From the NCBI GenBank assembly GCA_947631405.1, contig CANRLC010000008.1:1-64000 (forward strand): 64,000 bases of DNA, written 5' to 3'. Below, one piece after another: positions 1 to 64,000 of the stretch (positions within the stretch are counted from its first letter, which is position 1; each line of letters begins with the position of its first letter). Below the pieces are notes generated by a model. It saw only the letters and a program-made list of their open reading frames with translations. It searched no databases and had not been told where the DNA came from. The DNA comes from an uncultured Clostridia bacterium (GTDB taxonomy: Bacteria; Bacillota; Clostridia; Christensenellales; Aristaeellaceae). The translations under genes were made by a program, and so were the position numbers.

Positions 1-313
1 ATTTCGCGAGTCCCATTTTCAAAACGCGAGTGTCTAATTTCTTCGCTGTTTGTGTCCAGTTTTTGTTGACTAGTACACTTAGGGGGAGAATCGAAACTCC
101 CCCTAGGCCCTCCTTGCCTCAGCGGAGCGCCGTACCCTGCCGCCTGTGGCGGCAGACGTCTCCCCCGAGCCGCAGGCGAGGGCGTATCCCCCGTAACCCC
201 ATCCCAAAAAAACACGGCCTCGTGCGCTCAAGAAGGATAAACAAGAGCGTTGTTCGGAAATGGGTGCGGGCACAGCCCGCTCGGAGGTGGGTGCGGGCAC
301 AGCCCGCCGCAAG
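1..313. other. Gene-free stretch rich in hairpins at the window start
   Basis: I find no credible gene here. The stretch holds several perfect inverted repeats: AGGGGGAG (81-88) pairs with CTCCCCCT (97-104), TGCCGCC (138-144) pairs with GGCGGCA (148-154), and two identical GCGGGC-aca-GCCCGC hairpins lie at 266-280 and 293-307. The first 80 bases are less GC-rich and could be the tail of a mobile element that lies mostly outside the window, but no transposase or clear terminal repeat supports that. Short open frames across this stretch lack ribosome binding sites and have biased Arg/Pro-rich composition. Confidence 0.5.
262..307. repeat. Two direct copies of a 19-bp palindromic repeat
   Basis: The 19-mer GGGTGCGGGCACAGCCCGC occurs at 262-280 and again at 289-307. 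Each copy contains a 6-bp-arm hairpin with an aca loop. They lie just downstream of the stop codon of the minus-strand PepSY protein. They could act as a transcript-end structure, although no T-run follows on either strand. Confidence 0.7.
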
Positions 314-1588
314 TTAGCCTAGCCCCTCCGGGTGCTTCGGATGCTCCGCCTCGATCTGCCGGGCGGCCTCCTCACAGACGAGCAGCCGGTGCCAGTTCAT
401 GTCGTCCGTGCGCACGGTCTGGCTGCGCACCTCGCCCGTCTGCGCGTCCACCTCGATCATGCGCTGCTCGTCCGTCTCGCCGTCGGCGCCCGCGCAGCGA
501 ACCGTCACCTTCCAGACGGGGTTCGGCTCGGCGTCGTAGAGCACGGCACAGTCCACGCCCGTCCCGGATGCGGCGCCAAGCGCGACCGCCTCCGCCTCCG
601 CCCGCGAGAGCGCGCCCTGCGGCAGATCGCTCTCATTGAGATAGTCCGTGCGCGCAAAGCCCTGCGCGAACACCTGCGTTTCGAGGTCGGGCGCTTCCCG
701 AATCCTCTGCGAGAACTCCACCCACAGCGCGGTGTCCCAATCGTAGGGGGTGCCGTAAGCGCCCTCGTAAAAGCTCAAAATGTACTCGCAGCCCCGGGGC
801 GTCTGCGACGCGGCGTCCCCGCCGATCTCGGTCACATTCCCCGCGCGATCCAGCTCGATCACATATTCGTCCGCCTCGAAGACGAGCGGCTCGAACCAGA
901 AATGCCATGTGAACGCGCCCGGTTCGTTTTCGCAATAGCTGCGGGTGACGGCGTAGCGCGTCTCGTCACCCAGCGCCGCCGCATCCACGCCAAAGCGCTC
1001 GGCGAGGGCGTTTTCGGCGATGGCGAGCGCCTGTTCGTAGGTCAGGTCGCCCTCGCCGGGAACGCGCTTCACATTGACGTCCTTGAAGCCGATGGCGACG
1101 GCGGCCTCCTCGAACCAGTACTGCTGCTCGAGCGTCCAGCGGCCGGGCATCGGCCCAAACTCCGCCTTGGCCAGCGCCATGATCGTCTCCTCCTCCCAAT
1201 AGCCCTCGCCCGCCTCCAGCTTTTCCATGAGGCTCTGCGGCACGGCGACGCCGTTCTCCTGCGCGACGGCGACGATGTGTGAAAGCTCCTCGCTTGTGAA
1301 GGTCTCGTTGACCTGCGCGCCGTCGTTTTGGAGCGCCAACGGGATGGCCTCCCGCTCGACGAGCTCGCGCGTGCCGAGCCACGCCGCGGCCGCGGCGGCC
1401 GCCGCCAGCAGCGTCAGCGCGAGCGCGACGGCGAACGCGACGGACAGCTTGCGCCCGCTCGCGTCCCGATTTCCGCGCACGGCGGCGAGCACGGCGTCCC
1501 GCCGGGACGGCATCGCCTCCACGCCGGACAGGCAGTCACGCAGCGCCTCGCGGATGGCCTCGCCCCGCAATTCGTCAAGCCTTGCCAT
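314..1588 (-). CDS. Membrane-anchored PepSY-like protein, probable partner of the ECF sigma factor
   Basis: This is a 424-residue protein with a short cytoplasmic N-terminus, one membrane segment (about residues 48-70, Ala/Leu-rich) and a large extracytoplasmic part. The outer part contains two stretches that look like PepSY/YcdB-type repeats, around residues 170-255 and 335-400, each a helix followed by a beta-rich segment with 'DRAGNVTEI' or 'DAQTGEV'. Its start overlaps the end of the upstream ECF sigma gene by 14 bp, so the two are co-translated. That arrangement and topology suggest an anti-sigma or sensory role. No zinc-binding anti-sigma motif is visible, so this role is inferred from context. 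The specific function is unknown. Confidence 0.65.
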   Translation of the reverse strand: MARLDELRGEAIREALRDCLSGVEAMPSRRDAVLAAVRGNRDASGRKLSVAFAVALALTLLAAAAAAAAWLGTRELVEREAIPLALQNDGAQVNETFTSEELSHIVAVAQENGVAVPQSLMEKLEAGEGYWEEETIMALAKAEFGPMPGRWTLEQQYWFEEAAVAIGFKDVNVKRVPGEGDLTYEQALAIAENALAERFGVDAAALGDETRYAVTRSYCENEPGAFTWHFWFEPLVFEADEYVIELDRAGNVTEIGGDAASQTPRGCEYILSFYEGAYGTPYDWDTALWVEFSQRIREAPDLETQVFAQGFARTDYLNESDLPQGALSRAEAEAVALGAASGTGVDCAVLYDAEPNPVWKVTVRCAGADGETDEQRMIEVDAQTGEVRSQTVRTDDMNWHRLLVCEEAARQIEAEHPKHPEGLG

Positions 1589-2084
1589 GCGCTTTCCCTC
1601 CTTCCAGCTCGCGGCGCAGGCGCGCGTGCGCGCTGCGCAGCCTCTGGGAGACCGCCGAGGGCGATATGCCCAGCGCCTGCGCGATCTCCCGCACCTGCAA
1701 CCCCTGATCGTAGCGCAGCAGCACCGCCTCCCGCTCCTTGCGCGGCAAGCGCATCACGGCCAGCGTCAGCGTCTCGTGCTCCGGCAGCGGCGCTGCGACC
1801 GGCTCCGGCAGCGCCTCCAGCGACACGCGCCGGTCGATAAAGCGGAACCACGCGCCCCGGCGCATGTCCCGGCAGACGTTGACGGCGATGCGCAGCAGCC
1901 ACGTCTTTTCCCCGCTCTCGCCGCGAAAGCGGGGAAGCGCGCGATACGCCTTGACGAACGTCTCCTGCGCCGCGTCCTGCGCCAGATGCGCGTCCCGCAG
2001 CGACGCGCAGCACAGCCGCAGCACGTCCTTCTCATAGCGCGCAAGCAGCTCGACAAGCCGCGCCTCCCGCTGGGCGTCGTCCAT
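1575..2084 (-). CDS. ECF-type RNA polymerase sigma factor
   Basis: This 169-residue protein has the usual length and layout of a group 4 sigma-70 factor. Region 2 covers about residues 10-80 and includes 'DAAQETFVKAYRAL' and 'TWLLRIAVNVCRD'. Region 4 covers about 105-160 and includes 'LPRKEREAVLLRY' and the helix-turn-helix 'VREIAQALGISPSAVSQRL'. An AAAGGAGGTGAG ribosome binding site precedes the ATG. The gene overlaps the following membrane protein gene, the classic sigma/anti-sigma arrangement. A CGTCTA motif at 2109-2114 (minus strand) resembles the -10 of ECF-dependent promoters and hints at autoregulation, but I see no clear matching -35. The stimulus is unknown. Confidence 0.9.
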   Translation of the reverse strand: MDDAQREARLVELLARYEKDVLRLCCASLRDAHLAQDAAQETFVKAYRALPRFRGESGEKTWLLRIAVNVCRDMRRGAWFRFIDRRVSLEALPEPVAAPLPEHETLTLAVMRLPRKEREAVLLRYDQGLQVREIAQALGISPSAVSQRLRSAHARLRRELEGGKAHGKA

Positions 2085-2155
2085 GCGCGCTCACCTCCTT
2101 TGTCCTTATAGACGAAAACAAAGGCAGAAAAATGAAGGCATCCGGAAAAAATGTT

Positions 2156-2185
2156 GAAAAAGAAAGATCGCGCCGCGAGGGCGCG
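2156..2185 (-). terminator. Rho-independent terminator after spoIIE
   Basis: On the minus strand a CGCGCC/GGCGCG stem (2169-2185) is followed by ATCTTTCTTTTT. It lies 31 bp past the spoIIE stop codon and separates spoIIE from the ECF sigma gene. Confidence 0.7.
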
Positions 2186-2215
2186 AAAGAAAGAGCCGCC
2201 GCATTCTTATTTATG

Positions 2216-4321
2216 TCACCTGAACGCCGAGCGCGTGACGTGCGCGCAGAGCACGGCCATGTCGTCGCGCGCCTCGCCGCCCGCGGCGGCCTGCGCGATC
2301 AGCTTTTCGCCGACGGCCTGCGGGTGCAGCCACGCGTGCTTGCCGATGGCCGCGCGCAGCGCCTCCTCGCCGCCGGGATAGGCGTCCAGCACGCCGTCGG
2401 TCAGCATCACCACCACGTCGCCGGGCAAGAGCGTCATGCGCAGGGAGCGCGCCTCCACGTCCGGCAGCACGCCCACGGGCAGCGTGTCCGCGCCGAGGCA
2501 GCGCACCTCACCGTTGCGCACCACATAGGACGCGCACGCGCCCAGCTTTTCAAAGGCGGTCTCGCCCGTGTGCAGGTCGCACACGCACAGATCCATCGTC
2601 GCGTACATCTCCCGGCCCGTACACATGAGCATCAGGTCGTTCACCACATCGAGCGCCTGCGCGCGCGTGTAGCCGGAGCGCAGGCTCTGCGCGAGCAGCT
2701 CCAAGGCGGCGTGGCTCTCCTGCCGGGCGCTCACGCCGCAGCCCATCCCGTCCGAGAGCGCCAGCACATGCCGCCCACCCGGCAGCGGGCGCGACATGTA
2801 GCTGTCCCCGGCGACGTCCTCGCCGGAACGGCTGCGCGTCGCCGCGCCGATCTCCAGCGTCAGTTCCGGCGCCTGCTCAAAGAGCGCCTGCGTGCCGAGC
2901 AGGTCGTCCCGCTGGCACGCGCGCATCGGCGCGCCGCAGGCGTCGGTGACGAGCGCCTCCAGCGTCACGGCGGCGACGTGCTCGGGCTTGAGCAGCAGCG
3001 CCTCCATCCGCCCGCCCACGCGCAGCGCGTAGACGGCGCGCACCTCGTCCGCCCCGGCGCGCGCGAGCGCGAAGCGGATGCGCCTGAACGCCTCGTCGTC
3101 CGGGCGGATCTCCCCCAGCGTGCGCTCGCAGACCTGATGCGCCGCCGCGCTCGTGCGCCGGAGCAGGCCCACGCACTGGCGGGCGGCGGCGTTTTCCTCG
3201 CGCGCCTCGCAAAGGCCGTCCATCACGCGCGCGGTGTCCTCGTACAGGCACGCCCACGCGTGGATCATCGACGCGCAGCGCACCGCGATCGCCTCGCTCT
3301 GGGTGGGCACATCGGCCTCGCTGCGCTCGACCAGCGCCGCAAGGCCGCCGCCGTGCAGCGCGCCCGCCAGCAGGAACGGCGCGCCGCCCGCCGCCGTATA
3401 CAGGAACAGGCGGATGGCGAGCGCGTCGCCGCCCAGCAGCGCGCCCATGGCGACCATGCCCAGCAGCATGAGCAGCGCGCAGGCGAGGCGGCCCCGCGTC
3501 TTGATCTCCCCGGCGAGGAAGCCGCCGCATAGCAGCATCGCCAGCGGGTGCGGGTGGCCGGCGCCCAGCGCCGCGACGCCGCCCATCACCCCGGCGCAGA
3601 GCAGCGCCTGCTGCCCGCCGCCGACGTAGGCGTGCTCGCAGGTCAGCGTCATCGCCAGCGCGCAGACGACGATCTCGCCGTAGGGCAGGCGCAATAGGCC
3701 CGCCGCGGCGGACGCGCACACGGCCATCACGCAGAGCGGCCTCGTCTCGCCGTCCAGCTCGTCCCGGCGGCTGACGATCATCGCCGCGCCGTCGTAGAGC
3801 ACGCAAAGCCCCGCGCCCGCGGCGGCGGTCAGCAGCAGGGAGAGCGCGTCCTGCGGGGTGGAGACGCCCGTGACGGCCCCGGCGGTGAGCAGCGTCGTGA
3901 ACACCGCCGCCGCCATGCGCATCACGCCGTCACGGCGCGCCCAGAGGCCGGAGAGCAGCCAGAGCACCGTGCAGCAGGGCAGCTGCCAGCAGCAGGCGAG
4001 ATCGCCCGCCGCGTAGCTGACGGCGAACCCCGCCAGCACGCCCGCAAACGCCGAGGGCACGCAAAAGCCCAGCCGCAGCAGCACCGCGAACATCGCCAGC
4101 TGGCAGCAATAACCGCCGCCGGGCAGCCGCGCCGCGGCGAGCAGCGCCATCAGCGCGGCGCAAAGCGCGCGCTGCGCGGGCTTTCCGCGCGAGCGAAGCG
4201 TGTCCTCGATGCCCGAAAAGAGGCGATTCGCGCCCGCGCGCGGGCGCGGCGCGGCGCGAAGCTCCTCCTTGGGCGGATGCAGCGTCATCGTATCCTGTGT
4301 TGGCTGTGCGGTTTGGGCCAT
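2216..4321 (-). CDS. spoIIE: Stage II sporulation protein E, serine phosphatase
   Basis: This 701-residue protein has the SpoIIE architecture: a cytoplasmic N-terminus, a long polytopic membrane region (about residues 50-320), a linker, and a C-terminal PP2C-type phosphatase domain (about 490-695). The metal-binding acidic motifs 'GEDVAGDSY', 'LSDGMGCG' (Asp524) and 'MLTDGVLD' are all present. In sporulating Firmicutes SpoIIE dephosphorylates the anti-anti-sigma SpoIIAA to activate sigma-F in the forespore, and it associates with FtsZ at the polar septum. I chose the ATG at 4321 because GGGAGG lies 7 bp upstream; a further upstream in-frame start has no such site. At 701 residues it is somewhat shorter than the Bacillus protein. 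Confidence 0.93.
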   Translation of the reverse strand: MAQTAQPTQDTMTLHPPKEELRAAPRPRAGANRLFSGIEDTLRSRGKPAQRALCAALMALLAAARLPGGGYCCQLAMFAVLLRLGFCVPSAFAGVLAGFAVSYAAGDLACCWQLPCCTVLWLLSGLWARRDGVMRMAAAVFTTLLTAGAVTGVSTPQDALSLLLTAAAGAGLCVLYDGAAMIVSRRDELDGETRPLCVMAVCASAAAGLLRLPYGEIVVCALAMTLTCEHAYVGGGQQALLCAGVMGGVAALGAGHPHPLAMLLCGGFLAGEIKTRGRLACALLMLLGMVAMGALLGGDALAIRLFLYTAAGGAPFLLAGALHGGGLAALVERSEADVPTQSEAIAVRCASMIHAWACLYEDTARVMDGLCEAREENAAARQCVGLLRRTSAAAHQVCERTLGEIRPDDEAFRRIRFALARAGADEVRAVYALRVGGRMEALLLKPEHVAAVTLEALVTDACGAPMRACQRDDLLGTQALFEQAPELTLEIGAATRSRSGEDVAGDSYMSRPLPGGRHVLALSDGMGCGVSARQESHAALELLAQSLRSGYTRAQALDVVNDLMLMCTGREMYATMDLCVCDLHTGETAFEKLGACASYVVRNGEVRCLGADTLPVGVLPDVEARSLRMTLLPGDVVVMLTDGVLDAYPGGEEALRAAIGKHAWLHPQAVGEKLIAQAAAGGEARDDMAVLCAHVTRSAFR

Positions 4322-4390
4322 GGTACGCGCCTCCCGGCTTTTGATACGGTCATTGTATAGCATCAAAAGGAGGCGGCGCTGTCGCTTTTG

Positions 4391-4430
4391 CGCGCGAAAA
4401 AAGAAAAGCGCGCGACAGGGTACGCGCTTT
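4391..4430. terminator. Bidirectional terminator between rmuC and spoIIE
   Basis: A perfect 8-bp stem, AAAGCGCG (4405-4412) and CGCGCTTT (4423-4430), is flanked by T-runs in both directions: TCTTTTTT on the minus strand and CATACTTTTTT on the plus strand. It would stop minus-strand transcription from rmuC. It directly abuts the end of the repeat element at 4432. Confidence 0.7.
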
Positions 4431-4431
4431 C

Positions 4432-4792
4432 ATACTTTTTTAGACTAAATTCTTTAATGTGCTGCAAAGCACAGGATGGGGTCTGGCGCTGGAGCCGAGC
4501 GCGGCCAGTGGCCGAAACAGCGAGGCGGAAGCGGGGAATCGCAAGGAACGAGCGCAGCTCGCGACTATGCGAGTTCCCCGGGCGAGCGCTACAAAGACTT
4601 ATATCGCTACCACCCCGACAGTGTCTGCTCCCCGCGGTAGCCCCAACGTCACCTCAATCGCGAAGCGATTTCCAAATGTAGCCCGGAAGCGAAGCGATCC
4701 CGGGCGGGTTTATCATGAAAAGTTGCATTATCCTGCCTTTGCTTGTCCGGCATAACCCAATGACAGAATGATAGCTGATTTGAAAATAGTAT
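4432..4792 (-). repeat. MITE-like intergenic repeat, copy D (long variant, reverse orientation)
   Basis: Read on the minus strand, this 361-bp copy matches the elements at 7045-7289, 30846-31090 and 57444-57671 over its left part (GATACTATTTTCAAATCA end, GCCCGGGATCGCTTCGCTTC hairpin, ACGTTGGGGCTACCG) and at its right end (CCAGACCCCATCCTGTGCTT). The third and fourth hairpins of the other copies are replaced by about 150 bp of unrelated, hairpin-rich sequence (roughly 4488-4630). One end overlaps the stop codon of rmuC at 4792-4794. The other end abuts a terminator stem. Confidence 0.8.
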
Positions 4793-6270
4793 CAGTCCCA
4801 ATCGTCATCTTCGTCCTCGTCGTAACGGGGTTCGCCGGGATCGTCGCCGCCGAGCAGCTCGCGCGCCTCGCGCTCGGGCATCTCGCCCACGTCGGACAGG
4901 CGGCGGGCGATATTCTCGCTGTGGCGCTGCGCGCTCTCGATGCTCTCGGTCGCCTGCTTGAGGCGCTTCTGCGTGCGGCTGAGCAGGCCTGCGAAGCCGG
5001 TAAAGTCCGTGCGCACCGCGGAGAGCAGAGAGGCGATCTCCTGCGTGCGCTGCTCGATGGCCAGCGAGCGGAAGCCCATCTGCAGGCTGCGCAGCAGCGC
5101 GGCCAGCGTCGTCGGCCCGGCGATGACCATGCGGCTCTCCTTCTGGATGCGCTCGGCCAGATCGCCGATGCGCAGCACCTCCGAAAACAGCCCCTCGCTC
5201 TGCAAAAACAGCACCGCGTAATCCGTCGTGTACGGCGGCGCGATCAGCTTTTCCGACACGCGGCGCGCGTGCATGCGCACGGCGGACTCGAGCAGGCTGC
5301 GCGCATCGTCCTCCTGCTCGCGCGTGCCGTGCTCCAGCGCCTCGCGCAATTCGACATATTCCCGCATCGGCAGGCTCGCGTCGATCGGCAGCAGCACCGT
5401 GTGCCCCGCCTGACCCGGCATCACCACCGCGTAATCCGCCACGGGTTCGCCGCCGGGGCGCACGCTCGCATGCTGCGCGTACTGCTCCGGCGCGAGCATC
5501 TGCGCGAGCAGCGCGCCCAGCTGCACCTCGCCCCACGCGCCCAGCGGCTGCGCGCCGCCCAGCGTGTGGCGAAGCTCGTCCACGCTCCCGGCGAGCGACT
5601 GCATCGCCGACAGGCTGCTCTGCACCTGCTCAAGCCTGCGCGTCACCGCCTCAAAGGAAGCCTCCAGACGGCGATCCACCGTCGCGTTCAGCTTTTCATC
5701 GACCGTCAGGCGCATCTGCTCCAGCTGGTCGCGGTTGTCCTCGCCGATGCGGCGCAGGCCGTCCTCCAGCGTCTCGCGCATGCGCTCCATGCGCTCCTCG
5801 CTGCCGCCCAGCCGCTCGTCGATGACGCGGCCCACGCCGCCCAATCGCTCCTCATACGAGGAGAGGCGGTTTTCGACCGTCTCGCGCATGCGCTCCATGC
5901 GCTCCTCCTCTTGGCGGCCCGCGGCGCGCATCTGCCCGCCCAGCGCGTCCATCTGCCCCTGCTGCGTGCGCGTCAGTTCGCCCAGCATGCGCAGCATCGC
6001 ATCGTTGACGCCCTGCACGGCCTCGCCCAGCTCCTGCCGGGCCTCGCGCCGCTCCTGCTCGGTGCGCGTATCGGCGGCGGAGAGTCGCTCGCTCACCTGC
6101 CCGGACAGCTCGGCCATCCGCTTTTCCGCCTGCCGCGTGCGCCGCTGCAGCACCAGCAGGCAGGCAAGCAGCAGCACCACGAGCAGCAGGCACAGCGCCA
6201 CCACAAGCAAAAGCAGCTGCTCGGCGTCAAGGCCCGCCAGCAGCGCCTGCGCGCGACGTACACCTTCCAT
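4792..6270 (-). CDS. rmuC: DNA recombination protein RmuC
   Basis: This 492-residue protein has an N-terminal membrane anchor (about residues 18-42), a long charged coiled coil (about 45-225) and the conserved RmuC nuclease-like domain (about 230-430). The signature 'GAWGEVQLGALL' is followed by 'ADYAVVMPG' and 'LLPIDASLPMREY'. RmuC limits inversions and rearrangements at inverted repeats and is predicted to have a restriction-endonuclease-like fold. In this copy the usual 'KFP' is replaced by 'DASLP', a modest divergence. The stop codon is overlapped by one end of a repeat element. Length is typical of the family. Confidence 0.88.
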   Translation of the reverse strand: MEGVRRAQALLAGLDAEQLLLLVVALCLLLVVLLLACLLVLQRRTRQAEKRMAELSGQVSERLSAADTRTEQERREARQELGEAVQGVNDAMLRMLGELTRTQQGQMDALGGQMRAAGRQEEERMERMRETVENRLSSYEERLGGVGRVIDERLGGSEERMERMRETLEDGLRRIGEDNRDQLEQMRLTVDEKLNATVDRRLEASFEAVTRRLEQVQSSLSAMQSLAGSVDELRHTLGGAQPLGAWGEVQLGALLAQMLAPEQYAQHASVRPGGEPVADYAVVMPGQAGHTVLLPIDASLPMREYVELREALEHGTREQEDDARSLLESAVRMHARRVSEKLIAPPYTTDYAVLFLQSEGLFSEVLRIGDLAERIQKESRMVIAGPTTLAALLRSLQMGFRSLAIEQRTQEIASLLSAVRTDFTGFAGLLSRTQKRLKQATESIESAQRHSENIARRLSDVGEMPEREARELLGGDDPGEPRYDEDEDDDWD

Positions 6271-6319
6271 GATCTCACGCTCCGTCCTCGCCGCGCGGGT
6301 GGCGCGCAGCGCAAAAATG

Positions 6320-6328
6320 TGCTATAAT
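6320..6328 (+). promoter_or_regulatory. Extended -10 promoter for the small anchored protein
   Basis: TGCTATAAT at 6320-6328 is a perfect extended -10 (TGn plus TATAAT). No good -35 lies 17 bp upstream, which fits the extended -10 class. It sits 40 bp before the start codon at 6369, in the divergent region with rmuC. Confidence 0.65.
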
Positions 6329-6368
6329 GGGAACAGCCCGCGCCGCGCGGGCGCAAGGAGGCGGGCCT

Positions 6369-6968
6369 ATGGCGCAAAAGCGCAGAAAAGAGATGCTTGA
6401 CAAGCGGCGGCAGCGCAGGGCGACGCTGCTCTGCGTGCTGGGCGGCGTCGGCGCGGTCGCGCTGAGCGCCGCCGTATGCCTGCTCGTCTTTGGCGGCGGG
6501 CGGCCCGCTAGCGGGGACGCCCCGGTCTCGGTCGAGGCCGCGCCCGCTTATGACGCGAGCCAGCCGTTTTCCGCTGCCGATCTGACCGCCGCGCAGCTGG
6601 ACGCGCTGCGCGCGCAAGGGAAGATGACCGTCAGCGACGGGCCGCGCGGCGTGAGCGTCGGCGATTCGCTGGACACGCTGCTCTCGCGCTTCCCGTCCAG
6701 CTACTCCGGCGCGCAGCCCGACGAGGAGCAGATCCTCTACTGCGCGGACTACTTTGAGAACGCCAACGGCGTGATGACCGTGCTGCCGCCGCGCGGGCTG
6801 CTCAGCGTCGAGAACAGCCAGATCACCGTGACGCTGCTCGCGCCGACCTCGGCCTATCCGCCGGGAACGCGCGAAAACTACGGCGACTACGAGCACATCT
6901 ACTGCCGCTTCACCGTCGAGCCGGACGGGATGACCGTATCGGGCATCGCGCTGGGCATCGAGCGCTGA
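6369..6968 (+). CDS. Small membrane-anchored protein of unknown function
   Basis: This 199-residue protein has a basic N-terminus (KRRKEMLDKRRQRR), a single membrane segment at about residues 20-42 and an extracytoplasmic domain. I do not recognise the family. The outer domain carries 'GVSVGDSLDTLLSRFPSS', which resembles the start of small 'SmpA-like' repeats found in many Clostridia proteins of unknown function. The start at 6369 was chosen because AAGGAGG lies 7 bp upstream; an earlier in-frame ATG at 6327 lies inside the -10 region. It is a single-gene transcript divergent from rmuC and is followed by a strong hairpin at 6987-7020. Confidence 0.7.
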   Translation: MAQKRRKEMLDKRRQRRATLLCVLGGVGAVALSAAVCLLVFGGGRPASGDAPVSVEAAPAYDASQPFSAADLTAAQLDALRAQGKMTVSDGPRGVSVGDSLDTLLSRFPSSYSGAQPDEEQILYCADYFENANGVMTVLPPRGLLSVENSQITVTLLAPTSAYPPGTRENYGDYEHIYCRFTVEPDGMTVSGIALGIER

Positions 6969-6986
6969 CACGTCCTATTATAAAGA

Positions 6987-7020
6987 GGCGGCGCGCGCTT
7001 GTCAATCGCGCCGCGCCGCC
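6987..7020 (+). terminator. GC-rich stem-loop after the anchored-protein gene
   Basis: GGCGGCGCG (6987-6995) pairs with CGCGCCGCC (7012-7020). It lies 19 bp past the stop codon. No T-run follows, so it may be a transcript-end or stability structure rather than a classical terminator. Confidence 0.45.
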
Positions 7021-7044
7021 CGCGGGAATGAGGGAATCGCTTTC

Positions 7045-7289
7045 ATACTATTCTCAAATCAAATGATCGAACCATTTTGTCATGGGTTATACTGAGCAAG
7101 CAAAGGCGGGAGTACGCAGCTTTTCATGAACAACCCGCCCGGGATCGCTTCGCTTCCGGGCTACCTTTTGCAATCGCTTCGCGATTGAGGGTACGTTGGG
7201 GCTACCGCCCCAAACCCTGTCTGGGGACATTGTCCCCAGACCCCATCCTGTACTTTTCACCATATGAAAGTTTTATCTGAGAAAAGTAT
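7045..7289 (+). repeat. MITE-like intergenic repeat, copy A
   Basis: This 245-bp copy starts with ATACTATTCTCAAAT and ends with ATCTGAGAAAAGTAT, which are imperfect inverted repeats of each other. Inside are four consecutive hairpins: GCCCGG/CCGGGC, AATCGC/GCGATT, TTGGGGC/GCCCCAA and GTCTGGGGAC/GTCCCCAGAC. It is close to identical to copy B (30846-31090) over the inner 130 bp and has the same length. It lies between convergent genes and carries no coding sequence. Confidence 0.85.
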
Positions 7290-7296
7290 CGCGCGC

Positions 7297-7336
7297 AAAA
7301 GACCGCTTCGGCCCGGTTGGGGCGAAGCGGTCTTTT
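7297..7336. terminator. Strong bidirectional terminator
   Basis: AAAAGACCGCTTCG (7297-7310) and CGAAGCGGTCTTTT (7323-7336) form a perfect 14-bp stem with its own T-runs on both strands. It lies 18 bp beyond the stop of the minus-strand spore lipoprotein gene and next to repeat copy A. Confidence 0.85.
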
Positions 7337-7354
7337 GGATGCGTTTGCATGCGG

Positions 7355-7909
7355 TCAGCGGCCCACGATGCGATCCCACAGGTCGCCAAAGTCGTCGGCC
7401 AACTCGTCCACGCCGGTCGCCTGTCCGATGCGCTCGGCCAGACCCTTGATCTGCCCGTAGAGCGTGTCGTCGTCGGTGATCTGCACGTCGGTCAGGCTGT
7501 CGTCCACGCCCTTCACGGCCTCCATGATCATCTGCTTCATGCGGTCGTCAAGGCCCATCTTGTACTGATCGTCGAACTCGACGGCAACCAGCACGCGGCC
7601 CTTGTGAATGGCGACCTCGGCGTCGTCCACCTCGCTGATGCGCTCGACCGCCTCGCCGATGCGCTCCGCCAGACGGCCCGCCTCAGCGGGGGTCATGTCG
7701 CTCTCCTGCGACGCGGGCGCGGCGGAGCTTGACGGCTGCGCGGTCGGGGCCACGCTGGCCATCGGCGCGATCGTCGATGCGACCGCCGGGGATTCCGACA
7801 CGGCCGGGGACGCAGTCGCGTCCATGCCGCTGGCGTTGCCTGCGGCGCAGCCGCTCATGACGGCGCTCGCCGCGATCATGCACAGCAGAACCAAATACCA
7901 CTTTTTCAA
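7355..7909 (-). CDS. YhcN/YlaJ-family sporulation lipoprotein
   Basis: This 184-residue lipoprotein has a signal peptide MKKWYLVLLCMIAASAVMSGC with the lipidated Cys at residue 21. A Ser/Ala/Pro-rich linker follows, then a YhcN/YlaJ-type domain (about 95-180) with 'VEFDDQYKMGLDDRMKQ'. Such proteins sit in the spore or forespore membrane and some affect germination or outgrowth. The start is a TTG at 7909: AAGGAGG lies 8 bp upstream, and this start gives a textbook lipoprotein signal. An upstream ATG at 7942 would add 11 residues and disrupt it. The gene is followed by a strong terminator. Confidence 0.85.
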   Translation of the reverse strand: MKKWYLVLLCMIAASAVMSGCAAGNASGMDATASPAVSESPAVASTIAPMASVAPTAQPSSSAAPASQESDMTPAEAGRLAERIGEAVERISEVDDAEVAIHKGRVLVAVEFDDQYKMGLDDRMKQMIMEAVKGVDDSLTDVQITDDDTLYGQIKGLAERIGQATGVDELADDFGDLWDRIVGR

Positions 7910-7985
7910 TTGGATTCGCCTCCTTGCCGCTATCATGCGCAAAAGCGCGCGAAAGTATCAGGGAAGCGAAAAGAAATTTTTGCCT

Positions 7986-9461
7986 TTATTCGTCGTAGAA
8001 CGTGCAGCCGCCGATGAACTCGCGCAGGATGGACGTGGGCGGGATCTCGCTCTCGTCCTCGCAGTCGAGGAAATAGTTGAGGAACTTGACCAGACGGCGC
8101 GCGCGCGTGTAGTGCGGGCTGTCCTGCGGCACGGCGCGCAGCATCGGATAGGCGTACTTCTTGAGCACGGCGATCTCGTAGAGCAGCGACGAATTGAACA
8201 TCACGTCCGCGCGCTCTTGAAATGGGAAGATGTACGCCTCTTCCCCGGCGCGCACGCTGTCCCACATCTGCAGCGTGCCCAGCGCATCGGTGTCGCGCGC
8301 GCGGCTGTCGCGCACCATGCGGCGCAGCAGGCGCACGTCGGTGGTGCGGATGCGGTTGTGGCCGTCAAGGTTGAGCTGCGTGAGCGCGCTCACATAGACG
8401 CGGAACTTCATCTCCGGCGGGATGTCGGGGCTGAGCGCGTCGTTGAGGCCGTGGATGCCCTCGATGAGCAGCACCTCGTCCGGCGACAGCCGCTCGCGCG
8501 CGCCGTGCGTCTGGCGCATGCCAGTCTTAAAGGAATACAGCGGCAGCTCGACCTCGCGCCCGGCCAGCAGCTCCACGAGCTGCTCGTTGAGCAGCGGCAC
8601 GTCGATCGCGTCCAGACATTCGAGATCGGGCTTGCCGTCCGCGCCCAGCGGCACCTCGCCGCGATTGCGGTAGTAGTTGTCCAGCGAGATCGCGACGGGG
8701 CGCTTTCCGCAGGCGCGCAGCTGCACACCCAGCCGGTGGGCGAAGGTCGTCTTTCCGCTGGAGGACGGGCCTGCGATGAACGCGACGCGCATGCCCCCGG
8801 CGGCGATGCGCTCGGCGATGCGCGCGACGGCGCGCTCCTGCACGGCCTCGCTCACGCGGATGAACGCGCGCATCTCCCCGCGCGCGATGATGTCGTTGAG
8901 GTCGGCGGCGGTCTCGCACTGCAAAATGCGGGAGACCTCGCCCGCCTCGGCGTAGGTGCGCATGAGCTGCGGCCGCTCCACGAACGGCGCGACCTCGCCC
9001 TGCAGATCCTCGCCCGGCAGCAGCAGCACCATGCCCGGGTAGCAGAAGCGCAGCGCGAAGCGGGCGATCTCCCCGGTGGAGGCGGCCATCGCGCCGTAGA
9101 AGTAATCGCTCAGGCCGTCGCAGGTGTAGACGTCGAAGTAATCGAAGCGGCGGTAGCCGAGCAGGCGCACGGTGTCGTCCTGCCCCTGCGCCTTGAAATA
9201 CTCGGCGGCCTGCTCGCGCGTCCAGCGCTCGCGGGTGATCGGCAGATCGCGGCGGACGATGTCGCGCATGCGCGCCTCGATCTGCCGGGTGAGCGCCGCG
9301 GTCAGGCTGAGGCCCGTCACGTTCATATAGATGCCGCGGCCGATGCTGTGCTCAAAGCGCACCTTCGCCCCCGGCGCAATCTCTCGCACAGCGAGCAGCA
9401 GGATCAGCCGTGCGCTGCGCTCGTAGATGCGGCGATCCTCTTCGTTCTTTCCGTTCAGCAT
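7986..9461 (-). CDS. Uridine kinase-like nucleoside kinase with ThrRS-like N-terminal domain
   Basis: This 491-residue protein has two parts. The N-terminal part (about 1-200) resembles the second additional domain of threonyl-tRNA synthetase, with 'CDGLSDYFYGAMAASTGEI'. The C-terminal part is a phosphoribulokinase/uridine kinase domain with the P-loop 'GPSSSGKTTFAHRL' near residue 231 and the substrate region 'SLDNYYRNRGEVP'. Clostridial proteins of this type are annotated as nucleoside kinases. Many relatives also start with a TGS domain, which appears to be missing or reduced here. It is likely cytoplasmic. It follows the flavoprotein gene on the same strand with a 56-bp gap. Confidence 0.85.
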   Translation of the reverse strand: MLNGKNEEDRRIYERSARLILLLAVREIAPGAKVRFEHSIGRGIYMNVTGLSLTAALTRQIEARMRDIVRRDLPITRERWTREQAAEYFKAQGQDDTVRLLGYRRFDYFDVYTCDGLSDYFYGAMAASTGEIARFALRFCYPGMVLLLPGEDLQGEVAPFVERPQLMRTYAEAGEVSRILQCETAADLNDIIARGEMRAFIRVSEAVQERAVARIAERIAAGGMRVAFIAGPSSSGKTTFAHRLGVQLRACGKRPVAISLDNYYRNRGEVPLGADGKPDLECLDAIDVPLLNEQLVELLAGREVELPLYSFKTGMRQTHGARERLSPDEVLLIEGIHGLNDALSPDIPPEMKFRVYVSALTQLNLDGHNRIRTTDVRLLRRMVRDSRARDTDALGTLQMWDSVRAGEEAYIFPFQERADVMFNSSLLYEIAVLKKYAYPMLRAVPQDSPHYTRARRLVKFLNYFLDCEDESEIPPTSILREFIGGCTFYDE

Positions 9462-9517
9462 GTCGGTCGCCTCTTTTCTGCGGCGAAGGGCCGCGGGTCA
9501 CCGGGCGGCGCAGGCGG

Positions 9518-10798
9518 TCAGATGCGGCCCGTCTCTTCCAAAGCGCAGGCCGCCGCGCTCCTGCCCGCGAGCGCTCCGGTGGAAAACGCGATCTGTAAAT
9601 TGAAGCCGCCCGTGTGCGCGTCCACGTCGAGCAGCTCGCCCGCGAAGAACAGCCCCGGCGTCAGGCGGCTCTCCATCGTGCCTGGCGCGACCTCGCGCAC
9701 ATCGACGCCGCCCCGCGTGACGACGGCCTCCTCGATCGGGCGCAGGCGCGCGACCGGGAGCGGCAGCGCCTTCAGTCCCGCGCACAGCGCCGCGCGCTGC
9801 GCGCGCGTGAGCCGGCCGCAGAGCGCATCCTCCGGCACGCCGCACAGGGAGGCAAACACCGGCCCCATGCGCGCGGGCATCAGCGCGGGGAGCGCGGCGG
9901 ACAGGCGCTTTTTCGCATTCTGTGCGAACTCGCGCTGAAGCCGCAGATCGACCTGCTCCGGCGTGAGCGCGGGCTTCATGTCCAGCGTCACGCAGGCCTC
10001 GCGCACGTCGTCCGGCAGGTGGCCGCTCAGCTCGATGATGAGCGGGCCGCTCACGCCGAAGTGCGTAAAGAGCATCTCGCCTATCTCGTCGTAGATGCGC
10101 TTTTTGCCCGCCTGCGCGCGCACGCGCACGTTCTTAAGGGAAAGGCCCTGAAGCAGCTTCGGCCACGGCGCGTCGATCTCCAGCCCCACCAGCGAGCCGC
10201 GCAGCGGCGTCACCGCGTGCCCGAGCGCGCGCGCGAAGCCGTAGCCGTCGCCCGTGCTGCCCGTGCTGGGATACGAAAGCCCGCCCGTGGCGATCACGAC
10301 GCGGCGGGAAAAGAGCGTCTCCCCGCCCTGCATCGTCACGGCGAAGCCGTCCCCATTCCTTGCAATGGAGGCGACGCGCGCGCCGAGGCGCACCTGCGCG
10401 CCCGCCTCCCGCAGGCCGCGCTCCAGCGCGCGGGTCACGTCGCTGGCCTTGTCGCTGACGGGAAAGACGCGGCCGCCGCGCTCGACCTTTGTCCTCGTGC
10501 CGAGGGAGGCGAGCAGGTCGGTGAGCGCGGCGTGATCGAAGGCGTGCAGCGCGGCGTGCAAAAAGCGCGGGTTGCGCGGCGTCTGGCGAAGGAACTCGTC
10601 CGCGTCCGCGACGTTGGTCACGTTGCAGCGGCCCTTGCCCGTGATGTAGAGCTTTTTGCCGAGCTTCTCGTTGCGCTCCAGCAGCGTCACTCGCGCCCCG
10701 GCGCGCGCGGCCTGCAGCGCAGCCATCATCCCCGCCGCGCCGCCGCCGACAATCAGCACGTCAATCCCGGTCTTTTCCGACATAGACCCTGTACTCAT
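9518..10798 (-). CDS. NAD(P)/FAD-dependent oxidoreductase, HI0933/YhiN family
   Basis: This 426-residue flavoprotein has the N-terminal dinucleotide-binding motif 'VLIVGGGAAGMMAALQAARAG', the family signature 'GKKLYITGKGRCNVTN' and the C-terminal 'GLFFAGELLDVDAHTGGFN' that closes over FAD. These are hallmarks of the HI0933 (BaiN/YhiN) group, whose substrates are mostly unknown. I use the ATG at 10798 because GGAAGG lies 8 bp upstream. A second in-frame ATG at 10783 is possible. Either way the gene overlaps the end of the upstream rpiR-type gene by 23-38 bp, suggesting coupled translation. Confidence 0.9.
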   Translation of the reverse strand: MSTGSMSEKTGIDVLIVGGGAAGMMAALQAARAGARVTLLERNEKLGKKLYITGKGRCNVTNVADADEFLRQTPRNPRFLHAALHAFDHAALTDLLASLGTRTKVERGGRVFPVSDKASDVTRALERGLREAGAQVRLGARVASIARNGDGFAVTMQGGETLFSRRVVIATGGLSYPSTGSTGDGYGFARALGHAVTPLRGSLVGLEIDAPWPKLLQGLSLKNVRVRAQAGKKRIYDEIGEMLFTHFGVSGPLIIELSGHLPDDVREACVTLDMKPALTPEQVDLRLQREFAQNAKKRLSAALPALMPARMGPVFASLCGVPEDALCGRLTRAQRAALCAGLKALPLPVARLRPIEEAVVTRGGVDVREVAPGTMESRLTPGLFFAGELLDVDAHTGGFNLQIAFSTGALAGRSAAACALEETGRI

Positions 10799-11627
10799 CC
10801 CAGATGCCTTCCATCAGGCGGAAGTGCTCGCTCAGCTCGTCGCGGCGGCGCAGGCCGAGCGCGACGATCAGCGCGTTGATGACCGACAGCGGCGCCGCCA
10901 TCGAATCGACGAAGGAGGCCATGTCCGTGCGCGCGGTGAGGCAGACGCTGCTGGTGGCGTACACCGGGGACATCGGCCCGTCCGTCAGGCCGACGACCTG
11001 CGCGCCGCGCGCGCGCGCGAAGCTCATCGCCTCGATGGTGCGCGTGGAGTAGCGCGGGAAGCTGATGCCAAAGAGCAGGTCGCTCTCGTTGATGCGGCTG
11101 ATCTGCTCGAACACGTCGCCGCTCGTCTCGGAGACGATGCGCACGTTGTCGAAGATAAAGTTGAGGTAATACGCCAGAAACTGGGCGATCGGCGCGGCGG
11201 AGCGCAGGCCCATCACATAGATGTTGCGCGCGGAGATGATCTTCTCGACCACCTCGTCAAAGGCGGCGGTGTCGATCTCCTCCGTGGTGGTGCGGATGTT
11301 CTGCATATCCGCGTGGAGCACGGTGCGCAGCACCTCGTTCTGGTCGATGTCCGTGGTCATCTCAAAGCGCTGCACGGCCGTCAGCCAGTGGCGAACAAGC
11401 TCCTGAAGCGCGCGCTGAAGCTGCGGATATCCCTCGTAGCCCATCGCGGACGCGAAGCGCACCACGGTCGATTCGCTCACGCCGACCTTCTCGCCCAGCT
11501 TGCTCGCCGTCATGAAGACGGCCTTGTCGTAATGCTCGACGATGTACTCGGCGATCTTTCGGTGTCCCTTGCTCAGGCGCTTGCCGGACTGGTTGAGCCG
11601 ACGCATCATGTCCTGCATGTCCTGCAT
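10761..11627 (-). CDS. MurR/RpiR family transcriptional regulator
   Basis: This 288-residue regulator has an N-terminal helix-turn-helix (about 1-80, 'SKLGEKVGVSESTVVRFASA') and a C-terminal SIS sugar-phosphate-binding domain (about 115-250). RpiR-type proteins control amino-sugar or sugar-phosphate genes and bind a phosphorylated sugar through the SIS domain. The start at 11627 follows GAGGAGG. The gene has a good sigma-A promoter at 11673-11701, overlapped by a palindrome that may be an operator. The effector cannot be read from the sequence because the adjacent genes are not obviously sugar genes. Confidence 0.9.
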   Translation of the reverse strand: MQDMQDMMRRLNQSGKRLSKGHRKIAEYIVEHYDKAVFMTASKLGEKVGVSESTVVRFASAMGYEGYPQLQRALQELVRHWLTAVQRFEMTTDIDQNEVLRTVLHADMQNIRTTTEEIDTAAFDEVVEKIISARNIYVMGLRSAAPIAQFLAYYLNFIFDNVRIVSETSGDVFEQISRINESDLLFGISFPRYSTRTIEAMSFARARGAQVVGLTDGPMSPVYATSSVCLTARTDMASFVDSMAAPLSVINALIVALGLRRRDELSEHFRLMEGIWDEYRVYVGKDRD

Positions 11628-11672
11628 CGCTGATTCCTCCTCGGCGGTTTCATAGGCGTATCGTCTGCACAT

Positions 11673-11701
11673 ATTGTATCAAATGGGCGAATAAAATGCA
11701 A
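11673..11701 (-). promoter_or_regulatory. Sigma-A promoter of the rpiR-type gene
   Basis: Read on the minus strand, TTGCAT (-35, 11701-11696) and TACAAT (-10, 11678-11673) are separated by exactly 17 bp. The -10 lies 45 bp upstream of the chosen start codon. Confidence 0.75.
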
Positions 11702-11721
11702 GAAAGTTTTCCTTTCTTGCA
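11697..11721. promoter_or_regulatory. Perfect 10-bp-arm palindrome overlapping the rpiR -35
   Basis: TGCAAGAAAG (11697-11706) and CTTTCTTGCA (11712-11721) are perfect inverted repeats with a 5-bp spacer. They overlap the -35 of the rpiR promoter, as expected for an autoregulatory operator. On the minus strand the stem is also followed by TTTTATT, so it could instead be, or double as, the terminator of surE 51 bp upstream. Confidence 0.6.
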
Positions 11722-11771
11722 AGAAATATTTTTGTGCCTATGGTCGTTCTGTCATCATGTTCGTTTTTCTT

Positions 11772-12539
11772 TCAGTCCATTTTGCCGGGCCTTTCGCCGA
11801 GCAATCGCCCAAAGGCTTCGGTGGCGCGCGCGGCGGTCATGTCGGCGGTCAGCGCGGTGACGGTGGCGTAGCCGCGCCTCAGGTATGTGAAGTCGTCCTC
11901 GCCCGGCTCTTGGTTTTCGTCCATTCCGCCGGTGAGCGTGTAGCGGCGCTCGCCCCGCTCGTCAACATGCTCCACATAGCGATCCACATAGCGCGTGGCC
12001 TTGAGCGGCACGGCGCGCACGCCGAGGGCGCGGTCGACGCCCGGATAGTTGAGGTTCAGCACCATGCCCTTGGGCAGCGGGTTTTGGGCGAGCAGGGCGT
12101 GCAGCTCCACCGCGAGATCGGCGGCGAGGCCGTAGGTGTCCTCGCGCTGCGGGGCGAGCGACACCGCCATCGACGGCACGCCGCACAGCGCCGCCTCCAT
12201 CGCCGCGCCGACCGTGCCGGAATACAGCACGTCGGTGCCGAGGTTGTAGCCGTGGTTGATGCCGGAGACGACGAACTCCGCCTGCGTGTAAAGCGTATGC
12301 AGCGCGAGCTTGACGCAGTCCACCGGCGTGCCGCTGACGGCGTAGGAGAGCGCCGCGCCCTCGATCGGCTTCGCCTTCGCGGTCAGCGCCCGGCCCAGCG
12401 TCAGGCTGTGGCTCGCCGCGGAGCGCTGGGAATCCGGGGCGAAGACGGCGACCTCGTGCCCGGCGCGAATGAACGCGCGCGCGAGGGTCTGAATGCCCGG
12501 CGCGGTGATGCCGTCGTCGTTGGAAATGAGGATTCTCAT
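11772..12539 (-). CDS. surE: 5'/3'-nucleotidase SurE
   Basis: This 255-residue protein begins with the metal-binding signature 'MRILISNDDGITAPGIQ', in which the Asp pair binds the divalent metal. It continues with 'VFAPDSQRSAASHSLTL' and 'VSGINHGYNLGTDVLYSGTV', all diagnostic of SurE. SurE dephosphorylates nucleoside 5'- and 3'-monophosphates and short polyphosphate in the cytoplasm. Length is normal. It sits 30 bp downstream of two VanW genes on the same strand and is probably co-transcribed with them. Confidence 0.95.
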   Translation of the reverse strand: MRILISNDDGITAPGIQTLARAFIRAGHEVAVFAPDSQRSAASHSLTLGRALTAKAKPIEGAALSYAVSGTPVDCVKLALHTLYTQAEFVVSGINHGYNLGTDVLYSGTVGAAMEAALCGVPSMAVSLAPQREDTYGLAADLAVELHALLAQNPLPKGMVLNLNYPGVDRALGVRAVPLKATRYVDRYVEHVDERGERRYTLTGGMDENQEPGEDDFTYLRRGYATVTALTADMTAARATEAFGRLLGERPGKMD

Positions 12540-12569
12540 CGGTGTTTTCCTTTCGTGAAGCGGCGCGGC

Positions 12570-13595
12570 TCACGTCGCGTCCGCCCGGAACATGAAGGCG
12601 GTCATCGCGCCGTCCTTCGCCTCGAACTCGATGCGCACCCCGTAGGGCAGCACGTTGCGGAAGACCATGTCGCTGTTGGTGCCGACCGTCGCGTCGAAGC
12701 CCGCGGGCAGGTAGCTGACGCCGCCCTGCGAGTGCCAGTTCATATCCTCGATCACGGCGGGCACGCGCAGCACGATGTTGTAGATCGTGCTGCACACCTG
12801 GCAGACGCCGCCGCCGTAGCCCATCTTGCTCTCGCCCGAGAGGATGGGCGCGCTGCGGTAGCCGTTCTCCTTGGTGTACGGGCCGCAGATCGCGTTGAAG
12901 GAGAAGCTCTCCCCCGCGCCGACGACGACGTTTGTCAGGCGCTCGCTCGCCAAGCCGATGTTATACATCCGCCCGGCGTTGCCCTCTTTGTTGAGGCTGG
13001 TGGTGTAAAACGTGGTGAACGCGTAGAGCAGGTCGCCCGGCTGCGCCTCGTCCCACGGGACGAACGGATAGAGCCTCAGCTTGTCGGCAGGGACGCTCAC
13101 GTCGTCCGTCAGGCGCATGTACGGAAAGTAGGCGCGGCCGTCCTTCACGCGCTCCACGGACAGCCAGCTCCCGGCGCTGACCTCGATGGGATAGCGGTAG
13201 TCCTCGGGCTTAAAGCTCGTATCCTCCAACACGAGGCCGACCGCGACGTGCTCGCTCACGCCGGGCATCGGGCCGTCGAACGGGTTTTTGCGCTGCACGC
13301 GCTCGATGAACTTGGTGAGCACATAGCCCTTGCCGCCCTCGAAGGCGATGCTGGTAAACGTGCGCCCCTTCTTGTAGACGTCCACGACGTCCCCGGCCTG
13401 CACCTCGCCCAGCACGCCGGAATCCTCGTCGCCCCGGCGGTAGACGGAAAGGCGCTTGCCGATCACCCCGTAAAACTCGGCGGTCTCCTCTTCCTGCTCC
13501 GTCTGCCGCTCCGCGTCCGCTCCCTCGGCGAGGGTCGCGAGCGGCGCGGCGAGCAGCCATCCCAGCGCGAGCAGCGCGCACAACGCCCTGCGCAT
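12570..13595 (-). CDS. VanW family protein with one SH3-like domain
   Basis: This 341-residue exported protein has a signal peptide (residues 1-23), an SH3b-like stretch (about 40-100) and a C-terminal VanW domain with 'GESFSFNAICGPYTKENGY' and 'GGGVCQVCSTIYN'. The VanW domain recurs in vancomycin-resistance clusters and in spore-former envelope proteins, but its biochemical role is unresolved. The start codon overlaps the stop of the upstream VanW gene by one base (TGATG), so the two are translationally coupled. They look like an old tandem duplication in which this copy lost SH3 repeats. Confidence 0.85.
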   Translation of the reverse strand: MRRALCALLALGWLLAAPLATLAEGADAERQTEQEEETAEFYGVIGKRLSVYRRGDEDSGVLGEVQAGDVVDVYKKGRTFTSIAFEGGKGYVLTKFIERVQRKNPFDGPMPGVSEHVAVGLVLEDTSFKPEDYRYPIEVSAGSWLSVERVKDGRAYFPYMRLTDDVSVPADKLRLYPFVPWDEAQPGDLLYAFTTFYTTSLNKEGNAGRMYNIGLASERLTNVVVGAGESFSFNAICGPYTKENGYRSAPILSGESKMGYGGGVCQVCSTIYNIVLRVPAVIEDMNWHSQGGVSYLPAGFDATVGTNSDMVFRNVLPYGVRIEFEAKDGAMTAFMFRADAT

Positions 13596-15037
13596 CAGCT
13601 TGCCCTGTACACGAAGACCGTCAGCACGCCGCCGACCGCCTGCAACTCAAAGCGCACGTCGTAGGGCAGCACATTTTGCAGGCGCAGGTCGAGGTTGCCC
13701 GCGCCGACGGCGGCGTCCATATCCAGCGGCGCGTAGGAGATGCCGTAGGAGGAGTGAACCTGCTGCTTGACGATCTCAAAGGGAATCTGCAATATGGCGT
13801 CGTAGAGCGTCGTCGAGACCTGACAGATGCCGCCGCCGTAGCCCAATTTCTTGCTGGAGACGTAGTTGATGATCGGGCCTTCCATGTAGCCGTTGGCGCG
13901 CGTGTAGGGCGCGCAGTAATCGTTAAAGCGGAACGTCTCGCCCGCGGGGACGACGACGCCCTGCAGCCGCTCTACGCCCTGCATGATGTTGTGCAGCCGG
14001 CCGATCTGCGTCGGTGTCTCCTGCGCGGGGTCGTAATAGGTGGAGAAGACGGAGATGAGGTCGCCGCTCTGCGCCTGCTCCCAGCCGGAGACGGCGCGCA
14101 GATCGAGGTGGCTCGTGGCGACGATGCGCCCGGTGATGCGGTCGTAGGGCAGCGTGACGGCCATGTCGCCGTCCAGCGCGCTGACGGCCATCACCGCGCC
14201 CGCGGGCACAGTGCGCAGCAGCTCGCCGCTCTCGGCGTCGAGGATGTCGGTGTCCTCCAGCGCGGTCGCCGCATAGGGATAGACGACCACGCCGGGCACG
14301 GTCGGCCCGAAGGGATCGTAACGGCGGTAGTAGCGCAGGTGCTCGGCGAGCACATAGCCGTCGGCCTCGCCCTTGCGCACGCGCGCCCACGCGCCGTCGA
14401 TCTCCATCACGTCCACGGTCTCGTCCTCGTAGACGGTGCCGATCACGCGCGACTCCTCGTCCTGATCCCAGCGGATGGACAGGTTGACGTCCGCGCGCGC
14501 GGTGTACACGGCCACAAACGGCGCGAAGCCCTCCGGCAGCTCGATGCCCTCGCGCGCCGGGCGGATGTTTTCGACCGGCTCGGCCAGCACATAGCCCAGC
14601 ACGCCGTTCTTGACGACGGTATGCCACTCCTCGCCCAGCTCCAGCAGGTAGACCGTCTCGCCCTCGGCGATGGTCTGCAGCTTCAGCGCGCTGCGCGCGC
14701 GCGTCTCGCGCACGGAGAGCTGCTTGCTCGCCTCCCCCAGATACAGCGCGGTGGCCTCGTCGTCATAGCCGCCCGCGGCAGCCAGATCGACCACGTTCTT
14801 GCTGAGCACATAGCCCTTGACGCCGTCCTTGGCGATGAGCGTCCACTTGGCGCCGTATTCCAGAATGTGGATCGTCTCGCCCGCCTCCACGCCGCCCAGC
14901 CGCTTGCCGGACGTCGATTGCGTCGCGCGGATCGTCATATCTTTGGTGACTGTCGCGGTATAGACCTCCTCCGCAGAGGCCGCTACCCAAGGCGCGGCCA
15001 GCAGCAGACAGAGGAACGCCCAAAGGAGTCGTTTCAT
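13595..15037 (-). CDS. VanW family protein with several SH3-like domains
   Basis: This 480-residue exported protein has a signal peptide (residues 1-23) and three SH3b-like repeats (about 25-80, 95-155 and 170-245). Each repeat contains a 'G.V..YVL' core such as 'KDGVKGYVLSKNV'. The C-terminal VanW domain has 'GETFRFNDYCAPYTRANGY' and 'GYGGGICQVSTTLYDAIL'. SH3b repeats commonly bind peptidoglycan peptides, so a cell-wall role is likely. I place the start at 15037, 7 bp after GAGG; the adjacent ATG at 15040 is too close. It is the first gene of the VanW-VanW-surE unit. Confidence 0.85.
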   Translation of the reverse strand: MKRLLWAFLCLLLAAPWVAASAEEVYTATVTKDMTIRATQSTSGKRLGGVEAGETIHILEYGAKWTLIAKDGVKGYVLSKNVVDLAAAGGYDDEATALYLGEASKQLSVRETRARSALKLQTIAEGETVYLLELGEEWHTVVKNGVLGYVLAEPVENIRPAREGIELPEGFAPFVAVYTARADVNLSIRWDQDEESRVIGTVYEDETVDVMEIDGAWARVRKGEADGYVLAEHLRYYRRYDPFGPTVPGVVVYPYAATALEDTDILDAESGELLRTVPAGAVMAVSALDGDMAVTLPYDRITGRIVATSHLDLRAVSGWEQAQSGDLISVFSTYYDPAQETPTQIGRLHNIMQGVERLQGVVVPAGETFRFNDYCAPYTRANGYMEGPIINYVSSKKLGYGGGICQVSTTLYDAILQIPFEIVKQQVHSSYGISYAPLDMDAAVGAGNLDLRLQNVLPYDVRFELQAVGGVLTVFVYRAS

Positions 15038-15103
15038 CATACGGCCTCGTCATCCTGAAAATGAAATCTGCATCCGTCGTCTTTGGGGTACAAACCCAAA
15101 TGC

Positions 15104-15150
15104 AAAAGGGGACTGCCCCCGCGGCGCGCGCGCCGGAACGGACAGTCCCC
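15104..15150 (-). terminator. Terminator-like stem after the zinc-ribbon gene
   Basis: GGGGACTG (15108-15115) pairs with CAGTCCCC (15143-15150). On the minus strand the stem is followed by TTTT. It lies 35 bp downstream of the zinc-ribbon protein's stop codon. A further small hairpin, TTTGGG/CCCAAA, lies at 15082-15099. Confidence 0.55.
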
Positions 15151-15185
15151 TCAAAGCTTCCCTGTGCGGGCGGCTTGGGCGCGGG

Positions 15186-15617
15186 TCACTCTCCGTCCCC
15201 GTCGTCGCCGCCGTCTTCATCATCCTCGGCGAAGATCTTGCGGTGGCAGTTCGGGCAGAGGTGCTCCTCCTCCATGTCGAAGGCCTCCTCGTCGAAGAAG
15301 ACGACCGTGCCGCAGTGTGGGCATTCGTACTCGATCATGCCGTCGTCGCCGTCGTCATCCTCGTCTTCGTCCTCGTCCAGCTCGTCGCCGTCCTCGTCAA
15401 AGAGAGCGCACTCCAGCTCTTCGACGTCCTGATCGATCTCGCCGACGAACTGCTCGAGTTCGTCCAGCCGCTCCTCCTGCGCGTCGCACTGGGCGGCGAA
15501 TGCCTCCAGCGCGCTCAGAATGGCCATCGTCAGCTTGCCCTGATCGGACTGGGCGTCCACGTTCAGCCCTTCGGCCAGCCCCTTGAGGTAGGCCACCTTT
15601 TCGCTCATGCGCTCCAT
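15186..15617 (-). CDS. Acidic zinc-ribbon protein, CD1247 N-terminal domain type
   Basis: This 143-residue protein has an N-terminal helical domain (residues 1-65, 'VAYLKGLAEGLNVDAQSDQG') typical of a clostridial family named after C. difficile CD1247. A very acidic Asp/Glu linker (70-95) follows. A C-terminal zinc ribbon with two CxxC pairs, 'CPHCGTVVFFDEE' and 'CPNCHRKIF', then an acidic tail, complete it. The function is unknown; it looks like a cytoplasmic metal-binding or adaptor protein. AAAGGCGG lies 7 bp before the ATG at 15617. It follows efp by 21 bp and is probably co-transcribed with it. Confidence 0.8.
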   Translation of the reverse strand: MERMSEKVAYLKGLAEGLNVDAQSDQGKLTMAILSALEAFAAQCDAQEERLDELEQFVGEIDQDVEELECALFDEDGDELDEDEDEDDDGDDGMIEYECPHCGTVVFFDEEAFDMEEEHLCPNCHRKIFAEDDEDGGDDGDGE

Positions 15618-15638
15618 GTGCCGTCCGCCTTTCTGCGA

Positions 15639-16196
15639 TCAAGCGCGGGACATGTAGGAGCCGTCGCGCGTATCGACGCGGATCTTGTCGCCGATGTTGA
15701 TGAACAGCGGCACCGCGATCTGATAGCCCGTCTCAAGCGTCGCGGGCTTGGTGGTGTTGCTGGTGGTGTCGCCCTTGAAGCCCGGCTCGGTCTGCGTGAC
15801 CTCGAGCACCACGAAGTTGGGCGCTTCCACCGAGAACGCCTTGCCCTTGAAGAAGCGCACGGTGGCCATCGTCTCCTCCTTCATGAAGCGGATAGCGTCC
15901 TCGACCTGATCGAGCGTGAGCGGGATCTGCTCGTAGGTGTCCTGATCCATAAAGTAGTAGAACTCGCCGTCGTTGTAGACGTACTGCATTTCCTTGGTCT
16001 CGATGGTCGCGCGCGGCTGCTTATCCGTCGGGTTGAAGGAGCGCTCGACGACGGCGCCGGTCATGACGTTCTTGAGCTTCGTGCGCACGAAGGCCGCGCC
16101 CTTGCCCGGCTTGACATGCTGGAAATCGACGACGCTCCAGACGCCGCCCTCCCACTCGATGGTCACGCCTTTACGGAAATCGCCTGCGGTAATCAT
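15639..16196 (-). CDS. efp: Translation elongation factor P
   Basis: This 185-residue protein starts '[18 protein letters not shown]' and contains '[19 protein letters not shown]', the loop whose Lys (in PGKGA) reaches the ribosomal peptidyl-transferase centre. The C-terminal '[30 protein letters not shown]' region is also canonical. EF-P relieves stalling at polyproline. The start at 16196 fits the family length and has GGAGG 8 bp upstream; longer in-frame extensions are artefacts. A good promoter lies at 16289-16317. Confidence 0.97.
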
Positions 16197-16288
16197 TGGG
16201 AATCCCTCCATTAGCTTGTTCTTCATTTGGGCACAGCCCAACCAGCCTACGGGCGAAGCCACGCGAAGCCATGCCATAGTACCCGACT

Positions 16289-16317
16289 ATTTTACCACGA
16301 CACCGGCGAAAATACAA
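16289..16317 (-). promoter_or_regulatory. Sigma-A promoter of efp
   Basis: On the minus strand, TTGTAT (-35, 16317-16312) and TAAAAT (-10, 16294-16289) are spaced 17 bp apart. The -10 is 93 bp upstream of the efp start, leaving a leader that contains a small TTGGGC/GCCCAA hairpin near 16227-16240. Confidence 0.65.
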
Positions 16318-16357
16318 GCATTTTCCGCACAAAGCGCGCGTCCTCGTGCAAATCGGG

Positions 16358-17077
16358 TCATTCGCCGTCCCGCCGCGCGGCCTGCGCGCCCTGCTCGAAC
16401 GCCTCGCGCAGGCGCTGCATCGCCTTCTTTTCGATGCGCGAGACGTAGGAGCGCGAGATGCCCAGACGCCGCGCGACCTCCTGCTGGGGATGGGCCTCGC
16501 CGTCCCGCAGGCCGTAGCGCAGCTCGATGACGGCGCGCTCGCGCTCGGGCAGACAGGTCGCCACCAGCCGCCGCACGCTCTCCAGACTCACCCGCCGCTC
16601 GACCTCGCCGTGTACCTCGCCGCCGTCGGTGCCCAGCACGTCGATCAGCGTGATCTCGTTTCCCTCGGCGTCCGTGCCGATCGGCTCTTGCAGCGACACG
16701 TCCCCGCGCCGCTTCTGGCTCGCGCGCAGGCACATGAGGATTTCGTTTTCAATGCACCTCGCGCAGTAGGTGGACAGCTGCGTGCCCGTGCCGGGCCTAA
16801 ACGTGCCCACGCCCTTGATGAGGCCCACCGTGCCGATGGACACCAGATCGTCCGCGTCGAACCCCGGCACCGTGTACTTGCGCGCGATGTGCGCGGCCAG
16901 CCGCAGGTTGTGCTCGATCAGCTTTTCGCGCGCCTCGCCGTCGCCCGCGGCCATCCGCTCGATGAGCGCGGCCTCCTCTTCCCGCGAGAGCGGCTTGGGG
17001 AACGCGCTCCCCCGCGCCAGCACGCCCAGCAGGAACAGCGCGTCCTTCAGGAAAAACAAAAGCAGTTGCTCAATCAT
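16358..17077 (-). CDS. sigK: Mother-cell sporulation sigma factor sigma-K, uninterrupted
   Basis: This 239-residue sigma factor has a hydrophobic N-terminal pro-segment (about residues 1-22, 'MIEQLLLFFLKDALFLLGVL') followed by 'GSAFPKPLS'. That junction is where pro-sigma-K is processed in Bacillus. Region 2 ('LIEHNLRLAAHIARKY', 'DLVSIGTVGLIKGV', 'YCARCIENEILM') and region 4 ('EVARRLGISRSYVSRIEKKA') are intact. Sigma-K directs late mother-cell genes such as coat proteins. The gene is continuous and not split by a skin-type element. GGGGTGAT precedes the ATG at 17077; a GTG five codons upstream is an alternative. Confidence 0.93.
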   Translation of the reverse strand: MIEQLLLFFLKDALFLLGVLARGSAFPKPLSREEEAALIERMAAGDGEAREKLIEHNLRLAAHIARKYTVPGFDADDLVSIGTVGLIKGVGTFRPGTGTQLSTYCARCIENEILMCLRASQKRRGDVSLQEPIGTDAEGNEITLIDVLGTDGGEVHGEVERRVSLESVRRLVATCLPERERAVIELRYGLRDGEAHPQQEVARRLGISRSYVSRIEKKAMQRLREAFEQGAQAARRDGE

Positions 17078-17180
17078 GCCATCACCCCGCACAGCCTATG
17101 CGCGGCGCGGGGGAAGGTATGAGCCGGCCTCGCCCCGCAGCTTTCGCCTCTGGGCGAGGCCCGGCTTTGCAGTTTTCGCG

Positions 17181-18326
17181 TCAATGCGCGGTGCGCTCTT
17201 CATCCACGCAGCGGTAGATTCGGCGCATCAGCTCCGGGTGAAGCTCCGCGTAATTGGGCAGATAGTTGAGCACATGCTGCACATAGAACACGCTCATGCG
17301 CCGCTTCGGCTCCATCACCGCGAGCGCGCCCGCCGCGCCGTCCCAGCCGAATTCCCCGGCGGGGAACTCGTCGCCGCCCAGATGCACGCGCAGGCCCAGC
17401 GCGTAGCCCTCGGCCTCGGAGGGCTTCATGGTGTCGTGGTAGTCCCGCAGGGTCTGGCCACAGAGCTGGTTTTCGCACATGCGCGAAACCGTCTCCGGTT
17501 TCAAGATGCGCGCGCCGTTTGCGCCCACGCCGCCGCAGGCGAGCGCGTCCAGAAACGGGATGTAGTCCTGCGCGCGGCAGCAGATGCCCGCGCCGCCGGA
17601 ATCGTAATCCGGCGTCAGCTGGTGGGTGTTGTCGCGCTCCACCTTAAACATATACAGCTTTTTGTCGTGCCAGCAGAGCTGCTCGGGCATGCGCTCCATC
17701 TCCCGCTCGCCCGGCCTGAAGGTGACGCCCCCGATGCCCAGCGGCGCGGCGATGTGCCGCCGTATATACTCGGAAAAGCGCTCGCCCGAGGCGACCTCGA
17801 TCACCGCCGCCATCACGTCGTGGCACATGCTGTAGCGAAAGCGCGTGCCGGGGTCAAACTCCAGCGGCTCCGCCGCCAGCATGCGGATCAGCTCGCGCGT
17901 TCCGGCGCGCTTCTTCTTCGCCTCCACGATGGCGGGCAGCGTCTGATCGTAGCTGAGGCCGCCCGTCATCGTCATCAGCATGCGCACGGTCATCCGCGTG
18001 TGCGCCGGGCGGAGGCCGCCGCCGTCCCTGACCGTCATATTCCCGTACTCCGGCAGATACTTTTCCACCGGGTCGTCCAACCCCAGCCTGCCCTGCTCCG
18101 CGAGCTGCATCGCGGCGGTCATGGTCATCAGCTTGGTGCAGGAGTAAATCCAGTACCATTCGCCGCCCGAAAGCGGCGGGGCGTCCTTCGCCCAGCCCAT
18201 GCGCCCCGCCCAGTGGCGGTAGACGGGCCTGTGATCGAGCCAGACGACGCACTCGCACGCGGGCACGCCGAAGCGCTCCTCCACCCCGTCGAGGAACGCG
18301 GTGACGGATTCAAAGCTCACAGCCAC
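17181..18326 (-). CDS. Beta-lactamase-fold serine hydrolase (class C/esterase type)
   Basis: This 381-residue protein has the penicillin-binding-protein-like fold of class C beta-lactamases and esterases. The SxxK motif is 'SCTK' (Ser62, Lys65) and the likely tyrosine motif is 'YSM' (Tyr165). No signal peptide is present, so it should be cytoplasmic. Its first 10 bp overlap the end of the GH42 gene, making it the last gene of the sugar operon. That context favours an esterase or acyl-removing role on imported oligosaccharides over antibiotic resistance. This is inference, and the substrate is unknown. Confidence 0.8.
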   Translation of the reverse strand: MAVSFESVTAFLDGVEERFGVPACECVVWLDHRPVYRHWAGRMGWAKDAPPLSGGEWYWIYSCTKLMTMTAAMQLAEQGRLGLDDPVEKYLPEYGNMTVRDGGGLRPAHTRMTVRMLMTMTGGLSYDQTLPAIVEAKKKRAGTRELIRMLAAEPLEFDPGTRFRYSMCHDVMAAVIEVASGERFSEYIRRHIAAPLGIGGVTFRPGEREMERMPEQLCWHDKKLYMFKVERDNTHQLTPDYDSGGAGICCRAQDYIPFLDALACGGVGANGARILKPETVSRMCENQLCGQTLRDYHDTMKPSEAEGYALGLRVHLGGDEFPAGEFGWDGAAGALAVMEPKRRMSVFYVQHVLNYLPNYAELHPELMRRIYRCVDEERTAH

Positions 18327-20281
18327 TCCCCCTTTTCCGTCTGCACGGCCATCTCAAACGGGCGCAGCGCCACGGTCTCCTCCCCGAGCAGGAAGCGAAC
18401 GCCGCCCGCCGTGTTGTTGAAGAAGAAGCGCCAGCGCTTCCCGCCGCCCTCGCGCGTGGTGACCTCGACGCCCTGCGGCAGGCCCGAGAGAAACGGCACG
18501 CCCTGCTCGCCCAAGATCTCCGCCATCAGCGCGCGATAGAGCGCCTTTTCGCCCACCGCGCCCAGATAGTAGGCGTGCCCCGCGCCGAAATCGTTCTTCG
18601 TGATCGCCGCCGTTCCGGCGTAGAAGCGCTCGTCGTAGCGCGCCCACACCCGCGCGCCCTCCGTCGCCAGCAGGTCGCACCAGCCCGTGACGGCGTAGCG
18701 CGCCCCGTCTCCGGCGGTCACATGCTGCCGGCGCTCGCCGATGGGGTCGTATTCCTCCACGATGCAGCCGCACAGCGCGCGGAACGCCGTCGGCAGCGGC
18801 TCGCCGAAGACGCAGTTGCCCGTCTTGTCCTTGACGCCGGAGCGGTTTGTGAGCACCACCGTGCCGCCCGCGCGGGCGAACGCCTCGAGCCGCTCGGGCA
18901 GCGTCGGCTCGATGATGTGATGCGCGGGCACGACGACGACGCGGTAGCCGTCCAGCGGCTCGCGCTCCTCGATCACGTCCACGTTGACGCCCAGCCCCGT
19001 ACACGCCTCGTCGAAGAGGCGAAGCTGCGTCCAGTAGGCGTATTTCGCGGACTGGCGCTGGTTCTTGAGCGCGAACTCCTGATCGGCCCCGTAGAGGATC
19101 GCGACCGGGCTGCGCAGCGCGCTCTTGTCCAGCTCCGGCATCCGCTCGAGCCTGCGCAGCAGCGCCTCGATCTCCCGGAACCTGCGGTTCTCGCGGTCGT
19201 CGTGGTCGAGGATGCCGTGGCCCATCATCTCCGCGCCGGTGCAGCAGGAGCGCCAGCGGAAAAAGCCGAGCAGGTCTGCGCCGTGGGCGACCGCCTGCAT
19301 GGCGTAGCCCGCGAGCATCCCCGGCTCCGTCGTGGGGCCGAAGGGACTCCAGCAGCCGCCCGGGCCGCCGAGCTGCTCCAGAATCCAGAAGTTTTGCCGC
19401 TTAAAGCCCCGGATGAAGTCGAGCGCGAACGCGTTGGAGTAGAGCGCCTGCGGATCGTCCGGCAGCACCGTCGGCGGGTAGTTATCGTAGGCCGCCACGC
19501 TCAGCCCCGCGAACTCGCTGTGGAAATCCGGCAGGTGCTGGCAGAAGCAGCAGTTGGTGGTCACGACGGCCTGCGGATCATAGCGGCGGATGATGTCCCT
19601 TTGGAAGAGCACATAGTCCGTCGTGCGCGACGCGCCGAAGCGCTCAAAGTCGAGCATGAAGGCCGGGTTGTGCCAGTCCGGCATGCAGTCCGGCGCGAGC
19701 AGCGGCTCGATCTGTTCCCAGTCGCTGATCTCCCCGCTCCACACCGCGCTGCCCCACGCGCGGTTGAGCGCGTCCAGCGTGCCGTACTTCTCGCGCAGCC
19801 AGCCCCTGAAGGCGGCGCGGCAGGCAGGGCAGGTGCAGTGGCTGTTTTCCAATTCGTTGTCGATCTGCCATGCGGCGATCTCGGGCCGGCCCGCGTAGCG
19901 GCGGGCCATCTCCTCGACAATGCGCTCGGCGTAGCGCCTGAACGTCGGGCTGACGATGCAGCGGTGCCCGCGGATGCCGACATCGACCGGGCGGCCGTCG
20001 CGCCCGCACTGGCGGGTCTCCGGGTGGTCATGGTAGAGCCACACGGGCGCGCTGTTGGTGGGCGTACCCAGAATCACGCGCATCCCGTGCCGGGCGACGA
20101 CGTCGATCGCGTCGTCCAGCCAGCCGAAGTCAAACCGCCCGTCCTCCGGCTCCATGCGGCTCCAAGCGAACTCGGCCATGCGCACCAGATGCACGCCCAT
20201 CTTCGCCATGCGCCGCGCATCCTCCTCCCACAGGGCGCGATCCCAGTGCTCGGGGTAATAGGCCATGCCGATTGCGATCAT
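18317..20281 (-). CDS. GH42 beta-galactosidase
   Basis: This 654-residue glycosidase starts 'MIAIGMAYYPEHWDRALWEE'. The acid/base Glu143 is in 'WQIDNE' and the nucleophile Glu302 is in 'ILEQLGG'. The four Cys of the GH42 zinc site are visible (Cys108, then Cys149, Cys151 and Cys154 in CTCPAC). The following 'AVAHGADLLGFFRWR' is also typical. GH42 enzymes release galactose from beta-galactosides and galactan-derived oligosaccharides. No signal peptide is present. The ATG at 20281 has AAGGAGG 7 bp upstream. A much longer frame continues upstream but overlaps the YesL gene and is spurious. Confidence 0.92.
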   Translation of the reverse strand: MIAIGMAYYPEHWDRALWEEDARRMAKMGVHLVRMAEFAWSRMEPEDGRFDFGWLDDAIDVVARHGMRVILGTPTNSAPVWLYHDHPETRQCGRDGRPVDVGIRGHRCIVSPTFRRYAERIVEEMARRYAGRPEIAAWQIDNELENSHCTCPACRAAFRGWLREKYGTLDALNRAWGSAVWSGEISDWEQIEPLLAPDCMPDWHNPAFMLDFERFGASRTTDYVLFQRDIIRRYDPQAVVTTNCCFCQHLPDFHSEFAGLSVAAYDNYPPTVLPDDPQALYSNAFALDFIRGFKRQNFWILEQLGGPGGCWSPFGPTTEPGMLAGYAMQAVAHGADLLGFFRWRSCCTGAEMMGHGILDHDDRENRRFREIEALLRRLERMPELDKSALRSPVAILYGADQEFALKNQRQSAKYAYWTQLRLFDEACTGLGVNVDVIEEREPLDGYRVVVVPAHHIIEPTLPERLEAFARAGGTVVLTNRSGVKDKTGNCVFGEPLPTAFRALCGCIVEEYDPIGERRQHVTAGDGARYAVTGWCDLLATEGARVWARYDERFYAGTAAITKNDFGAGHAYYLGAVGEKALYRALMAEILGEQGVPFLSGLPQGVEVTTREGGGKRWRFFFNNTAGGVRFLLGEETVALRPFEMAVQTEKGEWL

Positions 20282-20328
20282 CCCGACGCCTCCTTCGTCC
20301 TCGATGCGCGCTCTCCGGCGCGCCGTCC

Positions 20329-20991
20329 TCAGTGAATGGTGTAGCCCTCCCGGTCGATGGCGAAGCCGTCGCTCGCCTCGCCGTCCCCCTCGATCTTGCG
20401 GAAGATGGGCATGACGACTTGGCTGGTCGTGTAGATCATCAGCACGGGAAGGCAGAAGAAGCCGACGTACAGCAGCAGCGGGCTGATCTGCGTGAAGAGC
20501 ATCACCTGAATGACGAGGATGCCCATCAGCCCCAGCGTGCGCACAAAGAAGCGCATGAAGATGCGCCGGGAGTTGGCGAGGCTGCCCAGCATCGTGTTCT
20601 CGTACCGGGCCTCGAGCGGGCAGACGTAGAGAAAGTGAATCAGCAGAAAGAACCCGGCCAGAAACGCGACGATCAGAAAGATCAGCGTGTTGCCCGGCAG
20701 CTTCGCAAAGAGCTGCGCGTCCAGCCAGATGCTGTACACCGCCGCGAGGAAGATCAGCGTCAGCGGGACGCCGTGCTTCAAATTGGCGGCGAACGCCTTC
20801 CAGAACGGGATGAAGACGGCGGGCTGCTCGCGCTCCTCCACCATCTTCAGCGTGAGCGTGAAGGCCGCGATCGTGGACGCGCCCGCGGTGACGACGGGCA
20901 GACAGCCGACGATCCACAGGAGATTGAGGATCAGCAGGTCGGCGATGCGGATGCCCGCCAGAATGACGGGCGAATCGACTTTGAGGCTCAT
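20329..20991 (-). CDS. YesL-like membrane protein (DUF624)
   Basis: This 220-residue membrane protein has about five to six transmembrane segments. The N-terminal pattern 'IADLLILNLLWIVGCLPVVTAGAST' and the later 'ARYENTMLGSLANSRR' are typical of the YesL/DUF624 family. These genes almost always accompany LplABC/YtcQ-type oligosaccharide importers in Firmicutes; yesL itself lies in the Bacillus subtilis rhamnogalacturonan cluster. Its mechanism is unknown. Here it lies between the solute-binding protein and GH42 genes in the same operon. Confidence 0.88.
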   Translation of the reverse strand: MSLKVDSPVILAGIRIADLLILNLLWIVGCLPVVTAGASTIAAFTLTLKMVEEREQPAVFIPFWKAFAANLKHGVPLTLIFLAAVYSIWLDAQLFAKLPGNTLIFLIVAFLAGFFLLIHFLYVCPLEARYENTMLGSLANSRRIFMRFFVRTLGLMGILVIQVMLFTQISPLLLYVGFFCLPVLMIYTTSQVVMPIFRKIEGDGEASDGFAIDREGYTIH

Positions 20992-21036
20992 GGGCGGTTC
21001 CTTTCGCAGAGCGGGTCACAAAAGAAAGGGCGGGAA

Positions 21037-21062
21037 GCGGAGACGCATCGCTGCATCTCCGC
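21037..21062 (-). terminator. Intra-operon stem-loop after the solute-binding protein gene
   Basis: GCGGAGA (21037-21043) pairs with TCTCCGC (21056-21062), 44 bp beyond the solute-binding protein stop. The weak T content downstream suggests a partial terminator or 3' stabiliser. Such a structure would give the binding protein transcript excess over the downstream genes. Confidence 0.5.
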
Positions 21063-21105
21063 CCCCCGCGCGGGTTTGCCGGACGCTCGCTCGAAGCGTA
21101 CCCGC

Positions 21106-22845
21106 TTACTTCGCGGGGCTGAGGCCGGCGTCGACCTGGAGCTGATACTTGAGCGCGGCTTCGTTCTCGCCCCAAGCGAGGCAATCCGCATAGCCGTACT
21201 CGTTGCACTTCTCGACCATCTCGGCCACGATGGAGTCGAACTCCTCGTCGCTCTTCGCGTAGATGGCGTTCCAGGAGTACTGCTTGACCGCGGTGGTCAC
21301 CTGAGACCACGTCAGCTCAAGCTCGGTGGAACGCGGGCTGGCGGAGTAGTTGACGCCCGGGATGACGCTGTAGCTCTGCTTCTCCAGATACTCCTGATTC
21401 GTGGTGACGCCGTTGTGATCGCGCCAATCCTGCTCGGCCTCGTTCTTGGCCTCGACCATCATGCTCTCCCAAGAGGAGTAGTGGAAGGTCTCGCCCTCGA
21501 TGGAGTCCGGGTTCTCAGCGGACTGAGACCACGTCGTGTTGTTGATCTGGATCATGCCGTCGTTGAAGGTGCCGTCCAGCGTGTAGGTCTTGCCCGTCTC
21601 GGGGCTGGTCCACTCCACGCCGGTCAGGTCGGTGGTCGGGTCGTTGTGGCACTTGAGGCCCAGCTCGGTGAAGTAGGTGTGGCCCTCCTCGTCGTAGTCC
21701 CACATGAGGCCCTTGATGCCGTACCAGCTGGTCATCGCGCCTTCCGGCGTGGCGAGCCAGTTGATAAAGTCCATGCACTTCTCGGGGTAATCGGTGTAGT
21801 TGCCGATGGACCACACGCGGATGCCGCCCGCCAGGCTCAGGCCGTAGGCGATGTTGGTGGTATCCGTGGGCTGCAGGCTCGTCATGTACTTGCCCGCGGC
21901 CAGATGCTCGTCGGTGTTGAACAGCGTGGAGCCGGCGTAATCAAAGATGGAGAAGAACACGCCGCCGCTGGTGACCTTGGCCTGCATCTGGCTGTAGTTT
22001 TGCGTCATGGAGTCGGGATCGAACAGGCCGCGCTGATAGAGCTTGTTGTAGAACTTCAGCGCCTGCATGTACGGGCCGTTCTCCTCGAGCACGCCGTGAT
22101 ACTCGCCGTTCACCGCGTCGTACAGGCCGAGGCCCATCTCGTCGTAGCCGGTGATGTTCTGGGCGGTGGACTTGACGTACATGACCATGTCGCCGTCCCA
22201 GTCCGGCCACGGGCTGGCCGCGTAGGTCGGGTTGCCGTTGTCGTCGGTCGGCTCCAGCTCCTTCATCTGCGCGAGGACGTCGACGAGGTCGTCCAGCGTC
22301 TTGACCTCGGGATAGCCGAGCTGCTTATACAGATCCCAGCGAATATCCCAGGTGTAGAAGAAGTTCTCGTGGTTGTCCGCGGACAGGGCCAGATTGTGGC
22401 CGAAGCCGTGGATGGCGCCGTCCTTGTTGATCTCGCGGTTGGCTTCCAGCGCGTTGGCGAAGGTCTCGGCGATGTACGGCCCGTGCTCCTTCAGCAGATC
22501 CTCTTCCTCCCAGTCGAACAGGAGGCCCTGATCCACCGCGTTCTGGTAGTTGGTGTCGTTGCTGCCCCAGACGACGATGTCGCCCAGATCGCCGCTCTCC
22601 ATGCGGGTCTCATAGGTGCCGTCGGTCTCGGGCACGATCACCAGCTCGATGCCGAACTTGTCCTTCAGCAGCGCGGAGCTCCAGCCGCCCTGCGTGCCGG
22701 AGAAGTTGGCGAGCTGGCTGTAGACGGTCAGCTGCGTGACCTCGTCCTCGGCGAGGGCGGTACCGCCCATGCAGGAGAGCAGCAGGCTGAGCGCCATGAC
22801 CAGCGCGAGCAGCTTCGTGAGGCCCTTGTTGGTGTGCTTGTTCAT
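21106..22845 (-). CDS. Extracellular solute-binding protein, LplA type
   Basis: This 579-residue protein has an N-terminal signal (residues 1-32) and the large two-lobed fold of family 1 sugar-binding proteins. Its length matches the LplA/YtcQ subgroup. The signal contains 'LLSC', a weak lipobox at Cys26, but also a good type I site after 'GTALA', so whether it is lipidated is unclear. It should capture an oligosaccharide outside the membrane and deliver it to the two permeases encoded just upstream. The start at 22845 follows AAGGAA; an earlier in-frame codon is not supported. No ATPase gene is in the operon, so it probably shares a housekeeping MsmX-type ATPase. Confidence 0.9.
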   Translation of the reverse strand: MNKHTNKGLTKLLALVMALSLLLSCMGGTALAEDEVTQLTVYSQLANFSGTQGGWSSALLKDKFGIELVIVPETDGTYETRMESGDLGDIVVWGSNDTNYQNAVDQGLLFDWEEEDLLKEHGPYIAETFANALEANREINKDGAIHGFGHNLALSADNHENFFYTWDIRWDLYKQLGYPEVKTLDDLVDVLAQMKELEPTDDNGNPTYAASPWPDWDGDMVMYVKSTAQNITGYDEMGLGLYDAVNGEYHGVLEENGPYMQALKFYNKLYQRGLFDPDSMTQNYSQMQAKVTSGGVFFSIFDYAGSTLFNTDEHLAAGKYMTSLQPTDTTNIAYGLSLAGGIRVWSIGNYTDYPEKCMDFINWLATPEGAMTSWYGIKGLMWDYDEEGHTYFTELGLKCHNDPTTDLTGVEWTSPETGKTYTLDGTFNDGMIQINNTTWSQSAENPDSIEGETFHYSSWESMMVEAKNEAEQDWRDHNGVTTNQEYLEKQSYSVIPGVNYSASPRSTELELTWSQVTTAVKQYSWNAIYAKSDEEFDSIVAEMVEKCNEYGYADCLAWGENEAALKYQLQVDAGLSPAK

Positions 22846-22878
22846 ACGACATTCCTTCCTTTCCAAAGGTTTTTACGA

Positions 22879-23802
22879 TCAACCCTTTACAGCGCCGAGC
22901 ATGATGCCCTCCTCAAAATAACGCTGCATGAAGGGATAGACCAGCATGATGGGGATAATGGTCACCATGGAGATGGTGTACTGGATGACCTTGGTGTTGA
23001 GCATCGCCGCCGTGACCTGACCGCCGGACTGCATGACGTTCTTGAGGTTCGAGGCGCTGTTCAGGTACACATACAGCCGGTGCTGCAGGGTATACAGGTT
23101 CGGCGAGTTGGCCATCAGGATCAGCGAGTCCTGGAAGGAGTTCCAGTTGCCCACCGCGCCGAAGACGGCGATCGTCGCCAGAATCGGCTTGGCGAGCGGC
23201 AGGATGATCTTGGTGAACACCTGCATGTTGGACGCGCCGTCGATGGTGGCGCTCTCCTCCAGCTCCGCCGGGATCGATTCGATGTACGTCTTCACGAGGA
23301 TGATGTTGTACGGGGCCACGATGCCCGGGATGATGTAGCCCCAGAAGCTGTTGGTCAGGCCGAGGCCCAGCATGTTCAGATACCACGGCACGAGGCCCGC
23401 GTTAAAGTACATCGTGATGACGAGGAAGCGGTACCACAGGCTCTTGTGCCACATCTTCTGTTTGGTGGTCAGGTAGCCCGCGAAGCCGGAGGCGATCACC
23501 ATCAGCGCCGTGCCCAGCACCGTGCGGGCGACCGTGACGAGGATGGAGTTGCCGAAGTCCGACACGTTTTGCAGGGCCAGATAGTTGCGGATGTGGATGC
23601 CGTGCGGCAGCAGCGTGATGACGCCGCGGTTCACCAGATCGTTGTCGGAGATGGTGTTGATGAACAGGTAGTAGAACGGGAACACGCACAGGAACGTGAA
23701 GATCACGAAAAACGCGACGTTCACGACCATGAACAGCTTGTCGCCCACCGAGGTCTTGTAGCGGGGGCCGGTGCTCGCGTGCATCTTTTTCTTTTCGCTC
23801 AT
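22879..23802 (-). CDS. Carbohydrate ABC transporter permease, LplC type
   Basis: This 307-residue inner-membrane permease has six predicted transmembrane segments. The EAA loop reads 'IPAELEESATIDGASNMQVFTKIILPLAKPI' in overall form, with the conserved Glu, Gly and Pro. The C-terminal 'YPFMQRYFEEGIMLGAVKG' is diagnostic of the LplC/YtcP subgroup. It pairs with the permease encoded 12 bp upstream. The ATG at 23802 is placed 7 bp after AAGGAGG; a GTG two codons upstream is less well spaced. Confidence 0.93.
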   Translation of the reverse strand: MSEKKKMHASTGPRYKTSVGDKLFMVVNVAFFVIFTFLCVFPFYYLFINTISDNDLVNRGVITLLPHGIHIRNYLALQNVSDFGNSILVTVARTVLGTALMVIASGFAGYLTTKQKMWHKSLWYRFLVITMYFNAGLVPWYLNMLGLGLTNSFWGYIIPGIVAPYNIILVKTYIESIPAELEESATIDGASNMQVFTKIILPLAKPILATIAVFGAVGNWNSFQDSLILMANSPNLYTLQHRLYVYLNSASNLKNVMQSGGQVTAAMLNTKVIQYTISMVTIIPIMLVYPFMQRYFEEGIMLGAVKG

Positions 23803-23814
23803 GCCCACGCCTCC

Positions 23815-25275
23815 TTAAATGATGCTCTCGCCGCGCAGCACCTTGGAGGCCTGATTGGCGCCGAAGAGCAGGAACACGCTGATGATGGACTTCGCCATGC
23901 CGATGACGGTGGACATGGGGATCTGTCCGCTGCCGATGCCCAGATTGTACACATACAGATCGAGCACCTCGATGGAGCTTTGGTTGATCGCGTTGGAGAA
24001 GACCAGATACTGATCGAGACCGTTGGAGAGGATGTTGGCGATGCTCATCAGCAGCAGCACGAAGAAGGTTGGCATCAGCTGCGGGATGGTCACATGCCAG
24101 ATCTGCCTGAAGCGCCCCGCGCCGTCCATCGTCGCCGCCTCGTAGAGCACCGGGTCGATGCCGGAGATCGAGGAGATGTAGATGATGGCGCTCCAGCCCA
24201 GCCCCTTCCACAGGCCCCAGAGCAGCATCTTGATCCACATGTGGCTGCTGCTCATCAGGTAGTTGGTATTTGCTTGAACGCCCATGAAGTTCTTGAGGAA
24301 GCTGTTGATGAAGCCGTCCGTGGAGAAGATCGCCAGCGCGACGGCGTAGACGATGACCCAGCCGAGGAAGTTCGGCACGGTGGTGAACGTCTGCACGATG
24401 CGCCTGAAGCGCTTGCTGGGCACCTGCGTGAGCAGGATGGCGAAGAACATCGGCAGCCAGCTGGTCAGGATGCCGAGGCTGCTCATCGCCAGCGTGTTGC
24501 GCAACACGCGGATCAGGTCGCGGCGGGTCGCGGCGTTCTGGAAGAGGTAGGTGAACCACTTGAAGCCCACAAAGTTCTCCGCGCCGAGCGTGCCGCCCGC
24601 CTTGTAATCGAAGAAGGCGTAGCGCCAGCCCCACAGCGGCAGGTAGGAGAACACGAACGCCAGCGCGATAAACGGCAGGAACATCAGGAAGAGGTGATAC
24701 TCCTCCTTCATCCACATCTTGTCCTCCAGCGCCTCGCCGCTCGCGCGCTGGCGCAGCAGCAGCAGGATGCTGGTGAGCAGGATGGCCGCCGTGAGCACGA
24801 TAAACAGCGGGAAGCCGCCGGAGACGTTCGGCCGCACGCGGTTGGAGTCCGCCGCCACGATCTGCCCGTAGGCCATGCGGATGCCGGCGAGGCCCGCGCC
24901 CATGAGCACGGAACCCGCGATCGGGAAGAGCAGGCCCCTGCGGCGCATGCGGTTGTTGCCCACGGACATGCAGCCGCCGACCGCCGAGAGCGCGATGCCC
25001 ACGACGATCGCGATGCTCGCGCCGCGCAGCAGGTAGAACGTCCCGTAGGTCACGATCCCCTTGCTGAGCACGCGGCTCAGGTTCCCCACCAGCGAGTCAA
25101 AGGACAGGCAGGCGGTCAGCAGTGAGGTGTAGCGGCCGATCTCGACGGTGATGCGCCCGGGGTTGAAGCCCGGATAGAACACTGCCGCGCAGGCGAGCAG
25201 GATGGCCAGCCGATGCAGGATGTACAATCCCCCGTCGCGGGTCTTTTCCTTCGCCTTTGCCGTTGCTTGCGTCAT
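23815..25275 (-). CDS. Carbohydrate ABC transporter permease, LplB type, with a long N-terminal extension
   Basis: This protein is 486 residues long. Its C-terminal 290 residues are a normal LplB-type permease ('HLFLMFLPFIALAFVFSY', EAA loop 'DPVLYEAATMDGAGRFRQI', end 'SKVLRGESII'). The first roughly 190 residues form an unusual extension with four probable membrane segments (about 12-30, 58-85, 100-125 and 145-170). Typical LplB proteins are about 300 residues. The start at 25275 follows GGAGG with 7 bp spacing. The extension is continuous in frame with the permease and has the same GC-rich codon use, so a sequencing fusion looks unlikely. Its function is unknown. Confidence 0.85.
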   Translation of the reverse strand: MTQATAKAKEKTRDGGLYILHRLAILLACAAVFYPGFNPGRITVEIGRYTSLLTACLSFDSLVGNLSRVLSKGIVTYGTFYLLRGASIAIVVGIALSAVGGCMSVGNNRMRRRGLLFPIAGSVLMGAGLAGIRMAYGQIVAADSNRVRPNVSGGFPLFIVLTAAILLTSILLLLRQRASGEALEDKMWMKEEYHLFLMFLPFIALAFVFSYLPLWGWRYAFFDYKAGGTLGAENFVGFKWFTYLFQNAATRRDLIRVLRNTLAMSSLGILTSWLPMFFAILLTQVPSKRFRRIVQTFTTVPNFLGWVIVYAVALAIFSTDGFINSFLKNFMGVQANTNYLMSSSHMWIKMLLWGLWKGLGWSAIIYISSISGIDPVLYEAATMDGAGRFRQIWHVTIPQLMPTFFVLLLMSIANILSNGLDQYLVFSNAINQSSIEVLDLYVYNLGIGSGQIPMSTVIGMAKSIISVFLLFGANQASKVLRGESII

Positions 25276-25363
25276 GGACATCCCTCCCATTGATATGTAG
25301 CCTGAAGCGCTAGGCTGTCGACATCCCGTCGCCGTGAGGCCCGGGCGCGCCGCGCCGCGCGCG

Positions 25364-28270
25364 TTACAGGCGGATCGTCAGGCGGTGCGCCTTGCCGTCG
25401 CGAGGGCGAGCCGTCGTCGGGGCGACGCTCTTGCCGTCCAGCAGGTAGACGCTGCCCTCGCCGCAGCGGAAGCGGCCCGCGGCGGCCTCGATCTCGACCT
25501 CCAGCACGGTGTCGTTCGTGTACAGCGTGTAGCCCATGCGCTCCCGGCCCGGGAGCATCACGGGCGAGAAGGTCATCTCGTCCTTGCCCATCTGCACGCC
25601 GAGGAACTCATACACCGCCAGCGTCAGCCACGAGGCCGTGCCCGAGAGCATCGGGCCGATGTTTTCCCCGGTCTCGCTGTTGTTGTACTGGGTGCAGAAG
25701 CGCGGGTTGCCCTTGAGCACGAACGGATCCTTGAGCGTGCCGTAGGGCAGCGTCCGCTCGATCATGAAGAACGCCAGATCGCAAAGCCGCCGCGCCAGCG
25801 CTTCGTCGCGCACGACCTTGGCCGCCTGCAGCGAGGCCACCGTCGCCATCATCGCCGCGTGCTTGAAGACGCCGCCGTTCTCGCGGTCGCCGGGGAAGTA
25901 CAGCGCCGTGCCGGTGTTCACGCCCAGCAGGTCGTAGTTGACCAGCGTGCAGAGTTTGAGGCCCGCCTCGGTCTTGAGATAGCGCTCGACCGTGTCCAGC
26001 ATGATCGCGATCTGCTCCTCGGTGGCCACCTTGGCGAGGATCGCCCAGCTGTAGGAGTTGAGGTAGTAGCTGCCGTCGATCGCGGGATCGAGGCTCAGGC
26101 CGTCGCCGCCCGCGCCCAGATAGGCGTAGGGCCTGCCGTCGTTGATGAGGCAGCGCGCAAAGAAGTCGCCCTTCCACGCGTTTTCCTGCATGCTCCCGGC
26201 GACCCGGCGCGCCAGCGCCGCCGCCTTGCGGCCGTCCTCCTCCCTGCCGATCATGGGGGCCAGCTCCGCCGCCTCGTTCGCGGCGATGACGAGCAGGCAG
26301 GCGTTCATCACGCTCTCGCAGAGCGTGTTCTCCCACCGCGCGCCCCAGCTTTGGCCCTTCTTTGCCAGCTGCTCGCGGTAGCGCTCCTCCTTCTGCGGGC
26401 CTTGCAGCACCTCGCGGTCGAGGCGCAGCGTGTCGTTCCAGTCCGCCTTGTCCAGCAGCGGCAGGCCGTGAACGCCCACGGAGATCTCGCCGCTGTACTC
26501 GAGGATCGCCATGATCGTATCCCAGAGCGCGCGCTTTTGGCCCTGCTCGCCCGCGACGGGGAACTCCTCGCGCAGGAACGCGCCGTCCCCGGTGAGCTTC
26601 ACATAGCGGTAGACCGCCTGCACGAGCCAGAGCTGGTCGTCCGAGCAGTCGCCCGGGCCTTTGCCCCTGAAGGTAAAGTCGTGATAGGCGTAGCCCATGG
26701 CAAAGACGTTGCGCACCCAGTTGGAGATCAGCTCCTTGACCAGCGCGTCGTCGCCCATGGCGTCCATGGAATACATGGAGGCGTAGATGTCCTGAATCTC
26801 CCTGAAGCCCGTCTCGCGGTAGGACTTCTGCGTCCACGCGAAGGCGCGGGAGACGTAGGTCTGATAGAGCACCTGGAAGGGCAGGTTGCGCCCCACATAG
26901 GCGTCCATCTGCGCGTCCCCGGTGTGGGGCCGCAGGTAGGCGCTGTAGCGCTCCCAGAAGCCGACGACCTTTTGCAGCGTCGCGGTCAGCGCGGCGGGGT
27001 CGGCGTAGCGGGAGAGCAGGTTGCCCAGCGCGGCGTCAAACGGCTGCGCCACGTCGCCCTCGCTCTCCATCATGCCCACCAGCTCGTCCACGACGGCGGT
27101 CTCCCCCGCGCGGACGGTCAGCGTCTTGCCCATCGCGAAGAAGGAGGCCATCTTGCGCTGATAGCGGCTGGGCAGGCGCGCGACCAGCTCCGGGCGCGCG
27201 AGCGTGCCGCTGCCGATAAAGTCGGACTGGCTGGCGCAGAACTCGTCAAAGCCGCAGCCCTGATAGAGCAGCGCCGCGAAGCGCTTTTCGCCCATGCACT
27301 CCTTGGGCTTGTGATGCACCGTCATCGCGGCGGGCTTTCCGTCCTTATAGTAGACCTCGCTCTCGGCGACGATGTTGGTGTAGATCACGTCGTTGGCGAC
27401 GCCGTCGGGCATGCCGATGCCGAACACGCCGGTCATGACGATCTTGAGCGTCCTGTCCCGGCCGGAATGGTTTTCGATCTCCACCCGCTGCGCCTCGACC
27501 GCCGTGGGCATGCCGTCCTCCTGCGGCAGCAGGAAGATCGTGCGGCGGATCGTCAGGCCGCAGGCGGTCTCATAGGTGATGACGCTGCGGCTCTGGCTGT
27601 GGCGGCAGGTCGCGGAGACGACGTTCGTCTCCACGTCGGCGGAGTAGAAGATCTGCCGCCCGTCCTCCACCAGATAAAACTGGCGGTTGGCCGGCTCGCC
27701 GTTCTCCTCGGGGGCGAGCACATAGCGGGTCGCCAGCACCTGCTTTGCGCCGGAGGCCCTGAAGGAGCCGCGCCCCAGCGCGTCCAGCGCGCCCTTGGGC
27801 GTGGTGAGCAGCGGCTGCTCGTAGCCCGCGCGGCTGCCCAGCAGCAGGTTCACCGCGTAGTGCGGCCCGACCGTATACGCCTTGAGATCGAGCAGCAGCT
27901 CGCCGTTTTCGTTGAGCTTGCCCGGGCTGGCCATCACCCGCTCGTACACCGCCAGCGCCTCGGCGGCGACGTCGTCCGGCAGGGTCTCGGGGCCGTCCTG
28001 CGACAGGCAGCGAACGCTCCCGTCCTCCAGATAGAGCAGGCGGCTGCCGCTGCGCCCGGCCAGATACGCCGCCATGGCGGGGCGGTTCATCAGGTGTGCG
28101 CAGACCGGGGCCTCGAAGGGCAGCGCGGCGAAACCCAAAGCGCTCTCCCGTCGCCCGTCCAGAAACTCCGCGTCCAGCGCGCCGCCGCCCAGCTTCCCGG
28201 CGAAGGTCGCCTCGATGAGATCGCGCGCGGCGCGGGTCTGGGTGCGGGCCTGTTCGCTGCTAAAGATCAT
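25364..28270 (-). CDS. GH94-like glycoside phosphorylase
   Basis: This 968-residue cytoplasmic enzyme has the large multi-domain layout of the GH94 (former GT36) phosphorylases: an N-terminal beta-sandwich (about 1-330), a helical linker and an (alpha/alpha)6 catalytic barrel (about 400-850). The conserved catalytic region reads 'LLDKADWNDTLRLD' (Asp610, Asp613), matching the motif holding the general acid Asp in cellobiose phosphorylase. Such enzymes cleave beta-glucosides or related disaccharides with phosphate. The specificity cannot be read. The start at 28270 has AGGAGG 9 bp upstream. It is the first gene of the importer operon, driven by the promoter at 28359-28387. Confidence 0.82.
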   Translation of the reverse strand: MIFSSEQARTQTRAARDLIEATFAGKLGGGALDAEFLDGRRESALGFAALPFEAPVCAHLMNRPAMAAYLAGRSGSRLLYLEDGSVRCLSQDGPETLPDDVAAEALAVYERVMASPGKLNENGELLLDLKAYTVGPHYAVNLLLGSRAGYEQPLLTTPKGALDALGRGSFRASGAKQVLATRYVLAPEENGEPANRQFYLVEDGRQIFYSADVETNVVSATCRHSQSRSVITYETACGLTIRRTIFLLPQEDGMPTAVEAQRVEIENHSGRDRTLKIVMTGVFGIGMPDGVANDVIYTNIVAESEVYYKDGKPAAMTVHHKPKECMGEKRFAALLYQGCGFDEFCASQSDFIGSGTLARPELVARLPSRYQRKMASFFAMGKTLTVRAGETAVVDELVGMMESEGDVAQPFDAALGNLLSRYADPAALTATLQKVVGFWERYSAYLRPHTGDAQMDAYVGRNLPFQVLYQTYVSRAFAWTQKSYRETGFREIQDIYASMYSMDAMGDDALVKELISNWVRNVFAMGYAYHDFTFRGKGPGDCSDDQLWLVQAVYRYVKLTGDGAFLREEFPVAGEQGQKRALWDTIMAILEYSGEISVGVHGLPLLDKADWNDTLRLDREVLQGPQKEERYREQLAKKGQSWGARWENTLCESVMNACLLVIAANEAAELAPMIGREEDGRKAAALARRVAGSMQENAWKGDFFARCLINDGRPYAYLGAGGDGLSLDPAIDGSYYLNSYSWAILAKVATEEQIAIMLDTVERYLKTEAGLKLCTLVNYDLLGVNTGTALYFPGDRENGGVFKHAAMMATVASLQAAKVVRDEALARRLCDLAFFMIERTLPYGTLKDPFVLKGNPRFCTQYNNSETGENIGPMLSGTASWLTLAVYEFLGVQMGKDEMTFSPVMLPGRERMGYTLYTNDTVLEVEIEAAAGRFRCGEGSVYLLDGKSVAPTTARPRDGKAHRLTIRL

Positions 28271-28358
28271 GCGCTCGTTCCTCCTGTGACGATTTCTCGC
28301 GGCGCGCTCCGGCAAATATGCCAATCCGTGCGCTGGCCGCGTCCTCTTTCCTGCGTAT

Positions 28359-28387
28359 ATTATAGATTCTTTTCGCGCTTTCGTCAA
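28359..28387 (-). promoter_or_regulatory. Sigma-A promoter of the GH94-ABC-GH42 operon
   Basis: On the minus strand, TTGACG (-35, 28387-28382) and TATAAT (-10, 28364-28359) are spaced 17 bp apart, near consensus. The -10 lies 88 bp upstream of the GH94 start. The next genes down to 17181 follow with short gaps, so this probably drives the whole 11-kb unit. Confidence 0.85.
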
Positions 28388-28402
28388 TTCAGAATATCTG
28401 AA
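28388..28402. promoter_or_regulatory. Palindrome between divergent promoters, candidate operator
   Basis: TTCAGA-ATA-TCTGAA is a 15-bp palindrome that directly abuts the -35 of the GH94 operon promoter. It lies 72 bp from the -35 of the divergent GH95 gene. The position suits a repressor or activator site. The regulator is not encoded next to it. Confidence 0.5.
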
Positions 28403-28473
28403 CTTGTGAATATCGTCAAAATGCACAATCGCCCGCCGCGCAAACTGGCGCACTTTTTGAGAAGCGCCTTCGG

Positions 28474-28502
28474 TTGCTTTTTCACCCCGTCCCCGCTATA
28501 AT
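28474..28502 (+). promoter_or_regulatory. Sigma-A promoter of the GH95 gene
   Basis: TTGCTT (28474-28479) and TATAAT (28497-28502) are spaced 17 bp apart. The GH95 start codon lies 33 bp downstream, with AAAGGAGG at 28521-28528. Confidence 0.85.
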
Positions 28503-28535
28503 AACAAAAAACGATATCTCAAAGGAGGAATCGGC

Positions 28536-30767
28536 ATGCGCGAGGCACAGGATGCGGCCGCCCCCGGCGCACGGCTATGGTATCGCGCCCCCGCGGCGGA
28601 CTGGAACGAGGCGCTGCCGCTGGGCAGCGGCACGCTGGGGATGATGGTCTTCGGCCTCATGGAGCGGGAGGAATTGCAGCTCAACGAGGAGTCGCTCTGG
28701 AGCGGCTACCCCGCCGTTTGGGATAATCCCGCCTGCCGCGAGGCGCTGCCGCGCATGCGCGCGCTGCTCTTCGCGCGCCGCCTGCGCGAGGCGGAGGCGC
28801 TGTGCAGGCAGACCATGGTTTGCTTGGGCGGCGGCAGCGACGACCCGTATTACGGAAGCTATCAGACGGCAGGCTCCCTTTTCATCGAAAGCCCGGTCGA
28901 GGACGCGTCCGGCTACGAGCGCTCGCTCGATCTGACGCGCGGCGCGGCGCAGACGCGCTTTGGCCGCGTGCGGCGCACGCACACCGTCTCCCACCGCTAT
29001 CAGGTCACGGCCAGCCGCCTGACCGGCGCGCCGCGCTATCGTCTCACCTTCGCGCGCGAGGGCTGCGCGGTCGCCTATCGGGACGGGGAGAGCCTCGCGC
29101 TCGGGCGGCAGGAGGGCGGCGGCGCGATGACCTTCTGCACGCTGGCGCAGATCGAGACGGACGGCGCCGTGTCCTGCGGGGAGGACGGCCTTTTCGTCGA
29201 GGGCGGCGGCGCGCTGACGGTCTGGACCTGCACCGCAACCAGCTATCAGACCGGCGAAGCGCCGGAGGACGCCTGCCGCCGCAGGCTCGCGCGGGCGCGC
29301 TCCGCCGGGTTTGACGCCGTGCTCTCGGATGAGGCCGCGTGGATGGGCGAGGCGATGGGCCGCTGCGCGCTGACGCTTCCCGAGGACGCGGCGCTCTCCT
29401 CCCTGCCCACGGACGAGCGCCTCGCGCGCGTCCGCGCGGGCGGCAAGGACGCCGGGCTGTGCCGCCTTTATTTCGACTACGGCCGCTACCTGCTGATCGG
29501 CTCCGCGTGGGGCCGCCTGCCCGCCAATTTGCAGGGCGTCTGGTGCAAGGACATGATCGCGCCGTGGACGGGCGACTACCACATCAACATCAACCTGCAG
29601 ATGAATTACTGGTTCGCGGACGCGGCGGGGCTGGGCGATTACGCCGACGCGCTGTACCGCTACATCGCCTTTCTCGCGCGCTGCGGCGAGGACACCGCCC
29701 GCGTGATGTACGGCTGCCGGGGCTGGGTCGCGCACACCCTCGCCAACCCGTGGGGCTTCACCGCGCCGGGGCAGAACCCGGACTGGGGCGCGTTCCTCTG
29801 CGCCGGGGCGTGGTGCTGCCGCCACCTCTATGAGCATTACCTCTACACCGGGGACGAGGCGTTCCTGCGGGCATACTGGCCCATCATCCGCGGCGCGGCG
29901 CTGTTCTTCACCGATTTTCTGGTCGAAGACCCGGCGACGGGGTACCTTGTGACCGCGCCCTCCAACTCCCCGGAAAACAGCTACATCGACCCGGAGGACG
30001 GCGAGAAGATCGCCGTCACCCTCGGCCCGACGATGGACGAGATGATCGTGCGCGAATTGTTCACCCTCACGCTGCAATGCGCGCAAACGCTGGGCGAGGA
30101 GGACGACCTGACGCGGCGGATCCGCGCGATGCTCCCCCGGCTGGCCCCCACGCGCGTGAGCCGCTACGGCACGATCTGCGAGTGGATCGAGGATTACGAG
30201 GAGTGGGAGCCGGGGCACCGGCACATCTCACAGCTCTACGGCCTCTATCCCGGCTGGGAGATCACGCCCGAGGGGACGCCGGAGCTGGCGCGCGCCGCGC
30301 GCGAGACGCTGCGGCGGCGGCTGGCACACGGCGGCGCGCACACCGGGTGGAGCCGCGCGTGGATCGTCAACCTCTGCGCCCGGCTGCGCGACGGGGCCGC
30401 CGCGCAGGAGCACCTGTACGCGCTGCTTGGGCGCAGCACCCTGCCCAACCTCTTCGACACGCACCCGCCCTTTCAGATCGACGGGAACTTCGGCGGCGCG
30501 GCGGGCATCCTCGAGATGCTGGTGCAGAGCCACGACGGCGTCGTTCGCCTGCTGCCCGCGCTGCCGCCCGACTGGGCCGAGGGCGGCGCGCTCGCGGGCG
30601 TGCGCGTGCGCGGCGGCTGCAAGGTCTCCTTTAGCTGGAAGGATGGCCGGGTGACCGAGGCATGGTTTGAGGTGGCGAGCGGCGAAGGCGAGCGGGAGAT
30701 CGCCGTCTGCGCAAACGGCGAAACGCGCCGCCTGCGCGTGCGCCCCGGCGAGCGGACGGCGCTGTAA
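28536..30767 (+). CDS. GH95 alpha-L-fucosidase / alpha-L-galactosidase
   Basis: This 743-residue enzyme shows the GH95 pattern from start to end: 'WNEALPLGSGTLGMMVFG', 'EELQLNEESLWSG', 'HININ-LQMNYWFADAAGL' (Asn353 and Asn357, near the catalytic Asn residues of the family) and 'HPPFQIDGNFGGAAGILEML' (Asp649, the likely catalytic Asp). GH95 enzymes invert alpha-1,2-linked L-fucose, and some act on the similar alpha-L-galactose of plant xyloglucan or pectin. There is no signal peptide. It has its own promoter and ends in a terminator-like hairpin, so it is a single-gene unit divergent from the importer operon. Confidence 0.92.
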   Translation: MREAQDAAAPGARLWYRAPAADWNEALPLGSGTLGMMVFGLMEREELQLNEESLWSGYPAVWDNPACREALPRMRALLFARRLREAEALCRQTMVCLGGGSDDPYYGSYQTAGSLFIESPVEDASGYERSLDLTRGAAQTRFGRVRRTHTVSHRYQVTASRLTGAPRYRLTFAREGCAVAYRDGESLALGRQEGGGAMTFCTLAQIETDGAVSCGEDGLFVEGGGALTVWTCTATSYQTGEAPEDACRRRLARARSAGFDAVLSDEAAWMGEAMGRCALTLPEDAALSSLPTDERLARVRAGGKDAGLCRLYFDYGRYLLIGSAWGRLPANLQGVWCKDMIAPWTGDYHININLQMNYWFADAAGLGDYADALYRYIAFLARCGEDTARVMYGCRGWVAHTLANPWGFTAPGQNPDWGAFLCAGAWCCRHLYEHYLYTGDEAFLRAYWPIIRGAALFFTDFLVEDPATGYLVTAPSNSPENSYIDPEDGEKIAVTLGPTMDEMIVRELFTLTLQCAQTLGEEDDLTRRIRAMLPRLAPTRVSRYGTICEWIEDYEEWEPGHRHISQLYGLYPGWEITPEGTPELARAARETLRRRLAHGGAHTGWSRAWIVNLCARLRDGAAAQEHLYALLGRSTLPNLFDTHPPFQIDGNFGGAAGILEMLVQSHDGVVRLLPALPPDWAEGGALAGVRVRGGCKVSFSWKDGRVTEAWFEVASGEGEREIAVCANGETRRLRVRPGERTAL

Positions 30768-30788
30768 AAGGCTTCTTTGACAGACCGA

Positions 30789-30829
30789 GCGGGCATCTCC
30801 CCGCGCTTTTCGTGCAAGGGGATGCCCGC
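30789..30829 (+). terminator. Stem-loop after the GH95 gene
   Basis: GCGGGCATCTCCCC (30789-30802) pairs, with one bulge, with GGGGATGCCCGC (30818-30829). It lies 21 bp past the stop. The downstream sequence is only moderately T-rich. Confidence 0.6.
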
Positions 30830-30845
30830 TTCCGTTTGTCCCTTC

Positions 30846-31090
30846 ATACTGTTTTCAAATCAAATGATCTACACACTCCGACATCGGATTACGCCGAGCA
30901 AGCAAAAGCGGGAGCCGAGACTTTTCAAGTTCAACCCGCCCGGGATCGCTTCGCTACCGGGCTACTTTTGGCAATCGCTTCGCGATTTGGGGCACGTTGG
31001 GGCTACCGCCCCAAACCCTGTCTGGGGACATTGTCCCCAGACCCCATCCTGTGTTTTACACCATTTTAAGGTTTTATCTGAGAAAAGTAT
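30846..31090 (+). repeat. MITE-like intergenic repeat, copy B
   Basis: This copy is 245 bp, exactly the length of copy A. It runs from ATACTGTTTTCAAAT to ATCTGAGAAAAGTAT. The four internal hairpins are all conserved, and the block from CCCGCCCGGG through CCCCATCCTGT is almost unchanged. It lies between the convergent GH95 and GH115 genes and ends 11 bp before the GH115 stop codon. Confidence 0.85.
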
Positions 31091-31101
31091 CAGCGCTGTC
31101 C

Positions 31102-33939
31102 CTAAGCCCGCGCGCTCACCCGCGGCCCCAGATAGGACGCGGGCAGCGGCTTCCCCGCCGGATGGAGCACGAACCGCTCGAAGACGACCAGCGGCGACCC
31201 CGCGTAGACGCGCAGCGTGTTGACGCCCTTGCGGCAGTTTACGCGCATGCGCTTGACGCGCACGTTGTCGCAGACCGCGTCCACCCATTCCTTGCAGCGA
31301 TAGTCCTGCGAGCGGAAATCCGGCCCCACGGCGTTGACGCGGCCAATCTCGCCGCCGTTCATCTGGATGAAGAAGCAAAGCTCGTGCGCCATCGTCGCCG
31401 TGTTGGACGGGGCCATGTACGCGAGCAGCGCGTACTCGCCCTCCTCGCTCGCGCAAAAGGCGTATTCCACATAGGGCTTGTCCTGCGCGTCGCAAAGGTC
31501 GAGCTGCGGCGGCATCGCCTTGATCGCGCAGCCCGTGCGCCCGTAGGGGCGCAGCACGACGAACGCGGCGTCCGGCGCGTCGTGCTTAGCGACAAAGCCG
31601 TCGGCCTCCATGCAGACGACGCCGTTCCCGTCCAGATAGCATCCGGCGGGCGCGTCCGCCTTTTCCGTCCCTTGCGCCTGCACGACGATTTTGCACACCG
31701 CGTCGCTTTGCACGAGCACGACGCCCGTCTGCCGTCCGGAAAGCAGTTCGTCCACGATCTCGATCGTCAGCACGTCCTTGCTTGATACGCAGCCGCTCGT
31801 GTGCGAGAGGCGCAGCCACGGGCAGTCGGTGGAGACCGTGTAGCAGACCGGCTCGCGGCTGCCGCAGGCCAGATCGACGCGCAGCGCGCGCACCGAGGGG
31901 TCGAGCGCGTAGGGAAGCGTCAGCGTGTCGCCCGTCCAGCGGCTGCCGAGGGTGAACGCGTCGCTGAGCGCGTCCGCCACGAGCAGGCGCGGCTTGTTCG
32001 CGCCCTCGACGCGGATCATCAGCGGATAGACGTTGCCGTCCTCGCACCACGCCCGAAATCCGATGTGCTCGCTGAGCGCCATCCCGTAGAAAAAGCCCTC
32101 GCCCACCTGATGATACGCGCGCGTGAGCGCCCGGTCGCGCAGGATGGCCCGCTGCACGGCGTCCGCATACGCGTTGGCCTCCATGCGCCCCTGCGACGCG
32201 TAGAAGCGGTCGAGCGTCGCGTACAGCCACATGCGGCAGAGGTTCGCCGAGGCCGCCGCCGGATAGAAGACGAGGTTCCAGAAGGCCGTCAGCGCCTCGG
32301 GCGGGCAAACGCCGCGCAGGCGCTCCGCCTCGTTTTCCACATGCTCCGCCTGCGCGAGCAACGCCCGCGTCTCGCCGTAGTGAACGGGGTGATAGACGGC
32401 GTCTCCCATGATCTCCGGGCGGCGGTTGTGGTTGATCTGCGTGTAGCCGTCCAGCACGGTACACACGGCGCGGCGATCCGCCTCGCCAAAGGCCGCGCCG
32501 AACTGGCGATCCACCCACGCGCGCGTCCACGCCGCCGCGTTGTTGGGGGCCTGCGCGCCATAGCGCTCCATGTCGTAGGCGAGATCCATGAAGTAGCACA
32601 GCGGGTATTCCAGCAGGGCCAGATCGCCCACGTTGGCGATCCACACCTGTCGGATGCCGCCCTCGTAGGCGGTGGTGAGCTGCTCCCACATCTTGGGCAG
32701 GTGGTTGGTGTTCACCCACTCGTAGGCGCGCGGGCCGCCGTGGAAATCCAGATGATAGTACAGCCCGACGCCGCCCGGGTGGCGCAGCATCTCGGGCGTG
32801 GGCAGCGAGCGCAGGTTGCCGTAGTTGTCGTCGCCGAGCATCAGCGTCACGCCGTCCAGCTCGGGATCACCCATCAGGCCCGGCGTGTGCTCGTCGCCGT
32901 AGAAGAACGATTCCACCTCGTTAAACATCACGAACAGCCGCGGCACGCGCGAAAGATCGGGGCAGACGCGCTCGCGGATGAGCCGGTTCTGCTCGCGCAG
33001 CACGTCGCGCAGCAGCGCGATGTTTTCCGCTATCGACGCCTCGCCCATGATCGGCGTATCCTGCTCGCCGCGCATGCCGACGGTGATGATGTTTTCAAAC
33101 GGCGCGTTGCGCGCAAGGCCGTCCTCCCAGAAGCACAAAATGCCCTCGCGGTTGGCGCGGAAATCCCACGCGTCGCCGTAGGGGGAGCCGGGGCCGCGCA
33201 TGAGGCCGTACTCCTCGCCCGCGCGCATGCACGGCTCGTGGTGCGAGGCGCCCATGACGACGCCCAGCTCGTCGGCCAGCCGCGCGCTCTCCAGCCCCGG
33301 GCCGTCGAGGCTGAAATTGCAGTGCCACATCGCGGGCCAGAGATAGTTGCCCTTCAGGCGCAGCAACAGCTCAAAGACGTGCGCGTACATCGCCGCGTTG
33401 AAGCCGCCGAAGCGCACCTTCGACCATGTGCCCATCGCGGGCCACTCGTCGTTGAGGAAGAAGCCGCGGTAGCGCACGCTCGGCTCTTTGGAAACCACGT
33501 TTGCCGATGCGTCCAGCACGACCTCCTCGCGCCGCGCGGGCCGCACGTCCGACCAATCGACCAGAGGCGATACGCCCAGCAGCTCGCTCAGGTGGAACAG
33601 CCCGTAGATCGTGCCGCGCTTGTCGCTGCCCGCGATCACCAGCGCCGAGGAGACGCCGGGAAACGGCGCATCCACGACGGCAAAGACATAGCGCTCCCAA
33701 CCGCCCGCGATGCGCGCCAGATCGAGGCGGCTTTCAAGCGCCTCCAGCCACGCGCTTTTGCCCAGCGTGCCGGCGATCACGGCGCAGCCGCCCTCGGGCA
33801 GCGCGCTTTGCACCCGGGGCCGCCGGCCCGTCACGCGCTCCACGTCGCGGGCCACCATGCCGCAGACCCGGCGCACGCCCGCAAAAGCGGTCTCCTCCAC
33901 GCAGAAAACGGGGCCTCCCCGCGCAAAACGAATGGCCAT
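31102..33939 (-). CDS. GH115 glucuronidase
   Basis: This 945-residue protein has the GH115 layout. An N-terminal alpha/beta domain reads 'RGTIYGLFHLSELLGVSPLVDWSD'. The catalytic barrel is marked by 'RYRGFFLNDEWPAMGTW', 'LLRLKGNYLWPAMWHCNF', 'ADELGVVMGASHHEPCMRA' and 'WEQLTTAYEGGIRQVWIANVGDL'. A C-terminal beta-rich domain completes it. GH115 enzymes remove (4-O-methyl)-glucuronic acid from xylan, and some act on arabinogalactan. There is no signal peptide. The ATG at 33939 has GGGAGG 7 bp upstream, and a consensus promoter lies at 33996-34024. Confidence 0.92.
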   Translation of the reverse strand: MAIRFARGGPVFCVEETAFAGVRRVCGMVARDVERVTGRRPRVQSALPEGGCAVIAGTLGKSAWLEALESRLDLARIAGGWERYVFAVVDAPFPGVSSALVIAGSDKRGTIYGLFHLSELLGVSPLVDWSDVRPARREEVVLDASANVVSKEPSVRYRGFFLNDEWPAMGTWSKVRFGGFNAAMYAHVFELLLRLKGNYLWPAMWHCNFSLDGPGLESARLADELGVVMGASHHEPCMRAGEEYGLMRGPGSPYGDAWDFRANREGILCFWEDGLARNAPFENIITVGMRGEQDTPIMGEASIAENIALLRDVLREQNRLIRERVCPDLSRVPRLFVMFNEVESFFYGDEHTPGLMGDPELDGVTLMLGDDNYGNLRSLPTPEMLRHPGGVGLYYHLDFHGGPRAYEWVNTNHLPKMWEQLTTAYEGGIRQVWIANVGDLALLEYPLCYFMDLAYDMERYGAQAPNNAAAWTRAWVDRQFGAAFGEADRRAVCTVLDGYTQINHNRRPEIMGDAVYHPVHYGETRALLAQAEHVENEAERLRGVCPPEALTAFWNLVFYPAAASANLCRMWLYATLDRFYASQGRMEANAYADAVQRAILRDRALTRAYHQVGEGFFYGMALSEHIGFRAWCEDGNVYPLMIRVEGANKPRLLVADALSDAFTLGSRWTGDTLTLPYALDPSVRALRVDLACGSREPVCYTVSTDCPWLRLSHTSGCVSSKDVLTIEIVDELLSGRQTGVVLVQSDAVCKIVVQAQGTEKADAPAGCYLDGNGVVCMEADGFVAKHDAPDAAFVVLRPYGRTGCAIKAMPPQLDLCDAQDKPYVEYAFCASEEGEYALLAYMAPSNTATMAHELCFFIQMNGGEIGRVNAVGPDFRSQDYRCKEWVDAVCDNVRVKRMRVNCRKGVNTLRVYAGSPLVVFERFVLHPAGKPLPASYLGPRVSARA

Positions 33940-33995
33940 CGCTCTTCCTCCCGTTTGCGGCAAACCGCAGGACTCGCCGCGCTTTTCCGGCTTTG

Positions 33996-34024
33996 ATTAT
34001 AGAAAGCCCGTCCCCGCTTGTCAA
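33996..34024 (-). promoter_or_regulatory. Fully consensus sigma-A promoter of the GH115 gene
   Basis: On the minus strand, TTGACA (-35, 34024-34019) and TATAAT (-10, 34001-33996) are both perfect with 17 bp between them, 57 bp upstream of the GH115 start. It is the best-matching promoter seen in the window, so repression is likely if the gene is regulated. Confidence 0.88.
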
Positions 34025-34070
34025 GGCGCGCCGCGCATAAAAAAGCGCCGCGCCCCGCCCGGCGGGAGGC

Positions 34071-34099
34071 TTGCATTTTGGCCCCGCCTTTGCTACACT
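34071..34099 (+). promoter_or_regulatory. Sigma-A promoter of the first MATE gene
   Basis: TTGCAT (34071-34076) and TACACT (34094-34099) are spaced 17 bp apart and lie 48 bp before the MATE start codon. Confidence 0.65.
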
Positions 34100-34147
34100 A
34101 CAGGGGATGCGATTGGGAAGACGCACTTTGGAAAGGAAGCGGCGCGC

Positions 34148-35512
34148 ATGGCGGAGGAACGCAGGAAGAGGCTCTTTGAGACGGAGGCGGTGCCGCGCGC
34201 GGTGCTGCTGCTCTCGGTGCCCACGGTGATGAGCTGTCTGGTATCGGTGCTCTACAGTCTGGCCGACACCTACTTCGTCGGCATGCTGAACGACCCCGTG
34301 CAGACCGCCGCCGTGACGCTCGCGGCCCCGGTGCTGCTGGCGTTCAACGCGGTCAACAACCTCTTCGGCGTGGGCAGCTCGAGCATGATGAGCCGCGCGC
34401 TCGGGCGCGGGGATATGAAGACGCTGCGCGCCAGCTCGGCCTTTGGCTTCTGGGGCGCGCTCGTGTGCGGCGCGCTCTACTCCGTCGCCTGCGCGGCGCT
34501 GCGGGGGCCGCTGCTCTCCCTGCTCGGCGCGGACGCGACCACCGCAGGCCCGACGGGGCGCTATCTCTTTTACACCGTCGTGCTCGGCGCGGCCCCGTCC
34601 ATCCTGAACGTGGTGATGGCCTACCTCATCCGCTCGGAGGGCGCGACGCTGCACGCGAGCATCGGCACGATGAGCGGGTGCCTGCTCAACATCGCGCTCG
34701 ACCCCGTGTTCATCCTGCCGTGGGGCTTCGGCATGGGCGCGGAGGGCGCGGCGCTGGCGACGCTGCTGTCCAACCTCTTCGCCGTCGGCTACTTCTTCTG
34801 CTACCTGATTGCAAAGCGCCGCAGCACCTGCGTGTGCATTTCGCCCCGCGCGCTCACGCTGCGCAGGAGCATCGTGCTGGGCGTCTGCGCGGTCGGCGTG
34901 CCCGCGTCCATCCAGAACCTGCTCAACGTCGTCAGCCACACGCTGCTCAACAACCTCGCCTCGCCCTACGGCGCGCAGGCGCTCGCGGCGATGGGCATCG
35001 CCTCGAAGGTCAGCATGCTGCCGCTGTACGTCTCCATGGGCATCTCGCAGGGCGTCATGCCGCTGATCGGTTACACCTACGCCGCGCGGCGCATCCCGCG
35101 CATGAAAAAGGCCCTCTCCTTTACGGCGGGCCTTTCCCTGTGTTTGCTCTCGAGCGTCACGCTCGTCTTCGCGCTGTTTGCCGCGCCGGTCGCGGGCGCG
35201 TTCATCGACGACGCGCAGACCGTCGCCTACGGCGCGGCGTTCCTGCGCGCGCAGGTGTTTTCCATGCCCTTTCTGGCGATCGACTTCCTCGCGGTCGGCG
35301 TGTTTCAGGCGGTCGGTCAGGGCGCGCTCTCCCTGCTGATGGCGTGCGCGCGCAAGGCGCTGCTGGAGATTCCCGCGCTCTTCCTGCTGGGGCGGCTCTT
35401 CCCGCTCTACGGTCTGGCGTGGGCGCAGTTCGCCGCGGAGATCGTGATGGCCGCCGTGGCGACGGCGCTGCTGCTGCGGCTGCTGCGCCGCATCGAGGCC
35501 GGGCGGCTGTAG
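34148..35512 (+). CDS. MATE family efflux transporter (first copy)
   Basis: This 454-residue membrane protein has the 12-helix MATE fold in two six-helix halves. The N-terminal 'VLLLSVPTVMSCLVSVLYSLADTYFVGML' and the 'GVGSSSMMSRALGRGD' loop are typical. MATE proteins export drugs or metabolites with H+ or Na+. The real start is the ATG at 34148 after AAAGGAAG; upstream in-frame sequence is antisense to GH115. It ends 4 bp from the convergent GH28 gene. The substrate is not predictable; the location within glycan genes may be coincidental. Confidence 0.9.
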   Translation: MAEERRKRLFETEAVPRAVLLLSVPTVMSCLVSVLYSLADTYFVGMLNDPVQTAAVTLAAPVLLAFNAVNNLFGVGSSSMMSRALGRGDMKTLRASSAFGFWGALVCGALYSVACAALRGPLLSLLGADATTAGPTGRYLFYTVVLGAAPSILNVVMAYLIRSEGATLHASIGTMSGCLLNIALDPVFILPWGFGMGAEGAALATLLSNLFAVGYFFCYLIAKRRSTCVCISPRALTLRRSIVLGVCAVGVPASIQNLLNVVSHTLLNNLASPYGAQALAAMGIASKVSMLPLYVSMGISQGVMPLIGYTYAARRIPRMKKALSFTAGLSLCLLSSVTLVFALFAAPVAGAFIDDAQTVAYGAAFLRAQVFSMPFLAIDFLAVGVFQAVGQGALSLLMACARKALLEIPALFLLGRLFPLYGLAWAQFAAEIVMAAVATALLLRLLRRIEAGRL

Positions 35513-35516
35513 GCGC

Positions 35517-37028
35517 CTAGTTTTCCCCGGTCGCGCATACGTTTTCCAGCGTCACGCCCTGCGCGCGGGCGATTTTGACGCCCTGCGATGCGCCGCCCAG
35601 TGTCACGTCGCGGAAGACGACGTTGCGAATCTCGTAGCCCGGCGCGTCAAAGCCCTCCAGCTCGATGGCGGCGCAGGGGCGCATGTCGCCGCCGTCGTGC
35701 GAGGCCTGATACAGCCCCGTCAGCGTCAGCCGCTCAAAGAGGCAGTCGCCGAGGACGGGCGGCGTCTTGGCGGGCACGCCGTCGTCGTTGTAGGGCACGG
35801 CGTGCATCATCACGCGCGGGACGACGCAGTCCCGCACGCAGACATCGCGGACGTAACCTCCGCGTTTTTTGGTTGCCTTGATTTCCAGCCCGCTCATCGA
35901 GACGCGCAGGTCGCAGTCCCAGATGCGCACATCCTCGACGCCGCCGCTCATCTCGCTGCCGATGACGATGCCGTGGCCGAACGCGCTCTCGCAGTCGAAC
36001 ACGCGAATGTGACGTGAGGGCCTGCCGATCGCGTTGCCCTCCGGGTTCTTGCCGGACTTGACGGCGACCGCGTCGTCTCCGGTGAAAAATTGGCTGGCGA
36101 AGAGCGTGCAGTGTTCGCTGGAGTCCGGATCCCAGCCGTCGCCGTTCCACACGCCCTCCGAGCGGAAGACGCAGTGATCGGTCACCACGCCGTCGCAGTA
36201 GATCATGTGGACGTTCCAGCTCGCGCCGTTTTGCAGCGTCAGCCCGGTCACGCGCACGTTTTTGCAGTTGCTCAGGTTGAGGAGCCTCGGGCGCACGCGG
36301 CCCGGGATCGTGTGCTCGTTTTCGTATTCGCGGATGCCGTCGCCCAGCGCGATCAGTTCGTCGCGCAGCCGCTCGCGCTCCTGCTCGATCACGGCCAAGG
36401 CGAGCTTTTGCCCGCCGCTGGCGATCGTCCCCCGCCCGTGGATGAGCACGTTCTCGCAGTTGGGGCCGCCCGCGTGATCGAGGTGGCCAAAGTTGAGCAG
36501 GCTCGAATAGCACTCCATCTCGTACCCCTCGAAGCGGCTGGGGATGCGCGGCAGGTAGTCCTCGGGCCTGTCCGTGCCCTGCAAAACGGCCCCCTCGTCG
36601 AGGAAGATCTCCATGTCGCCGTGCCCGCGCAGCGCGCCCGTCAGGTACACGCCCGCCGGGAAGTAGAGGCAGTCGCCCGCGCCGCAGTCGTCAAACGCCC
36701 GTTGCAGCGCGCGCGTGTTGAGCGTCGCCCCGTCGCCGGCCGCGCCGTAGGGCGGCTGGGTCACGTCCACGCGGCGGCGCTTCGCGCGCGTCCGGCACGC
36801 CGTCTCGGCGAACAGTTCGGTTTCCCCCGCGCGCATGCACACCCGCGCGCGCAGCGGCGCGTCCGGCCCGAGGCCCGTGACCGTGTAGTGCGTGCGATCA
36901 ACCTGCACGGCCTCGCGCCCCTCCACTTCCACCTCGTAGCGCTGAGACGCCGCCGCGCAGGCGGGCTTGTCCCAATACAGCGTGACGGCGCTGTCCGTCG
37001 CCTGCGCAAACAGCTCGAAATCGCCCAT
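35517..37028 (-). CDS. GH28 family pectin hydrolase
   Basis: This 503-residue protein has an N-terminal fibronectin-III-like domain (about 1-85) and a right-handed beta-helix with GH28 active-site motifs. These are 'NGDGWDPDSS' (Asn295 to Asp302), 'GDDAVAVKSG' (Asp318, Asp319), 'GHGIVIGSE' (His352) and 'LEIK' (Lys384), where Glu replaces the usual Arg of RIK. GH28 includes polygalacturonases and rhamnogalacturonan hydrolases. With no signal peptide, an exo-acting galacturonohydrolase on imported oligomers is most likely. AAGGAGG lies 6 bp before the ATG at 37028. It follows the acetylesterase gene by 14 bp. Confidence 0.9.
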   Translation of the reverse strand: MGDFELFAQATDSAVTLYWDKPACAAASQRYEVEVEGREAVQVDRTHYTVTGLGPDAPLRARVCMRAGETELFAETACRTRAKRRRVDVTQPPYGAAGDGATLNTRALQRAFDDCGAGDCLYFPAGVYLTGALRGHGDMEIFLDEGAVLQGTDRPEDYLPRIPSRFEGYEMECYSSLLNFGHLDHAGGPNCENVLIHGRGTIASGGQKLALAVIEQERERLRDELIALGDGIREYENEHTIPGRVRPRLLNLSNCKNVRVTGLTLQNGASWNVHMIYCDGVVTDHCVFRSEGVWNGDGWDPDSSEHCTLFASQFFTGDDAVAVKSGKNPEGNAIGRPSRHIRVFDCESAFGHGIVIGSEMSGGVEDVRIWDCDLRVSMSGLEIKATKKRGGYVRDVCVRDCVVPRVMMHAVPYNDDGVPAKTPPVLGDCLFERLTLTGLYQASHDGGDMRPCAAIELEGFDAPGYEIRNVVFRDVTLGGASQGVKIARAQGVTLENVCATGEN

Positions 37029-37042
37029 ACGCGTCCTCCTTT

Positions 37043-38506
37043 TTATATCCTCACGCTCCGGCAGAGCGCCGCCGCCTCCGCGCGCGAGACGCCGCCCTGC
37101 GCCGCGTCCGGGTCGGGCAGCGCGTCCGCCGCGCAGCGCATCGCGAAGCCCTTGCGCAGCAGCTGCAAAAACTCGCGCCTTGTGATCGCGCGGTGAGGGC
37201 GAAGTTTTCCCTCCCGCAAGAAGCCCTCCGGCAGCAGCCCGCTTTGCAGCGCGCAGCGCGCCTCGCACGTCCAGCTTTCGCTTTGCGGCACGTCCGGCGG
37301 CAGCGGCGCCGGCGCGTTGGTCGCAAACAGCCCGACCGTGCGGTTGACCAGCTCGAGCGCCTCGATGCGCGTGAGCGGCGCGTCGGGCCGCGTTCGCTCG
37401 TAGCCGAGGTAGAGCGCCTCCAGCCCCATCGGCGGCGTCGCCTCGTCGATGCTCACGGGGACGATCGGCTCGAGCGGCTCCGCGGGCGTCCACGGCTCCT
37501 GCGCGCGGGCGTCCGCGAGCGAAAGGCGCGACAGCTCCCCCGCCACGAAGCCCGCCGCGAGGTATGCGCCGAAGTCGTTGGTGTGCGTGTAGTCGCCCTT
37601 GCGGTAGAGCGGCTTGCAGGCGTCGCGCCCGTCCCGCCGCAGCCGCGCGACCTGAAAGGCGTGCAGGTCGATCGCGGGCGCGCCCGTCTCCCGGGCGACC
37701 CGCTTCGCCGCGCTTGCAAACGGGCCGAGCAGATCGAAATACGTCCGTTCGTCCCGCCAGCTGTTGCGCGCCAGCGGCGTCACCACGGCCACGCGCGCGC
37801 CGCGCGCCGTCAGCTCCCGCACATAGGCTTTGAGCAGGCGGGCGTAGCCGCCGCGCGCCGTCAGGTGCGGCCGTTTCTGATCGTTGTGGCCGAACTGAAT
37901 GAGCGCGACGTCCCCCGGCCGGAGCTGGGCGAGCAGCAGATCGTACAGCCCCTCGGTGCGGAAGGTCTCCGCCGTCATGCCCGAGCGGGCGAGGTTGACG
38001 ACGCACGCGCTTTCGCCCAAGAAGCAGGGCAGCATCTGCCCCCAGCCCGCGTAGCACGCGCCCGGCGCGTAGGGGCTGAAGGACGGCTGATCGGTGACGG
38101 TCGAATCGCCGAGCAGCAGCACGGCGGGCGCGTCCGCCGGCTCGGCGCTCACCGCCACGATCGCAGCGCCCGGCGCGACGAGCGCCAATTCGATCGCCTC
38201 GCCCGGGGCCGGTTCGTCCGCGCCCTCGGGCAGGGCCGGGTGCAGCGCGCACAGCGCCGAGACCGTCTTGCGTTCCCCTTTGCGCAGCGCGCCCCGCCAG
38301 AGCAGGCGGCGGTGGTTGCCAAAGAGCAGCGCTGTGGGCGCGTCCTCCTCGGCGCGCAGCGTCGCCCGCACGCGATAGCGTCCCTCAGGCGCGATCGCGC
38401 GCAGGCAGACGGGCGCTATGTATCCCGGCGCGGACGCGACGCCGCTCTCCGTAAAGCCCGCGCAGGGCAGGCCGCAGGGGACAAATCCCCCGATTTCGCG
38501 CTTCAA
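37043..38506 (-). CDS. SGNH-family rhamnogalacturonan acetylesterase-like protein with SLH-like tail
   Basis: This 487-residue protein has an N-terminal beta-sandwich (1-120) and an SGNH hydrolase domain (125-330). The catalytic motifs are 'GDSTVTDQ' (Ser135), 'GHNDQK' (Asn208) and 'DYTH' (Asp305, His308), as in rhamnogalacturonan acetylesterase. The last 125 residues contain three segments with the S-layer-homology ending pattern: 'LTRIEALELVNRTVGL', 'ITRREFLQLLRKGF' and 'VSRAEAAALCRSV'. No signal peptide is present, which is odd for an SLH protein. It is first in a two-gene operon with GH28. Removal of O-acetyl groups from galacturonate is the likely role. Confidence 0.85.
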   Translation of the reverse strand: MKREIGGFVPCGLPCAGFTESGVASAPGYIAPVCLRAIAPEGRYRVRATLRAEEDAPTALLFGNHRRLLWRGALRKGERKTVSALCALHPALPEGADEPAPGEAIELALVAPGAAIVAVSAEPADAPAVLLLGDSTVTDQPSFSPYAPGACYAGWGQMLPCFLGESACVVNLARSGMTAETFRTEGLYDLLLAQLRPGDVALIQFGHNDQKRPHLTARGGYARLLKAYVRELTARGARVAVVTPLARNSWRDERTYFDLLGPFASAAKRVARETGAPAIDLHAFQVARLRRDGRDACKPLYRKGDYTHTNDFGAYLAAGFVAGELSRLSLADARAQEPWTPAEPLEPIVPVSIDEATPPMGLEALYLGYERTRPDAPLTRIEALELVNRTVGLFATNAPAPLPPDVPQSESWTCEARCALQSGLLPEGFLREGKLRPHRAITRREFLQLLRKGFAMRCAADALPDPDAAQGGVSRAEAAALCRSVRI

Positions 38507-38550
38507 TGCGCTCCCCTCCCGTCGGCGATCGCGCCGCTTTTTTCGCCTCT

Positions 38551-38579
38551 ATTGTACAGGAAAAAGCGCGCGCATGCAA
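38551..38579 (-). promoter_or_regulatory. Sigma-A promoter of the acetylesterase-GH28 operon
   Basis: On the minus strand, TTGCAT (-35, 38579-38574) and TACAAT (-10, 38556-38551) are spaced 17 bp apart, 45 bp upstream of the acetylesterase start. Confidence 0.78.
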
Positions 38580-38655
38580 GAGCGCGCCGCGCGGCAAGTT
38601 GGGCGAATCTGCGAAGAATCTGCTCGAAAATATGCAATCTTTTCCGCCGCGCAAA

Positions 38656-38684
38656 TTGATTCTAACCGCCCGGTCTGCTATAAT
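38656..38684 (+). promoter_or_regulatory. Sigma-A promoter of the GH105-GH112 operon
   Basis: TTGATT (38656-38661) and TATAAT (38679-38684) are spaced 17 bp apart, 53 bp before the GH105 start. The -35 overlaps CCGCCGCGCAAATTG. A near copy of this 15-mer (one mismatch) lies at 28434-28448, upstream of the GH95 promoter. Confidence 0.8.
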
Positions 38685-38737
38685 GAAGCAGAGCAATGAA
38701 ACCCCATCATTTGAGCATTGGACGGGAGGCAGAGCGT

Positions 38738-39787
38738 ATGGCGCAGATCACCTTTGACAAGGGCCGCGTGCTGGCGGCGGTGGACGCCGTCGTCCGGCAG
38801 ACGATGAACATGGATATGACGTGGGACTGGCCCTGCGGCGTCGCCTACCACGGCGTGTGCGAGGCGTATCGCGTCACCGGGAACGACGCGTACCTGGATG
38901 CGCTGCGCGCGCGCATCGACGAGCACCTCTCCCTCGGGCTGCCCGTCTTCACGGTGAACACCTGCTCGATGGGCCACGCGCTGCTGACGCTGGAGGCCGT
39001 CACGGGCGACGCGCGCTACCGCGAGGTCGCCGAGCAGAAGATCGACTACCTGCGAAATCGTGCGCTGCGCTTTGGCGAAAACGTACTTCAGCACACCGTC
39101 TCCGCGAACAACGACTTCCCGGAGCAGTGCTGGGCGGATACGCTGTTCATGGCGGCGTACTTCATGCTGCGCGCGGGCGTGCAGTGGAAGGACGCGCAGC
39201 TCGTGGACGACGCGCTGAACCAGTACTACTGGCACATCGAGTATTTGCAGGACAAGAAGACCGGGCTGTGGTACCACGGCTACAACAACCTCGCGGGCGA
39301 TCACATGTCCGGCATCTACTGGGGCCGCGCCAACGCGTGGGCCGCGTACACGATGAGTCAGGTCGGCCGGGTGCTGCCCGAGTGCTACCTCTACCCGCGC
39401 TACATGGACGTGGCGGGTTCGCTCTCCGAGCAGCTCGCCGCGCTCAAGCATTTGCAGACCGAAAACGGCCTCTGGCGCACGATTCTCGACGACGAGCAGA
39501 GCTACGAGGAGGTCTCCGCCTCGGCGGGCATCGCCGCCGCGATGACGCTGCGCGGCAACCCGCTGCACATCCGCTACATCGATAAGGCCGTAGAGGGCGT
39601 GCTTGCGAATATCAGCCCGGAGGGGCGCGTGCTGAACGTCTCCGCCGGAACCGCCGTCATGAAGGATCGCGACGGCTACCGGGGCATCTCCCGCCGCTGG
39701 ACGCAGGGCTGGGGACAGGGGCTGGCGCTCGCGTTCCTCTGCGCGGTGCTGGACAGCGATCAGGCGAGCCACGACGGCGCGCTGTGA
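38738..39787 (+). CDS. GH105 unsaturated rhamnogalacturonyl hydrolase
   Basis: This 349-residue protein has an (alpha/alpha)6 barrel typical of YteR/YesR-type GH105 enzymes. Recognisable stretches are 'WDWPCGVAYHGVCEAYRVTG', 'FPEQCWADTLFMAAYFML', where the Asp lies at the expected catalytic position, and 'WGRANAWAAYTMSQ'. These enzymes hydrate the double bond that pectate or rhamnogalacturonan lyases leave at the non-reducing end, releasing the unsaturated uronate. No signal peptide is present. The ATG at 38738 follows GGGAGG. It is the first gene of the operon with GH112, whose start lies 20 bp downstream. Confidence 0.9.
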   Translation: MAQITFDKGRVLAAVDAVVRQTMNMDMTWDWPCGVAYHGVCEAYRVTGNDAYLDALRARIDEHLSLGLPVFTVNTCSMGHALLTLEAVTGDARYREVAEQKIDYLRNRALRFGENVLQHTVSANNDFPEQCWADTLFMAAYFMLRAGVQWKDAQLVDDALNQYYWHIEYLQDKKTGLWYHGYNNLAGDHMSGIYWGRANAWAAYTMSQVGRVLPECYLYPRYMDVAGSLSEQLAALKHLQTENGLWRTILDDEQSYEEVSASAGIAAAMTLRGNPLHIRYIDKAVEGVLANISPEGRVLNVSAGTAVMKDRDGYRGISRRWTQGWGQGLALAFLCAVLDSDQASHDGAL

Positions 39788-39807
39788 GCGGGCAAGGAGG
39801 CAGAGCG

Positions 39808-41958
39808 ATGCAAGAGCGCAACAGGGGCGATTTTACGCTGCCCGGAGAGGCCGGATACGAGGCGCTGACGCTGGAGCTGGCGCGGCGCTGGGGCGCGGAC
39901 GTCATCCGCGACTCGGACGGCACGAAGCTCTCCGGCGAGATCGTGGACGCGGGGTACCGCATCTATTCCACCGTGTGCGTCATCCGCGAGCACAACGCCT
40001 TCGCCGAGGCGCATCCCGAGTGCCAGCAGCAGACGTTTCTCATCTCAAAGCCCGTGATCGCCACGGGCGAATGCGCGCGCATCCCGCTGATGGACGGCTA
40101 CTTTAGCGAGCAGTTCGCCCTCAACGATTCGGCGGACGCGCTGCGCTACTGGCAGGTCTACGACCGCACGACGGGCGAGGAGGTTCCGCGCGAGCGCTGG
40201 GCCTATGCGGACGGGGCCGTGACCGTCTCCAGCTGCGCGCCGTGGCACCGCTACACGGCCAGCTTCCTGTGCTACCGCATCTGGGAAGAGATCAACATGT
40301 ATAACCACACGACCAACGGCTGGACGAGCGCGCACCTGCGCCAGCTCGACCCGCGCAGCGACGTCGCGTGGGCCTATCTGACGGACTTCATGGACAGCTG
40401 GTGCCGGGAAAACCCGCAGACCAGCGTCGTGCGGCTGACCTCTCTGTTCTACAACTTCGTGTGGATCTGGGGCAGCGACGCGCGCAACCGCCACCTGTTC
40501 ACCGACTGGGCCAGCTACGATTTCACCGTCAGCCCGGCGGCGCTGGACGCGTTCGCCGCGCGCTACGGCTACGCGCTCACCGCCGAGGATTTCGTGCGCG
40601 GCGGCCGCCATCAGTCCACGCACATGCCGCCCACCCGCGCCAAGCTCGACTACATGGATTTCATCCAAGAATTTGTCGCGGACAAGGCGCGCGAGCTGGT
40701 CGCGATCATCCACCGCCACGGCAAGCAGGCGTATGTCTTCTACGACGACAGCTGGGTCGGCATGGAGCCGAGCGGCAAGCGCTTTGCCTCCATCGGCTTC
40801 GACGGGCTGATCAAATGCGTTTTTTCCGGCTTCGAGTGCCGCCTGTGCGCCGCCGCCGACGTCCCCGTCCACGAGCTGCGGCTGCACCCGTATCTCTTCC
40901 CCGTGGGCCTCGGCGGCCTGCCGACCTTCAGCGCGGGCGGCGATCCCGCGCTCGACGCGCGGCGCTACTGGCGCAGCGTCCGGCGCGCGCTGCTGCGCCA
41001 GAGCGTCGACCGCATCGGGCTGGGCGGCTACCTGCACCTGACGCAGGACTACCCTGACTTCGTCTTTGCCATCGAGGAGATCGCGGACGAGTTCCGCCGC
41101 ATCAAGGCGCTGCACGCGCACGGCAAGCCCTACGCGCTGCCCTGCCGCGTCGCGGTGCTGCACACATGGGGCGATCTGCGCCCGTGGACGCTCTCCGGCC
41201 ACTTCCACGAGACCGACGGCCACGCGCTCATCCATGTGAACGAGGCGCTCTCCGGCCTGCCCGTCGAGGTTCGCTTCCTGCGCTTTGACGAGGCCGCGTC
41301 CGGCGCGCTGCGGGACGTGGACGTCGTCGTGAACGCCGGGCGCATGGGCGACGCGTGGAGCGGCGGCGACGCGTGGCGCGATCCCGCGCTCGTCGCCGAG
41401 CTGACGCGCTTCGTCTACGAGGGCGGCGCGTTCATCGGCGTGGGCGAGCCGTCCGCCGTCTCCGGGCGGGAGACGGTGTTTGCGATGGCGCATGTGCTGG
41501 GCGTGGACGAGGATCTGGGCGAGCACGTCTGCCACGGGCGCTGGCAGTTTGACGTGGACGATTCGCTCCCCGTGACCGTCTGCGCGGACGCGCTGGGCGC
41601 GAAGGAAAACCTTTACCTCACTGACGGCGAGGCGCGCGTGCTCTGCGAGAAGGGCGGCGTGCCGCAGCTCACCGTCCATTCCTTCGGGCGCGGCATGGGC
41701 GTCTACATGAGCGGCTTTGCCGTCTCGCCGCGAAGCACGCGCATGCTCTTGGAGCTGCTGCTCTACGCCTGCGGCCTGCCGCGCGAGAGCGACTACCTCT
41801 CCGACTGCGCCGAGGTCGAGACTGCGTGGTACCCCGGCAGCCGCACGCTGGTGGCGATCAACAACGCCGAGGCGCGCGTCACGGCGCGCATCGCCACGCC
41901 GCAGGGGCCGAAGCAGGTGACGCTGGAGCCTCTGCAAGGGATCGAGATGCGGCTGTAA
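39808..41958 (+). CDS. GH112 phosphorylase, probably D-galactosyl-1,4-L-rhamnose phosphorylase
   Basis: This 716-residue enzyme matches the GH112 family along its length, from 'GDFTLPGEAGYE' and 'WGADVIRDSDGTKLSG' through 'YVFYDDSWVGMEP' to the C-terminal beta-rich domain. Asp313-Asp314 in the YDDSW motif sit where the general acid of the Bifidobacterium enzyme (Asp313) is found. GH112 members phosphorolyse either lacto-N-biose or galactosyl-beta-1,4-rhamnose. Co-transcription with GH105, next to an acetylesterase and GH28, points to the pectin-derived galactosyl-rhamnose activity. The ATG at 39808 follows AAGGAGG; an earlier GTG overlapping the GH105 stop is less likely. Confidence 0.88.
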   Translation: MQERNRGDFTLPGEAGYEALTLELARRWGADVIRDSDGTKLSGEIVDAGYRIYSTVCVIREHNAFAEAHPECQQQTFLISKPVIATGECARIPLMDGYFSEQFALNDSADALRYWQVYDRTTGEEVPRERWAYADGAVTVSSCAPWHRYTASFLCYRIWEEINMYNHTTNGWTSAHLRQLDPRSDVAWAYLTDFMDSWCRENPQTSVVRLTSLFYNFVWIWGSDARNRHLFTDWASYDFTVSPAALDAFAARYGYALTAEDFVRGGRHQSTHMPPTRAKLDYMDFIQEFVADKARELVAIIHRHGKQAYVFYDDSWVGMEPSGKRFASIGFDGLIKCVFSGFECRLCAAADVPVHELRLHPYLFPVGLGGLPTFSAGGDPALDARRYWRSVRRALLRQSVDRIGLGGYLHLTQDYPDFVFAIEEIADEFRRIKALHAHGKPYALPCRVAVLHTWGDLRPWTLSGHFHETDGHALIHVNEALSGLPVEVRFLRFDEAASGALRDVDVVVNAGRMGDAWSGGDAWRDPALVAELTRFVYEGGAFIGVGEPSAVSGRETVFAMAHVLGVDEDLGEHVCHGRWQFDVDDSLPVTVCADALGAKENLYLTDGEARVLCEKGGVPQLTVHSFGRGMGVYMSGFAVSPRSTRMLLELLLYACGLPRESDYLSDCAEVETAWYPGSRTLVAINNAEARVTARIATPQGPKQVTLEPLQGIEMRL

Positions 41959-41998
41959 GAAGCGGGCGGGGACGAAAAGCGTTGCCATACTGGATGTC

Positions 41999-42014
41999 GT
42001 GCTGAAAACAGCAC
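41999..42014. terminator. Small hairpin after the GH112 gene
   Basis: GTGCTG-aaaa-CAGCAC lies 40 bp past the GH112 stop. It lacks a T-run. It marks the junction between GC-rich chromosome and the AT-rich restriction-modification island. Confidence 0.35.
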
Positions 42015-42071
42015 TGGGCCGTTTGCCCAAATCATGAGCGAAAATTAGAAAGGGCGCTGACCTTAACCTTT

Positions 42072-42112
42072 GCATCTGATGGACGCTTTTACGTTTTGAG
42101 GCTATCAGATGC
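42072..42112. repeat. Inverted repeat upstream of the methyltransferase gene
   Basis: GCATCTGAT (42072-42080) and ATCAGATGC (42104-42112) are perfect 9-bp inverted repeats separated by 23 bp. They sit just upstream of the methyltransferase -10 (TATAAT, 42126-42131). An operator or looped-DNA site that balances methyltransferase and nuclease expression is possible. Confidence 0.55.
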
Positions 42113-42125
42113 GAATACTCCGTGG

Positions 42126-42131
42126 TATAAT
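42126..42131 (+). promoter_or_regulatory. Probable -10 of the restriction-modification operon
   Basis: TATAAT lies 35 bp before the methyltransferase start codon. No convincing -35 is placed 16-18 bp upstream, where the right arm of the inverted repeat sits instead. This suggests regulated or weak initiation. Confidence 0.55.
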
Positions 42132-42165
42132 GTAACGTGTCGTGTTGCGCCATGAAGGAGGAGCC

Positions 42166-43359
42166 ATGGAGATGTTGCGTTTTGCCGGAACGCCTGATAA
42201 CAGGAAAGTCATTTCCATGTTTTCTGGCGCGATGGGGCTTGATTTAGGCTTGATTAGAAGTGGTCTTGACGTTGTGATTGGGCAAGACCTTGATAAGTTC
42301 TGCGTTGAAACCATGAAAAAAAACGGGCATAGTGTTTTGGAGGGCGATATTAGAAATATTCAAGCCGACGATTTTTTGCAGCTTTCCGGTATGCGGCGCG
42401 GCGAACCTTTTCTGATTTGCGGCGGCCCTCCTTGTCAATCGTTTTCTACAGCCGGTAAACGGTTGGGCATCAATGACCCGCGCGGCAGCCTGTTCATGGA
42501 ATTCATACGGATGATAGATTATATACGGCCTCGCTTTTTCATTATGGAAAACGTCAAAGGGATTATGTCTGCCCCATTAAAACATGTGCCCACGACAGAG
42601 AAAGACGAGGATGACCCGGAGCAGAAACTAGGGACTGTTCTTGAAGTTATTCTATCAAAGTTTGCGCAGTTAGGATACAAGACAGTATACGGATTGCTTG
42701 ATGCTGTCAATTATGGCGTTCCGCAATTCCGAGAAAGATTTGTTTTAGTAGGCAGCCGGGATAACGAAAATATTTTTCTGCCAATGCCAACACACTTTCA
42801 AATGCACCAATCGAAAGAATACAGATGGCATGTTATCGGAGATGTGATTAGAGATTTAGAGGATAACTGTGGTCCATGTCAAACGTTCAGTCCTGAACGA
42901 GCAAGGTTTTTAGATTTGGTGCCGGAAGGCGGAAATTGGAGAGATTTGCCGCCCAATATTCTAAGGGAAGCTATGGGCGGTGCGTATGCGTCCGGCGGCG
43001 GGAAAGTTGGGTTTTACAGGAGACTTGCATACAATCAACCTTCCCCTACTTTAACCACCTCCCCCATGCAGAAGGCCACAATGCTTTGTCACCCCAAAAA
43101 GACCCGTCCATTGAGTATAAAAGAATACGCAAGAATTCAGCAATTCCCTGAAGAATGGGTGTTTTGCGGAAACCTTGCAGCACAGTATAGACAGGTTGGA
43201 AACGCTGTTCCCATAGGTTTAGCGTATGCTATCGGACGGGCTATACAGGCCACCGCCGATAATTCCGCCGAAATCATGACCAAGCGATTCAGAGGAACAA
43301 GCGTCCATCAGAAATTGAAGGATGCTATGGAATTGGGGGGTGTAAGCTATGGCGATTAA
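42166..43359 (+). CDS. DNA (cytosine-5-)-methyltransferase of a type II R-M system
   Basis: This 397-residue enzyme shows the ordered C5-methyltransferase motifs. Motif I is 'SMFSGAMGLDLG' and motif IV is 'GGPPCQSFSTAG' with the catalytic Cys90. Motif VI is 'FIMENVKG' (Glu128), motif VIII is 'NYGVPQFRERFVLVGS', motif IX is 'SIKEYARIQQFPEEW' and motif X is 'YRQVGNAVPIGLAYAIG'. The target recognition domain lies between VIII and IX, around residues 205-310. Codon use is AT-rich, unlike the flanking genes, which points to horizontal transfer. The start at 42166 follows AAGGAGG with tight spacing; the ATG at 42172 is an alternative. It overlaps the nuclease gene by 11 bp. Confidence 0.93.
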   Translation: MEMLRFAGTPDNRKVISMFSGAMGLDLGLIRSGLDVVIGQDLDKFCVETMKKNGHSVLEGDIRNIQADDFLQLSGMRRGEPFLICGGPPCQSFSTAGKRLGINDPRGSLFMEFIRMIDYIRPRFFIMENVKGIMSAPLKHVPTTEKDEDDPEQKLGTVLEVILSKFAQLGYKTVYGLLDAVNYGVPQFRERFVLVGSRDNENIFLPMPTHFQMHQSKEYRWHVIGDVIRDLEDNCGPCQTFSPERARFLDLVPEGGNWRDLPPNILREAMGGAYASGGGKVGFYRRLAYNQPSPTLTTSPMQKATMLCHPKKTRPLSIKEYARIQQFPEEWVFCGNLAAQYRQVGNAVPIGLAYAIGRAIQATADNSAEIMTKRFRGTSVHQKLKDAMELGGVSYGD

Positions 43360-44083
43360 CAATGGCTATGATGAAAAGCAGATCGTTTCTGCCATCGCTA
43401 CCGCGCTTGATGAATTCTATACAAGCTTGATTTCTAAAGTGAATGAACTTGATATAGATAAGGTAATGAAAAGGAAGAACCCTTATCTTTTCCGAGCAAA
43501 AGCCATGAGCGGCGCAGCGCAGATTGTTGACGCTATACTTGCGGCGTTTGTATCATCGTCAGAAGAAACGGTTTTTGGCAATGTCTTTTTTGAGCCGATA
43601 GCATGTGCGGCAGCGCAAGGGAATAAAGCGCTTGCCGAAGGCGTGGACATCATGGTGGAACGCGACGGGGCTATTTACGCAATAGCCGTAAAATCTGGCA
43701 CAAGCGTTTTTAATGCCGACAGCAGAAAAAAGCAGGAACAGAATTTTATGGCTGCGAGCAAACTTGCACAACAGGCGAAAAAGCGTTTCATTCCCATCAT
43801 CGGTTACGGCTATGGCAAGAAAAGGACAAGCAGTCGCGGTATGCCTAAATTCTATCACGAACTGGCGGGCAAGGCGTTTTGGGCTGAATTGACGGGCGAC
43901 GAGGATTTCTATATAAAGCTAATCAAATTGATGGACAAGATTCCCGAAAAATATGTGGAAGAATTTGATGCGGCATATCAACGCGCTGCAAATCGACTTG
44001 TAAAGGAGTTTACGAATCAATTCTGCCTTGAAGATGGCAGTATTGATTGGGAAAAGCTGGTTGTTTTCAATTCCGGAGACTAA
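43349..44083 (+). CDS. PmeII-like type II restriction endonuclease
   Basis: This 244-residue protein resembles the PmeII family. 'KRKNPYLFRAKAMSGAAQIVDAIL' is followed by 'SSSEETVFGNVFFEPIA' and by a probable PD-(D/E)xK core, 'EGVDIMVERDGAIYAIAVKSG', with Asp and Lys in the expected spacing. It would cut the site protected by the overlapping methyltransferase. The family assignment rests on my recognition of these motifs. The gene shares the AT-rich composition of the methyltransferase. The target sequence cannot be predicted. The reading frame is intact, so the system could be functional. Confidence 0.78.
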   Translation: MAINNGYDEKQIVSAIATALDEFYTSLISKVNELDIDKVMKRKNPYLFRAKAMSGAAQIVDAILAAFVSSSEETVFGNVFFEPIACAAAQGNKALAEGVDIMVERDGAIYAIAVKSGTSVFNADSRKKQEQNFMAASKLAQQAKKRFIPIIGYGYGKKRTSSRGMPKFYHELAGKAFWAELTGDEDFYIKLIKLMDKIPEKYVEEFDAAYQRAANRLVKEFTNQFCLEDGSIDWEKLVVFNSGD

Positions 44084-44144
44084 AGGGATCCGCCGCTTAT
44101 TCCATAGTATCTTCAAACATTTTGCTTATTCGTAATTCATGCAA

Positions 44145-44174
44145 ATCCCCCGCCGGTTTCCCGGCGGGGGATTC
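44145..44174. terminator. Bidirectional terminator between the R-M pair and the second importer
   Basis: AATCCCCCGCCGG (44145-44157) and CCGGCGGGGGATT (44162-44174) form a perfect 13-bp stem with a 4-base loop. It lies between the convergent nuclease and solute-binding protein genes. T-runs are weak on both sides. Confidence 0.7.
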
Positions 44175-44221
44175 CTTGTGTCCTTGTGCCTGTGTCGGTT
44201 CGTTTACGGCTTCAGCGCCCA

Positions 44222-45859
44222 TCAACGCTCCGGCAGCTTGGTACACATGCCGTTCTCATAGGCGGCAAGGCGCTCGTCCATGATCTCCTGATAGCCGGCG
44301 TCGAGGAACTCCTGAGAAAGCTCGTCGAACAGCGCGTCGAACTCGGCCGGGTCGCACTTGACCAGCTTGGAGAAGTCCTCCTGCCAGAGGCTGAGCAGCG
44401 TGGCGGTGTACTCGCTCTCGGACTCGATGGCCACGGCGAAGATCGGGTCGGAGTAGGCGAGGCCGTCGTCCGCGATCTTCTTCAGCTCGTAGTAGTGGTC
44501 GAGCAGCGGCTGATAGAAGTCTTGCGGCAGGCCCTGCGGCGTGATCGCAGCGATGCTGTCCTCGATGCCGCCGAGAACCTTCGACGCATGCACGAGGCAG
44601 GTCATGTCGATGTTCATGTTGTGGTTGAGCATCTCTTCGCCCATGTACTCGGCATCGACGATCGGCAGGCCGTCCTCACCCATGGTGTAGGTGACGCCCT
44701 CCACGCCGTTCTCCAGCACAAACAGGTTGTCGGGCTGGATCATCCACTCCATCAGCATCCAAGCGGCCTTCAGCTGATCCTCGCTCGCCAGAGAGGAGAA
44801 GCCCACGATCATGCCGAACGGGTTGTCCGCGCGGACGGCCGGGGTGCAGACGCCCTCTTCGACGCCGGTGTACGCGCTCTCGATCGCCAGCTCGGCGTCG
44901 GGGTTGTTCTCATAGAACGCGGTCAGCCAAGCGACGTTCGCGGCCATGTAGCCGCCGTAGCTGTAGGACTTGCCGTTGATGAAGTCGGTCTGCAGCTGAT
45001 CGGTGGAGGCGCCGGCAGAGTTCTTCTCCAGATCGAACTCGGAGGAGTACCAACCCATGTGATACTCGTCGTTCAGGCGCTTCATCATGCGCTCGGTCGC
45101 ATACCACGGCATGCCCGGGGTGCCCAGAGAAGAATGCATCGCCCACTCGGCCTCATCGACCGGATCGTCGCGGAAGCCAAAGTTCTGGATGTACGCGGCG
45201 GTCGGGATGCCCAAGCCCATCGGGTGCTCGCACAGGCCGGCCTCGATGATCTTGTTGATGGCGTCCTTCTTCTCCTCATAGGAGGTCGGAACGTGATCGT
45301 AGCCCACCTGACGCAGCCAGTCCATGCGCACGAACGTGGCGAAGGTGTAGGTGGTGTTGTAGTACGGACGCTCGGAGAGCACGAAGTAGGTCTCGCCGTT
45401 GATGTCCGTGTAGCCAAGCTGGTTGTTCTCCTCCATCTTGGCGTAGTAGGTCGGCGCGACGGCCTTGAAGGCGTCCAGATCGATGGTCTGCATGGCGCCG
45501 TCGGTAGCCCACTGAGCGACCTTCGGATAGTCGTACTCCATCAGGATGGTGGGGGTATCCTCGGCGGCGATGAGCAGGCTGTACTTGGTCATGACGTCGT
45601 TACGCGGGATGGCCACATAATCCACGTCGATGTTCCACTTGTCGCCGAACTCGGTCTGGATGTACTTCGTCCAGTAGTTGTCGTCCACGGGCGGATAGCC
45701 GGCCTTCGAGCGGTCGTACACGGGAACGGTGATGCGCACCGTCTCCGCGAACGGCTCCCAAGTCTCAGGCACCCAAGACTCGTCCTCTGCGGTCGCCGTG
45801 GCGGCGAACATGGAGAGCACCATGACCAGCGCCATCAGCATCGAAAGCATGCGTTTCAT
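44222..45859 (-). CDS. Extracellular solute-binding protein of the second LplABC-type importer
   Basis: This 545-residue protein has a signal peptide, 'MKRMLSMLMALVMVLSMFAA', with a type I cleavage site after 'ATATA'. There is no Cys near the site, so it is not a lipoprotein. The remainder is an LplA/YtcQ-like sugar-binding protein rich in aromatic residues. The start at 45859 follows AAGGAGG with 7 bp spacing; an upstream in-frame extension is not supported. It is the third gene of a three-gene importer operon and probably takes up an oligosaccharide. How it is held at the membrane is unclear. Confidence 0.9.
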   Translation of the reverse strand: MKRMLSMLMALVMVLSMFAATATAEDESWVPETWEPFAETVRITVPVYDRSKAGYPPVDDNYWTKYIQTEFGDKWNIDVDYVAIPRNDVMTKYSLLIAAEDTPTILMEYDYPKVAQWATDGAMQTIDLDAFKAVAPTYYAKMEENNQLGYTDINGETYFVLSERPYYNTTYTFATFVRMDWLRQVGYDHVPTSYEEKKDAINKIIEAGLCEHPMGLGIPTAAYIQNFGFRDDPVDEAEWAMHSSLGTPGMPWYATERMMKRLNDEYHMGWYSSEFDLEKNSAGASTDQLQTDFINGKSYSYGGYMAANVAWLTAFYENNPDAELAIESAYTGVEEGVCTPAVRADNPFGMIVGFSSLASEDQLKAAWMLMEWMIQPDNLFVLENGVEGVTYTMGEDGLPIVDAEYMGEEMLNHNMNIDMTCLVHASKVLGGIEDSIAAITPQGLPQDFYQPLLDHYYELKKIADDGLAYSDPIFAVAIESESEYTATLLSLWQEDFSKLVKCDPAEFDALFDELSQEFLDAGYQEIMDERLAAYENGMCTKLPER

Positions 45860-45925
45860 TGGGGTTCCTCCTTTTTGATTATTGGAATGGCGGATCTGCA
45901 CCGCCATTGTCCCGAAGGGAATCGG

Positions 45926-46840
45926 TCAGCCCTTGACCGCGCCGATCATCGCGCCCTTGACGAAGTACTTCTGCACGAACGGGTAGACCATGATGATCGG
46001 CAGCGTGGCGAACATGATGGTCGCGGCCTGCAGCACCTCGGGCGTGGAATCCGCCGCGGCGGACTCGGACAGGCTGACCGCGTCGTTGCCGGAGTTGAGC
46101 ACCATGTTGGAGAGCAGGTACTGCAGCGGCTGGAGCGACTTGGTGGTGATGTAGTACTTGGCGTCGGCGTAGGCGTTCCACCGGCCGACCGCGTAGAACA
46201 GAGACAGCGTCGCCAGAATCGGGCCGGAGAGCGGCAGCACGACCTTGTAGAGCGTCTGGATGTGGTTCGCGCCGTCCAGCTTGGCCGCCTCGTACAGGCT
46301 GTCCGGGATGGTCGAGGACATGAACGAGCGCATGATGAGCATGTTGTAGGGCGAGAACGCCAGCGGCAGCACCAGCACCCACATGGTGTTGAGCAGGTGC
46401 AAATCCTTGTAGAGCAGGTATTCCGGGATGAGGCTGGCGCTGAAGTACATCGTGAACATCATGATGAACGCGAAGATGGGCCGGCCCTTGAGGCCCCGGA
46501 TGGAGAGCGGATACGCCGCGCAGATGGTGATCGCCATGCCGATCGCGGTGAACAGCGCGGTCACCACCACGGTGTAGCCCAGCGAGTAGGTGAGCTGGCC
46601 GTCCCTGAAGATCGACTTATACGCGTCGAAGTTGAGCTGCTTCGGCCAGAGGTAGACCGACTTGGAGAGCACCGCCGTGTTGGAAGAAATGCTCTTCGCC
46701 GCGATGTGGATAAAGGGGAGGATGCACGTCAGCGAGAGCAGCAGGATGACGAAGGCGATCACGAAGTCGCTCACGCGCACGCGGTTGACGCCCCTAAACA
46801 GGGACTGCTTGTGCTCATGCTCCGTCTGCGGTTGTTTCAT
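45926..46840 (-). CDS. Carbohydrate ABC transporter permease, LplC type (second importer)
   Basis: This 304-residue permease has six transmembrane segments, an EAA loop with 'IPDSLYEAAKLDGANHIQT' and the LplC-type C-terminus 'YPFVQKYFVKGAMIGAVKG'. It is the partner of the permease encoded 17 bp upstream. AAGGAGG lies 8 bp before the ATG. Like the first importer, this operon encodes no ATPase, so a shared MsmX-like ATPase is presumed. Confidence 0.93.
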   Translation of the reverse strand: MKQPQTEHEHKQSLFRGVNRVRVSDFVIAFVILLLSLTCILPFIHIAAKSISSNTAVLSKSVYLWPKQLNFDAYKSIFRDGQLTYSLGYTVVVTALFTAIGMAITICAAYPLSIRGLKGRPIFAFIMMFTMYFSASLIPEYLLYKDLHLLNTMWVLVLPLAFSPYNMLIMRSFMSSTIPDSLYEAAKLDGANHIQTLYKVVLPLSGPILATLSLFYAVGRWNAYADAKYYITTKSLQPLQYLLSNMVLNSGNDAVSLSESAAADSTPEVLQAATIMFATLPIIMVYPFVQKYFVKGAMIGAVKG

Positions 46841-46857
46841 CGTCTAGCCCTCCTTCC

Positions 46858-47802
46858 TCACAGCAGGCCGTCTTCGCCGAGCGCCTTGGCGACCTTATCG
46901 GAGGCCAGCACGAGGATCAGCCCGACGAGAGACTGGAACAGGCCGACGGCGGTCGCGCGGCTGAAGTTGGAGCCGGCGAGGCCCTTTTCGTAGATGTAGA
47001 TGGCGAGCTGGTACTGGAAGTCCTTGACCTGCACGTTGCCGAACGAGTCGAGCCTCTCGAAGTTGGAACCCATCACGCGGCCGAGGTTCATGATGAGCAG
47101 CGTGACCATCGTGCCGCGGATGCAGGGCAGCGTGACGTTCCAGATCTTGCGCCAGCGGCCCGCGCCGTCGATCGTCGCGGCTTCGTACAGCTCCGCGTCG
47201 ATGCCCGTGATCGCGGCGAGGTAGATGATCGACCCCCAGCCCATGTTCTGCCATACGCCGATGAGCAGGTAGGTGACGGCCCAGTGCCACTTTTCCGTCA
47301 GGAAGGGGATGCCCTTCTCGATCCACCCGGCGTTCATCATCGCCACGTTGACCAGACCCGTCTCCGGCTTGAAGAGCGTCAGCGAGACGGAGGCGATGAT
47401 GACCCACGACAGGAAGTGCGGCAGGTACAGGATGGTCTGGGAGACCTTCTTGTAGCGGTTAAAGCGCAGCTCGTTGAGCATCAGCGCCAGGATGACCGGA
47501 ACCGGGAAGCCCACGATCAGATCGAGGAAATTGAAGATCAGCGAGTTCTTGAGCGCACGATGGAAGTCCTTGTCCTTGAAGACCTTGGCGAAGGTCTCAA
47601 AGCCGACCCATTTGCTGCCGCTGTAGCCCTTGGCGGGCTTGTAGTTCATGAACGCGATGCGCATGCCCGGATAGGCCGCGTACTTGAAGACGATCACGAA
47701 CACGACCGGGATCATCAGCAGCAGATAGAGCTGCCAGTTGTTTTTGAAGTACACCCACGCTTTTCTGCCGCGCAGATCGCGCGAAGGCGTCCGCTCTCGC
47801 AT
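46858..47802 (-). CDS. Carbohydrate ABC transporter permease, LplB type (second importer)
   Basis: This 314-residue permease is of normal length, unlike its counterpart in the first importer. It begins with a basic cytoplasmic segment, then 'LYLLLMIPVVFVIVFKYAAYPG'. It contains the EAA loop 'DAELYEAATIDGAGRWRKI' and ends 'SDKVAKALGEDGLL', all typical of LplB/YteP-type permeases. In B. subtilis YteP serves rhamnogalacturonan disaccharide uptake. It is the first gene of the operon, transcribed away from the AraC-type regulator. Confidence 0.93.
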   Translation of the reverse strand: MRERTPSRDLRGRKAWVYFKNNWQLYLLLMIPVVFVIVFKYAAYPGMRIAFMNYKPAKGYSGSKWVGFETFAKVFKDKDFHRALKNSLIFNFLDLIVGFPVPVILALMLNELRFNRYKKVSQTILYLPHFLSWVIIASVSLTLFKPETGLVNVAMMNAGWIEKGIPFLTEKWHWAVTYLLIGVWQNMGWGSIIYLAAITGIDAELYEAATIDGAGRWRKIWNVTLPCIRGTMVTLLIMNLGRVMGSNFERLDSFGNVQVKDFQYQLAIYIYEKGLAGSNFSRATAVGLFQSLVGLILVLASDKVAKALGEDGLL

Positions 47803-47853
47803 AGGCTCTCCCCCTCGTCTTCCTTTCCTTATGGTGCGATGGATTCTATGCTT

Positions 47854-47913
47854 ATTATATCGTTACGCGGTCGACATTTTCTACAATAAAACAACCATTT
47901 ACATATCATTTTC
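47854..47913 (-). promoter_or_regulatory. Importer promoter region with direct-repeat candidate regulator sites
   Basis: On the minus strand TATAAT (47859-47854) is a clear -10, but no acceptable -35 lies 16-18 bp upstream. Two direct repeats, CATTTTCTACAATA (47875) and CATTTTCGACCATT (47907), share 10 of 14 bases and are 32 bp apart, about three helical turns. This fits activation by the divergent AraC-type protein. It is inference from spacing only. Confidence 0.5.
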
Positions 47914-47937
47914 GACCATTAAAGGCCGAAAAAACCC

Positions 47938-47967
47938 TTGTCTGGCCGCCGATTTTAGTGGTATACT
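47938..47967 (+). promoter_or_regulatory. Sigma-A promoter of the AraC-type regulator
   Basis: TTGTCT (47938-47943) and TATACT (47962-47967) are spaced 18 bp apart, 66 bp before the regulator's start codon. Confidence 0.6.
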
Positions 47968-48033
47968 GATTTCAGGCCCCCGTTTTTGGTTCAATCCGTT
48001 GGAAAAGATGGATAAAAGAAGGAGGAGGGCGCG

Positions 48034-48963
48034 ATGTCCCGGCCTGCCAAGAGCGTCGTCGAATACCGCATCTACGAGCTGGATCCCGCGCGGCCCTTTC
48101 TGTGCCTGTCGGGCGAGAAGTGGCGCATCTCCGACGTGCTCAGCGACCGGCTGCACTTTCACAACTGCATGGAGATCGGCTACTGCCATTCGGACAGCGG
48201 CTTTCTGGGCTTTGAGGACGGGGCGAGCGTATCCTTCAAGGCGCGGGACATCTTCCTCATCCCCCGCTTCGTGCCGCACACGACCTGCTCGGACGCGGGC
48301 TGCCGCAGCCTGTGGAGCTATCTGTTCCTCGACCCGGACGCGCTCGCGCCCGGCGGCGCGCAGCAGGCGAGCCTCGGCGGGCTGATCGGCGACTATTTGC
48401 GCATCACCCCGCAAAGCCATCCCCGGCTCTACTTCCTGTGCCGCTGCCTGCTGGAGGAGGCGACCGCGCCGGGCGAGACCGATCTGCCGATCTTCCTGCT
48501 CTACGCGTCCACGCTGGGCGCGGAGCTGCGCCGCCTGCTCATGCCCGCGGCGCAGGCGGCCCCGTCCAGCCGGAACCGGGCGTTCGCGCTGCGGCCCGCG
48601 CTGGAATACGTCAACGACCACTACATGGAGCCGTGCAACATCGGCAAGCTGGCCGACCTGTGCCACCTGAGCCAGACGCACTTTCGCCGCCTGTTCCTCT
48701 CGATCATGGGCACCTCGCCGCTGCAATACGTCATCCAGCTCCGCATCCGGCAGGCGTGCGTGCTGCTGAGCGTCTCGCAGGATCCGATCACCAGCGTGGC
48801 GCAGGCGGTGGGTATCAACTCCATCTCCAGCTTCAACCGCAACTTTCAGCAGATCATGGGCGTTAGCCCGCAGCAGTACCGCGCCGCCGTACACCCGCGC
48901 GCCGCGCGCGGCCTTCGGCGCATCCTGCCGGCAAAGGGATGGCTCGCGCCGGAGAACCTTTGA
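48034..48963 (+). CDS. AraC family transcriptional regulator of the second importer
   Basis: This 309-residue protein has an N-terminal cupin-like sensing domain (about 20-170, 'LHFHNCMEIGYCHSDSG') and a C-terminal AraC double helix-turn-helix (about 190-290). The latter contains 'IGKLADLCHLSQTHFRRLF' and 'VAQAVGINSISSFNRNFQQIMGVSPQQYR'. It is divergent from the LplBC/binding-protein operon, and the 231-bp gap carries candidate binding repeats. Regulation of that importer by an imported sugar is therefore likely. A terminator follows at 48983. GGAGGAGGG precedes the ATG. Confidence 0.92.
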   Translation: MSRPAKSVVEYRIYELDPARPFLCLSGEKWRISDVLSDRLHFHNCMEIGYCHSDSGFLGFEDGASVSFKARDIFLIPRFVPHTTCSDAGCRSLWSYLFLDPDALAPGGAQQASLGGLIGDYLRITPQSHPRLYFLCRCLLEEATAPGETDLPIFLLYASTLGAELRRLLMPAAQAAPSSRNRAFALRPALEYVNDHYMEPCNIGKLADLCHLSQTHFRRLFLSIMGTSPLQYVIQLRIRQACVLLSVSQDPITSVAQAVGINSISSFNRNFQQIMGVSPQQYRAAVHPRAARGLRRILPAKGWLAPENL

Positions 48964-48982
48964 TTTCAAAAGACACAAAGGA

Positions 48983-49021
48983 GCCTTTTCCCCCGCGAGG
49001 AAGGAAAAAGGCATCTTTTTG
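48983..49021 (+). terminator. Terminator of the AraC-type gene
   Basis: GCCTTTT (48983-48989) pairs with AAAAAGGC (49005-49012) and is followed by ATCTTTTT. It lies 20 bp past the regulator stop, between convergent genes. Confidence 0.75.
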
Positions 49022-49030
49022 AAAAACCGC

Positions 49031-49774
49031 TCAGTTCATCGCCGCGCCGTCCACGGAGAGGATGGTGCCGGTGATGTAGCTCGCCATGTCGCTGGCGAGG
49101 AAGAGGAAGGCGTTGGCGACCTCCTGCGGCTCGCCGACGCGGCGCAGCGGGATCGGCGCGCTGATGCGCTCCACCATGTCCTTGGGCAGCGCGGCGACCA
49201 TGTCCGTGCGGGTGACGCCCGGCGCGACCGCGTTCACGCGGATGTTGTCCGGGCCAAGCTCGCGCGCGAGGCTCTTGGTCATGCCGTTGACGGCGAACTT
49301 CGACGCCGGATAGCCGACGCCCGCAGGCTGGCCGTAGAGGCTGACCATCGAGCTGGTGTTCACGATCGCGCCGCCGCCCTGCGCCTTCATGATCGGCGCG
49401 ACCGCGCGGCAGCCGTTGAAGACGGCCTTCACGTTCAGATCCATGATGTTGGAGAACGCGGCCGGGTCGTAGGCGTAGAGCGGCTCGCGCGCGGAGATGC
49501 CCGCGTTGTTGACGAGGATGTCCACGCGGCCAAACTTCTCGCACACGGCCTTGACGGCGGCCTCGACGGCGGCGTAGTCGGTCAAATCGGGCGACATGCC
49601 GACGACGGGCCAGTCGGCGTTCTCCGCGCGCAGCTGCGCGAGCGCCTTATCGACGGTCTCCTGACGGGAGCCGAAGAGCGCGACCTTCGCGCCGTTTTGC
49701 AGGAACGTGCGCACGACGGCGAAGCCGATGCCGCGCGTGCCGCCGGTGACGATGGCGACCTTGTTCTGAAGCAT
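49031..49774 (-). CDS. SDR-family oxidoreductase (FabG-like)
   Basis: This 247-residue short-chain dehydrogenase has the cofactor motif 'TGGTRGIG', the structural 'NNAG' and the catalytic Ser in 'NTSSMVS'. Tyr/Lys are in 'YPASK', and the C-terminal 'SYITGTILSVDGAAMN' is typical. It reduces or oxidises a carbonyl/alcohol using NAD(P)H. Residues resemble both 3-oxoacyl-ACP reductase and sugar or alcohol dehydrogenases. The location near glycan genes and away from fatty-acid genes slightly favours a sugar or uronate substrate. The function is otherwise unassigned. Confidence 0.88.
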   Translation of the reverse strand: MLQNKVAIVTGGTRGIGFAVVRTFLQNGAKVALFGSRQETVDKALAQLRAENADWPVVGMSPDLTDYAAVEAAVKAVCEKFGRVDILVNNAGISAREPLYAYDPAAFSNIMDLNVKAVFNGCRAVAPIMKAQGGGAIVNTSSMVSLYGQPAGVGYPASKFAVNGMTKSLARELGPDNIRVNAVAPGVTRTDMVAALPKDMVERISAPIPLRRVGEPQEVANAFLFLASDMASYITGTILSVDGAAMN

Positions 49775-49870
49775 GGGAAAGACCTCCTTTTGATGTGCCT
49801 TATGTTGCCAATTCTATCGCGAACCGCGCCTCCCGCGCGGGGAGAAGCGGGCGTGATCGAGAGGGGCGCG

Positions 49871-51085
49871 TCAGTCCACGTTGTGGCACAGCGCGATGAT
49901 GAGCACGTCCTCCGAGGACGGGCTTTTGACGAAGTAATCGGTCGTCTGCACCGTGCGGTAGACGCCGTCGTCGCCGATCTGCCGGGTGACGGCGCAGACC
50001 TTCTTTTCGCCGCGCGCGTGCGCCGCAAAGAGGTTTTCGCGGCTGAACGCGGTGCGGAATTTCTCCTGATCGTCCGGGTACATGGTCAAAGAGCCGTGGT
50101 AGATCAGCTCGTCGAACGCGCCGGTGGACGGGCAGGACGTCTGCGTGAAGTTCTGGTATTCCATCATGTAGTAGCTGTTGCGCGTCAGGTTCGCCATGAT
50201 GACCAGCGAGTATTCGCAGAACACGGCGTCCAGCAGCAGCTGCGTGGCGCTGGCCGACGCCTGCGTCACGAGGATGTCCTCCGCCTCGCTCTGCACGCCG
50301 CCGCGCTCGAACTGCGCGCGCATCTCCGCCTCCGGCATCGGCTTGCCGAAGATGAAGCCCTGAATGGTATCGCAGCCGCAGGTGCGCAAGAAGCCCAGCT
50401 GCTCCTTGGTCTCCACGCCCTCCGCGACGGCCGTCAGGTGGAGCCTGTGCGCGAAGGCGATGATGCTCTCCAGCACGGTGCGCTCCTTCTCATCCTCGCA
50501 GTTGTGGGAGAGCAGCGATTTATCCAGCTTGAGCACGTCCGCCTGTACGTCCTTGACGAAGCTGAGCGAGGACAGACCGCTGCCGAAGTCGTCGATGGCG
50601 ACGCGGAAGCCCTCGGCGTGGATGTCGTCGATCAGCGCGATGATGCGCTCCGGGCGGTCGACGAGGGCGGACTCGGTGATCTCCACCTCGATGAACCGGT
50701 GCGGCACGCCGTATTCGTCCACCGTGCGCACGAGCGTGGGCACGAAGTCGTCCTCGTAGACGTGGATGCGCGAGAAGTTGACCGAGATCGCCTTGCGGTG
50801 TACGCCGTCCGCCTTGAGGCGGCGCAAAAAGTCGCAGGTCTTGCGCAGCATGTGCCAGTCCAGCTCGAGGATGCCGCGGTTTTCCTCCAGCCGGGGCACG
50901 AACATCGCGGGCGAGAGGATCGCGCCGTCGGGGCGGATCCAGCGCACGAGCGCCTCCGCGCCCTCGAGCTTGCCGGTCACGGCGTTCACCTTGGGCTGAT
51001 AATAGGGCGTCAGCTCGCCGTTTTGAAGCGCGGCGTGAAAGGCGTCCATGAACGCCTGCTCGCTTCCAAAGGCCGTGGTCTCCAT
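49871..51085 (-). CDS. EAL-domain c-di-GMP phosphodiesterase with C-terminal sensory-like domain
   Basis: This 404-residue protein starts directly with an EAL domain (about 15-255). Catalytic and metal residues are present: 'EALVRW', 'ISVNFS', 'EITESA', 'DDFGSGLSSLSF', 'KLDKSLL' and 'EGVETKEQL'. It should therefore hydrolyse c-di-GMP to pGpG. The last roughly 140 residues form a PAS-like domain with 'YPDDQEKFRTAFSRENL', a segment often seen at the N-terminus of clostridial GGDEF proteins. There is no membrane segment and no GGDEF domain. The start is supported by its position just after AAAGAGGG. Confidence 0.88.
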   Translation of the reverse strand: METTAFGSEQAFMDAFHAALQNGELTPYYQPKVNAVTGKLEGAEALVRWIRPDGAILSPAMFVPRLEENRGILELDWHMLRKTCDFLRRLKADGVHRKAISVNFSRIHVYEDDFVPTLVRTVDEYGVPHRFIEVEITESALVDRPERIIALIDDIHAEGFRVAIDDFGSGLSSLSFVKDVQADVLKLDKSLLSHNCEDEKERTVLESIIAFAHRLHLTAVAEGVETKEQLGFLRTCGCDTIQGFIFGKPMPEAEMRAQFERGGVQSEAEDILVTQASASATQLLLDAVFCEYSLVIMANLTRNSYYMMEYQNFTQTSCPSTGAFDELIYHGSLTMYPDDQEKFRTAFSRENLFAAHARGEKKVCAVTRQIGDDGVYRTVQTTDYFVKSPSSEDVLIIALCHNVD

Positions 51086-51124
51086 GCGTGTTCCCTCTTT
51101 CCTGTGTCGCTTTCCCGCCGGGTC

Positions 51125-52516
51125 TTACGCCTCATCGTGCATCACCACGGCGCTGCGCCATTTGCCGCGCCGGTAGAGCAGCGCGGTGATAACCGCGCCC
51201 AGCACCCACGAGACGAGGAGCGAGATGAAGATGCTGTCCGGCGTGCCGTTGGGCAGCGCCTCGGAGCGGGTCGCGTAGGCGATGCCGTAGGCGATGGGCA
51301 CGCGGATGACGATGGTGGTCAGCAGCGACACCCACATCGGGGTCATGGTGTCGCCCGCGCCGCGCATGACGCCGGAGAGGCTCTGCGTGACGGCCATCGC
51401 GATATAGCCCACCGCGAGGATGCGCAGCATGTGAACGCCCAGCCGCACGACCTCCTCGGTCTGCGTGAACAGGCGCATCAGGTTTTCGCCAAAGAGCAGG
51501 ATGCCCGCGACCAGCACCACGGCGATCGCCATCCCCATGCGCACGCCGTCGCGCACGCCCTCCTGTACGCGATCCATGCGGCCCGCGCCGACATTCTGGC
51601 CCACGAAGGTGGTCATCGCCATGCCGAAGGTGAAGTTGGGCATCATCGCGAAGCCGTCCACGCGCATGACCACGATGGCGCAGGCGATGACGCTCGTGCC
51701 GAAGGAATTGGTCAGCGCCTGCACGACGATGGCGGCCATCGAGAAGATGGCCTGCGTGAGGCCGGAGGGCAGGCCAAGGCGGATGGTCGAGGCCATCATG
51801 CGCTTGTCGGGCAGGAGCGTGCGCGGCGTCAGGTGCAGCGTATCCCGCATGTGCGCGAGGCGCCACAGGCAAAGCAGCGCGGAGACCGCCTGCGCGATGA
51901 TTGTCGCCCACGCGACGCCCGCCGTCGCCATGCCGAAGTTGGCAACGAACACGACGTCCAGCACGATGTTGAGCAGGCAGGCGACAATCAGGTAGAGCAG
52001 CGGCGAAAACGCGTCGCCCAGCCCGCGCAGCACGCCGGAGGCGATGTTGTAATAGCCCGTGCCCATGATGCCCAGCACGATGATGGTCAGGTAATCGACG
52101 GCCATGTCGTAGACGTCGGGCGGCGTGTCCAGGAGCGTCATCAGCGGGCCGATGATGAACGGGCCGATGATCATGATGATGACGCTCGCGATGAACGTGA
52201 GCGTCAGGCAGGTGCCCACCGCCGCCTCCAGATCGCGGCGGCGATGCGCGCCGAAATACTGCGAGACGAGGATGCCCGCGCCGGTGGAGATGCCCATGAA
52301 CAGCAGAAGCAGCAGGTTGAGCACCGGGCCGCTCGTGCCGACCGCGGCCAGCGCGCTGTCGCCGACGTAGCGGCCGACGATGATCGAGTCCACCGTGTTA
52401 TACATCTGCTGGGCGAGGTTGCCGATCAGCAGCGGGATCGCGAACGCCGCCAGATTGCGAATCGGCTTGCCGACCGTCATGTCCTGCGCGCCGAACATCG
52501 CCTTCCAATTGCTCAT
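51125..52516 (-). CDS. MATE family efflux transporter (second copy)
   Basis: This 463-residue 12-helix MATE transporter carries 'FAIPLLIGNLAQQMYNTVDSIIVGRYVGD' and 'GISTGAGILVSQYFGAHRRRDLEA' in the first half. The matching 'FVGQNVGAGRMDRVQEGV' loop is in the second half. It is only distantly similar to the copy at 34148-35512. The real start is the ATG at 52516 after GGGGAAAAGG; upstream in-frame sequence is non-coding. It lies 39 bp upstream of the EAL gene on the same strand and may share its transcript. The substrate is unknown. Confidence 0.9.
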   Translation of the reverse strand: MSNWKAMFGAQDMTVGKPIRNLAAFAIPLLIGNLAQQMYNTVDSIIVGRYVGDSALAAVGTSGPVLNLLLLLFMGISTGAGILVSQYFGAHRRRDLEAAVGTCLTLTFIASVIIMIIGPFIIGPLMTLLDTPPDVYDMAVDYLTIIVLGIMGTGYYNIASGVLRGLGDAFSPLLYLIVACLLNIVLDVVFVANFGMATAGVAWATIIAQAVSALLCLWRLAHMRDTLHLTPRTLLPDKRMMASTIRLGLPSGLTQAIFSMAAIVVQALTNSFGTSVIACAIVVMRVDGFAMMPNFTFGMAMTTFVGQNVGAGRMDRVQEGVRDGVRMGMAIAVVLVAGILLFGENLMRLFTQTEEVVRLGVHMLRILAVGYIAMAVTQSLSGVMRGAGDTMTPMWVSLLTTIVIRVPIAYGIAYATRSEALPNGTPDSIFISLLVSWVLGAVITALLYRRGKWRSAVVMHDEA

Positions 52517-52706
52517 GCCTTTTCCCCTTTTCGAGGCCCCGACGCCGTCGCCGGAGCACTTTTCCTCCCGCGCGGCCGCGGCCGCGCGCCAAAATGCCTT
52601 CCTTTGAGTATACCCGATGGACAGCGGATTGTCAATCGCGGCGAAGGCAGGAAAACGAAAAAAGCGGTCGCGCTCCGGCAGGAGAGCGACCATGCGGTTT
52701 CCCCGA

Positions 52707-54014
52707 TTACGGATTGAGCCGGTTCGGCCCACGGAAGATGAACATCGCTTCCTTGATCGTCAGGCCCAGCAGCAGCATCGTCAGGCGGTCGATGCCCAGC
52801 CCGAAGCCACCGTGCGGCGGGCAGCCGTACTTGAAGAACTCCAAGTAGAACTTGACGTCCTCCGTCAGGCCCTTCTCGTCCGCCTGCGCCTTGAGCTGCT
52901 CGTAGCGGTGCTCGCGCTGCGCGCCAGTGGTGATCTCCACGCCGCGCCAGATCAGGTCGTAGCCCTGCGGCACGCCGTCCTTGCGCATGTGGTAGAACGC
53001 GCGCTTCTCGGCGTCGTAGTCCGTCACGAACAGGAACTCGTGGCCGTATTTCTTCTTCACCCAGTCGTAGGACAGGCGCTCGGCCTCGGTGGTCAGATCG
53101 CCCTTTTCGCTCTCCGGCACGGCGTAGCCAAACTCGCGCTCCAGCTCCGCGTACAGGTCGGCGAGGCGCACGACCGGGAACGGCGTCGTGGGCACGGTCA
53201 GCGGCTGGCCGAAGACCTCCTCCAGCTCCTTGCCGAAGGCATCCTTCACGCGGCCCAGCGCGTAGGTCAGCAGCTCCTCCTCCAGCTTCATCACGTCGCG
53301 GAAGGACTCGATGTAGCTGAACTCCAGATCGAAGCCGGAGAACTCGGTGGTGTGCTTGTTGGTAAAGCTCTTCTCGGCGCGGAACACCGGGCCGACCTCA
53401 AAGATGCGTTCCAGCCCGGAGGCCATCGCCATCTGCTTGTAGAATTGCGGGCTTTGCGCCAGATACGCCTTGCGGTCGAAGTACTGCACCTCGAACACGT
53501 CCGCGCCGCTCTCGCTCGCCGCGCCGATCAGCTTCGGGGTGTGGATCTCGAGGAAGCCGCGCTCCAGCAAAAAGTCGCGCATCGCGCGCACGAGTGCCGT
53601 CTGCACCTTGAACATCATCTGGTTGCGGTCGGTGCGCAGGTCGATCCAGCGGTAGTCGATGCGCTGGTCGATGGAGGAGCGCTCGTGCCCCTTGCGCTCC
53701 TCGCGGTCGATCGGCAGCGGCGCGGCCAAGGACTCGATGACGATCTCGCGGGCCAGCACCTCGACGCCGCCCAGCTTGACGTACTCGTTCTCGACCGCCT
53801 TGCCCGTCACGGTGATGACCGAGTCGAGCGTGATGCGATCGACCGCCTCGTCGAGCGCCGGGTTTTCGCCCTTCTCCACCGTCACCTGCACCTTGCCGGT
53901 GATGTCCTTGAGGACGATGAAGGCCATCGTGCGCTTGTTGCGGATGTTCTCGACGAACCCGCTCACCTTGATCGCGTCCGCTCCGCGAACCTGCGCGGCA
54001 TACGTTCTTTCCAT
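52707..54014 (-). CDS. aspS: Archaeal-type (probably non-discriminating) aspartyl-tRNA synthetase
   Basis: This 435-residue class II synthetase has an N-terminal OB-fold anticodon domain (1-105) and the class II core. Motif 2 is 'FEVGPVFRAEKSFTNKHTTEFSGFD' in overall form and motif 3 is 'GFGLGIDRLTMLLLGL'. The short length and lack of the large bacterial insertion match the archaeal AspRS/AsnRS lineage found in many Clostridia. In bacteria this form often charges both tRNA-Asp and tRNA-Asn and depends on GatCAB. Whether this one discriminates depends on anticodon-domain residues I cannot judge. A promoter lies at 54048-54075. Confidence 0.88.
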   Translation of the reverse strand: MERTYAAQVRGADAIKVSGFVENIRNKRTMAFIVLKDITGKVQVTVEKGENPALDEAVDRITLDSVITVTGKAVENEYVKLGGVEVLAREIVIESLAAPLPIDREERKGHERSSIDQRIDYRWIDLRTDRNQMMFKVQTALVRAMRDFLLERGFLEIHTPKLIGAASESGADVFEVQYFDRKAYLAQSPQFYKQMAMASGLERIFEVGPVFRAEKSFTNKHTTEFSGFDLEFSYIESFRDVMKLEEELLTYALGRVKDAFGKELEEVFGQPLTVPTTPFPVVRLADLYAELEREFGYAVPESEKGDLTTEAERLSYDWVKKKYGHEFLFVTDYDAEKRAFYHMRKDGVPQGYDLIWRGVEITTGAQREHRYEQLKAQADEKGLTEDVKFYLEFFKYGCPPHGGFGLGIDRLTMLLLGLTIKEAMFIFRGPNRLNP

Positions 54015-54047
54015 GTCTCGTTCCCTCCGTAAGTGTTCTACCGCTTT

Positions 54048-54075
54048 ATTATACCTGCATTTTCCGGCAAATCAA
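54048..54075 (-). promoter_or_regulatory. Sigma-A promoter of aspS
   Basis: On the minus strand, TTGATT (-35, 54075-54070) and TATAAT (-10, 54053-54048) are spaced 16 bp apart, 34 bp upstream of the aspS start codon. Confidence 0.75.
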
Positions 54076-54141
54076 GAGGCGCGGCGCATTTTTCGCGCCG
54101 AGCGCCAAATACGCGCCCTCCGTTTGTCGCGTTTGTGCGCC

Positions 54142-54170
54142 TTGACAGGCCGAGCGCTTTGGTGTATTCT
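54142..54170 (+). promoter_or_regulatory. Sigma-A promoter of the larC-GH127 unit
   Basis: TTGACA (54142-54147) and TATTCT (54165-54170) are spaced 17 bp apart, 49 bp before the larC start codon. Confidence 0.8.
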
Positions 54171-54219
54171 GCCCACAGAAGAAAGGCCCGCGCATCGCGC
54201 GGCGAACGGAGGAAAACGC

Positions 54220-55476
54220 ATGAAACTGCTCTATCTCGACTGCGCGATGGGCGCGGCGGGCGACATGCTGACGGGGGCGCTCCTGTCCCTGCTGCCCGAC
54301 CCGGACGCGTTCGTCGCCTCGTTTAACGCGCTGGGCATCCCCGGCGTGCGCCTTTCGCGGGAAGCGGCGTCGCGCGGGGGCGTCGCGGGCACGCGCGCGC
54401 ATGTGACAGTGTATGGTCGCGAGGAGGGCGGCCCCGCGCATGAACATGAACATGAGCACGAGCACGAGCATGAACATGCGCACGGGCATGAGCACCGCGA
54501 CATGCGGCAGATCGAGGCGCTGTTCGCGTCGCTGTCCCTGCCGAAAAAGGTGCGGGAGAATGCGCTGGCCGTCTACCGCCTGATCGCGCAGGCGGAGAGC
54601 GAGGCGCACGGCGTTCCCGTCTCGCAGGTTCACTTTCATGAAGTGGGCGCGATGGACGCCGTCGCCGACGTGACGGCGGTCTGCCTGCTGATGGAGGCGC
54701 TCGCGCCCGACCGGGTCGTGGTCTCCCCCGTGCATGTGGGGAGCGGAACCGTCCGCTGCGCGCACGGCGTGCTGCCCGTGCCCGCACCGGCGACGGAGCG
54801 GCTGCTGCGCGGCGTGCCCGTCTACGGCGGCGAGGTGCAGGGCGAACTTTGTACGCCCACGGGCGCGGCGCTGCTGCGGCGCTTCGCCTCCGGCTTCGGC
54901 CCGCTCCCGGCGATGCGCCCCCTCGCCGCCGGGTACGGGATGGGCGCGCGGGAGTTCCCGGGTCGTGTCAACGCCGTGCGCGCGCTGCTGGGCGAGGCGC
55001 TGGACGAGGACAAAACGGACGAGATGATCGAGTTCTCCTGCAACGTGGACGACATGACCGCCGAGGAGATCGCCTTCGCGGCGGAGCGCCTCTTCGAGGG
55101 CGGCGCGCGGGAGGTCTACACCATCCCCATCGGAATGAAGAAATCGCGCCCCGGCACGCTCATCCGTGCGATCTGCGCCGAGGCGGATCGCGACGCGCTG
55201 ACGCGCCTGTTCTTTCTGCACACCTCGACGCTGGGCGTGCGCGAGGCGCGCACGCGGCGCTACATTCTCTCCCGCGAGACGACGACGCTGCGCACCCCCT
55301 TTGGGGACGTGCGCCGCAAGGATGCCGCGGGCTACGGCGTGCGGCGGAGCAAGTACGAATACGACGATCTCGCGCGCGTCGCGCAAGCGCGCGGCGTCAG
55401 TCTTGACGAGGCGCGCAGGGCGATCGAAGAATGGGAAGCCGGAACGCTTGCCGGGCAAAGGGAGGAACATCCATGA
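54220..55476 (+). CDS. larC: Nickel-pincer cofactor biosynthesis protein LarC, single reading frame
   Basis: This 418-residue protein starts 'MKLLYLDCAMGAAGDMLTGALL' and contains a His-rich stretch at residues 74-92 (alternating His-Glu). 'VHFHEVGAMDAVADVTAVCLLM' and the C-terminal part with 'CNVDDMTAEEIAFAAERL' and 'KKSRPGTLIRAIC' are also diagnostic. LarC inserts nickel into the pincer nucleotide cofactor used by lactate racemase and related epimerases. In Lactobacillus plantarum LarC is made by frameshifting between two frames; here it is one continuous frame. The stop overlaps the start of GH127 (ATGA). No larA, larB or larE is visible in the window. Confidence 0.92.
   Translation: MKLLYLDCAMGAAGDMLTGALLSLLPDPDAFVASFNALGIPGVRLSREAASRGGVAGTRAHVTVYGREEGGPAHEHEHEHEHEHEHAHGHEHRDMRQIEALFASLSLPKKVRENALAVYRLIAQAESEAHGVPVSQVHFHEVGAMDAVADVTAVCLLMEALAPDRVVVSPVHVGSGTVRCAHGVLPVPAPATERLLRGVPVYGGEVQGELCTPTGAALLRRFASGFGPLPAMRPLAAGYGMGAREFPGRVNAVRALLGEALDEDKTDEMIEFSCNVDDMTAEEIAFAAERLFEGGAREVYTIPIGMKKSRPGTLIRAICAEADRDALTRLFFLHTSTLGVREARTRRYILSRETTTLRTPFGDVRRKDAAGYGVRRSKYEYDDLARVAQARGVSLDEARRAIEEWEAGTLAGQREEHP
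54439..54495 (+). repeat. Hexamer tandem repeat encoding the LarC His-rich loop
   Basis: About nine imperfect six-base units of the CATGAA/CATGAG/CACGAG type encode alternating His-Glu, ending in His-Ala-His-Gly-His-Glu-His. The likely roles are nickel storage or capture in the protein and a slippage-prone DNA tract. Confidence 0.85.
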
Positions 55477-57368
55477 AAAACGCATTGGGGCCGCTGCCCC
55501 TGTCCAAGGTGGAGATCACCGACCCGTTCTGGGCGCGGCGGCGCGAGCTGGTCGCGCAGGTCGTCGTGCCGGCGATGGAACGCACGCTGCGCGACGAGAT
55601 GCCCGGCGCGGAAAAGTCGCACGCGATCGAGAACTTCCGCATCGCGGCGGGCGACGCGAAAGGGTCGTTCTACGGCATGGTCTTTCAGGACAGCGACGTG
55701 GCGAAGTTCATCGAGGCGGCGTCCTACACGCTCATCTACCGGCCCGATCCCGCGCTGGACGCGCGGCTGGACGCGCTGATCGACCTGATCGCGCGCGCGC
55801 AGCAGAGCGACGGCTATCTGGATACCTTCTACATCCTCGGCGAGCCGAAGGATCGCTGGACGAACCTGATGGTCTGCCACGAGCTTTACTGCGCGGGGCA
55901 CATGATCGAGGCGGCGGTCGCGCACTTTGAGGCGACGGGCAAGCGCACGCTGCTCGCCGTGGCGCAAAAGCTGGCCGATCACATCGTGGCGCGCTTCCTG
56001 AATACGGACGCGGTGCCCGGCCATCAGGAGATCGAGATCGGGCTGCTGCGGCTCTACCGCGCGACGGGCGGGCGGCGGTATCTGGACATGGCGGCGCATT
56101 TCCTCGACGTGCGCGGCAAGAAGCCCAACTTCTTTGAGGTCGAGGCGCGCCGCCGCGCGGGCGAGGGCGGCAAACCCGACGCGGTGGACGAGGACTACAA
56201 CCAGACCTTCGCGCCCGTGCGCGAGCAGCGGGAGGCGCGCGGGCACGCCGTGCGCTGCCTGTACATGCTCACCGCGATGGCGGACGCCGCGCAGGCGACG
56301 GGCGACGAGACGCTCGCCGCGGCCTGCGAGCGGCTGTGGGAGAATATCGCGCAGCGGCAGATGTACGTCACGGGCGGCATCGGGGCGTCGGCGCGGCGGG
56401 AGGCGTTTTTGCGCGACTTCGAGCTGCCCAACGACACGGCCTACGCGGAGACGTGCGCCTCGGTGGCGATGGCGTTCTTCGCCCAGCGCATGCTCTGTCT
56501 CGCGCCCGACGCGCGCTACGCGGACGTATTGGAGCTGGAGCTTTACAACGGCGCGCTCTCGGGCATGCAGCTGGACGGGACGCGGTTCTTCTACGTCAAC
56601 CCCTTGGAGGTCGTGCCGGGCGTGTCGGGCGCGCTCAACGGCTTCGAGCACGCGCAGCCGCTCCGGCAGAAGTGGCTGACCTGCGCCTGCTGCCCGCCGA
56701 ATCTGGCGCGGCTGATCGCGTCGCTGGGGCGCTACTGCTATGGCGAATCGGACGACGCCGTGTACGCGCATCTGCTGATCGGCAGCCGCGCGAGCGCGCG
56801 CCACGCGGACGTCGAGCTGGAAAGCGGCCTGCCGTGGCGCGGCGGCGCGGCGCTGACGGTGACGCCGCACACGGATGCGCCCTTCGCGCTGTGCGTGCGC
56901 GTGCCCGGCTACGCGCGGGACGTGCGCGTGTGCCTGAACGGCGAGGTGCTCGACGCGCCCGTGGAGCGCGGCTATCTGCGCGTTGAGCGCCGCTGGGCCG
57001 CGGACGACCGCCTTTCGCTCGAGTTTGATCTGGCGCCCCGGCGTGTCTACGCCGACCCGCGCGTGCGCGCGGACGCCGGGCGCGTGGCGCTGGCCTACGG
57101 GCCGCTCGTCTACTGCCTCGAGGGCGTGGACAATCCCGGCCCGCTGAGCGCGCTGCGCCTGCCGCGCGAGGCGGAGATTCGTCTGGGCGGCGAAAACGCG
57201 GCGCTGGGCGTGACCACGCTGCAAGCGGCGGGCAAGCGCCTTCGCGCGGGCGCGGCGCTCTACGGCGGGGATGCGCCCTGCGAGGAGGACGCGACGCTGA
57301 TAGCCATCCCCTACTACGCGTGGAGCAACCGCGGCGAGAACGCGATGACCGTGTGGATTCGGGAATGA
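55473..57368 (+). CDS. GH127 beta-L-arabinofuranosidase
   Basis: This 631-residue enzyme has the GH127 (alpha/alpha)6 barrel and beta-sandwich layout. The zinc-binding and catalytic residues line up with Bifidobacterium HypBA1: Glu326 and Cys328 in 'YAETCASVAM', and Cys406-Cys407 in 'CACCPPNLAR', with almost the same spacing (Glu338, Cys340, Cys417, Cys418). It should release L-arabinofuranose from beta-linked arabino-oligosaccharides, as found on extensin or in pectic side chains. There is no signal peptide. The ATG overlaps the larC stop codon, so translation is coupled. A strong terminator follows at 57411. Confidence 0.9.
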   Translation: MKNALGPLPLSKVEITDPFWARRRELVAQVVVPAMERTLRDEMPGAEKSHAIENFRIAAGDAKGSFYGMVFQDSDVAKFIEAASYTLIYRPDPALDARLDALIDLIARAQQSDGYLDTFYILGEPKDRWTNLMVCHELYCAGHMIEAAVAHFEATGKRTLLAVAQKLADHIVARFLNTDAVPGHQEIEIGLLRLYRATGGRRYLDMAAHFLDVRGKKPNFFEVEARRRAGEGGKPDAVDEDYNQTFAPVREQREARGHAVRCLYMLTAMADAAQATGDETLAAACERLWENIAQRQMYVTGGIGASARREAFLRDFELPNDTAYAETCASVAMAFFAQRMLCLAPDARYADVLELELYNGALSGMQLDGTRFFYVNPLEVVPGVSGALNGFEHAQPLRQKWLTCACCPPNLARLIASLGRYCYGESDDAVYAHLLIGSRASARHADVELESGLPWRGGAALTVTPHTDAPFALCVRVPGYARDVRVCLNGEVLDAPVERGYLRVERRWAADDRLSLEFDLAPRRVYADPRVRADAGRVALAYGPLVYCLEGVDNPGPLSALRLPREAEIRLGGENAALGVTTLQAAGKRLRAGAALYGGDAPCEEDATLIAIPYYAWSNRGENAMTVWIRE

Positions 57369-57410
57369 CAGGGCGCGACCGCTCAGAATCTTGTCTTTCA
57401 CAAAGATCAA

Positions 57411-57436
57411 ACGCCGCCCCGGCTTCGGGGCGGCGT
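57411..57436 (+). terminator. Terminator of the larC-GH127 unit
   Basis: ACGCCGCCCCG (57411-57421) and CGGGGCGGCGT (57426-57436) form a perfect 11-bp stem with a gctt loop, followed by CCTTCTTAT. It lies 43 bp past the GH127 stop. Confidence 0.8.
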
Positions 57437-57443
57437 CCTTCTT

Positions 57444-57671
57444 ATACTATAAAAATGATCTAAATATTCTGCATTGGATTATGTCGAACAAGCAAAAATG
57501 GGAGTACGCCACTTTTCATGAACCACCCGCCCGGGATCGCTTCGCTTCCGGGCTACTTATCTGTGGGCGCTACGCGCCGGGGTACGTTGGGGCTACCGCC
57601 CCAAACCCTGTCTGGGGACATTGTCCCCAGACCCCATCCTGTGCTCCGCACCATATGAAGGTTTTATCCAA
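57444..57671 (+). repeat. MITE-like intergenic repeat, copy C (partly degenerate)
   Basis: This 228-bp copy shares the left end (ATACTAT), the GCCCGG/CCGGGC, TTGGGGC/GCCCCAA and GTCTGGGGAC/GTCCCCAGAC hairpins and the CCCCATCCTGTGC block with copies A and B. The second hairpin is changed to GGCGC/GCGCC (GGGCGCTACGCGCCGG). The right terminal repeat is degenerate. It lies between the convergent GH127 and uvrC genes. Confidence 0.8.
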
Positions 57672-57679
57672 GGGAGGTT

Positions 57680-59572
57680 TTATTCCTCCGTCCTCGTCCC
57701 CTCGTCCGGATGGAACCGCCGGTAGATCGCGTCGGCCTGCACGGGGCCGATTTTTTCCGCCTCGCACAGCGCCTCGCGGGAAGCGCCGGCGATCGCCGAG
57801 ATGGAGCCGAAGTGCGTCAGCAGCGCGCGGCGGCGGGCCGGGCCGACGCCGGGGATGTCCTCCAGCTTCGAGCGCATGCCCGCCTTCTGGCGCAGCGCGC
57901 GGTGGTGCGTGATGCCGAAGCGGTGCGCCTCGTCGCGCACGCGCTGGATGAGGTGCAGTGCCGGGGACTTGCGGTCGAGCAGGATGCTCTCCTCCCGCCC
58001 GGGCAGGAAGATCTCCTCCAGCCGCTTGGCCAAGCCGAAGATCGGGATGTCGTAGCCGCAGGAGAGCATCGCCTCGCGCGCAAAGCGCAGCTGCTGCGGG
58101 CCGCCGTCGATCAAAATCAGGTCGGGCAGGTCGGCAAAGCCCGTCAGGCCGCGGCCGTCCTCCGGCAGCTTGCCCTCGGCGGCGAGCGCCTTGCGCTCTT
58201 GGCTCGCGCGCGTCAGGCGGCGGGTGAGCACCTCGTTCATCGAGGCGAAGTCGTTCGCGCCGACGACGGTCTTGATGCGGAAGTGGCGGTATTCCTTCCG
58301 AGCGGATTCGCCGTCGATGAAGACGACCATGCTCGCCACGGAGAGCGCGCCCTGCGTGTTGGAGATGTCGTAGCCCTCGATGCGCCGGGGGACGCCCTCC
58401 ATGCCGACCGCGCGGGCGAGCGCCTCGCATGCGCCGACGGTGCGCTCCCGCTGGCGCGAGAGGTTCGCGTTGCGCTTGGAGAGCGCGTCGCGCGCGTTGC
58501 GCAGCGCCAGCTCGACCAGCTTGTGCTTCGTCCCCCGCTGCGGCTCGCGCAGCGAGACCTTGCCGCCCTCGCGGCGGCGGGTCAGCACGTCCTCCACGTC
58601 CTGCGCCTGCTCGGGCAGCTCCATGCAGAGCACCTCCGAGGGCGGGCGGCGTCCGTCGTCGTAAAACTGCAAGAGGAATTGCGAGAGGATCTTCGCGACG
58701 CTCTGGTCGCCCGCACCCTCCAGCGCGTAGCTCTCCGCGCCGATCATCCGCCCGCCGCGCACGAACACGACCTCGACCATCGCGTCGATGTCGTCGCGCG
58801 CGCAGGCGAGGATGTCCTGATCGCCGCCGCGCACGTCGATGGCCTTCTGCCGCTCCATGAGGTTTTGCACGTCGCGGATGCGGTCGCGAATCTGCGCCGC
58901 CTGCTCGTAGCGCATTTCCCGCGCCGCCTGCTCCATCTGCGCCTGCAGGCGAGCGAGCACGGCGTCGCTCTTGCCGCCTAAAAAGTCGATCACCTCGCGC
59001 ACGACCTTGGCGTATTCCTCCGGCGTGGTCTTCCCCGCGCAGGGGGCCAGACACTCGCCGAGCTGGTGGTGCAGGCAGGGCCGCCGGGGCGCGTCCTTGC
59101 GGATGGGCGCGGCGCAGGTGCGCAGCGGGAACAGCGCGCGCAGCACGGAGAGCACCTCGCGCACGCCCGTCGCGCCCATGTACGGGCCGAAGTATTTCGC
59201 CTTGTCCTTCGCCACGCGCCGCACCAGTTCCACGCGCGGATACGGCTGCGTCACGTCGATGCGCAGATACGGGTAGTGCTTGTCGTCCTTGAGCAGGATA
59301 TTGTACTGCGGGCGGTGCAGCTTGATGAGATTGCACTCGAGGATGAGCGCCTCCAGATTGCTGTCGCACAGCACGATGTCGAAGTCGTCGATGCGCTCCA
59401 CCATCGCGCGCACCTTGACCGTGTGATCGCGCGCGTTTTGGAAATACTGGCGCACGCGGTTTTTGAGGTTGACCGCCTTGCCCACATAGATGATCTGCCC
59501 CTCGCTCTTCATCAGGTAGCACCCGGGGCTATCGGGCAGCTTGGCGAGCTTTACGCGCAGCAGCTCGTTCAC
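57680..59572 (-). CDS. uvrC: Excinuclease ABC subunit C
   Basis: This 630-residue protein has the GIY-YIG nuclease domain at the N-terminus ('LPDSPGCYLMKSEGQIIYVGKA' in overall form). A central UvrB-binding UVR motif and the C-terminal endonuclease V-like half ('LILIDGGPQQLRFA', 'LDDIPGVGP'-type helix-hairpin-helix as 'LEDIPGVGPARRRALL') follow. UvrC makes both incisions in nucleotide-excision repair. The start codon is GTG at 59572, with GGGAGG 7 bp upstream. Length is normal. One end lies next to repeat copy C. Confidence 0.96.
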   Translation of the reverse strand: MNELLRVKLAKLPDSPGCYLMKSEGQIIYVGKAVNLKNRVRQYFQNARDHTVKVRAMVERIDDFDIVLCDSNLEALILECNLIKLHRPQYNILLKDDKHYPYLRIDVTQPYPRVELVRRVAKDKAKYFGPYMGATGVREVLSVLRALFPLRTCAAPIRKDAPRRPCLHHQLGECLAPCAGKTTPEEYAKVVREVIDFLGGKSDAVLARLQAQMEQAAREMRYEQAAQIRDRIRDVQNLMERQKAIDVRGGDQDILACARDDIDAMVEVVFVRGGRMIGAESYALEGAGDQSVAKILSQFLLQFYDDGRRPPSEVLCMELPEQAQDVEDVLTRRREGGKVSLREPQRGTKHKLVELALRNARDALSKRNANLSRQRERTVGACEALARAVGMEGVPRRIEGYDISNTQGALSVASMVVFIDGESARKEYRHFRIKTVVGANDFASMNEVLTRRLTRASQERKALAAEGKLPEDGRGLTGFADLPDLILIDGGPQQLRFAREAMLSCGYDIPIFGLAKRLEEIFLPGREESILLDRKSPALHLIQRVRDEAHRFGITHHRALRQKAGMRSKLEDIPGVGPARRRALLTHFGSISAIAGASREALCEAEKIGPVQADAIYRRFHPDEGTRTEE

Positions 59573-59604
59573 GCGCGCGCCTCCCTTCCGCGTTGTGGCG
59601 CTTC

Positions 59605-59634
59605 AAAAACGCGGGGCGGCGACGCCGTCCCGCG
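59605..59634 (-). terminator. Terminator between the DUF1292 gene and uvrC
   Basis: On the minus strand CGCGGGACGG pairs, with one mismatch, with CCGCCCCGCG and is followed by TTTTT. It lies in the 123-bp gap, so uvrC probably has its own or read-through expression. Confidence 0.6.
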
Positions 59635-59695
59635 CTGCTTGCAAAGAGCGCCGTTTCGCTTTGATCCGGCCCCGACCGCGTCAAGGCCGCGCCGG

Positions 59696-60007
59696 TCACT
59701 CGTCCGCGCCGTCCTCGTCGTCGAAGCGGGTGCGCACGATCTTGATGAGCTTCTCCATCAGCTCCTCGTCCGGCGGCACAAACTCCTCCATCTCCTCGCC
59801 GTTCTCGTCGGTGAAGGCGTTGATCTTCATGATGTAGACGGGGTCGTCGTCCGGGTCGTCGTCGGCGGGATCCTCGCGCGCGTCGCACAGCGCGGCGAAC
59901 TCCTCGCCGTTGTAGAAGAAGTAATCCATCACCTGCAAAAGCAGCGTATTGCCCGCGTCGTCGGTGAATTCGACGATGTCCCGTTCTTCCATTTCCTGCG
60001 GCGTCAT
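59696..60007 (-). CDS. DUF1292 domain protein
   Basis: This 103-residue, strongly acidic protein contains a DUF1292 core, 'DIVEFTDDAGNTLLLQVMDYFFYNGEEFAALCD', and an acidic linker. Such small proteins are widespread in Clostridia and Bacilli, often near alanyl-tRNA synthetase or RNA-processing genes, and their function is unknown. AAGGAGG lies 7 bp before the ATG at 60007. It is cytoplasmic, with no signal or membrane segment. It is divergent from the BceR-type regulator. Confidence 0.82.
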   Translation of the reverse strand: MTPQEMEERDIVEFTDDAGNTLLLQVMDYFFYNGEEFAALCDAREDPADDDPDDDPVYIMKINAFTDENGEEMEEFVPPDEELMEKLIKIVRTRFDDEDGADE

Positions 60008-60109
60008 GGTCAGCCCTCCTTCGCACGCCTCGCGTGCAAGCCTATTATACCCGCGCGCGCGGCAAAATGCAAGCGGCGCGCGCGAGCGGTCAGCGGCGCC
60101 ACTTTGCCC

Positions 60110-60138
60110 TTCCCTTTTTCGCCTCCCTTTGGTATACT
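60110..60138 (+). promoter_or_regulatory. Probable promoter of the two-component genes
   Basis: TTCCCT (60110-60115) and TATACT (60133-60138) are spaced 17 bp apart, 19 bp before the start codon of the response regulator. The -35 is weak. Confidence 0.45.
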
Positions 60139-60157
60139 TGAGGCAAAGGAGGCCGCT

Positions 60158-60829
60158 ATGACTCGCGTATTCATCGTCGAGGACGACGAGGGCATCGCCT
60201 CGTCGCTCTGCCGTCACCTCGCCTCGTGGGGCTACGAGCCGCGCGCCTGCGAGGACTTCTTTCACGTCGCCGAGGCGTGTACCGCGTTCGACCCGCAGCT
60301 CGTGCTGCTCGACCTGTCGCTGCCCGTGCGCGACGGCTTTCACTGGTGCGCGGAGCTGCGGCGCGCGTCGCGCGTGCTGATCGTGTTTCTGTCCAGCGCC
60401 GACGACGCGATGAGCATCGTCACCGCGACGACGCTCGGCGCGGACGACTACATCGCCAAGCCGTTCGACCCGGCGGTGCTGCGCGCGAAGCTGCAGGCGC
60501 TGCTGCGCCGCGCCTACGATTACGGCGACGCGCCGGGCGCGCTCGAATACCGGGGCGCACGCCTCTCGCGCACGGACGCGACGCTGCGCGTGGGCGAGGA
60601 AACGGTTTCGCTCACCCGCAACGAATACCGCATCCTGCTCACGCTCATGGAGCGGCCCGGCGCGCTGGTCAGCCGTCAGACGCTGATGGAGCGCCTGTGG
60701 GAGACGGACAGCTTTGTGGACGAAAACACGCTCAGCGTGAACGTCGCCCGCCTGCGCCGCAAGCTGGAGGCGCTGGGCCTCGGCGGCATGATCGCCACGC
60801 GCAAGGGAATGGGGTACGCGCTCAAATGA
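60158..60829 (+). CDS. OmpR-family response regulator, BceR type
   Basis: This 223-residue regulator has a receiver domain (1-115) with acidic Asp9/Asp10, the phospho-acceptor Asp52 in 'LVLLDLSLP' and Lys in 'DDYIAKPFDP'. A winged-helix DNA-binding domain (130-223, 'LTRNEYRILLTLMERPGALVSRQTLMERLW') follows. It pairs with the overlapping intramembrane-sensing histidine kinase. In Firmicutes this group activates an adjacent BceAB-type transporter on exposure to cell-wall-active peptides. AAAGGAGG precedes the ATG. Candidate binding palindromes lie upstream of the transporter genes. Confidence 0.92.
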   Translation: MTRVFIVEDDEGIASSLCRHLASWGYEPRACEDFFHVAEACTAFDPQLVLLDLSLPVRDGFHWCAELRRASRVLIVFLSSADDAMSIVTATTLGADDYIAKPFDPAVLRAKLQALLRRAYDYGDAPGALEYRGARLSRTDATLRVGEETVSLTRNEYRILLTLMERPGALVSRQTLMERLWETDSFVDENTLSVNVARLRRKLEALGLGGMIATRKGMGYALK

Positions 60830-61815
60830 AACTGCTGCTTGCTTATCTGCGCGCGAGGCCGTTCTTCGCGCTCTCGGCGCTGCTGCTTTGCGTCTTCGCA
60901 TGCGTGTTCGCGCTCTGCGACCTGCCGCTGGGCGCGGTGGGCTACGCGTTCGCGCTGTGTGCGGCGCTGCTGCTCGCGCTGGGCGCGGCGGACTTTGCGC
61001 GCTTTCGCCGCAGGCATGCGCAGCTTCGCCGCGCCGGGGCCGACCTGCGCGCCGCGCTGCCGCTGCTGCCCGAGCCGCGCGATCTCATCGAGGCGGACTA
61101 TCAGGCGCTTTTGCGCGGGGCGGCGGACGGCTGGACGCGCGAGGTGGAGGACGTGCAGGCCCGCTACGAGGAGCGGATGGACTACTTCACCCTCTGGGCG
61201 CACCAGATCAAGACGCCCATCGCGGCGATGCGCCTGCGCCTGTCCGAGGAGGAAAACGATCTCTCCCGCGCGCTGCGCGCGGAGCTGATGAGCGTCGAGC
61301 GCTACGTCGAGATGGCAATGTGCTACCTGCGCCTGAGCGCCCAGAGCACGGATTACGCCTTCGCCCCGTGCGATCTGGGCGCGCTCTCCCGCGCTTGCGT
61401 GCGCAAGCTCGCGCCGCTGTTCATCGGCGGCCGCCTGCGCGTGCGCGTGGAGGCGGACGGCGTCACGGCGCTGACGGACGAAAAGTGGCTCGCCTTCGTG
61501 ATCGAGCAGCTCCTCACCAACGCGATCAAGTACACGCGCGCGGGCGGCGAGGTGAGCGTCACGGCGGAGGAAGGCCCGGTGCTGGTGATCGCCGACACGG
61601 GCGCGGGCATCGCGCCGGAGGATCTGCCGCGCGTGACGGAGCCGGGCTTCACCGGGCGCGCCGGGCGCGAGGACAAGCGCGCCAGCGGGCTGGGCCTCTA
61701 CCTGTGCAAGCGGGTGACGGACGCGCTGGGCCACGGCCTTTCCATCGACAGCAAGCCCGGCGAGGGCACGCGCGTGCGGCTCGATCTGCACACGCGCAGG
61801 CTGATCGGGGAGTAA
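60826..61815 (+). CDS. Intramembrane-sensing histidine kinase, BceS type
   Basis: This 329-residue kinase has two N-terminal membrane segments (about 13-31 and 37-57) with almost no extracellular loop, the hallmark of intramembrane-sensing kinases. The phospho-acceptor His126 is in 'LWAHQIKTPIAAM'. The ATPase domain shows 'LLTNAIKYTRAGGE', 'IADTGAGI' and 'ASGLGLYLCKRV'. Its start overlaps the regulator's stop (ATGA), so translation is coupled. Such kinases usually sense through their cognate BceAB transporter instead of binding peptide themselves. Confidence 0.93.
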   Translation: MKLLLAYLRARPFFALSALLLCVFACVFALCDLPLGAVGYAFALCAALLLALGAADFARFRRRHAQLRRAGADLRAALPLLPEPRDLIEADYQALLRGAADGWTREVEDVQARYEERMDYFTLWAHQIKTPIAAMRLRLSEEENDLSRALRAELMSVERYVEMAMCYLRLSAQSTDYAFAPCDLGALSRACVRKLAPLFIGGRLRVRVEADGVTALTDEKWLAFVIEQLLTNAIKYTRAGGEVSVTAEEGPVLVIADTGAGIAPEDLPRVTEPGFTGRAGREDKRASGLGLYLCKRVTDALGHGLSIDSKPGEGTRVRLDLHTRRLIGE

Positions 61816-61960
61816 CCTCAGTCTTAAAGAGCTTTGCAATTCCTCGGCAGGGATGTGGGGCGCCGCCCCACCGCCCCGCCTAGGGGCTTTTCGTTAGGGA
61901 ACGCCGCCGCTAGGCGGATCGCCCCTAGGTACCCTTCGGTACGCACAGCTTGAAAGATGA
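61816..61960. other. Hairpin-rich gap between the kinase and transporter genes
   Basis: No gene is visible. The gap holds nested inverted repeats: GTGGGGC/GCCCCAC (61855-61871), CCTAGGGGC (61879-61887) with GCCCCTAGG (61921-61929), and GTAC/GTAC around 61929-61942. It could be a terminator for the two-component genes or an unrelated intergenic repeat. It shares no clear core with the four-copy repeat family. Confidence 0.5.
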
Positions 61961-61991
61961 CAATAGGCTTTGATTTGAATAGAGCATGATC

Positions 61992-62067
61992 CTTACAAAA
62001 CCGTAAGATTCGGGCGGGGAAATGTAAGCCAAAGCGATGGCTTTACGCTCTCCGCCCGTGTTATGCT
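61992..62067 (+). promoter_or_regulatory. BceAB-type promoter with candidate response-regulator sites
   Basis: Two palindromes precede the transporter genes: CTTAC-AAAACC-GTAAG (61992-62007) and GTAAGCCA-AAGCGA-TGGCTTTAC (62024-62046, one extra base in an arm). The second ends 15 bp before a TATGCT -10 at 62062-62067 that lacks a proper -35. That is the arrangement expected for a promoter switched on by the phosphorylated response regulator. Confidence 0.6.
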
Positions 62068-62100
62068 CTTACCATCCACAAAAAAGGAGGCATGCGCGCT

Positions 62101-62865
62101 ATGGCTCTACTGGAAGTGCGCCAACTGAAAAAGACCTATATCACACGCTTTGGCGGAACGCGCGTGAACGCGCTGACCAACGTGACCTTCAGCGTGAACG
62201 AGGGCGAGTTCGTCGCGATCATGGGCGAATCCGGCTCCGGCAAGACCACGCTGCTCAACATCCTCGCCGGGCTGGACAGGCCGACGGGCGGGCTGGTCAC
62301 GCTGGGCGGGCAGTCGCTCGCCGATCTGCCGGAAAACAAGATGGCGGCGTTTCGCCGCGAGCAGCTGGGGTTCGTGTTTCAGGAGTTTAACCTGCTGGAC
62401 ACCTTCAGCGTGCGCGACAACATCCTCTTGCCGCTGGTGCTCTCCGGCACGCCCTACCGCGAGATGGAGGAGCGCCTTGCGCAGATCGCGGTGCGGCTGC
62501 GCATCGCGCCGCTGTTGGACAAGTACCCCTACGAGATCTCCGGCGGGCAGCGCCAGCGCGCGGCGGTGGCGCGCGCGCTCATCACGAAGCCGCGCATCGT
62601 GCTGGCGGACGAGCCGACCGGCGCGCTCGATTCCCGCGCGTCGGAGGAGCTGATGACGCTCTTTGAGCAGATTCATGAAGCCGGGCAGACGCTGCTCATG
62701 GTCACGCACTCCATTCGCGCGGCGTGCTCCGCCTCGCGCGTGCTCTTCATCAAGGACGGCGAGGTGTTCCACCAGCTCTACCGCGGCGACACCACCCCGG
62801 AGGCGATGTTCCAGCGCATCTCGGACACGCTGACGCTGCTGACGACGGGCGGTGATCGCGCATGA
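62101..62865 (+). CDS. ABC transporter ATP-binding protein, BceA type
   Basis: This 254-residue ATPase has the Walker A 'GESGSGKTTLLN', the Q-loop 'VFQEFNLLDTF', the signature 'ISGGQRQRAAVARAL' and the Walker B 'RIVLADEPTGALDS'. The pattern matches the MacB/BceA exporter-like group that pairs with FtsX-type permeases for antimicrobial-peptide detoxification. I use the ATG at 62101; AAAAAGGAGG ends 11 bp upstream, and the ATG at 62092 is too close. Its stop overlaps the permease start. Confidence 0.93.
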   Translation: MALLEVRQLKKTYITRFGGTRVNALTNVTFSVNEGEFVAIMGESGSGKTTLLNILAGLDRPTGGLVTLGGQSLADLPENKMAAFRREQLGFVFQEFNLLDTFSVRDNILLPLVLSGTPYREMEERLAQIAVRLRIAPLLDKYPYEISGGQRQRAAVARALITKPRIVLADEPTGALDSRASEELMTLFEQIHEAGQTLLMVTHSIRAACSASRVLFIKDGEVFHQLYRGDTTPEAMFQRISDTLTLLTTGGDRA

Positions 62866-64000
62866 GTTCGCTCTACCTGCGTCTGGCGGTGGACAACATC
62901 CGCAAAAACCGCCGCCTGTACGTCCCCTATGTGCTGCTCGGCTGCTCGATGGTCACGGTGGTCTACCTGCTGCTCTACCTCAATAGCGACCCCGGCGTGA
63001 TCGCGATGCCGGGCGCCGCCGCCGCGGCGAGCGTGCTGCTGGTCGGCGTGGTCGTGATGTTCGTCTTTTCCACGCTGTTTTTGCTCTACACGAACTCGTT
63101 CCTGATGAAGCGGCGCGCCAAGGAGCTTGGCCTATACAACACGCTGGGCCTGAGCAAGGGACACATCCTGCGCGTCGTCTTCTGGGAGACGGCGCTGTGC
63201 GCCGGGCTGGCGATCGCCTCCGGGCTGGCGCTGGGCGTGCTGGTCTCCAAGCTCGCCGCGATGGCGGTCATCCGCCTCATGGGCGGCGTGCCCACGTCGG
63301 AGTTCTCCGTGATGCCGGAGGGCCTGCTGCTCGACGCGGCGGGCTTTGCCGCCATCTACCTGCTCATCCTCATCCGCTCGTCGGTGAACGTGCTGCGCGT
63401 GCGGCCGCTGGAGCTGATGCGCCAGACGCAGGCCGGCGAGCGCCCGCCCAAGGGAAACGCGCTGCTGGCGGCGGCGGGCGTCGCGCTGCTGCTCTGCGGC
63501 TATGCGCTCGCGCTTCGCGGCAAGGGCGTGTTTGACGCGCTCACCGACTTCTTTATCGCGGTGCCGCTGGTCATCCTCGGCACGTTCGCGTGCTTTCGCA
63601 GCGCGAGCGTGTTCGTGCTCACGATGCTCCGCCGCAACAAGCGCTATTACTACAAGCAGAACCACTTCGTCTCCGTCTCCGGCATGGCCTACCGCATGAA
63701 GCGCAACGGCGACAGCCTCGGCTCGATCTGCATCCTGCTGACGATGGTGCTGGTCATGATGTGCTCGACGGCCTGCATGACCTTCGGCGCGGACGCCGCA
63801 ATGCTTCAGGCAAACCCCTATGAGATCGAGGTGACCTCGACCGGCGGCAAGCTGCCGCCCTACGGCGAGCTGCAAAGCGTCTGCGAGTCCGTGCTGACGC
63901 CGCGCGGCTTCACGCCCACGCGGGCGGTCTATCACCGCGCGGTCTCCACCGTCGCGCTGTTCGACCCGCGCGAACCCGAAAACCTGCGTCTCGGATACGA
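62862..64000 (+). CDS. FtsX-type ABC permease, BceB type (cut by window end)
   Basis: The first 379 codons of a large permease are present and run off the window. It starts with the ATG at 62862, overlapping the ATPase stop (ATGA). The N-terminal 'SSLYLRLAVDNIRKNRRLYVPYVLLG' and the FtsX block 'RRAKELGLYNTLGLSKGHIL' are typical of BceB. At least four membrane segments are visible before the large extracellular domain begins, near codon 315. BceB family members usually have about 650 residues and ten helices, so roughly 270 residues should lie beyond the edge. Confidence 0.9.
   Translation, partial: MSSLYLRLAVDNIRKNRRLYVPYVLLGCSMVTVVYLLLYLNSDPGVIAMPGAAAAASVLLVGVVVMFVFSTLFLLYTNSFLMKRRAKELGLYNTLGLSKGHILRVVFWETALCAGLAIASGLALGVLVSKLAAMAVIRLMGGVPTSEFSVMPEGLLLDAAGFAAIYLLILIRSSVNVLRVRPLELMRQTQAGERPPKGNALLAAAGVALLLCGYALALRGKGVFDALTDFFIAVPLVILGTFACFRSASVFVLTMLRRNKRYYYKQNHFVSVSGMAYRMKRNGDSLGSICILLTMVLVMMCSTACMTFGADAAMLQANPYEIEVTSTGGKLPPYGELQSVCESVLTPRGFTPTRAVYHRAVSTVALFDPREPENLRLGY

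Follow-up and report, generated by a model that had tools for sequence, protein, structure and literature searches.

The window, by which we mean the whole 64-kb stretch of DNA analysed here, contains four related copies of a small repeat, and all four were confirmed as real, as the sequence-only reading had claimed. Their intergenic siting was also borne out: three copies are flanked by convergent genes and the remaining one by tandem genes. The copies at 7046-7288 and 30847-31089 are indeed of equal length, although the exact ends make each of them 243 bp and not 245 bp, since the terminal repeat starts at TACT and not at ATACT as first proposed (ATACT...AGTAT). The features are as follows.

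7046..7288, forward strand: focal MITE, 243 bp, TACT...AGTA
7043..7045, strand not assigned: left target triplet TCA
7289-7291: right target triplet TCG at the focal MITE, imperfect relative to the left TCA
7046..7063, forward strand: left terminal repeat TACTATTCTCAAATCAAA of the focal MITE, 0 mismatches to the repeat pattern
7271..7288, reverse strand: right terminal repeat TACTTTTCTCAGATAAAA (read inward) of the focal MITE, 0 mismatches
7137..7161, forward strand: hairpin 1, GCCCGG...CCGGGC (GTCAGG...CCTGAC in relatives), with covariation
7171..7187, forward strand: hairpin 2, CAATCGC TTC GCGATTG (GGGCGC...GCGCC in other copies), with covariation
7196..7213, forward strand: hairpin 3, TTGGGGC TACC GCCCCAA
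7219..7241, forward strand: hairpin 4, GTCTGGGGAC ATT GTCCCCAGAC, with covariation
4433..4791, reverse strand: MITE copy, 359 bp, with a 93-nt module; its left end adjoins the rmuC stop codon
4489..4581, reverse strand: 93-nt structured module inside the hairpin array
4792..4794, reverse strand: rmuC stop codon TGA, which is also a target triplet; the other triplet copy is at 4430-4432
30847..31089, forward strand: MITE copy, 243 bp, TCA at both flanks
57445..57679, forward strand: MITE copy with decayed ends, TTA at both flanks
57680-57682: right TTA of the 57445..57679 copy, the reverse complement of the uvrC stop codon TAA

The repeat is not confined to the window. In the 2.28-Mb MAG the terminal repeat TACTWTTCTCARATMAAA was found at 141 sites with up to three mismatches, compared to 4 sites for the reversed control pattern, and this MAG therefore carries roughly 70 elements; a repeat search returned at least 40 matches, with every scored candidate place matching. 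From 1.28 Mb of the MAG we extracted 31 paired elements, which fall into three length classes: elements of 183-190 bp have a short left arm, those of 217-244 bp are of the focal type, and those of 281-363 bp have a further structured module, about 93 nt long, within the hairpin array. At 183-363 bp, non-coding and bounded by paired terminal inverted repeats, they have the build of MITEs. None of the 31 lies within a called gene, 21 being found between convergent and 9 between tandem genes.

The 93-nt module (CCGGGGAACTCGCATAGTCG...GGCTCCAG) occurs at varied positions and in both orientations in the hairpin arrays (window 4489-4581, L137, L168, L174, L194 and others), with 54 matches in the sequence searched, 21 of them in this MAG, and looks like a repeat within the repeat. 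Six contigs of this MAG (L116, L128, L134, L137, L142 and L144) start inside the module at the same site, with the junction GTTACAATATATTTGCC... or ...CTATTGACTTTTTATTTGCAGG, as might be produced by a multi-copy insertion element that targets it. An IS110 element was considered as the agent breaking the module, and no IS110-type transposase match was obtained in this MAG.

With the ends placed at TACT and AGTA, the outer triplet has the form TNA at either flank. The central flank base agrees in 22 of the 31 paired elements of this MAG (10.1 expected), and all three flank bases agree in 16 of 31, where 2000 shuffles gave a mean of 7 and a maximum of 14. Species-representative genomes were scanned for TNATACTWTTCTCARATMAAA, giving at least 80 loci; among the matches listed, these are mostly from gut and rumen Clostridia, the hits elsewhere being single and probably due to chance, and many loci have a partner repeat 120-300 bp away, enclosing quite different interiors. 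Identical TNA flanks were observed for 47 of 54 pairs from other Clostridia among the matches listed (TAA 16, TCA 13, TTA 12, TGA 6). The duplication is thus one of 3 bp, and the TA target duplication proposed from the window is rejected because it leaves the agreement of the central base unexplained. In the relative G045 the terminal repeat is found at 88 sites when up to two mismatches are allowed, and the 195-bp copies of G045 that were examined all have matching triplets, which points to probable recent movement. A TNA-type duplication of 3 bp, as in these MITEs, is a feature of PIF/Harbinger Tourist MITEs and of IS5/IS1031-type elements, whose transposase family and ends are unrelated to those described here.

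Two observations were made on contigs from sheep rumen Clostridia. L217, L228, L256 and L265 carry the same terminal repeats and TNA flanks around a wholly different palindromic interior (GTCATCCCGA...TCGGGATGAC) of about 220-231 bp, and L217 (2362-2826) holds a tandem pair of elements with one common TTA, as would result from the insertion of one element into its neighbour's duplicated triplet.

Comparison of occupied and empty sites was possible at two loci. The order at the rmuC locus of this MAG is TGA, element, TGA, terminator. A separate element, in the opposite orientation, sits at the same rmuC stop codon in the relative G047, and the element is absent from that site in the other rmuC orthologues read to their 3' end, most of the closer of which have a terminator-like stem within about 20-90 nt past the stop. 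In this comparison the frame shown for G024 is not rmuC, and the sequence downstream is longer or different in G001, G003, G008, G010, G013 and G019 and in a more distant group. The empty orthologous sites are consistent with the corrected TACT...AGTA ends. The second locus is the stop of a G045 gene, whose orthologues in G018 and in this MAG are without the element; the flanks there have diverged (67-73% identity), and the comparison is supporting rather than base-exact.

Autonomous relatives with the same ends were found in other genomes only. In L248, from a rumen Clostridiales MAG, the left repeat lies upstream of two overlapping IS630-family transposase frames, and a right end of the same kind is present on another contig of that genome, L373. 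Among homologues within the genus, L362 is intact (1109 bp, both repeats, flanks TAA/TAA), L361 has 1275 bp and unequal flanking triplets (TAA/TTA), and L375 is internally deleted (TGA/TGA). Both overlapping transposase frames share TCAAAAAAATTAA, a likely frameshift site. The NF033545 (IS630) profile matched the relatives' transposases with 145 and 134.8 bits (cut-off 100), DDE_3 is present, and by its sequence the enzyme is an ordinary member of the family. The flanks do not show the TA target and duplication of IS630 elements, being TAA/TAA in L362 and TGA/TGA in L375, and also TCA and TGA in the MITEs; IS630 membership of the autonomous relatives rests on the transposase, and the TNA duplication is a variant. 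A profile search of this MAG gave no NF033545 match above the cut-off, its two weak matches being an IS481-like gene and a sigma-factor-like gene as judged by eye from the translations, and the copies of this MAG are therefore orphans. Two other transposase types were rejected on account of their different ends, namely the sole DDE_Tnp_1 transposase of this MAG, which is IS1182-like, and IS5-type copies (PF13586), which occur in G045 only.

From the shared ends and duplication we infer that an IS630 transposase moved the copies of this MAG. The repeat is very probably a MITE with 18-bp terminal inverted repeats, mobilised in trans by an IS630-family transposase and generating a 3-bp TNA duplication. 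A non-autonomous transposon mobilised in trans had been one suggestion made from the window, and it is now strongly supported by the terminal repeats, the duplications, the empty sites and the IS630-family relatives.

The elements are sited at stop codons with unusual precision. When genes were predicted by codon usage, 25 of the 43 right ends in this MAG coincided exactly with an in-frame stop, that of the gene running into the element, and this stop is the duplicated triplet itself, so that the "close to a stop codon" of the sequence-only reading becomes exact coincidence. Of 54 left ends, 2-3 fall on a stop. Away from elements, 12.4% of the TNA sites in intergenic DNA are stop codons, and the excess at right ends is about 4.7-fold (p about 1e-12 in a test that takes sites as independent). 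In seven related genomes, whose arrays have mostly decayed ends, the right side faces a gene 3' end in 75 of 98 arrays (within 60 nt of it in 50 of the 75), with little bias on the left side (52 to 46). In G045, right ends point toward a gene's 3' end in 19 of 21 cases; the orientation bias is genus-wide.

One possible explanation, to which we give an even chance, is selection and not targeting: insertions would occur at any TNA, and those at a stop with the right end toward the gene would persist because they do no harm or provide a good 3' end. Near-identical copies of G045 indeed show little stop preference (4 of 24 oriented superfamily copies exactly at a stop, all G045, among the matches listed), and MITEs with other interiors are at stops in 4 of 30 cases among the matches listed, roughly the fraction that intergenic TNA sites would lead one to expect. 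Nevertheless, the excess is also seen for well-preserved copies (11 of the 14 mismatch-free right ends of this MAG are at stops), and landing a few bases beyond a stop should be equally harmless, yet exact stops predominate. Alternatively, insertion would be genuinely steered onto stop codons, in a single orientation, by the transposase or a partner, which we consider possible at somewhat below even chances. The contrast between right and left ends, set against the genomic background, and the two independent insertions at the rmuC stop argue for such targeting, whereas the opposite orientations of these two insertions, the near-background siting in G045 and the lack of a sequence signal past TNA in the few targets tabulated argue against it. 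Selection may account for part of the stop-codon siting. A further reading, which we consider less likely than not, is that an IS630 subgroup both duplicates 3 bp of the form TNA and steers its MITEs onto stops in a single orientation, the element restoring the stop and becoming a mobile structured 3' untranslated region.

The interior of the element is strongly structured. Besides the four stem-loops recognized from the window, a fifth hairpin, GTGCTTCGCAC, is present in most copies and has decayed in the focal one; the three copies (A, B and C) in which the GTCTGGGGAC/GTCCCCAGAC stem had been called invariant all keep it intact. The fold of the repeat is far stronger than that of shuffled sequences (z -5.9, 0/200). 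Across 52 aligned arrays, helices 1, 2 and 4 pair in 98.1% of cells, and 8 pairs have changed on both sides, giving 56 such cells as against 12.1 for shuffles and 1-6 for slid structures, counts that are inflated by shared ancestry and to which template switching, which can also correct palindromes, may contribute. Hairpin 3 is too variable in length for this alignment and has many different complementary stems. The covariation shows conserved pairing, not necessarily an RNA function. A stem followed directly by a T run was found in 12 of 31 elements in sense and 4 of 31 in antisense, and most elements are therefore not simple terminators. The earlier suggestion of structured transcript ends is plausible as far as the covarying stems and the right ends at gene 3' ends are concerned, and is weakened by the majority of copies without the stem and T run. 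In Rfam 15, no match in the window reached the gathering score, with only weak sub-threshold hits at the 4433-4791 copy.

The covarying stems and the placement of arrays after genes would also suit host structured RNA elements (3' ends or attenuators) that are not mobile. As a full account this is very unlikely, being contradicted by the terminal repeats, target duplications and orthologous empty sites, by the near-identical dispersed copies in G045 and by the unrelated interiors between the same ends; co-option of inserted copies is possible. REP/BIME elements moved by a Y1 (RAYT) transposase, likewise GC-rich palindromes at high copy number in intergenic space, are an extremely improbable identity given the clear terminal repeats and target duplications and the absence of Y1_Tnp (PF01797) from this MAG. 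Viral contigs gave 10 single hits to the terminal repeat and no match to the hairpin pair, phage records gave no match to the array, and plasmid records matched only over 42 bases of IS630 genes from Deinococcus, which have different ends.

Among systems already described, the RUP repeat of Streptococcus pneumoniae, for which IS630-Spn1 is the supposed mobiliser in trans, is likewise small, tightly folded and non-coding, with terminal inverted repeats and a hypothesised IS630-family mobilisation, and is the nearest analogue in its working; it differs in its ends and interior and is AT-rich, and neither a TNA duplication nor exact stop-codon siting is reported there (PMC3049150). SPRITE of the same species is MITE-like, enriched near gene 3' ends and suggested to be co-opted at transcript ends, but resembles a Rho-independent terminator, has ends of only AAAA/TTTT and is without a known duplication or transposase (PMC3049150). 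The likely mobiliser resembles the IS630 family (NF033545; ISY100 being a studied member, PMC2170065, PMC6400869) in combining HTH with DDE_3 and in its two overlapping frames, and differs in the 3-bp TNA duplication in place of TA, the target used by the IS630/Tc1/mariner elements studied so far according to PMC6400869 and PMC5481204. A search of the open-access literature, itself weak evidence of absence, returned nothing for either IS630 or MITEs on TNA or on siting at stop codons, and the TNA duplication and stop-codon siting appear to be new for IS630.

Taken as a whole, the elements form a superfamily of MITEs in gut Clostridia, with autonomous relatives of the IS630 family and a striking stop-codon placement. 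In the mechanism that we propose, the IS630-family transposase of a full-size relative would move the MITE in trans via the common ends, and insertion at a TNA site would duplicate 3 bp. Because TAA and TGA both fit TNA, insertion at such a stop codon would duplicate it and leave the protein intact, placing the element right at the beginning of the gene's 3' untranslated region and upstream of the native terminator. The hairpins would then work at the RNA level, their most likely role being that of a structured 3' end through which the insertion is tolerated or of use. Restoration of the target stop codon on insertion may be a low-cost route by which a transposon reaches high copy number in a compact genome. 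A TNA duplication of 3 bp would extend the target rules so far recognised for the IS630/Tc1/mariner group, and the abundance of copies at the ends of genes provides natural material for testing the effect of structured 3' ends on transcripts.
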